DNA of 25,551 bases from a virus: positions 1-25,551 of IMG/VR virus record IMGVR_UViG_3300046004_000055; one strand, given 5' to 3'. Under the pieces are notes generated by a model. It saw only the letters and a program-made list of their open reading frames with translations, made no database searches and was not told the origin of the DNA. How positions within the stretch are numbered: position 1 is the first letter of the stretch; every line of letters begins with the position of its first letter. Positions 1-25,551 of the stretch are shown here, piece by piece. A program made the translations under genes and the position numbers.

Positions 1-1009
1 TTAGTGCAGGTTCAGACACCGAGTAGTCTGATATGGCTGAGGATTCGCCAGCTTCCGCACGGGAGACGCCCTTAGGAGTTAGGACCTTGGGACGAAGCCC
101 ACGACCACCCTCCTTCTTTGGAGTAAATAACAACTTCTGTTTTTCAGGAATACTATTAATATTAAAAGCTTTACCAGCTAAGCGGTAGATCTCTGCCTTA
201 GTTGTCTCTAGTTGTAGTTCTAGATTGGCCTTAAGCTTGGTTAACTCATCTACATCAATGTCTGCGCCACGAAGTTCCATATTACAGATAACATCAAGCA
301 CATCCATCTCAAGATTAAACACTCCACGAAGATTATCTGTGGTTAGTTGGTCTGAGTACTTGATCCATAGTTTCCAAGTCCATTCGGCATCTAGAGCAGC
401 ATAGGTAGCCACCTCATCGAAAGAGTACTTCTCAACTTCTTTACCTACACCCTTTACCATATGGTACCCAAACTCACGCTGTAGGCAATCATCAAGGCCT
501 AAGTTATGGTGATTCTGTGTGTTAAGAATGAACGCAGCGTTAAGAGTACATGCGTATGGTTGAGTAGGTAAGTGCCCTAAATACTTTGTAACACTTTGTA
601 AATCAAACTTTAAGTTGTGACCGATCTTAGTCTTGTCACTCATGAATAAAGGCTTTAAGGCCTTAAATACTTCTCCGGGCATTAACTGCTCTGGGGCTTC
701 GGAGAAAATCTTTGTAGCCTTACGCTCATCTTTACTGTAATCAGATGGTCGAAGAGCCAACCCTTTTACAATACGATCTTGTGCTGAGGGTAGCAGCGGA
801 TAGTCGGTATGTTTATAGTCACCGTTAGGGTGCCCCATAGGAATAACATCTACACGATCATAAGTAGCAAGTGCAATCCAAACAACAATATTTTGACGTG
901 GGTCACCTCGGTGATCACCTACAGTTTCCACGTCAAAGGTAAATGCGTCGACTGCATCATAGGCAGCAACAAGTTCTGCAAGTTGTTCTGAGGTCGTAAC
1001 GATGTTCAT
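1..1009 (-). CDS. Family A (Pol I-like) DNA polymerase, N-terminal part, runs off left edge
   Basis: This is the replicative phage DNA polymerase, and 336 codons are visible. The protein begins directly with a 3'-5' proofreading exonuclease domain: Exo I D26-V-E28, Exo II in HNLKFD (N132, D136) and Exo III in YAALD (Y203, D207). There is no 5'-3' exonuclease domain in front, as in T7-type polymerases. The polymerase domain starts around residue 230, with the Pol I-like patterns MELRGADIDVDEL (244-256) and FNINSIPEKQKLLF. The catalytic palm motifs lie beyond the window. The ATG at 1009 has the Shine-Dalgarno TAAGGAG five bases upstream. It is the last gene of the replication cluster in this window, and a structured leader (1027-1071) lies just ahead of it. 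The frame stays open to base 1, so the gene is cut by the window and not broken. Confidence 0.93.
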   Translation of the reverse strand, partial: MNIVTTSEQLAELVAAYDAVDAFTFDVETVGDHRGDPRQNIVVWIALATYDRVDVIPMGHPNGDYKHTDYPLLPSAQDRIVKGLALRPSDYSKDERKATKIFSEAPEQLMPGEVFKALKPLFMSDKTKIGHNLKFDLQSVTKYLGHLPTQPYACTLNAAFILNTQNHHNLGLDDCLQREFGYHMVKGVGKEVEKYSFDEVATYAALDAEWTWKLWIKYSDQLTTDNLRGVFNLEMDVLDVICNMELRGADIDVDELTKLKANLELQLETTKAEIYRLAGKAFNINSIPEKQKLLFTPKKEGGRGLRPKVLTPKGVSRAEAGESSAISDYSVSEPAL

Positions 1010-1026
1010 AGATCTCCTTAAGAGGA

Positions 1027-1071
1027 GGTTAAGGGCCCGTAGAAAGGAGGTCAAAAACCGGGCCCTTAACC
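1027..1071 (-). promoter_or_regulatory. Stem-loop in polymerase leader with anti-Shine-Dalgarno-like loop
   Basis: Two perfect 13-base arms (1027-1039 and 1059-1071, GGTTAAGGGCCCG and its complement) enclose a 19-nt loop. On the transcribed minus strand the loop contains ACCTCCTTTCTA, the sequence of the 3' end of many bacterial 16S rRNAs. There is no T-run after the stem, so a simple intrinsic terminator is unlikely. A second pyrimidine stretch (CTCCT) directly before the polymerase SD could pair with that SD as CTCCT-CTTA-AGGAG. The structure fills most of the 72-base gap between the SSB-like gene and the polymerase. A role in translational control or RNA processing is inference. Confidence 0.65.
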
Positions 1072-1081
1072 AATGGGTTAG

Positions 1082-1786
1082 TTAGTTACCTGCTGCAATT
1101 TCACGAGCAATCTCTGCAAGCTCTGCCTTGGTTGAAGTATGGAGAGCTTCAGGCCCAAGTGGCTTTAGAGTTTTTACTAGCTCGGATGCTGCAACGGGAT
1201 CGATTTCCCATTCTTCAGCGAGGTCGCGTTCCTTTACAGGAACTAACGAGTAAGAAGTCTTAGTACCTTGACCAGACTTACTTACTGCCCAATACATGTC
1301 AGGACGATTAAGAGGGCCTGTCTTCGCATTCGAAGCAAGCTTCTCTAACTGACCGCATAGGCGGACCCCAACGATCATTAGTTGAGTTTGTGGTTCTTCA
1401 TCAGAAAGGTTTAACACAGTAAAGGCAAACTTCTGATCTGGTTTGCTGCCTACCTCGATTAGTGGATCTCCCTCACCGATACTGATAAATGATTTCTTAC
1501 CAGGACGGTTGACCCAGTGTTGCATAAAGGTCATAGGATCTTCCGAGATAAACTTAATAAGCTGAACATCTTCATCAAACTTGAAGTCAGTTGCGAAAGT
1601 TTTTGTTGATTTTGCTACTGCTTTTTTAGCAGCATTCCATCCGGTTTGAATTACAGATGAACGAGCTGGAGCCTCGTTTTCATCTTCCGGAACGAATAAA
1701 GATTCATCTAGAATCTCTTCGGGTGTGGTATCCGCAGTATAAGAATCTACATTTGGTGCGGACTTGATGCGTAGTGAAGCGCTCAT
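1082..1786 (-). CDS. Probable phage ssDNA-binding protein
   Basis: This 234-residue soluble protein lies directly upstream of the DNA polymerase gene. The N-terminus (about 1-45) is acidic and looks disordered. A probable beta-rich core at about 55-185 contains the blocks KFDEDVQLIKF, FMQHWVNR, KKSFISIGEGDPL and KFAFTVLNLSDE. These resemble the OB-type ssDNA-binding proteins of actinobacteriophages, in which a basic, aromatic-rich region precedes a compact second half. The CxxC zinc site found in some relatives is absent here: the corresponding stretch reads GEGDPL. The C-terminus is charged and helical. The ATG at 1786 has AAAGGA five bases upstream. The family assignment rests on pattern memory and genomic position next to the polymerase; an unrelated recombination or replication accessory protein cannot be excluded. 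Confidence 0.5.
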   Translation of the reverse strand: MSASLRIKSAPNVDSYTADTTPEEILDESLFVPEDENEAPARSSVIQTGWNAAKKAVAKSTKTFATDFKFDEDVQLIKFISEDPMTFMQHWVNRPGKKSFISIGEGDPLIEVGSKPDQKFAFTVLNLSDEEPQTQLMIVGVRLCGQLEKLASNAKTGPLNRPDMYWAVSKSGQGTKTSYSLVPVKERDLAEEWEIDPVAASELVKTLKPLGPEALHTSTKAELAEIAREIAAGN

Positions 1787-1799
1787 TGGCGTTCCTTTC

Positions 1800-1828
1800 G
1801 GTCAGTGGATCATTGGTCATTGGTCAGT
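1800..1828. repeat. Short direct repeats GGTCA(G/T)T x3
   Basis: Three copies of the heptamer GGTCA[GT]T occur at 1800-1806, 1815-1821 and 1822-1828. The last two form a tandem repeat of ATTGGTC (1812-1825). They fill the 37-base gap between the MerR-like gene and the SSB-like gene. They might be a binding site for one of the DNA-binding proteins encoded nearby, but may be chance in so short a sequence. Confidence 0.3.
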
Positions 1829-2291
1829 TTGTTTCTTGCGTATGAATCTTAGTCCAGTTCTCCATAAGTTCTATGGAGAGATCTGGATGTCGATTCCAAT
1901 CAATACGTGCAACCCCGATAAGGCCACGCGATTGAAAGCTTTTGATAGTTGACTCAATTATTGCTCTGCTGTACATCCGCCAACCTGGCTTCTTTACACC
2001 TTTTACAACAATAGACTTTAGCCGGTACGGCGCACGAGGTATATAACCTTTACGCTCCCAAAGTCGTAGAGTAACTAACGGTCGTTCTAGTGCCTGGCAC
2101 AAAGACCCGGCACTATATAATTCTACCATACTTCCGTTAGGTAGCGTTTTTACCTGAGGATTTGCATCCCAGGAACCTTCTTCAGTTGGTTTTTTCTTTT
2201 TAGCTTTTGGATCAACAGGCCGACGTTTCTTTTTAGAACCTGGATAGTAATCATCCAGTGAACTAAACATCTTGTCTACTGCATCATCCAT
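1824..2291 (-). CDS. MerR-like helix-turn-helix DNA-binding protein
   Basis: The 155-residue protein has a very basic lysine-rich N-terminal tail (about 19-35). A MerR-type winged helix-turn-helix follows: YSAGSLCQALERPLVTLRLWERKG (59-82), then a wing region ending in WRMYS (104-108) and a helix, AIIESTIKSF. It lacks the long coiled-coil dimerisation helix and effector domain of full MerR regulators, so it is closer to the compact MerR/excisionase-like proteins common in phages. The ATG at 2291 has AAGGTG upstream and lies two bases after the preceding gene, so the two are probably co-translated. Possible roles are transcription regulation or binding at a phage DNA site. The target is unknown, although short repeats sit directly downstream at 1800-1828. 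Confidence 0.65.
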   Translation of the reverse strand: MDDAVDKMFSSLDDYYPGSKKKRRPVDPKAKKKKPTEEGSWDANPQVKTLPNGSMVELYSAGSLCQALERPLVTLRLWERKGYIPRAPYRLKSIVVKGVKKPGWRMYSRAIIESTIKSFQSRGLIGVARIDWNRHPDLSIELMENWTKIHTQETN

Positions 2292-2293
2292 TT

Positions 2294-2731
2294 TTACACC
2301 TTACTTGTTAAGAAAGCCCAACTAATCTTCTTAGGAAACATTTTATCAATATCTTCTTCAGAAAGCAAACCGTCGTACAGACAAGCCATAACTTCTGACT
2401 CATCTAATACTGGTACCATCTTATAGCACCGGTCTGACAAACCTTTTTCTCCAAGAATTGATGTTGCTTCTTCTTCGTCAAGAGTTTGTGAAACTTTACG
2501 TTGTCGCTGTAGCGAGGTGTAACCCTCTACTTCCTCCGGAAGAGAAATCCAAAGGTGGCCTTTTTCATCAGGAGTTCCCTCAGAATCAACTAACTCAGTT
2601 AGCTCGGCCTTAATAGTAGACTGTTCTTTTGTTAGGTCTTCAATACGAGACCTTAAATGTATATACGTTCTAACCTTAGAGAGCAGGCTATCTGGCTCTT
2701 TAGGTGTTTCTTTTTGAATAACGATTGGCAT
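2294..2731 (-). CDS. Hypothetical protein with N-terminal coiled coil
   Basis: I do not recognise a family for this 145-residue protein. Residues about 15-50 (LLSKVRTYIHLRSRIEDLTKEQSTIKAELTELVDS) look like an amphipathic coiled coil rich in charged residues. The rest is acidic (DEEEATSILGEKG, LLSEEDIDKMFPKK) with only two cysteines (Cys102 and Cys117), which do not form a visible motif. There is no signal peptide or membrane segment. The ATG at 2731 is preceded by the purine-rich SD AAGGGGGA and, further upstream, by a TATAAT promoter-like element, so it is probably the first gene of a local transcription unit that continues through the MerR-like, SSB-like and polymerase genes. By position a role in DNA replication is possible but not shown. 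Confidence 0.6.
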   Translation of the reverse strand: MPIVIQKETPKEPDSLLSKVRTYIHLRSRIEDLTKEQSTIKAELTELVDSEGTPDEKGHLWISLPEEVEGYTSLQRQRKVSQTLDEEEATSILGEKGLSDRCYKMVPVLDESEVMACLYDGLLSEEDIDKMFPKKISWAFLTSKV

Positions 2732-2752
2732 CTTTATCCCCCTTATACTTCT

Positions 2753-2782
2753 ATTATAGAGGGTTATTCTGCTGAATGCAAA
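2753..2782 (-). promoter_or_regulatory. Sigma70-type promoter candidate
   Basis: On the minus strand a perfect -10 box TATAAT (2753-2758) lies 18 bases downstream of TTTGCA (2777-2782), a 4/6 match to the -35 consensus. The predicted start is near 2746, just upstream of the SD and ATG (2731) of the next gene. It occupies one of the few small intergenic gaps (2732-2763) in the replication cluster. It would provide extra transcription of the hypothetical, MerR-like, SSB-like and polymerase genes. Confidence 0.45.
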
Positions 2783-2943
2783 TCCAGTCCTACATACTCT
2801 CGTAGGGCGGTAATAAGAACATCTGTGAGGGTTCTTTCCTCAATAGCTGCCTTCTCTTTTGCGGCAGCCCAGAGTTCCTCTGAGACCCGAATAGTGCGGG
2901 TAGGTGTCTTAGGTGCGTTAGGCATAAGGTCAAGTTTAGACAT
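2764..2943 (-). CDS. Ribbon-helix-helix DNA-binding protein
   Basis: This is a 59-residue protein starting MSKLDLM. The core PTRTIRVSEELWAAAKEKAAIEERTLTDVLITALREYV has the Arc/MetJ pattern: a short beta strand (RTIRV) followed by two amphipathic helices joined by a turn (EERTLT). Such proteins bind operator DNA as dimers through the paired strands. The ATG at 2943 is preferred over a longer in-frame start because AGGAG stands four bases before it, and because it gives an 8-base overlap with the end of the helicase gene, indicating translational coupling. It is probably a small regulator of phage genes. A promoter-like element lies immediately downstream, which could be a target, but no operator is demonstrated. 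Confidence 0.75.
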   Translation of the reverse strand: MSKLDLMPNAPKTPTRTIRVSEELWAAAKEKAAIEERTLTDVLITALREYVGLDLHSAE

Positions 2944-4492
2944 AAATCTCCTGTAAAAAAGCTTTAAGACTGCCCACATTTAACGCTACGCCACCCTTAT
3001 CATCAATTCCTTCGCCGTCTACTACAGCATTTGCTATAGCATTCTTCTGTTGGAGGAGGGAGTGCTGTCGTTCTTCGATGGACCCAGCCATTAAAATATC
3101 TTGGATTACGATTCGTTTCCAGGTGCTGGAGGCTCTTCGGATTCGTCCATTACGTTGAACAGCGAGTCCGGCATTCCACGGAAGATCGTAGTTAATAAGT
3201 AAATTAGCTTGAGGTAAATCCACGCCATAACCACCAGCATCGCTGCTGATAAGGATCCTACACGCAGGGTTCGTTTGAAATCGTACTTTGGCATCTTCTT
3301 TTTCCTTTGCATTCATTTGTCCCGTGTAGGTCTCAGAAGGATACTCTAATGCACCCTTAATAAGGTCTACCATCTTTACATAACTTGTAAATATTACTAG
3401 CTTATTTTCATCAGATTCTTCTAAAAAGTTTACTGCGTACTCTTTAAGAACATTAAGTTTTGGTGTCTTAAAGTTACCGTCTAAGTGGCCGGCACCTAAT
3501 AGCTCTGAGGCGTACTTAGATCCTTTTCCTAATCCTGGTTGGTAAAGACTTCCGGAAATTTTAACAAGTTCCGGGTGGTCACACAGCATTCTTAACGAAG
3601 TAAGCTTTGCCATAATCTTACCCTTTAATTCGCCTTTGTAGCCTGACCCAGAGTCTTGATGTCCGTAGTGGGCAAAGATATCAAAGGCGGACCCAAAAGC
3701 GTCTACAGCCTCATCTAGGTCGTTTAAAAGGTCATTCTTGATCCTGTTGTACAATTTAATACTTGCAGTATCAAACGGTACAAGAATAGGTTCAGCAAAG
3801 ATTGAATCAGGCAAGTACGGAGCTACGTCCTCATCTGTTTGACGTTTACGTACTGCTGCCGTACTAAGCGACTTATTAAGTGTGGGTAGGTTTCTATAGC
3901 GCTCTACGCCACCAAAGTGGTTACGAACAATAAAGGTTTTATCAAATAGGTCAAAGCGACCTAAAACTTTTTGATCCACAAACTGCATGATGCTATAGAG
4001 TTCTTCGGGCTTACCGTTCTCAATAGGTGTGCCGGTTAGCGCAAAACGCACACCGCTCTCTAACTTCTTTACGTATTTAGATCGCTTTGATCGGAAACTT
4101 TTGATAGCGGTCGCTTCGTCGCAGACAATGAATCCTGTAGGGAGATGTCGTATTTGCTCCCAGTCATTAACAACTTGCTCATAGTTAACAATGATGTGAC
4201 TGTAATTCCCCGATAAGGCATCTTCATATTGTTGCGCTCTTTGTTTGGGCGTCCCATCAATGACCAAAGGAGTTCCACCATCTGTAAATTTCCTTATCTG
4301 CTCTGCCCATTGATATTTTAAACTAGACAAGCATATTACCAGACCAGGCTCCTGTATGTCAAGTTCTTCTAGGGCAGCAATTGTCAGGACAGTCTTACCC
4401 AAACCAAGGTCGTAGGCTACAAGCATCTTCTTGCGTGCCACCATAGCCTCTACGGCTTCGACTTGGTAAGGTAAGAGCGTCCCAGTGAACAT
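2936..4492 (-). CDS. SNF2-family (superfamily 2) DNA helicase/translocase
   Basis: This 518-residue protein is a two-lobed SF2 ATPase. Motif I is DLGLGKT (28-34), motif II is DEAT (125-128, with a preceding FIVC strand), and motif III is LTGTP (152-156). The second lobe contains LVIFTSY, ISSDAGGYGVDL and the arginine-finger motif VI QRNGRIRR (446-453). The DLGLGKT and GGYGVDLPQAN signatures point to the SNF2/Rad54-like group that translocates on duplex DNA and not to a strand-separating replicative helicase. Phage members are thought to help replication fork remodelling, recombination or protein displacement. The gene begins within TAATG at the end of the dNMP kinase gene and overlaps the ribbon-helix-helix gene by 8 bases, so all three are probably translated in series. 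No nuclease or additional domain is visible. Confidence 0.9.
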   Translation of the reverse strand: MFTGTLLPYQVEAVEAMVARKKMLVAYDLGLGKTVLTIAALEELDIQEPGLVICLSSLKYQWAEQIRKFTDGGTPLVIDGTPKQRAQQYEDALSGNYSHIIVNYEQVVNDWEQIRHLPTGFIVCDEATAIKSFRSKRSKYVKKLESGVRFALTGTPIENGKPEELYSIMQFVDQKVLGRFDLFDKTFIVRNHFGGVERYRNLPTLNKSLSTAAVRKRQTDEDVAPYLPDSIFAEPILVPFDTASIKLYNRIKNDLLNDLDEAVDAFGSAFDIFAHYGHQDSGSGYKGELKGKIMAKLTSLRMLCDHPELVKISGSLYQPGLGKGSKYASELLGAGHLDGNFKTPKLNVLKEYAVNFLEESDENKLVIFTSYVKMVDLIKGALEYPSETYTGQMNAKEKEDAKVRFQTNPACRILISSDAGGYGVDLPQANLLINYDLPWNAGLAVQRNGRIRRASSTWKRIVIQDILMAGSIEERQHSLLQQKNAIANAVVDGEGIDDKGGVALNVGSLKAFLQEIYV

Positions 4493-5046
4493 TAAACCAG
4501 CAGACCCTGCACTCTAGTAGTAACTAGCTGCTCAAGGTCTTCAATAGACCCATTGTTTGCAAATATTTGATTTACTGGGTAGTTGTCCAAATCATGCTCT
4601 GACACATGGTTATTTACAGCAGCAATACCGGTACGTTTAATACGCCAGATCTGAGCAGGGTTGCCACTAAATTGACCCCATAGGTTTATGTTGTCAGCCT
4701 CATTGGTAAACCTAACGTCTGTAATAACTACATTAGAAGATAGATCAATTGTTTTTAAAGATTCTGCGATCCAGAACTCTTCCCCAAATACTTTACGGGC
4801 GCCTACTCCTAAGTCCTGCAGTAGTCGTCGTACCTGCGGCTCTTGCTTAGCGGCATCCCACCCAACAAGATCTACAAGATCTTTTAAGTACCCGGAAGGA
4901 CTGCACCCAACCATGGGGTTTACCTCATACAAAAATTCACGAATCTTATCAGCAAAAGCAACACGTGTAAACCCGTGCTTAGATACTAAAATAGAAGCGA
5001 CCGTATCTTTACCTGACTGTGCGTAGCCTGTTAATCCTATAATCAT
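4492..5046 (-). CDS. Deoxynucleoside monophosphate kinase
   Basis: The 184-residue protein has an N-terminal P-loop GYAQSGKDT (7-15), whose GKDT ending is typical of phage dNMP kinases related to T4 gp1. Further family-like blocks are FADKIREFLYEVNP, VVITDVRFTNEADNI (strand plus conserved DVRF/NE) and, near the end, VSEHDL and IFANNGSIEDL. The enzyme phosphorylates dNMPs with ATP to supply dNDPs for phage DNA synthesis. It overlaps the primase by ATGA at its start and the SNF2 helicase by TAATG at its end. It is slightly shorter than T4 gp1 but has all the expected regions. Substrate range cannot be told from sequence. Confidence 0.85.
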   Translation of the reverse strand: MIIGLTGYAQSGKDTVASILVSKHGFTRVAFADKIREFLYEVNPMVGCSPSGYLKDLVDLVGWDAAKQEPQVRRLLQDLGVGARKVFGEEFWIAESLKTIDLSSNVVITDVRFTNEADNINLWGQFSGNPAQIWRIKRTGIAAVNNHVSEHDLDNYPVNQIFANNGSIEDLEQLVTTRVQGLLV

Positions 5047-6017
5047 GCGAAAGCCCTCTCTCCAAACACTGAATGTTTAGCGGTTACTAAACCCTCTCGT
5101 ACCTCATGCTCTGGCATATCGCCAATGTCCTTGTACTCACTATCCCCGTAGTTGAAGAAGTAGCACTCAAGACCTGCCTTCTTAGAGTAGGCGAGCATTT
5201 CATGAGAAGCTTTTAGCCCCGCACTATCTATTCTAGCATTATCAAATGCGATAATCAATTTGTCAGCTTGTCTCATAAGATGCCGTTGAACATCGCTGAT
5301 AGAAGCACCAAACGTTGAGACCCCACCTTCAATTCCCAATGATGAGAGCCTGACTACATCTAAAGGAGACTCAACTACAATCATAGTTCCTTTAGTCCAG
5401 GCGTCTAAACCAAATAAAGTCTGTGACTTCTGAACTCCGGTAGGGCGGTTTCTAAAGTATCGGTTTGTCTGCCCCTTCTCCTGCCAACCCCACAACTTGT
5501 TATCAGTTGGGTTACGGATAGGAGTGATCCAAGAACTCTTTTGTAAGTCCCATTTTACACCGTGCTTGACACACCCATCAGCGGTAATACCGCGTGCTTC
5601 TAGCGCCCACTCTGGTGGAATGCTTTCAAACACTGCAAGGCGAGCTTCGCTCATTTCAATAACTGAAGGTGCGTAATAGTAAGACTCTTTAGCGCTCTCA
5701 AGCTGTTTAGCGAGGAGCTCAAAGTTGACTTCAATGTTACTTCGAAGCCACTCTTTAGCCGCCTCAAAATCAAGCCGTCCCCACTTAGATTCAAACTCAT
5801 TTACTTCTGCGACAAGAGTAAACAAGTTACCTTTGTAGCCGCAGGAGAAACAGTGGTGCACACCGGTGTCAGCATTGATAGACCACGAAGGATTTGAATC
5901 CTGACGGCCGGTGCGCTCAAGGTGCATAGGGCATAGCCCTACAAGTTCGTTATTTCTTTGTGAGACCTCAATGCCCATACGAAGCAAAGCGGTTTCTACA
6001 TCACCCTCACGATACAT
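5043..6017 (-). CDS. DNA primase (CHC2 zinc finger plus TOPRIM)
   Basis: This 324-residue stand-alone primase makes RNA primers for lagging-strand synthesis. The zinc-binding domain at the N-terminus has C29-x2-H32 and C56-x2-C59 in the DnaG-like context CPMH...HCFSCGYKGN. The TOPRIM domain follows, with the conserved glutamate in VVESPLD (E217) and an acidic motif FDNARIDSAG (D259, D264). That second motif is unusual: most members have DxDxAG, whereas here three extra residues separate the aspartates. There is no helicase domain, because the helicase is encoded separately (6439-7680). No C-terminal DnaB-interaction domain is obvious. The start at 6017 lies in TAATG with the zinc-ribbon gene, and the end overlaps the kinase by ATGA. 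Confidence 0.88.
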   Translation of the reverse strand: MYREGDVETALLRMGIEVSQRNNELVGLCPMHLERTGRQDSNPSWSINADTGVHHCFSCGYKGNLFTLVAEVNEFESKWGRLDFEAAKEWLRSNIEVNFELLAKQLESAKESYYYAPSVIEMSEARLAVFESIPPEWALEARGITADGCVKHGVKWDLQKSSWITPIRNPTDNKLWGWQEKGQTNRYFRNRPTGVQKSQTLFGLDAWTKGTMIVVESPLDVVRLSSLGIEGGVSTFGASISDVQRHLMRQADKLIIAFDNARIDSAGLKASHEMLAYSKKAGLECYFFNYGDSEYKDIGDMPEHEVREGLVTAKHSVFGERAFA

Positions 6018-6238
6018 TAGTCCTCCAAACCTATGTTAACTCCAGGCATTGGTGCTGTAGCAATAGATCCGCACTCAATACATTCCATATCTGAAAAGTA
6101 AGTTACTATACTGCCTTCTTCATCCCAGCTTACTTTTAAGTTCCATACATAGCAACCGCACACACAGGTCATCGTAGGTTGTCCACGAAGATCCATAGCG
6201 CTTGTGTAATCTGGCTTAGCGTCATTAATGTCTTTCAT
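6017..6238 (-). CDS. Small zinc-ribbon-like protein
   Basis: This 73-residue protein of unknown role has two cysteine clusters, C25-x-C27-G-C29 and C53-x2-C56-G, separated by a beta-rich stretch (VWNLKVSW, GSIVTYF). This is the layout of a single zinc ribbon. The ATG at 6238 has a strong SD (AAAGGAG, seven bases upstream). The gene overlaps the WhiB gene by 14 bases and the primase by one base, so it is translated with them. Position suggests an accessory replication or regulatory factor, but nothing in the sequence identifies its partner. Confidence 0.65.
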   Translation of the reverse strand: MKDINDAKPDYTSAMDLRGQPTMTCVCGCYVWNLKVSWDEEGSIVTYFSDMECIECGSIATAPMPGVNIGLED

Positions 6239-6470
6239 CTCTTATCTCCTTTCTTTCTTTAGGGGTAGTTCCTGCCCATATACCGTCAAGATCTACGATA
6301 GGAACTGCGTATTCAAAACAAGTATCAAGCATCCAGCAATCTTTACAGACCGCCTTAGCTTTTGCCACCGCATCTACATCGTCGTACTTATCTGGAAAAA
6401 AGATCTCCGGATCCGCATCTAGGCAAAGCTGCGTACCATTAAAAGGATTGTGTTGGATTAAAAGATCCAT
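6225..6470 (-). CDS. WhiB-family iron-sulfur transcription factor
   Basis: The 81-residue protein has the WhiB cysteine set C16, C42-x2-C45-x5-C51, which would bind a 4Fe-4S cluster. It also has the glycine turn GIWAGTTP (63-70) followed by a basic stretch (KERKEIRDERH) that matches the DNA-binding end of the family. WhiB proteins act with the primary sigma factor of Actinobacteria and are found only there and in their phages, so this gene is the best host indicator in the window. I chose the ATG at 6470, which has AGGA upstream and gives a 32-base overlap with the helicase gene. A GTG at 6527 would extend the protein by 19 residues that look like out-of-frame helicase sequence. It overlaps the zinc-ribbon gene by 14 bases. 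Confidence 0.88.
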   Translation of the reverse strand: MDLLIQHNPFNGTQLCLDADPEIFFPDKYDDVDAVAKAKAVCKDCWMLDTCFEYAVPIVDLDGIWAGTTPKERKEIRDERH

Positions 6471-7680
6471 ATTCCTGAAACTTCCCCTCTTCCCAGTCCC
6501 AAAGCAGGTCAACGGATGCTGGCCCACAGTTACGGCTTGCTACGATTCTTAGTTCACGAGTTGTGTCGTCTTCTTCGTCCTGCTTCTGTAGTCCAAGGAT
6601 TACATCTGAATCCTGGAAGAACGATGACGAGTAACCAATAGAGTCAGCAGACACTTGGCGTTTCTTCATCTTCCAAAGCAATACCTGGGTAGAGATAACT
6701 ACTGGGAGCTCATACTTCTGAGCTAAGCGTTTTAGACTGCGTGTGATATTAGTCAGGGCCTGTGGAGTATTTGACTCTCCGGTAGACTCATCAACCATAA
6801 GATACACACCATCTACAAACACTACATTTGGTCGAAGCTTTTCAATCTTCGCAGCAAGACCTGTAACAGTCATTGCTGAAGTAGAGTCAGTAAGATAGAA
6901 CTTATGCATTTCTGCCATCTTCTCAAGCGTTTCTTTATAGCGCTTCTCTTCATCTACATGAAGCTTTCCCCGAGTAAGCCTAGAGTGGGCAATGTGAGCA
7001 CGCATAGCATCGTGACGATGTTGCTGCTCAATGTTGCTCATCTCAAAGGATTGGAACATCGGAACAAACCCGTCTTCGTGAATGTTGACCGCAACCTGCA
7101 ACGCCAGAACAGACTTACCTGTCTTAGGTGGTGCAATGATAGTAATTAACTGTCCTGGTTGTAGTCCTGCAGTTGCTTCGTCAATAGTCTTAAAGCCTGT
7201 AGCAAGACCGAGTAAACCGTTTGGACGAGTCTTTATAGCAAGATACTCATCAAAACGACCCATGGCATTCTTAGTAAGATCTATATCGGTACTGGTGCCG
7301 GCGTTCTCATCATAGATTGTTGAGACACCCTTAGACATCGCAGCAATAGCAGCGTCGTGGTTTCCTTCTGAGATAAACTCAGCAGCGTCCTGCACGACTT
7401 CAATTGTCTTTTGTCGTTTACGGTAATCTACTAACTGGTCTACTAAATACTCTAGAGAGTCTTCGACAGCTAGTAGTCGGTACATAGGGAAGTTATCCTT
7501 GACCGTTACGGCTGTAGGAACTTCTTGGTACCTAGTCCAGTGTGTACGGATGAACTTCCACATGGCGCGGTTCTCATCCACAAAGAACCAGCTGTCATCT
7601 ACCCCAGCCTCTAGGGCAGGGGTCAACTCCCTAGTTCTAATTATTCTGGAGAGTAATCTCTCTTCATTATCTGCTGCCAC
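6439..7680 (-). CDS. DnaB-like replicative DNA helicase
   Basis: The 413-residue protein has a DnaB-type N-terminal helical domain (about 1-95), a linker, and a RecA-like motor domain from about 155. The Walker A is APPKTGKS (183-190), followed by the SFEMS block (220-224) with the catalytic glutamate. The Walker B strand is NVVFVDGVYLM, where the usual DYLQ-type ending is DG. A sensor-like PVVISTQ and late blocks DSDVILGL and SRNCGP are also present. It would form the hexamer unwinding the phage fork, loaded by the DnaC-like protein encoded at 8382-9029 and working with the separate primase. The start is GTG at 7680; no ATG in frame would keep the N-terminal domain. It overlaps the upstream unknown gene by 14 bases. 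Confidence 0.88.
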   Translation of the reverse strand: MAADNEERLLSRIIRTRELTPALEAGVDDSWFFVDENRAMWKFIRTHWTRYQEVPTAVTVKDNFPMYRLLAVEDSLEYLVDQLVDYRKRQKTIEVVQDAAEFISEGNHDAAIAAMSKGVSTIYDENAGTSTDIDLTKNAMGRFDEYLAIKTRPNGLLGLATGFKTIDEATAGLQPGQLITIIAPPKTGKSVLALQVAVNIHEDGFVPMFQSFEMSNIEQQHRHDAMRAHIAHSRLTRGKLHVDEEKRYKETLEKMAEMHKFYLTDSTSAMTVTGLAAKIEKLRPNVVFVDGVYLMVDESTGESNTPQALTNITRSLKRLAQKYELPVVISTQVLLWKMKKRQVSADSIGYSSSFFQDSDVILGLQKQDEEDDTTRELRIVASRNCGPASVDLLWDWEEGKFQEYGSFNPTQSF

Positions 7681-8083
7681 CGGCTGCCCCCATATCTAAA
7701 TACCAATGCCCATAACGTAGCCCACGTTCGGGTATATCAATCACGTGCTTTAACTCTGGTCTGTATGGTAACTCTGCAACAAGATCTGCAGGAACCATGT
7801 AAGCTTTTGAATAATTAAAAGGATTGGTTCCAAGATTATCTAGATCTTCAAGAACTTCGTCCATCTCTTTTTGAGAGAACCCGTACCCTACTAATTCTAA
7901 CGTGTAGGAATAGGTTTCTGCAAATCGCCAGAATAAAGAGAGCGACTGTCTATTGTACGTAACTTCTTCACCACTAACCGCCACACCAAATACCTTTTTA
8001 AATGTGGGCCTGCGATTAAGAATGCAGTCCAAAGTAACCACAACCCGCATAGGAATTTCATTTGATATATCGCCCCCTTTCAC
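7667..8083 (-). CDS. Hypothetical protein in helicase cluster
   Basis: I do not recognise this 138-residue protein. It has a hydrophobic first strand (MRVVVTLDCILN), a mid-section that may be helical (SLSLFWRFAETYSYTLELVGYGFS, then KEMDEVLEDLDNL), and a C-terminal part rich in aromatic and proline residues (LPYRPELKHVIDIPERGLRYGHWYLDMG). There is no signal peptide, clear membrane helix or cysteine cluster. The start is uncertain: GTG at 8083 follows the SWIM gene stop by two bases, while the ATG at 8050 would remove 11 residues; neither has a well-spaced SD. It overlaps the DnaB-like gene by 14 bases and is therefore translationally linked to the replisome genes. Confidence 0.6.
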   Translation of the reverse strand: MKGGDISNEIPMRVVVTLDCILNRRPTFKKVFGVAVSGEEVTYNRQSLSLFWRFAETYSYTLELVGYGFSQKEMDEVLEDLDNLGTNPFNYSKAYMVPADLVAELPYRPELKHVIDIPERGLRYGHWYLDMGAAGGSR

Positions 8084-8085
8084 CT

Positions 8086-8385
8086 TTACAGTACTTCGAT
8101 CTTGCCGTACTTTAATAAGATCTCCCGAAAAGCTATCGGGTCTTCTAAAGCGTTGGTAGTTTCAAAGCGAGATACCTTGTTAGATATCTCGACAGGATAA
8201 ACACCGCCGTTGTTATTCATTCGTTCCCTAACGAAGGTTGAGTGCTTACACGAGTTGCGTGTGTTAAAGCCTAAGCAGTTGCAGCGCAGCTTTAGGTTAC
8301 CGGTGTTAACATGCACTTCGTGCACACCAGTATCGGAAAGAAAGATCTGCGTAACTTGCCATCTATTCATTGCTGTCTCTTTCAT
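8086..8385 (-). CDS. Small SWIM zinc-finger protein
   Basis: The 99-residue protein contains C35-x-C37-x8-C46-x-H48 in the context LRCNCLGF...SCKH, the CxCxnCxH signature of SWIM zinc fingers. Beta strands before it (VHEVHVNTGNLKLRC) and a helix after it (STFVRERM) fit the fold. SWIM domains mediate DNA or protein binding in SNF2 helicases, transposases and recombination factors. Here the domain stands nearly alone between the helicase loader and the replicative helicase, with a SNF2 helicase elsewhere in the same cluster. The ATG at 8385 overlaps the loader gene by ATGA; a second in-frame ATG at 8370 is possible. The function is unknown beyond likely metal binding. Confidence 0.7.
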   Translation of the reverse strand: MKETAMNRWQVTQIFLSDTGVHEVHVNTGNLKLRCNCLGFNTRNSCKHSTFVRERMNNNGGVYPVEISNKVSRFETTNALEDPIAFREILLKYGKIEVL

Positions 8386-9029
8386 AGTCTTCGTCGGTCT
8401 CCCTTATCTGATTTTACCTCAATTGGTACGAAAGCTTCATAGGCAAAGCTCCCCATTGCTTCTCCGTACTGACTAGCCCAGTTTTTAAGTGGAACGTTTG
8501 TAGTTACAATTGTTGGCAGTCCTGCGTTAAACCTTGAACGCAATAATGCGTCAAATGTGTTCTCTGCCCACCCTGTTGAAGTTCTGTATTCTTTTCCTAG
8601 ATCATCTAGGATAAAAACTTCAACACTTTGTTTTGTATCTCCATAAATACGATCAATGAACGACTCGGCGTCCTCATCAGAACCCCAAGAGGCTTTTTGA
8701 TATCGTAAGAACTTTGGGTAGTCCATAAACAACCCCGGCTGTTTTGTCTCAAATGGCATCGACCGAATCAGCTCCTGAAGGGCCACAGAGGCCAGGGTGG
8801 TCTTGCCGTGACCTGGTAACCCTACTAGCATGATGCCAAGGCCGCTAGAGGGGCTTCCAGGGCTTTTAATGACCATTCCAGAGCTGACTGTCTCCACCCA
8901 GGATTTGACTAACTCCACTGCAGGGCCATTGTCCAAGTCTGAAAGCTCTTTGCCCAAGGTCTTTATTGGAAGACCTGCGTTTAGGATACGGTGTCGTACA
9001 GATGGGGCTAGTCCGCTTAAGTCGTACAT
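8382..9029 (-). CDS. DnaC/IstB-like helicase loader ATPase
   Basis: This 215-residue AAA+ protein has Walker A GLPGHGKTT (70-78), Walker B VFILDDLGKE (138-147, with the LDDLG typical of DnaC and IstB proteins), and sensor I IVTTN (174-178). The N-terminal 60 residues would contact the helicase. In phages this family delivers the hexameric helicase to the origin. The genes on either side support that reading: the initiator-like gene is directly upstream (TAATG overlap) and the DnaB-like helicase three genes downstream. The final arginine-rich stretch (SDKGDRRRL) ends in an ATGA overlap with the SWIM gene. A transposition role as for IstB is unlikely because no transposase is present. Confidence 0.85.
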   Translation of the reverse strand: MYDLSGLAPSVRHRILNAGLPIKTLGKELSDLDNGPAVELVKSWVETVSSGMVIKSPGSPSSGLGIMLVGLPGHGKTTLASVALQELIRSMPFETKQPGLFMDYPKFLRYQKASWGSDEDAESFIDRIYGDTKQSVEVFILDDLGKEYRTSTGWAENTFDALLRSRFNAGLPTIVTTNVPLKNWASQYGEAMGSFAYEAFVPIEVKSDKGDRRRL

Positions 9030-9550
9030 TATTCGCCTCCAAGTAGTTTGAGCATCTTCTCCTGATGATTTGTAAAGTCATCATCTGAGTATTCAGGCTC
9101 AGACGAACGATTCACAATCCCATGGACTGTCTGATAGTACGCAAAGAATCTTTGCCACAACGGTTTGCCAATTCCGGTGTCGTGTAAATTACGAGTGTCC
9201 TCAAAGAACATACGCATAGCTTTTAGCAAAGATATGCGCTGAACACCTTCACCAACCTTCTTATTGATCCAGGTAGCCACGTATCGAGAGTTGACTTGAT
9301 CGGGCGTATTGGGCACAGCCTGCTTAACTAGGTCGTAGAACTCTGCCACGAGATCATTGGTAGACCAGAGATCTTCTGGAGTGTCAATACGGTTACGGCC
9401 AGCGTTCTCTGCCTTAGTAGGCTTGTACTTAGCATTGAGACGAGCCTGGCGGTCTACGACCTTGCCTACAGCACCAGCATCGCTGTCCTCAATCTGAGCA
9501 CCGAACTTTTTCTTAGGGGTTTCTTTTTCCCCATCGAGATCCCATCCCAT
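9029..9550 (-). CDS. Possible internal-start C-terminal form of the initiator-like protein
   Basis: In frame within the initiator-like gene, AAGGAGG (9556-9562) stands five bases before an ATG (9550), which is residue 129 of the long protein. The SD is as good as or better than those of most genes in this window. It would give a 173-residue protein starting MGWDLDGEKETPKKK and containing only the C-terminal helical part, without the winged helix. A strong hairpin directly precedes the SD. The codons used (CTT AAG GAG GAA GTT) could be chance, so the separate product is a prediction. Confidence 0.4.
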   Translation of the reverse strand: MGWDLDGEKETPKKKFGAQIEDSDAGAVGKVVDRQARLNAKYKPTKAENAGRNRIDTPEDLWSTNDLVAEFYDLVKQAVPNTPDQVNSRYVATWINKKVGEGVQRISLLKAMRMFFEDTRNLHDTGIGKPLWQRFFAYYQTVHGIVNRSSEPEYSDDDFTNHQEKMLKLLGGE

Positions 9551-9934
9551 AACTTCCTCCTTAAGGGGCGCAGCCCCTATAGTTAAAGATACGTTAGTAT
9601 CTTTAACTATATTAGTACTAGTGATTAAGCTACTAGCTATACCACTGTATAGATGCCCTGAAAATCCGTTTGAAGTCTCCCCCACGAATTTCTTAGCTGA
9701 TTCTGTAAATTTGTACTGCATTCGCCATGAGTTGCCGATCTTGACTCGGACAGACTTAACGTAGTTAGAGTCCTTGAGTTCGTTTAGGGCAGCAAGAATT
9801 GCATCCCGACCTTCCGGGACTTCTTTGCTTTGCCATAGTTCATCGGCCGAAAGTACTCGGCCCTTCTCTACATAGTAGTAGAACAGTGATCTTGCTCTTA
9901 GAGATAACTTTGGATTTAAAATTGGTTTTATCAT
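9029..9934 (-). CDS. Winged-helix replication initiator-like protein
   Basis: The 301-residue protein has an N-terminal winged-helix domain (about 8-85): LSLRARSLFYYYVEKGRVLSADEL, an EGRDAILAALNELKDSNYV recognition region, and a KIGNSWRMQYKF wing. Residues 88-165 are a low-complexity, charged linker. The C-terminal part (about 165-275) is helical, with NDLVAEFYDLVKQA and SLLKAMRMFFEDTRN. Two-part proteins of this kind encoded directly before a DnaC-like loader are phage replication initiators, analogous to lambda O, in which the origin lies inside the gene. Here the linker-coding DNA holds two hairpins (9564-9611), and an internal ATG with perfect SD lies at 9550. The ATG at 9934 has AGGAGG upstream. 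The initiator role is inferred from domain layout and position. Confidence 0.68.
   Translation of the reverse strand: MIKPILNPKLSLRARSLFYYYVEKGRVLSADELWQSKEVPEGRDAILAALNELKDSNYVKSVRVKIGNSWRMQYKFTESAKKFVGETSNGFSGHLYSGIASSLITSTNIVKDTNVSLTIGAAPLKEEVMGWDLDGEKETPKKKFGAQIEDSDAGAVGKVVDRQARLNAKYKPTKAENAGRNRIDTPEDLWSTNDLVAEFYDLVKQAVPNTPDQVNSRYVATWINKKVGEGVQRISLLKAMRMFFEDTRNLHDTGIGKPLWQRFFAYYQTVHGIVNRSSEPEYSDDDFTNHQEKMLKLLGGE
9564..9611. other. Candidate replication origin hairpins inside the initiator gene
   Basis: Two adjacent perfect inverted repeats lie in the linker-coding part of the initiator-like gene. A GC-rich hairpin has arms AGGGGC/GCCCCT (9564-9569, 9573-9578). An AT-rich one has 15-base arms, TATAGTTAAAGATAC and its complement (9578-9592, 9597-9611), around a 4-base loop. 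The next 50 bases (to about 9660) are AT-rich, with further short palindromes such as TAGTACTA. Many phages carry their origin inside the initiator gene. Origin function is inference; an RNA structure controlling the internal start at 9550 is the main alternative. Confidence 0.45.
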
Positions 9935-9951
9935 TTAATCCTCCTATCTCT

Positions 9952-9981
9952 ATTTTAGCGCTTATCTATCCTCTTTGGCAA
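9952..9981 (-). promoter_or_regulatory. Sigma70-type promoter candidate ahead of the replication cluster
   Basis: On the minus strand TTGCCA (9976-9981, 5/6 to -35 consensus) is followed after 18 bases by TAAAAT (9952-9957, 5/6 to -10 consensus). A start near 9945 would leave a very short leader containing the AGGAGG (9940-9945) of the initiator-like gene. It overlaps the 3' end of the membrane-protein gene, at the boundary between the tail and replication modules, where an independent early promoter would be expected. The short leader is the weak point. Confidence 0.42.
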
Positions 9982-10230
9982 ACCGCGCATTTCACGCGCT
10001 GAGTTTCCGATAAAAAGCTGCTCAACAAGTAGTGATAGTGTTAACCCAATAAATGTTGTGGCAAGGGTATACGCAAGCATATGCGCAATTGAGACTTGAA
10101 AGTTAAAACAAAATAACATACCGATGATAAGTGCGGCCAGCCCTCTAAACTTTCCTAGAGGACGGAGCAACCCTTCAACTGCAGTTAATATACATGCTGT
10201 CGCTAACGACGAGATAATTACTATGTCCAT
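9955..10230 (-). CDS. Small membrane protein, possible holin
   Basis: The 91-residue hydrophobic protein appears to have three membrane-spanning segments (about 3-24, 30-47, 50-72). A basic soluble tail follows (SAREMRGLPKRIDKR), predicted to stay in the cytoplasm. Size and layout fit phage holins, and it sits alone at the end of the tail gene run, nine bases after the 1069-residue tail protein. No endolysin gene is next to it, and the only muralytic domains in the window are in the tape measure protein, so the holin reading is weak. The ATG at 10230 lacks a convincing SD; translation may be coupled to the preceding gene. Another phage membrane protein is an equally fair description. Confidence 0.6.
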   Translation of the reverse strand: MDIVIISSLATACILTAVEGLLRPLGKFRGLAALIIGMLFCFNFQVSIAHMLAYTLATTFIGLTLSLLVEQLFIGNSAREMRGLPKRIDKR

Positions 10231-10239
10231 GTATAGATT

Positions 10240-13200
10240 CTACTGTCTAAAGACAACCCTGTCAATGTCGAAGCTTTGGGCTGCAGTATAAGTGGCAGAT
10301 GTGTACGAAACTGTAAGGATTGCATAAGCTGCGCCAGCAATAGTATTAGAAGGAAATGACTTAGCTAGGTAAGTCCAGCGATTAGCAACGCTTATAGTAG
10401 CGGTGTTAGCACGGCCACCAGTTGTAGTCACATCTGTTCCGCTAACTAATACTTCATCAATAACTCTTTGGCTAGCCGCACTGAATACCCCATCAGGGTA
10501 TGAGTACACATTTACAACTGCTCCCGAAGAATCATAGAAGTCTACCTTTAAGGTGTAGGTTCCTAAAGCTGTTGTAGAGCGAAGCGCTACTGACGCATAG
10601 TACCCGGCATTAGGGGCCAAAAATATTTCGTCTGTTGATAACCCAAACGTTGCCGTACCATTTACAGATACCGCATGACAGTACGCCATACCTTGAGTAG
10701 CAGTGTCATCAGACAAAGAGCCTTGAGTAACAACGCGTGTAAGAGTAGCATTAGTACCTTGCCAGGATCCCAAACTCAATTCAAAAGAACTAGAGGGAAT
10801 TAGCGATTCTGTAAGATCTTGGTATGTAAGTCCATAAAGACCTGGAAGAATAGACCAACTACTGCCTTTAGGAAGATAGGATGGTAGTGTCGCCTCTAAT
10901 CGAGAAAGCTTAGTTCGATAGTTATGGAGGTAAAGGCCTAAACTCGCACCGGCATTTTCAGAGATAACCGCCCACATATTTTTTGATGTGGTAAGCGGAT
11001 TTACTAACTCTATAGTAGAAGTGTCTCCCTTATCAACAAAAGAACTTGGTGTGAGGCCATACTGTACTTGAACACCATCGATGTGAAATTTTGTTCCACC
11101 AGTCGCAGTGATAGTAAGGGGAACAGTAGTTTGCCCAGCAACTAGTTGCTCAACCTTAGATATTCTTGTCCAAAGATTTTCACCAGAAGCGGGGACAGTA
11201 AAAGTTTTAGAGTTTAAAGTGTATGTTCCAGTAGTACTTCGAACGTAAGCAGAGATCACAATGTCTTCTCCGCCTAAAGCAGTGTTAGGAAGATACGCCG
11301 TTGTGCTTACCGAACCTGTTGTAGTGTAGGTTGCTTTACCAAAGTAACCTCCGAATAAAGGTACGTAGGTTGAGTCGGTAGCTACTCTAGTTAATGTTGT
11401 TCCTGCAGCAGCAGTCCATCCGGTAGTGTTGTCTTGAAAAGATGAGTTTGGTACGTAATTATACTTTGTAGTAATTTCCCAACGACAATCGTTAGGTGCG
11501 TAGTACGTGTCTAGTACAGGGCTATCAGGTACCACACCACCATCACCTGAGAAGTACCTACTATTAGTAAGTCCGCGTTCTACAATGCACCCGTCAATCC
11601 AGAATTGGTCACCAGAAGAACTATTAGGAAAATAAAGAGACACTTTAGCTAGAGGCATGCCCGCATCTTTACTGTACGGAGGAGCTAATGCAGACACACT
11701 TATTTGCACTCCTTCATCCGTTTCTAGTTCTACAGGGTCGGAGTCAATAAAGTATGGGTCTTCAGGATAGTAGTCCCCATCTTCATCTGTAAGAATATCT
11801 ACTTGGTTTTCTAGGGTTAGTTGGCTCGAGAACTCAATACGTGCTACAGCATCCTGGGCAGAAGACCCTACAACATAGGAACCAAATGTATACTCAGTCC
11901 CTGGGATAATAGGGAACCAGTCAGAGATTATTGCAGCTGAAGTAGTAGACGCAGTTAATAGCGCGGCTGCATCTCCGTGTACTAGGGCGCTGGTTTTTGT
12001 GGTGTCTAGGGAAAGGTCGCCATTTAAACTAGACCAAGAAGATGTTCCGTATTCAAAGCTAGAGTTTAGTAAGTAGTTAGTGCGCTCCCCCTGTACGTAC
12101 ACATTTATACGACGAGCATCTTGAAACTCTAGGCTTTTATTAGCTTCTGCAAATTGCAGCATATCTAACCCAAAACTTGCAGCAGTTGCGCTGCTAGGGT
12201 CTATGACAATTTCTAGAGCGGCGTATACCGAATTACGTGGAGACATTATTCCAGTACGTCCAGAGTCTGACGGACTTACGAATTCTAACCAACTACCCTC
12301 GGCTGTAGTTACTGTAGTTCCATAAGAGGTGCTAGAAATTAATGCTCCAGTTCCGTTGTACCAATGGATCTTAGTTTTTACGTCCGCAGATACTCCTGAT
12401 TGAAGTTGTGTAACTTGTCCACTGAATACATACCGAGTAAGCTCAGAGATAGGTACACCATAAAGAATAGGGCTTTGACTAGTAGAGGGCAGCAAGAGCG
12501 TTACTGGAGAACTTGAAGAAGTACTAAGTTTTCCAAAAGCTACTTTTCTTGGTTGGAAAACACGGTCGTACAATACACTGACAGGGGTTGCTAAACTTTC
12601 GTCAACATAAGTTGTGGAAACAAAAGTACCAGAACCGGCAGACCAACGACCAATAGACTCTTCAAATGAGGAGTCATCATAATCAAGCATTAAGTTATGC
12701 CCTACGATAACGTCATCTGCCCAATGTGTTAGCGCTGTTACGTACGTGCTTACTCCGGTAGTTGTGCCTTTGTAAGAATTAATGATGTGTCCGGTAGCCG
12801 CTAAAGTTCTATGGTATTGATCACCAAGAGCGGGCTCTACTGTAAACCCTAAGTCTGTAACTTTAGATTCTAACAAAGAAGACTGCACAAAGGAGGGGTT
12901 ATTTTGTAGCCCTAAAAGATACGCTTCAACACGAAGCTTATCGTAAATAAATGTAAAGGCCCCTAGCATTGTTACTAAACTATCAGGGTTATTTTCACCT
13001 GTGGCATCACCAATACCTTCAACAGAGTTTAGCCAAGCTTTAGGCCACCATCGAGATACTTGTTGTAGTAAGTCTGTCTCTGCAACTTTATGTGCGTAAG
13101 CGCCCCCAGAAAAAATCCACTTACTACCATTAAAGACCCAAATAGAGTAGCTAGTTTCAATGCTTCCTAGATACGCGGAGTCTATGTACAGATTAGTAAA

Positions 13201-13449
13201 TTGACTGTACACACCCCCGATTAAAGTAGTGCCTCTTTCTGGGTTATCTGGAATTCCAGCATCACTTCGAACAAGTTTCCAATGAGTCATAGCACCATCA
13301 GCAGGGTCTGTAAGCACTGGCTTCCAACTAACAGAGACCATATTAAAGTCTGTAGGAATGGCTACTATCTCAGAGTTATAGTAAACACTAGCTGCTGAAA
13401 TCTCGCCGTATTTAAATGTACCGTATCTGTTATATCCATAGCGGGCCAT
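10240..13449 (-). CDS. gpI-like baseplate/tail protein with four carbohydrate-binding-like modules
   Basis: This 1069-residue protein is probably a receptor-binding baseplate protein. It opens with MARYGYNRYGTFKYG, a start common in phage baseplate proteins, then a fibronectin III-like region (about 25-120). Residues about 125-245 (DLLQQVSRWWPKAWL, LGAFTFIYDKLRVEAYLLGL, LESKVTDLGF) resemble P2 gpI. Four jelly-roll, CBM4/9-like modules follow, each starting with a SFE/SFQ...W motif and ending with a D[GRM] plus hydrophobic strand: about 250-435, 457-627, 664-798 and 882-1069. Module 2 carries an acidic insertion (551-571) that may bind calcium. Such modules bind sugars and suit recognition of host cell-wall polysaccharide. 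The start lies in TAATG with the baseplate J gene. Confidence 0.8.
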   Translation of the reverse strand: MARYGYNRYGTFKYGEISAASVYYNSEIVAIPTDFNMVSVSWKPVLTDPADGAMTHWKLVRSDAGIPDNPERGTTLIGGVYSQFTNLYIDSAYLGSIETSYSIWVFNGSKWIFSGGAYAHKVAETDLLQQVSRWWPKAWLNSVEGIGDATGENNPDSLVTMLGAFTFIYDKLRVEAYLLGLQNNPSFVQSSLLESKVTDLGFTVEPALGDQYHRTLAATGHIINSYKGTTTGVSTYVTALTHWADDVIVGHNLMLDYDDSSFEESIGRWSAGSGTFVSTTYVDESLATPVSVLYDRVFQPRKVAFGKLSTSSSSPVTLLLPSTSQSPILYGVPISELTRYVFSGQVTQLQSGVSADVKTKIHWYNGTGALISSTSYGTTVTTAEGSWLEFVSPSDSGRTGIMSPRNSVYAALEIVIDPSSATAASFGLDMLQFAEANKSLEFQDARRINVYVQGERTNYLLNSSFEYGTSSWSSLNGDLSLDTTKTSALVHGDAAALLTASTTSAAIISDWFPIIPGTEYTFGSYVVGSSAQDAVARIEFSSQLTLENQVDILTDEDGDYYPEDPYFIDSDPVELETDEGVQISVSALAPPYSKDAGMPLAKVSLYFPNSSSGDQFWIDGCIVERGLTNSRYFSGDGGVVPDSPVLDTYYAPNDCRWEITTKYNYVPNSSFQDNTTGWTAAAGTTLTRVATDSTYVPLFGGYFGKATYTTTGSVSTTAYLPNTALGGEDIVISAYVRSTTGTYTLNSKTFTVPASGENLWTRISKVEQLVAGQTTVPLTITATGGTKFHIDGVQVQYGLTPSSFVDKGDTSTIELVNPLTTSKNMWAVISENAGASLGLYLHNYRTKLSRLEATLPSYLPKGSSWSILPGLYGLTYQDLTESLIPSSSFELSLGSWQGTNATLTRVVTQGSLSDDTATQGMAYCHAVSVNGTATFGLSTDEIFLAPNAGYYASVALRSTTALGTYTLKVDFYDSSGAVVNVYSYPDGVFSAASQRVIDEVLVSGTDVTTTGGRANTATISVANRWTYLAKSFPSNTIAGAAYAILTVSYTSATYTAAQSFDIDRVVFRQ

Positions 13450-15206
13450 TAAACAATACCACCACTTGGGACAATCTCTAAGTTAGTGGAGATTAGATAT
13501 GGAACCTCATTGTCTTCAAGATCTACAGTGGCAGCCGATGCAGCGTTTGTAGTATTAAATTTTTCTACGGTTACGTCTAGTACTCCAGGAAGAACTTGTG
13601 CTGCAGATATGACGGAGGACAATGGTATGGCTCTACCAAAAGTATTGTTAGCAAAAGTAAACAACCCAGAGGTCCCTAAGAAAGCTTGGTATACGGATAG
13701 CTTAACATCTGCCTGCTTATAGGCGGGTTTTGCAGTCACATTTAACTTTAAGTAAATTGGTTTATACACAGGGGGTTGGATAGTAAGTGTTGTTCCTACC
13801 ATGATTTTATCAGCCATGTACTTCGCAACCTCAGACTTAAGAGTATTCCAAGATGTTGTAGTAGTTAAAGACGTTGCGGTGCCACCTGATACAAAGCTTC
13901 CAGTAGCCGCGTTTACAATGGTAAAGCTAGTCGTTGTAGGTACAGAAGCAATAGCTACTCCTGATAGATTGTACGCGCTTGGAGTCATGCCTGTTATAGT
14001 TACATTCTGACCTTCGTAAAAACCATGCGCTAAGGTAGTTGTAAAGGTAATTACTCCAGCTGCGGGCACAGCGTTACTTACTGCCGCGACTGCGCTGACT
14101 AAACCAGGAGTTGCCGAGTTATCATTTTGAGACTGTACGTACATGCTGATCGATGAATAGACAGAAGAAACTGCGTTTACTTTACCAGCTTGCGGCACTA
14201 AAAGTGCCAAGTCTTTATGGTCAGCTAGTGTAACAGCTCGGCGCCGTGTAGAGATTGAGGCCTTAATCTTTGACCGTAGTTGTGTTAGCCCGTCACCATC
14301 AGCACCACCGTATGCAGCAGCCTCGTTAGAAACTGTAAGTGCAGTAACAGCTTCTGGGTCAATATTTCCAGGTACGAAAGTAACTTCTTTAACTGCTAGT
14401 GCCTTAACATTTCCTGAAGCGCCCGCACTTGTTTTATACGTAGCGCTGATTAGCTGACTTGCTGGTGGGATGGCGCCGTTTACGCCGTCTCCAAATGCTA
14501 TGTATAAAGTACCATCCGCATTCTGTTTTGTAGTAAATACGTTATCTGTTGGTCCCCACTCGTAAAGGTTATCTTTGTACACCCAAGAACTAAATGCGAC
14601 TCCTTGTCCAACGTATGCTGTTATAGAGCTGCTAATTATATTAGAGTCTAAGATAATAAATTGTTGGCTTGCTTTTCCTGTAGAGGTTCCTAGGCTTGCT
14701 GGAAGAGGTTTATTGTAGGTACTGTCAATAAGGTCAGGACGATCTGTGTTAACTGTTTTACCTTCTTCACAACGCAGGGTAATACTATCTCCTGCGGGTA
14801 CTGCAGTAGCAGACTGCTTTGTTTCAAAGTAAACTTGATAAAATGGGCCGTACGATAGGGGCGCCATTACCTGCGTACCTATAGGAATGCTAATAGCAGC
14901 GTCACTAATGTTAATAAACTTTACGTAAACTTCCGCAGGGGTAGGCCCTGAAGGTACGTAGTCAAATAGTGAAGCGTAGGCTAGTAGTGTTTCTTTTTTA
15001 ATAGCAGTATCGATAGATGTCTCATTTGCAATTCTATCTAAGTAGTGGGACATGATGTCTCCCATGTACGCAAAGGATTCTACCATCACGTTACCAAGAT
15101 CTGAGTAGTCTGTGGGATCCCAGGTTGTACCTGTTCGTTCTCTTACGAGGGCGATAAGGTCGGCCCTTAAAGCCGAAAAGTCTCTTGATGTATAGTCAAT
15201 TTGCAT
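13449..15206 (-). CDS. Baseplate J-like protein (wedge component)
   Basis: This 585-residue baseplate wedge protein belongs to the P2 gpJ/T4 gp6 group. Signatures are YTSRDFSALRADLIALV at the start, LGNVMVESFAYMGDIMSHYLDR (37-58), the strand-loop IAFGDGVNGAIPP (236-248), and the late block PIYLKLNVTAKPAYKQADVKLSV. An extra domain of about 80 residues (365-448) interrupts the region before TSWNTLKSEVAKYM. It includes TTLAHGFYEGQNVTITGM and ends with a GSFVSGGTA block, a beta module seen inserted in many unrelated phage structural proteins. The ATG at 15206 has GGAG six bases upstream and is two bases after the gp25-like gene. The end overlaps the next gene by one base. Confidence 0.9.
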   Translation of the reverse strand: MQIDYTSRDFSALRADLIALVRERTGTTWDPTDYSDLGNVMVESFAYMGDIMSHYLDRIANETSIDTAIKKETLLAYASLFDYVPSGPTPAEVYVKFINISDAAISIPIGTQVMAPLSYGPFYQVYFETKQSATAVPAGDSITLRCEEGKTVNTDRPDLIDSTYNKPLPASLGTSTGKASQQFIILDSNIISSSITAYVGQGVAFSSWVYKDNLYEWGPTDNVFTTKQNADGTLYIAFGDGVNGAIPPASQLISATYKTSAGASGNVKALAVKEVTFVPGNIDPEAVTALTVSNEAAAYGGADGDGLTQLRSKIKASISTRRRAVTLADHKDLALLVPQAGKVNAVSSVYSSISMYVQSQNDNSATPGLVSAVAAVSNAVPAAGVITFTTTLAHGFYEGQNVTITGMTPSAYNLSGVAIASVPTTTSFTIVNAATGSFVSGGTATSLTTTTSWNTLKSEVAKYMADKIMVGTTLTIQPPVYKPIYLKLNVTAKPAYKQADVKLSVYQAFLGTSGLFTFANNTFGRAIPLSSVISAAQVLPGVLDVTVEKFNTTNAASAATVDLEDNEVPYLISTNLEIVPSGGIV

Positions 15207-15208
15207 GG

Positions 15209-15592
15209 TTACTCCATAGTTCCATCGTAATTAATTGTTCCCGTGCTTACTTGTATAGATGCCATATCGCCGCTAGGTAAACGTACGTGTACAGACACCT
15301 CTTGAAGTCCTAAAGAAGCAGCTGGTAGTATGACTTCTTCTACAGATACCTCGGGAATCCATCTAGCAACGGCTAAGTTAATTGCGCTTGGTATTGCTAC
15401 CGTCGCGTTGTTTTCATTTTCAAAAAGAGCAGTAGACCAATCTACTCCATATTCAGGGTAGAACGGACGTTGGCCCACTTGCGTAGAGAGCAGTGTAACC
15501 ACTCGGTCTAAAAATATTTTAGACGTATCAGAGGTAGACTCTATTACGCCGTTAACGGACATGGTAAATGGGAAGCTTATGGCTGTCTTCAT
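15209..15592 (-). CDS. gp25/gpW-like baseplate wedge protein
   Basis: The 127-residue protein has the family signature GQRPFYPEYGVDWSTALFE (40-58) and a C-terminal half in which VSVEEVILP and QEVSVHVRLPSG form the expected strands. T4 gp25 and P2 gpW join the wedge to the hub and help nucleate sheath assembly. Its place between the spike and baseplate J genes is the classical order. I chose the ATG at 15592: it gives an ATGA overlap with the spike gene and has GGAG seven bases upstream. The alternative ATG at 15610 adds only six residues that overlap the spike frame. There is no sign of lysozyme residues, consistent with the family being structural. Confidence 0.88.
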   Translation of the reverse strand: MKTAISFPFTMSVNGVIESTSDTSKIFLDRVVTLLSTQVGQRPFYPEYGVDWSTALFENENNATVAIPSAINLAVARWIPEVSVEEVILPAASLGLQEVSVHVRLPSGDMASIQVSTGTINYDGTME

Positions 15593-16137
15593 GATTGAAC
15601 TCCAATCCATACCGGATATTCAGGATCTCCCGCAGCAAACATTACCCATACTAACTGCCCTACACGAGGTAGAAGTCTATGTGGAGAGTGCTCAGCTGTC
15701 GTGTTAGTCTCTTGACTATCATTCCATTTTTCTGTCGTACTTGCTACCGTTTTATGCGGATGCTCTAGTTTACCACCACTAACGCCTGAGTGTGCGCCGT
15801 GCGATGCAGTAGTTGAGGCACTAAAAGAGTGCGTATGGGACTGAGTTCCCCCAGCCCCCGTAGTTCCTGAAACAGATATACTATGAGTATCGTGAGTACT
15901 TAATAGGGCTGCTACTTGTGCAGCAGTGTGGGCAATATGGTCAGGGTGATTAGAGTTACTAGTTATTGGTAGGCAAGGCGCTGCCCACCCAGTAATTTGA
16001 GTGCCGGTTGTTTGAAACACTTGGACCTGAATACGGTTCTTTTTTAATGGGTCACTGATTGATATAACCTTTGCTCCGTATAGCCCAAAGAATCTTAATC
16101 TTCCTTGAGGGTCTTGTCCGTAAACTAAATCTTTCAT
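15589..16137 (-). CDS. gp5/gpV-like OB-fold spike protein with histidine-rich insertion
   Basis: The 182-residue protein is split in an unusual way. Residues 17-56 (FFGLYGAKVISISDPLKKNRIQVQV, TGWAAPC) and 156-180 (LPRVGQLVWVMFAAGDPEYPVWIGV) are the two halves of the baseplate OB domain found in gp5 and gpV. Between them are about 95 residues with 13 histidines, including HTH (101-103), HPH (126-128) and HDTH (82-85), in a Ser/Thr/Gly-rich setting. HxH motifs bind iron in the needle tips of several phage spikes and fibers. No beta-helix follows the OB domain, so the inserted segment may itself form the needle. The gene overlaps the hub gene (TAATG) and the gp25-like gene (ATGA). Confidence 0.75.
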   Translation of the reverse strand: MKDLVYGQDPQGRLRFFGLYGAKVISISDPLKKNRIQVQVFQTTGTQITGWAAPCLPITSNSNHPDHIAHTAAQVAALLSTHDTHSISVSGTTGAGGTQSHTHSFSASTTASHGAHSGVSGGKLEHPHKTVASTTEKWNDSQETNTTAEHSPHRLLPRVGQLVWVMFAAGDPEYPVWIGVQS

Positions 16138-16745
16138 TATTGAACCACTCTCCCGCTACCCTTAGCAGCCCATTGTAGCGTACGTGAGACTGAGCTAAAG
16201 TCTGGGGGAGTAGTATCGGTAGCGCCCTCAACGTATGGGATTTCTGATGGAGACGTAGTTACCGCTGCTGTAGGAGCAACTAAGCCCGCATCTGGGTACA
16301 GACTAGATCCATTAACTGAGGTTGGGTTGTTTTGAAGTAAGGTGTCTACCGCAATTAGGGATTGATTAGCTAGATCAGCTTGAATATCTCGCACGTCCAG
16401 CCTAGACTTCATGGCCTCATCAATATCACCAAGAGTGTCTGCCCCCACCTCTAACTCCATCATGTAGGTAGTTGGTTTAGAACCAAACACGTGTTTAATT
16501 GATAAGACAGTCCAAAACCCTGATAAACCATTTGGTAGGCCATCTAGGTAGATAGGATCATACGGCTTTAAATCTGGGTTTCCTACAACCATCACACTTG
16601 CTCTGTGCTGATATCGGTTAGCATTAGCGTAGTCTTCAGCAATGTGCTTAGAATCCGTAAGACTTGTAGCAACTTCATAAACATGGTATTTTTTAAATGG
16701 GGCCGAAGGAGTAGTGTTTACGCTATCGTTTGAAAAATTATTCAA
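16137..16745 (-). CDS. Baseplate hub protein, C-terminal piece (gpD-like)
   Basis: The 202-residue protein has a core (about 35-105) with AEDYANANRYQHRASVMVVG, YDPIYLDGLPNGLSGFWTVLSIKH and TTYMMELEVGAD. This matches the last barrel of gpD/gp27-type hub proteins, where one long chain normally carries both halves. The rest (110-202) is a Ser/Pro/Thr-rich tail of unknown role. The only possible start is TTG at 16745, forming a TTGA overlap with the stop of the upstream hub gene. GAGGGG eight bases upstream supports initiation there. The next in-frame ATG would cut into the conserved core. Frameshift synthesis as one chain is disfavoured because a TAA stands directly before the TTG in this frame. 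Confidence 0.72.
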   Translation of the reverse strand: MNNFSNDSVNTTPSAPFKKYHVYEVATSLTDSKHIAEDYANANRYQHRASVMVVGNPDLKPYDPIYLDGLPNGLSGFWTVLSIKHVFGSKPTTYMMELEVGADTLGDIDEAMKSRLDVRDIQADLANQSLIAVDTLLQNNPTSVNGSSLYPDAGLVAPTAAVTTSPSEIPYVEGATDTTPPDFSSVSRTLQWAAKGSGRVVQ

Positions 16746-17596
16746 TTAAAGTACCCCTCACTTGGAGTAACAACACCAGAAACTGCAGCCGAAGGTTTAG
16801 TATATGGGTGTGTAACACTAATAACCTTACCAGTATTAGGGTCAATGCCTGTTATTACACGGTCTACTCTAACACCTGACTCTGGGGATTTGTCGGAAAT
16901 ACGTGGAGTAAACTTTACAATTGTGCCCCCATACCGGTCTGACTTTGTTATAACACCGGCAATTTCTTTGTTGTCTACGTAATTAAAATACGCAGCTGTT
17001 TTTTTACCGTTGTTAAAAATTTTAGTTTTAGATACAAAATAAATAGTTGTGTTGTCTGCTCTTAGGGCAAAACCTGTTTGATTAGCTAAGCGTCTAAGCA
17101 TTTGCCATTGGCTCTGCCCGGCCTGTACCCAGTCCTTTACTCTAGGATGTCGTTGAGTTATTGCCTCTAGGCCATTACTTTTAGCAATCTGAGTCAGTAC
17201 TTGGTCTGCGGTAATATTTTTGTATATCTTTTGATCTGGTTTTTTTAGTATGTATGATGCGCCCAAACAGATAATATCTGTGTTACCGCTTTGAACTGTG
17301 TTAGAAGTGTCTACAGAGTTTATGTACCCGTACCAAGTGCGGGTAATAGCACCAGCAGAAAATGTAAACACAACCGGGTCTTCTGAAATTAGGGCTTCTT
17401 TTTCTTCCAGTAGGTGCCCTTTAAAGTGCAGTACAAGTCGGTCGTGCTCATCCGCATCCATATATAGCTCAGCAGCTATAAGGATAAGGTTCATATCAGG
17501 AGCTTTAGGAAATGAAACGGTAAAATTACTGTAGAGAGGGGATCCAGCAGAGTGCCAGACAAAGTTTTGTTGCGCAGGTGTAGGACTATTTTCCAT
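16742..17596 (-). CDS. Baseplate hub protein, N-terminal piece (gpD-like)
   Basis: The 284-residue protein resembles the first two-thirds of late control protein D / gp27 hub proteins. It has a first barrel with the acidic MDADEHDRLVLHFKGHLLEEKEAL and VVFTFSAGAITRTWYGYINSV, then a helical part with ITADQVLTQIAKSNGLEA and QSQWQMLRRLANQTGFALRAD, ending in TTIYFVSK. The hub is a trimer that joins the tail tube to the spike. The family's final barrel is missing here and is encoded by the next gene (16137-16745), so the two polypeptides probably assemble together. The ATG at 17596 overlaps the LysM gene by 11 bases. Confidence 0.8.
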   Translation of the reverse strand: MENSPTPAQQNFVWHSAGSPLYSNFTVSFPKAPDMNLILIAAELYMDADEHDRLVLHFKGHLLEEKEALISEDPVVFTFSAGAITRTWYGYINSVDTSNTVQSGNTDIICLGASYILKKPDQKIYKNITADQVLTQIAKSNGLEAITQRHPRVKDWVQAGQSQWQMLRRLANQTGFALRADNTTIYFVSKTKIFNNGKKTAAYFNYVDNKEIAGVITKSDRYGGTIVKFTPRISDKSPESGVRVDRVITGIDPNTGKVISVTHPYTKPSAAVSGVVTPSEGYFN

Positions 17597-17867
17597 AAGG
17601 AATCCGTACTACTGTTCCCGGCTCAATAGAAAAACAATCATCGATCTCTGGATTTATATCTAGAATAACCCACCAAAATTTCGGGGAACTACCGTAGCGC
17701 TCTGCAAGATGCGCCATAGTATCTGTTTCTTTCCAAGTGTACTCCGCATAAGAGGTCGATACTCTTGTAGGAAACTTTCTAAACACAGATATTGCGTACT
17801 CATCAGTGTACTTTTGTTTAGTCTGAGCAAGAGGACCATCATAATATCTAGATACGCGCTCAATCAT
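17586..17867 (-). CDS. LysM-domain tail/baseplate protein
   Basis: This 93-residue protein has a LysM-like fold in its second half (43-90): YTWKETDTMAHLAERYGSSPKFWWVILDINP and a closing IEPGTVVRIP. Proteins of this type (P2 gpX, T4 gp53 C-terminal part) sit at the tail tube-baseplate junction and are encoded just before the hub, as here. The N-terminal 40 residues are polar and basic. I chose the ATG at 17867, with GGAG nine bases upstream and an 8-base overlap with the preceding gene. A TTG at 17891 would add eight residues and has no better SD. Despite the LysM fold a peptidoglycan-binding role is doubtful in this position. Confidence 0.82.
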   Translation of the reverse strand: MIERVSRYYDGPLAQTKQKYTDEYAISVFRKFPTRVSTSYAEYTWKETDTMAHLAERYGSSPKFWWVILDINPEIDDCFSIEPGTVVRIPYGK

Positions 17868-19737
17868 TTTGGGAATCTCCGTTATCTTCAACAGCAGTGT
17901 AGTTCTTATATTGAGTTACGTCTAGAGCACCCTGGCCTTTTTTGTCATCTCCGCTTGCTTTTAATGGGCTATAGGCAGGGTAACGAGTAAAGGATAAGTC
18001 TACTGTGCTAAACATAGGTACCATTTTATCAGTAAACATTACGTGGTTTACAGAAAATCCTGCTACCGACCCAAACACTCTAAAGTTATCGTTTAGGTAA
18101 AGCCAACATGGTACACCGGTTGTGTACCCAAAGTCTGCCGACCTTCCTTTATATGAAGGATTAAATAATAAGTTATTTTCTGTAGGGTTGCCATTAAGCA
18201 CTCTGTATAGAAATTCTATATCGTATTCAGTTCCACGGTTAAGTATTCCGTCTACTTCTTCTTGCTGAAGTTCTCGCGGATACCCTCTGTAGTTACTATG
18301 CTGCAAAGCAGTCATATCCATAACACGGTTTAGGTAGAGAGATAAATTTATAGTTTGGTTTCCAGCTAAAAGTACAGAGACGTCAGCTGCACCCAAGGTC
18401 CAGTCAATACTGTTATTAGCAGAAGTACTGTAGTTAAATGTGGTCGGGTTATACATAAACCTAAAGCCCCAAATCTTAGGGCCCTTATCATCGTACAACT
18501 CTATTTTACTATTATTTAAAGCTTTTGCAGAAGCAGAATCTTGAAATAAGCGTCCTCGTTCAAAATTAAGGGTGTTAAGGTAAGTTAAGTTTTTTACTTG
18601 GGCTGCAGTCAGACGCGTAGTCTCCCATGAGTTTACTTCGTTAGATATTAGGTCACCAAATGACATACTTCTACTAACAGTATGTGGGGGAGGATTCCAT
18701 CTTAGGTCTGCAGTAGGCGGCTTAGCTACAACAGCCACTGGTGGCTTGTTGTCTTCCGTAACACCGCCATTTCCCGAACCGCCATTTCCCGAAGTGCTTC
18801 CCGAGCAATCTCCCGATCCTGCAGCCATATTTTTTAACTTTTTTATTTGAGCCATAACTTCTGATGGCCAAACATTTTGGTCTTTTCCAGCTGATACAAA
18901 CTTTCTTTTGATCGGCGTAGCTAGTCCAGTACCGTCTGCTTTTGTTGTGTACAGGGTCATAAAAAACCCCGGTTTAGCAGACGATGTGGCATCAGTTTGA
19001 CTGTCTTCAAGACGAAGGCTATACCACAATTTGTCACAGCTGTTGTAAATAGTATACGGACTATTAGCACTTGCTGTTTTAAGGGACTGAGGAATTTTAG
19101 GGGCTTTAGGGGCGGTGCTAACTTTTAAAGTTGGGTTAGGCCCCTTCAGTGTAGGGTGTTGAGTACTGGCATTAGGATCAACATCTGTACCGGATGAGCC
19201 TGTAGGACAGCAGGTACTATCGTTAGTAATATCAATCTTGAATTTTACCGCGGCAAAGTCCCCTGTTTCTTTTGCCTTAAGCGTAAACATAAAAGCTACG
19301 CCTAGATTATGCGGGCTAACTCTGTCAGGAGATTTTACAGCACTTGCTATAATGTATTTGCCGAAATCAGTATGTTCTGCTTTTGTTTGAATTTTTCCTC
19401 TAGCAAACTTATTGTAACCATTCCAGGTGCTATCGATACTAAGCGTTACTAGGTCTCCGCTTAAGTTAGGGAGCCAATAGTGGTGGTTGTTCGCGTTGTT
19501 CTTCATGTAGACACGAACAAGGTATAAAAGCTCTGTACCTTTTTGGATAGTAGTTTTCTTTTTAGAGCTTACTAGGGTCTCAGCCTGCTCTTGCATCCAA
19601 GCATCGCCAGAAAACACAATTCTATTTGTAATAGCGTCATCAAGTGCTTTGGTTGCATCATCTGTAGCGCCGTGAAAACGACTAGCAATATCAAAGTTTT
19701 CCCAAATTTCTACCGTGTAATAGTATGAAAAAGACAT
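17860..19737 (-). CDS. Large tail protein with CIS-tube-like C-terminal domain
   Basis: The 625-residue protein has three parts. Residues 1-300 are beta-rich and not recognised, with a CC pair at 176-177. Residues about 305-350 are a Gly/Ser then Pro-rich linker (GSTSGNGGSGNGG, PPVAVVAKPPTADLRWNPPP). Residues about 355-590 form a second domain with WGFRFMYNPTTFNYSTSANN, LLAGNQTINLSLYLNRVMD, TEYDIEFLYRVLN, PCWLYLNDNFRVFGSVAGFSVNH and MFSTVDLSFTRYP. This matches the contractile-injection-system tube/initiator family (Afp7-like), whose members cap the tube near the hub. The gene's place between tape measure and LysM-hub genes agrees. It starts in TAATG after the tape measure gene. Confidence 0.65.
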   Translation of the reverse strand: MSFSYYYTVEIWENFDIASRFHGATDDATKALDDAITNRIVFSGDAWMQEQAETLVSSKKKTTIQKGTELLYLVRVYMKNNANNHHYWLPNLSGDLVTLSIDSTWNGYNKFARGKIQTKAEHTDFGKYIIASAVKSPDRVSPHNLGVAFMFTLKAKETGDFAAVKFKIDITNDSTCCPTGSSGTDVDPNASTQHPTLKGPNPTLKVSTAPKAPKIPQSLKTASANSPYTIYNSCDKLWYSLRLEDSQTDATSSAKPGFFMTLYTTKADGTGLATPIKRKFVSAGKDQNVWPSEVMAQIKKLKNMAAGSGDCSGSTSGNGGSGNGGVTEDNKPPVAVVAKPPTADLRWNPPPHTVSRSMSFGDLISNEVNSWETTRLTAAQVKNLTYLNTLNFERGRLFQDSASAKALNNSKIELYDDKGPKIWGFRFMYNPTTFNYSTSANNSIDWTLGAADVSVLLAGNQTINLSLYLNRVMDMTALQHSNYRGYPRELQQEEVDGILNRGTEYDIEFLYRVLNGNPTENNLLFNPSYKGRSADFGYTTGVPCWLYLNDNFRVFGSVAGFSVNHVMFTDKMVPMFSTVDLSFTRYPAYSPLKASGDDKKGQGALDVTQYKNYTAVEDNGDSQND

Positions 19738-22598
19738 TAGAAGGTACCCAATCCTTTCAATCGTAGCTCTCTTTCAAGATCAGCTTTAAATGCTGAGAGC
19801 ATAGCCTTAGCTCCAGCAGGAGATGCTTGAGCAATATTTACATTCATATCTACCTTAATTGTAACATTAGAGTTTGCTGACACATTAGCAGAACCTGCCT
19901 GACGCATTGGGGGAGCTGTTGCAACTCCCATGCCCATTTCAGACGACCCGCCGCCTTGACCAGTCTTTACTCTTTCAGCATCGTCTAAGAATTTAGCAAA
20001 GGTGCCGTCCTTATATGTGCTCCACCTAGCCCAGTTATTTCCGTGGCCTGTCATGTGGTAGGCAACTTTAGCGTTGGTTAGCGGATTAAATAGATCTCTG
20101 TTTCCAGACAACTTAAAGGTCTTACCTTGATTATCTTTCCAGTGCTTTGATAAACGTTCTTTCTGAAGCGCTCCAAGCATGTTAATTTGGAATAGGCCGT
20201 AAGAATTATCACCTGTTTTATGGTTGTCGTTGTGGGCATTAGCACGGCCACCAGATTCAGCTAGGGCTACTGCAAACGCTGTGTTTAAGCCTTTACCCTT
20301 AAATCCAACCTTGCTGAGAAGTTGCATTAGGCCTTTACGACCTCCGCCTACCATACTTCCAGAGTCACCAGAAACTTTATCTGTAACAGTGTTCATGCTC
20401 TTAAATCTAGAACCCAACATTTTTTGCGCATCATTAAAATCTAGTGGTGCACCAAATCCAGAGCCAAGAAGAGATGCTAAGTCCGAAGAGGAGAGCTCGC
20501 TCATAGATGTAAACTTTTCCATAGATCCTGATGAACCATAAGAAGAGCGGCGCACTTGGGACGTAAAGTTTTCAAATGGTTCTGTGTATCCCTTTTTACC
20601 AATGATATTGGCAGGGTTAATCTGTACGCCTTTTTTATTTAAAATTTCAAAGTGAAGATGGGGACCTGTAGAGTTACCTGCTCCAGGTGCCCCCGGCTTA
20701 CCGCCAGATTTACCAATAACTTGATTTGCCCTAATCTTGTCGCCCTTACCTACCTGCATAGAGCTTAAGTGGGCATAGCGGGATGAGTATCCATTTGGGT
20801 GTTTAATAACAATGTTATTTCCCCAACCAGATCCTTGTCCAACAAAGGTTACTACACCAGGGCCAACGGACTCAACTGGTGTTCCTACCCTAACTCCATA
20901 GTCTACGCCTCGGTGAAAACGACTAATAGTTCTAGACCCTCTTCTTGGTCCCCATGGAGAAGTTATAGGGCTTGCCGCAGGTACTGGGCTTGACATAAGA
21001 GCTGTCTCTTTAGGTCCAGCCACCCCCATGTTCATTGTGTTACCTGTTGGGCCGCCCATACCAAATAGCTGACCAAGTGCGTTACCGCCACCGGCAAGTA
21101 GCGCACCTATAATTGCACCAGGTCCAGCGGCAACTCCCATACCCAGTGCTCCTACAGCAGCACCACCAGCTGCACCTATTCCAGCAGATTTAAGTACAGA
21201 TCCCCAGTCAAAGCCACCTTTCTTTTTAGCGTCACTGTAGCCACCATAAGCAGATAGTGCGGTGCCAAGTACTGGAACACCTTTACCTAAAAACTTAGCG
21301 CCCTTACTAAGAGCGCCCATTAATCCACCGGCACCTTTTACGATTCCACTTCCTCCACTTGCCAGACTGGCAGCGCCGGTCTTACCCATCATGCCTTTTA
21401 GCATCTTGAGCTGTAGTGCGGATACTCCCAAGCCTACTGCACTAGAAACGCTATTAGACACAGTTGCGCCCATATTTCCAGCATTAGGCATAGTTTCTAA
21501 AATGCCCTTAAATGTCATCAAGGCTTTTGTTACTCCAGGCAACGTTTCAGCTAAAGAACTAAAGCCGTTGTTTAATGCGGCTGTAGCGTTAAGTCCAGTA
21601 TTGTATCCACCTACTAAGCCTTGCTCTGTGGCTGCAAGCTTGCGGTTTTCACTAGACTGATAGTTAAAGTTAGAACGAGTAGGGCTGCTCTTGTCTACAC
21701 CCATAACATCTAGAATCTTGTTTGGATCTTTACTGGTCATTGCTTTATTAAACTTAGATGCGCTACCTGCACTAGCACGAGCTAGAATACCCGCGCTTAA
21801 CGCCTGCTGTAGGTTTGCGTCCCCACCAGTTAATGTTTGAAGAGTAGCATAGCCTTTAGAACCAGGGTTTAAGATAAGTGCTGCTTGTTCCTTTGTGATT
21901 TTTTGACCACGGAACATAAAGTTGTATACTTCATTGATAAGCTGATTCATAGGGCGTAAATTGCCCTTGTCATCACGAAGTCGAATTCCGCCTCGTAAGA
22001 AGCCCATTCCGTTTGCGCCAGCAATACTTGCAGCTACTTGTTCGTTAGTACCGCCAGTAAGCGCACTCATTGAGCCGAGTTGACTCATGATGTTCTTAGA
22101 GCTTACAGAACTAGCACTGTACCCGCCGCCGTACATAAGCGTAGCCTGTGCCATAGTTGGGCCCATAGCGCTTGTAGCGCCACCGCCTACTTGACGATTA
22201 GCCTGAAGTATAGCTCTGCGAGAACTCATGCCGCTTAGACCGGCGTAAGAGTCTGCGCCTAGTCTCTGTGTTACAGCAGCCATTGTATTTGGTGCCATAC
22301 CCATAGCTGCAGAGCCAACAGCCATTACAGCCATGCCTGCATAACCCGCAGCACGTTTAATAGGGCTTAGGCCAATACGCCCTGAGCCTACCTTATCAGA
22401 GTCTTCTGAGACTTTGATCTTTCCGGCTTCTTTGTTAGCATCCTTTATATCTTTAAGGATGCCCTCAGTATACTTCTTTACTTCTTTAAAGCCCTTTAGT
22501 AAGTTTTTAGGGATGCTGTTTACATCGATGTCTTCGCCAGTTACAGAGGTGCCCTTTGCCTCATCTGACGCGCCAACCATGCTTTGCGCACCTGCCAT
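19737..22598 (-). CDS. Tape measure protein with M23 peptidase and lysozyme-like domains
   Basis: The 953-residue protein sets tail length and probably opens the cell wall during DNA entry. Residues 1-530 are Ala/Gly/Ser-rich and helical, with a glycine-rich hydrophobic stretch (465-515) that may insert into membrane. An M23 endopeptidase domain follows (545-665) with H562-x3-D566, H610 in YAHLS, and H647-L-H649 in PHLHFE, all the expected zinc and catalytic residues. A transglycosylase/lysozyme-like domain (755-875) has the glutamate E781 in ALAESGGRANAHN and the NSYGLFQIN block. The C-terminus has a strand-helix end typical of tape measure proteins. The ATG at 22598 follows the frameshift ORF by five bases. 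Confidence 0.92.
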   Translation of the reverse strand: MAGAQSMVGASDEAKGTSVTGEDIDVNSIPKNLLKGFKEVKKYTEGILKDIKDANKEAGKIKVSEDSDKVGSGRIGLSPIKRAAGYAGMAVMAVGSAAMGMAPNTMAAVTQRLGADSYAGLSGMSSRRAILQANRQVGGGATSAMGPTMAQATLMYGGGYSASSVSSKNIMSQLGSMSALTGGTNEQVAASIAGANGMGFLRGGIRLRDDKGNLRPMNQLINEVYNFMFRGQKITKEQAALILNPGSKGYATLQTLTGGDANLQQALSAGILARASAGSASKFNKAMTSKDPNKILDVMGVDKSSPTRSNFNYQSSENRKLAATEQGLVGGYNTGLNATAALNNGFSSLAETLPGVTKALMTFKGILETMPNAGNMGATVSNSVSSAVGLGVSALQLKMLKGMMGKTGAASLASGGSGIVKGAGGLMGALSKGAKFLGKGVPVLGTALSAYGGYSDAKKKGGFDWGSVLKSAGIGAAGGAAVGALGMGVAAGPGAIIGALLAGGGNALGQLFGMGGPTGNTMNMGVAGPKETALMSSPVPAASPITSPWGPRRGSRTISRFHRGVDYGVRVGTPVESVGPGVVTFVGQGSGWGNNIVIKHPNGYSSRYAHLSSMQVGKGDKIRANQVIGKSGGKPGAPGAGNSTGPHLHFEILNKKGVQINPANIIGKKGYTEPFENFTSQVRRSSYGSSGSMEKFTSMSELSSSDLASLLGSGFGAPLDFNDAQKMLGSRFKSMNTVTDKVSGDSGSMVGGGRKGLMQLLSKVGFKGKGLNTAFAVALAESGGRANAHNDNHKTGDNSYGLFQINMLGALQKERLSKHWKDNQGKTFKLSGNRDLFNPLTNAKVAYHMTGHGNNWARWSTYKDGTFAKFLDDAERVKTGQGGGSSEMGMGVATAPPMRQAGSANVSANSNVTIKVDMNVNIAQASPAGAKAMLSAFKADLERELRLKGLGTF

Positions 22599-22603
22599 TT
22601 AAC

Positions 22604-23567
22604 TCACCGCCTTAAATTGTTAGCTGACATTTTGAGCCAGTTAATTCTTTCAGAATAAGTAAGAGTTTTAATCTCACTTAGCGTCCATCCCGGATGAAGA
22701 CTGCTTAGGGTGTAGTACGTCTCCATAAGAGTTTCATAGTCCGTTTTCTCAAAACAAATCCGCTAAGGTTAGCGGTAGCGGCACCTCCTGGCCGCAAGAA
22801 GCACATGGCTTCTTTAGCTCACTAAGCTGTGGGCCTGGGTTACGTTTTGTAATCTCATCTACAAGTGTTCTACGATCTTTAATAGTTAGTTTTCTAACTT
22901 GATCCGCCGACATAATCGGCGTATCATTAATAGAGATAATGCACTTTCGTAGAAGAATAGTGTCTAGCTCTGCTGAGGTCTTAGAAGCCCCGCTTACTAG
23001 TTCTCTCTGAGTTGCCCCATTAGGCAAAGCTACCAATACATCACCTAAAGAAGTAGGGAGTGTGAACTCTCTATCTCCCTCTAGCTTTTTCATTGGTACG
23101 TCCTTATCTAGGTTTACATCAAATACCTGTTGCGTTTCGCACTTAGGGCAAGCACCTGGTCCAAGTTTAATATCAGAGCCGAAGGTGATCTTTCTAATTG
23201 CTAGCAAAAGCATTTCACGATCTCCGGCTAACATAAGATCTAGGATCTCTTTGTTAGCAGGGCTATTACCAATCTTTACTGTGCCACGATCTAAGATCTC
23301 TAATAGAGCTTTTCCAGTATCAGTTATCTTAGAGATAGCTTCCTCATCCACTCCGTTAAGTTCTCTAATCTCTGCTGTCATAGCTACTCCTTCAAATGGA
23401 TCATAAAATCCACCAAGTAGTTCTACCTCTGTAGCAGAAGGCAACGTTAGAGGTTCTTTTTGAACCTGGACAGTTGCCTCCTGCTCAGCAAGAGATATGG
23501 CATCAGAAACAGCTTTGTTTGCTAATGCTGGATTAGTTGACGCATTTATAGTCGAATCTGTAGTCAT
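22604..23567 (-). CDS. Tail assembly chaperone, long form made by predicted +1 frameshift
   Basis: This entry joins the 272-residue short form to a 48-residue ORF in the +1 frame (22604-22750), giving about 320 residues. The second ORF has no usable start near its 5' end: TAG closes the frame 14 codons' worth of overlap earlier than any SD-supported ATG, and the only ATG (22726-22724) lacks an SD. It begins EKTDYETLMETYYTL and continues through HPGWTLSEIKTLTYSERINWLKM. This fits the small second domain of phage tail chaperones, usually encoded just before the tape measure gene and made by frameshift (lambda G/GT). The ORF ends five bases before the tape measure ATG. Confidence 0.65.
22748..22775 (-). 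promoter_or_regulatory. Predicted +1 frameshift site with upstream hairpin
   Basis: In the zero frame the chaperone ends TTG TTT TGA G. After decoding TTT, tRNA-Phe can move one base forward onto the next TTT, because four T's stand in a row (22751-22754). The stop TGA is then skipped and GAG is read in the +1 frame. This is the same logic as bacterial prfB (CTT TGA). A perfect 7-base inverted repeat CCGCTAA/TTAGCGG (22760-22775) lies five bases 5' of the slip codon and could influence the event. An SD-like AGGAGG (22784-22789) is too far upstream to act as in prfB. Confidence 0.6.
22749..23567 (-). CDS. Tail assembly chaperone / T4 gp26-like protein, short form
   Basis: The 272-residue protein is encoded between the tail tube and the tape measure genes, the usual place for the tail assembly chaperone. 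It has two CxxC pairs: C140-x2-C143 in ACPKCETQQVFDVNL and C255-x2-C258 in CASCGQEVPLPL. They flank an acidic helical middle region and would form a zinc site. The block REMLLLAIRKITFGSDIKLG ahead of the first pair resembles the T4 gp26 type of baseplate/chaperone protein in T4-like phages. The N-terminal 45 residues look disordered. The ATG at 23567 has AAAGGA six bases upstream. The stop codon is the TGA at the predicted frameshift site, so both short and long forms may be made. Confidence 0.72.
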   Translation of the reverse strand: MTTDSTINASTNPALANKAVSDAISLAEQEATVQVQKEPLTLPSATEVELLGGFYDPFEGVAMTAEIRELNGVDEEAISKITDTGKALLEILDRGTVKIGNSPANKEILDLMLAGDREMLLLAIRKITFGSDIKLGPGACPKCETQQVFDVNLDKDVPMKKLEGDREFTLPTSLGDVLVALPNGATQRELVSGASKTSAELDTILLRKCIISINDTPIMSADQVRKLTIKDRRTLVDEITKRNPGPQLSELKKPCASCGQEVPLPLTLADLF

Positions 23568-23590
23568 ATTTTATCCTTTTGTTATATTAG

Positions 23591-24274
23591 TTATACCGAG
23601 AATGTGCTCTTAGCAGATTGATCTTTAGTGTACCCAGTTCCGTAAATAACTTCAAAACCTTCGTGTACCAGTGTCATCTCTTCTACAAGAGCGGTGTTCG
23701 CACCTGCGTCAAGACTACCATAGGTAAGGTTTGTGATCCAAGCGTTATACACTCGGAAGCGAAGAGATGTGTGCTGGTCAAGGATACTAGACTGTGGTGC
23801 AGTCGAATCTGATCCGGCCCAAGCACCTGGGTTTGGATGTGATAGTACCTGAATGTCTAGCTGGCAGCGGAAATCTAATCCGGCACCGCTAGCTCCTTCA
23901 GTTCCTTGCTTTGGGGTGATGATTTGGAATAAGCGCTTCATCCATAGTGAGTTCTCATGCTTTCCTAGCATTACGCCCTTTGATAATGTAATAGGAGTAA
24001 ATGAAGATTGGCCTGGGAACTGATGGAAGTTAGTGTTGTAGCCACCTTCGCGGTATGCGATAGGTTCAGTTGTTACGCTTAAACCTGAAAGTGATACGAA
24101 ACCAAGTTTTCCAAAGTTAGCGCCCCAAGTACCTGTACTACCTGCAGCAGGCTTATCATTAGGGGTGATGGTAACAATGAAACGAAAATTACGGACTGGG
24201 TCAGTAATTAAGTGTGATAGGGGATTTACAACTGCGGTGTCTGCCGCATTTGTTGTTGCTGGGGGGGTTGCCAT
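23591..24274 (-). CDS. Tail tube protein (T4 gp19-like)
   Basis: The 227-residue protein is the subunit of the inner tail tube. Family features are NFRFIVTITP near the start, FVSLSGLSVTTEPIAYREGGYN (the GL...E.I.YREGG block shared by gp19-type tubes), FPGQSSFTPITLSKGVMLG, and a late strand pair VEEMTLVHEGFEVIYGTGY. It directly follows the sheath gene, the standard order in contractile tails, and precedes the chaperone and tape measure. The ATG at 24274 has the SD TTAAGGAG about nine bases upstream. A Thr/Ala-rich N-terminus of about 25 residues is probably flexible. Confidence 0.93.
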   Translation of the reverse strand: MATPPATTNAADTAVVNPLSHLITDPVRNFRFIVTITPNDKPAAGSTGTWGANFGKLGFVSLSGLSVTTEPIAYREGGYNTNFHQFPGQSSFTPITLSKGVMLGKHENSLWMKRLFQIITPKQGTEGASGAGLDFRCQLDIQVLSHPNPGAWAGSDSTAPQSSILDQHTSLRFRVYNAWITNLTYGSLDAGANTALVEEMTLVHEGFEVIYGTGYTKDQSAKSTFSV

Positions 24275-24287
24275 TTATATTTTCTCC

Positions 24288-25551
24288 TTAAGCCGTAGCG
24301 GAACCGGTAAGTTGTCCAAGCTTAATGACAACGAACTCTGTAGGGTATTGAAGAGCAACGCCAACCTCAATGTTAATTCGGCCGGCTTGAATATCGGCAA
24401 AAGGAGTGGTTGTGCTATCGCACTTTACGTAAAATGCCTGTGCTGGGTTAGCGCCACGAAGACCGCCTGCTTGCCAGTACATGCGCAAGAAATTAGAGAT
24501 CGATGTGCGTAGGCTTAGCCATAGGCGTTCATCGTTGTTTTCAAACACTGCAAAAGCGCTACGTTCAGATAGCTCTTTTTCAATGTAGATAAGTGAACGA
24601 CGAATATTGATGTAGCGATTTTCTGGGGTATTGTCCATTGTACGGCCACCCATAATTACAAGACCATTACCTGGTACTTGACGAATCGCATTAAGAGGGG
24701 TGATGGTTGTGTTGATGTCGTCAAGCTCTGCATTAGTGAATTGGTGCTCTGTAGCCACAGATAAAGCAATTCGGTTGTTATATCCGGCAGGAGTCTTAAA
24801 GACACCGCGAGATGCGTCAGTAGCTAGATACTGACCAACTACAGAAGCTCCTGGAGCCTGAAGGCGTAGAGTGCCTTGAGCTTTAGTTGTATCTGGGATG
24901 TAGAACCAAGGATAGTAAGCTGCTACGTTTCCACCTGTAGAGGTAGCCGCGTAGATTGCTTTGATATCGCTAGCTTGAGTTTTTGCATCAGCAACGTTCA
25001 GTCCTGAAGGAGTATCAACAACTGCAAACACGTCTGTACGAGAAGATGCGTAAACTACTACATCTCCAGCAAGCTGTCCTGATAGTTCATCAGTAGATGC
25101 ATATGCGGCATCTGGGTTGTACGCAACGAGAGGATTATCGATTGGGTCAAATAGAGTCCACGCAGTCTGATAAGCAGAACGAGCAGGCGCAGAGCCATTA
25201 GCTCCGCCGCTTAGTGCGGTTACTGATCCACCAAGTGCTGGAGTTACTTCTTCGTCTACGCCCGAGATACGGATATACGCTGATGAAGAGTTGATTACAG
25301 AAAGAACATAGTTACGGTCTGTAGGATCCATGCTTAGGTCAGTAAATTGTTCTACTGGATTTGATAAAGCGTTACCAAAGATTGTTGGTGCGCCGTAAAC
25401 GATAAGTCCAAAGCGTGCTGCGCTTCCCGCAACTACAAGCTTTACGCCGTAGCTTGAGGACCATGCGCCAGCTGAAGATGCGGTTACTGTAAACGCATTA
25501 TTAGCTGGGTCATCACCATCAGTGATAGTTACTGTACCAGCGGCTGCTCTT
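24288..25551 (-). CDS. Contractile tail sheath protein, C-terminal part, runs off right edge
   Basis: The reading frame is open through the right edge of the window; the internal ATG at 25331 is not the start. About 420 residues are visible. The first part has FTVTASSAGAWSSSYGVKLVV, like the W-G-x-G/S-x-x block of sheath proteins. The middle has NGLVIMGGRTMDN and NIRRSLIYIEKELSERSAFAVFE. The end has the classical sheath C-terminus GLRGANPAQAFYVKCDSTTTPFADIQAGRINIEVGVALQYPTEFVVIKLGQ. Sheath subunits wrap the tube and contract on host binding. Its presence makes this a contractile-tailed phage. The gene is followed after 13 bases by the tube gene. Confidence 0.95.
   Translation of the reverse strand, partial: RAAAGTVTITDGDDPANNAFTVTASSAGAWSSSYGVKLVVAGSAARFGLIVYGAPTIFGNALSNPVEQFTDLSMDPTDRNYVLSVINSSSAYIRISGVDEEVTPALGGSVTALSGGANGSAPARSAYQTAWTLFDPIDNPLVAYNPDAAYASTDELSGQLAGDVVVYASSRTDVFAVVDTPSGLNVADAKTQASDIKAIYAATSTGGNVAAYYPWFYIPDTTKAQGTLRLQAPGASVVGQYLATDASRGVFKTPAGYNNRIALSVATEHQFTNAELDDINTTITPLNAIRQVPGNGLVIMGGRTMDNTPENRYINIRRSLIYIEKELSERSAFAVFENNDERLWLSLRTSISNFLRMYWQAGGLRGANPAQAFYVKCDSTTTPFADIQAGRINIEVGVALQYPTEFVVIKLGQLTGSATA

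Follow-up and report, generated by a model that had tools for sequence, protein, structure and literature searches.

A conserved UUU_Y site at the end of a T4-type tail assembly chaperone gene very probably directs a programmed +1 ribosomal frameshift that yields the long form of the chaperone (TAC-NC, 'GT'). One version of this site lies in the window, that is, the whole stretch of viral DNA analyzed here (25,551 nucleotides; IMG/VR record IMGVR_UViG_3300046004_000055), where a sequence-only reading had predicted a +1 shift at TTT producing a long chaperone of the G/GT type. That prediction is supported by comparison of homologous loci: a +1-frame extension and TTT-[C/T] are kept in all 104 distinct homologous junctions, so that the junction in the window is not a product of chance. 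Judged from the compared sequences, the observation made in the window is real and holds far beyond the window itself. The same evidence supports conserved coding in the +1 frame, a unique re-pairing codon, and selection on a hairpin located upstream of the site.

The chaperone locus

The window carries, on the minus strand, the genes for the tail sheath, the tail tube, a 272-aa protein, the tape measure and the baseplate, in this order. The relevant features are as follows.

24288..25550, minus strand: tail sheath protein, running off the window
23591..24274, minus strand: tail tube protein (gp19-like), immediately upstream of the chaperone
22749..23567, minus strand: predicted tail assembly chaperone, short form (TAC-N, 'G'), 272 aa, T4 gp26/gp51 (PF12322) family
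22783..22788, minus strand: GGAGGT, Shine-Dalgarno (SD)-like, 29 nt upstream of TTT (about 13 nt when the folded hairpin is discounted)
22760..22775, minus strand: predicted upstream hairpin CCGCUA-ACCU-UAGCGG, ending 5 nt before TTT
22751..22754, minus strand: putative shift site UUU_U, with TTT at 22752-22754
22749..22751, minus strand: 0-frame stop TGA, ribosomal A site
22604..22750, minus strand: +1-frame extension (TAC-C, 'T' domain), 48 aa plus stop, the stop at 22604-22606
19737..22598, minus strand: tape measure protein, 953 aa, its ATG starting at 22598

The layout originally described, with a chaperone ORF ending in TTT TGA and a 48-codon +1 ORF in the gap before the tape measure gene, proved right in both coordinates and features. 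The 3' end of the chaperone ORF reads GAT TTG TTT TGA, and the +1 frame stays open for 48 codons (22607-22750), closing just before the tape measure ATG; the fusion product would have about 320 aa.

The 272-aa protein occupies the position typical of a chaperone gene, between tail tube and tape measure, and matches Pfam T4_baseplate (PF12322; E 4.5e-8) and the baseplate hub family phrog_150 (E 2.8e-8). Its AF2 model (pLDDT 93.4) is closest to T4-like baseplate hub assembly proteins in the viral structure library, and among PDB entries the best fold match is with 2ob9, a tail assembly chaperone from HK97 (prob 0.99, E 0.048). GenBank phage rows were left out of the input for structure prediction.

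Elsewhere in the window, an M23 peptidase domain and a lysozyme-like (SLT_3) domain are both contained in the tape measure protein (19737-22598, minus strand), and a 1069-aa protein of the baseplate and tail region (10240-13449, minus strand) has no PHROGs match at E 0.01. The gene for a WhiB-like regulator (6225-6527, minus strand; phrog_472, E 5e-15) points to an actinobacterial host for the window phage, and the clade to which this phage belongs appears to be a group of T4-like phages, with actinobacterial ones among them.

Conservation of the +1-frame extension

Homologues were sought once with the window protein and twice with alignments, which gave 84 plus 78 loci in which the junction was readable, drawn from Streptomyces phages and from freshwater and GC-rich contigs. 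The analyzed set consisted of 104 distinct junctions, corresponding to 71 clusters at 80% identity, with subsets of 45 clusters and of 41 (freshwater) clusters used in some of the comparisons.

Across the 104 junctions, the extension is usually 40-80 residues long, apart from a few that are shortened by a contig end, and it carries the motif (P)GW(S/T)L.E(I/L)..L..RER..W. The -1 frame at these junctions encodes only short, unconserved peptides, and the T domain is never in the -1 frame within the +1 clade. By the measure of substitution rates, the T domain is under purifying selection, with a pN/pS ratio of 0.44 and pN lower than pS in 820 of 820 pairs of the freshwater set. Its AF2 model consists of three helices (pLDDT 87). 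The proposal that the +1 peptide is the second domain of a chaperone is borne out by profile comparison, in which the T domain aligned with that of T4-like phages (hhalign E 2.9e-5, probability 74%) and weakly matched Phage_P2_GpE (best E among relatives, 1.9e-4); thus, in sequence it resembles a known chaperone second domain.

The extension might instead be a separate small protein, translated from its own start (ATG 22726, METYYTL) or by ribosomes that re-initiate once they have passed the chaperone stop. The window ORF indeed contains this in-frame ATG, and GenBank lists the homologous ORF as a gene of its own, for a 'hypothetical protein', in phages BRock, LuckySocke, Alone3 and GiJojo. 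However, in 9 of the 45 clusters the +1 frame offers no ATG, GTG or TTG anywhere from the beginning of the overlap to the conserved motif, so that a separately started T protein cannot be the rule in this family. Furthermore, conserved residues (F and Y) lie upstream of the possible start codons. Every junction is in the +1 phase, and TTT-Y does not vary, GC-rich genomes included; re-initiation would need neither of these. No relative lacking the ORF was found among these loci, in line with the original view that the small ORF is not separately started, and we regard independent translation of T as very hard to credit. In Streptomyces phage pSt2308 (locus L005, 3682-3940), the T reading frame is present and not annotated.

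The putative UUU_Y shift site

In 71 of 71 clusters, the overlap has a TTT codon with C or T next to it: TTT-C in 67 and TTT-T in four, including the window. TTT is present in all 45 overlaps of the corresponding subset and is the sole codon able to re-pair after a +1 step in 41 of them. In the GC-rich clusters, the Phe codon at the site is TTT in 15 of 15 cases, whereas the other Phe codons of the gene are split 5 TTT to 97 TTC; the probability of this outcome by chance is about 2e-20 if phylogeny is ignored. The codon preceding TTT encodes Leu in 69 of the 71 clusters.

A -2 slippage, or transcriptional slippage, would bring translation into the identical final frame, but the former would need tRNA-Phe to pair with UGU, and the run at the site comprises only 3-4 T in all +1 members, which, to our knowledge, is too short for any known case of the latter. 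We give these two alternatives next to no weight.

The A-site codon is CGN in 46 clusters, CAR in 16, CTY in five, TAA in two, TAG in one and TGA in one; that is, CGN, CAR or CTY in 67 of the 71, a stop in four and UGA in a single one. From these counts, TTT-TGA, as found in the window, is one of the rarer forms of the UUU_Y site. Conservation of the +1-frame peptide (104/104), which had been put forward as a check on the prediction together with that of TTTTGAG, is thus confirmed, whereas TTTTGAG itself is not conserved: what is conserved across these clusters is YTN-TTT-Y together with the hairpin upstream of it.

The distribution of A-site codons also bears on the original suggestion that the shift resembles that of prfB, with slippage driven by UGA and gated by release factor 2 (RF2). 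The likeness is genuine insofar as both would involve a +1 slip at a Y-rich codon, in the window before UGA: TTT-TGA resembles CTT-TGA, and UUU belongs to the next tier of shift-prone codons in front of a stop (PMC10274946). However, prfB combines an obligatory UGA with an SD three nucleotides upstream, whereas the +1 clade has mostly CGN or CAR in the A site, with the few stops including TAA and TAG, and a hairpin next to the E site. No SD is found three bases before the shift codon, GGAGGT being 29 nt away. Given the spread of A-site codons, RF2-specific gating cannot be the shared mechanism. Moreover, a WhiB gene is present in the window, and Actinomycetota lack prfB frameshifting altogether; in M. 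smegmatis it works poorly, with an efficiency of about 6% (PMC12421855). We therefore abandon this part of the sequence-only reading, which we now consider highly improbable.

The upstream hairpin and the SD-like element

The inverted repeat that had been noticed five bases upstream of the site was confirmed: CCGCTAA-CC-TTAGCGG in DNA, at 22760-22775, 5 nt before TTT, folding in RNA into a 6-bp stem with a 4-nt loop. Perfect GC-rich hairpins of 6 bp occur six times in the 25.5-kb coding strand (0.23 per kb). The stem of the window is modest on its own (6 bp; z -1.15 versus dinucleotide shuffles), and hairpins of the window type outperform synonymous recodings with p of 0.002 and 0.006. In all 41 freshwater clusters, the fold of the 27-nt stretch preceding TTT surpasses those of synonymous recodings (p about 0.001-0.03). 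Over the 71 clusters, the hairpin beats synonymous recodings at p<0.05 in 43, which substantiates the importance attributed to the repeat, and is not convincing in 28; these p-values are given as counts since the clusters are not independent, and their Stouffer combination was unusable (one p of 1).

The position of the stem is more uniform than its sequence, with the stem ending 0-6 nt before TTT in 70 of the 71 clusters. The freshwater stems use at least two registers, CCGCUA/UAGCGG and CUGCCA/UGGCAG, which change in a coupled manner (Fisher p 3e-8, phylogeny ignored), and in other clusters unrelated stems are found at the same place (CCCAC/GUGGG, GUCCCC/GGGGAC and GUUCCGA/UCGGAAC). Because the stem uses two registers, an RNAalifold consensus of the 41-sequence alignment was misleading, and the registers were counted separately instead. 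We also considered a GCGG/CCGC pairing, with which GGAGGT would lie in a loop, and discarded it, as its variation is not compensated. Synonymous conservation, another check proposed at the outset, is strongest in the last ~20 codons of the gene (obs/exp 1.49 versus a mean of 0.99) and is relaxed at the hairpin-loop codon (obs/exp 0.70). Taken from these patterns, selection on the hairpin at the RNA level is supported. In the 50 nt downstream of the site, no consistent fold was found in the +1 clade (mean z -0.45).

The SD-like element is present as nnG-GAG-GT in 41 of 41 freshwater clusters, although the residue before Glu varies, and in the 71 clusters GAG is used for 64 of 64 Glu at this position. 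The element alone compares weakly with recodings, standing out in 19 of the 71 clusters, and the conserved GAG-GT 29 nt from TTT could in part be a product of Glu-Val codons.

The shift at UUU_Y might also occur with neither element acting as a stimulator, slow A-site codons being enough and the RNA being conserved for, say, mRNA stability or translation of the tape measure gene. TTT-Y is universal and the hairpin is not, and for the UUU_CGU shift of influenza A PA-X, effects of the A- and E-site codons are named in the accessible part of the report, an upstream hairpin not among them (PMC3498833). However, the stems of unrelated sequence all end 0-6 nt before TTT, at a position of the kind where an upstream hairpin stimulates +1 shifting in vitro (PMC6321510). 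We consider a shift without a stimulatory hairpin unlikely, albeit the strongest of the competing accounts, and hold the hairpin to be probably a helper of the UUU_Y shift.

T4-like relatives and the direction of the shift

T4-like chaperones share with that of the window the PF12322 family, the position of the gene and the kind of T domain at the junction. Vladimirov, Gautam and Davidson are said to have described in 2022 a -1 shift in several groups of T4-like chaperones and the separate genes 26 and 51 in T4. A 2016 review excepts T4 from the GT-type frameshifting of tail chaperones (PMC5009743), and the T4-like chaperones were identified after that review (Vladimirov 2022, as cited in PMC12846349).

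In P-SSM2, S-PM2, HTVC008M, phiM12, phiW-14 and ViI, a similar T domain follows the same gene in the -1 frame, and the end of T4 gp51 resembles T-domain sequence. A run of six or more T marks the junction in five of these six -1 controls (all except ViI), and the jumbo phages Phosso and Atu_ph07 have TTTTTTC with a -1 extension. Thus, as far as their junctions indicate, most T4-like relatives outside the +1 clade shift -1 at T runs, whereas the clade of the window appears to shift +1 at UUU_Y with an upstream hairpin. In the tree, the +1 clade and the -1 controls are split with 99/99 support, and hence the direction of the shift follows phylogeny; phage RM378 adjoins the +1 clade. This Rhodothermus phage (NC_004735; locus L111, about 2041) has a +1 (or -2) extension after TCC TTT TTT TGG.

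A strong downstream hairpin is present in three of the five -1 controls tested. Under a mirror-image rule, the -1 controls would have a downstream hairpin only; P-SSM2, S-PM2 and phiM12 fit this rule and phiW-14 and HTVC008M do not, so that it is only a tendency. In P-SSM2 and S-PM2 (loci L104 and L105, about 2185-2230), the hairpins, which are strong (z -4.5 and -6.7), directly follow the -1 site TTTTTTC on its 3' side, and GGAGGG precedes TTTTTTC by ~10 nt, a dnaX-like -1 signal. LR756508, a 484-kb uncultured huge phage (locus L307, gene 1501-2241), has a 7-bp hairpin, one codon, TTT-CTA and a +1 extension, possibly the same signal far from the +1 clade.

Comparison with other recoding systems

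Two forms of a chaperone are likewise made from one gene upstream of the tape measure gene in lambda (G/GT) and P2 (E/E'), but there by a -1 shift on XXXYYYZ-like sites. Frameshifting in G/GT tail chaperones is itself old, and the UUU_Y +1 shift is a T4-type variation on this known system. A +1 shift at TTT-CGC has been predicted for the chaperones of haloarchaeal myoviruses of the HF1 group (PMC7230728), and HSTV-2 (PMC5009743) has an annotated +1 tail chaperone with TCC-TTT-CGC in frame (locus L312, 15470-15515). These haloviruses resemble the window clade in having a tail chaperone with a predicted +1 shift at TTT and differ from it in their archaeal hosts. Their assignment to the same family was rejected, HF2 and HSTV-2 having no PF12322 match; a simple upstream hairpin was not seen in HSTV-2, and this phage apparently came to use UUU_CGN in its tail chaperone independently.

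In the influenza A PA-X mRNA, the +1 shift at UCC_UUU_CGU was demonstrated by mass spectrometry and is explained by a move of tRNA-Phe to UUC (PMC3498833). PA-X has the P-site UUU_C in common with 67 of the 71 clusters and a CGN codon in the A site in common with 46 of them, the window having TGA there; it differs in its eukaryotic ribosome, in the unrelated gene and, in the accessible part of that report, in that no upstream hairpin is named. The Listeria phages PSA, A118 and A500 also employ +1 shifts in structural genes, at CCC_UGA (PMC5009743), but these genes encode major capsid and tail proteins instead of a tail assembly chaperone, and the codon is one for proline.

Proposed mechanism and implications

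Under the favored reading, most ribosomes would end or continue in frame 0, giving the short form. At a slow A-site codon (UGA in the window, mostly CGN or CAR in the relatives), some peptidyl-tRNA-Phe would step one base forward, and the tRNA, with its GAA anticodon, would re-pair on UUU or UUC, so that the T domain is translated. The hairpin would re-form in the wake of the ribosome, roughly one codon 5' of the P site, where it probably drives the mRNA forward or prevents a backward slip, and the SD-like GGAGGT perhaps acts together with it. We infer the movement of the tRNA, the roles of the hairpin and the SD-like element, the ratio of the two products, and the function in tape-measure assembly.

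On 70S ribosomes, a hairpin next to the E site promotes +1 and hinders -1 shifting, a synthetic upstream hairpin reaching ~60% of the +1 stimulation by an SD (PMC6321510). The conserved layout fits this effect combined with a UUU_C/CGN +1 site as in PA-X (PMC6321510, PMC3498833). More tentatively, and with a little less than even confidence, we propose a natural bacterial +1 signal in which the main stimulator is a hairpin that re-forms at the E site, at the back of the ribosome, the direction of the shift having been exchanged within the T4-type chaperone gene: -1, with a T run and in some relatives a downstream hairpin, versus +1, with UUU_Y and an upstream hairpin, in this clade. Two published results count against the favored reading: the effect of the hairpin on 70S ribosomes appeared only without RF2 (PMC6321510), and in E. 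coli UUU_U is a weaker shift site than CUU_U (PMC5009743).

Few natural bacterial +1 signals are known, and for forward shifts a general motif has yet to be identified, according to the authors of PRFect (PMC10274946). In the open-access literature, we found no report of a +1 version in the T4-type family and none in which a naturally occurring upstream hairpin promotes +1 shifting; the hairpins reported to do so were in synthetic constructs. The family described here comprises more than 100 natural variants of one signal, consisting of an SD-like element, a hairpin, a Leu codon, UUU, and C or T. Because the +1 effect of an upstream hairpin is, as far as we found, confined to synthetic constructs, the family would be a natural case for testing the mechanism. 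For annotation, the finding means a correction in Streptomyces phages, where the T ORF is now either a separate hypothetical gene or left out. Finally, a homologous gene in which the direction of the shift has changed could be used to ask what sets this direction.
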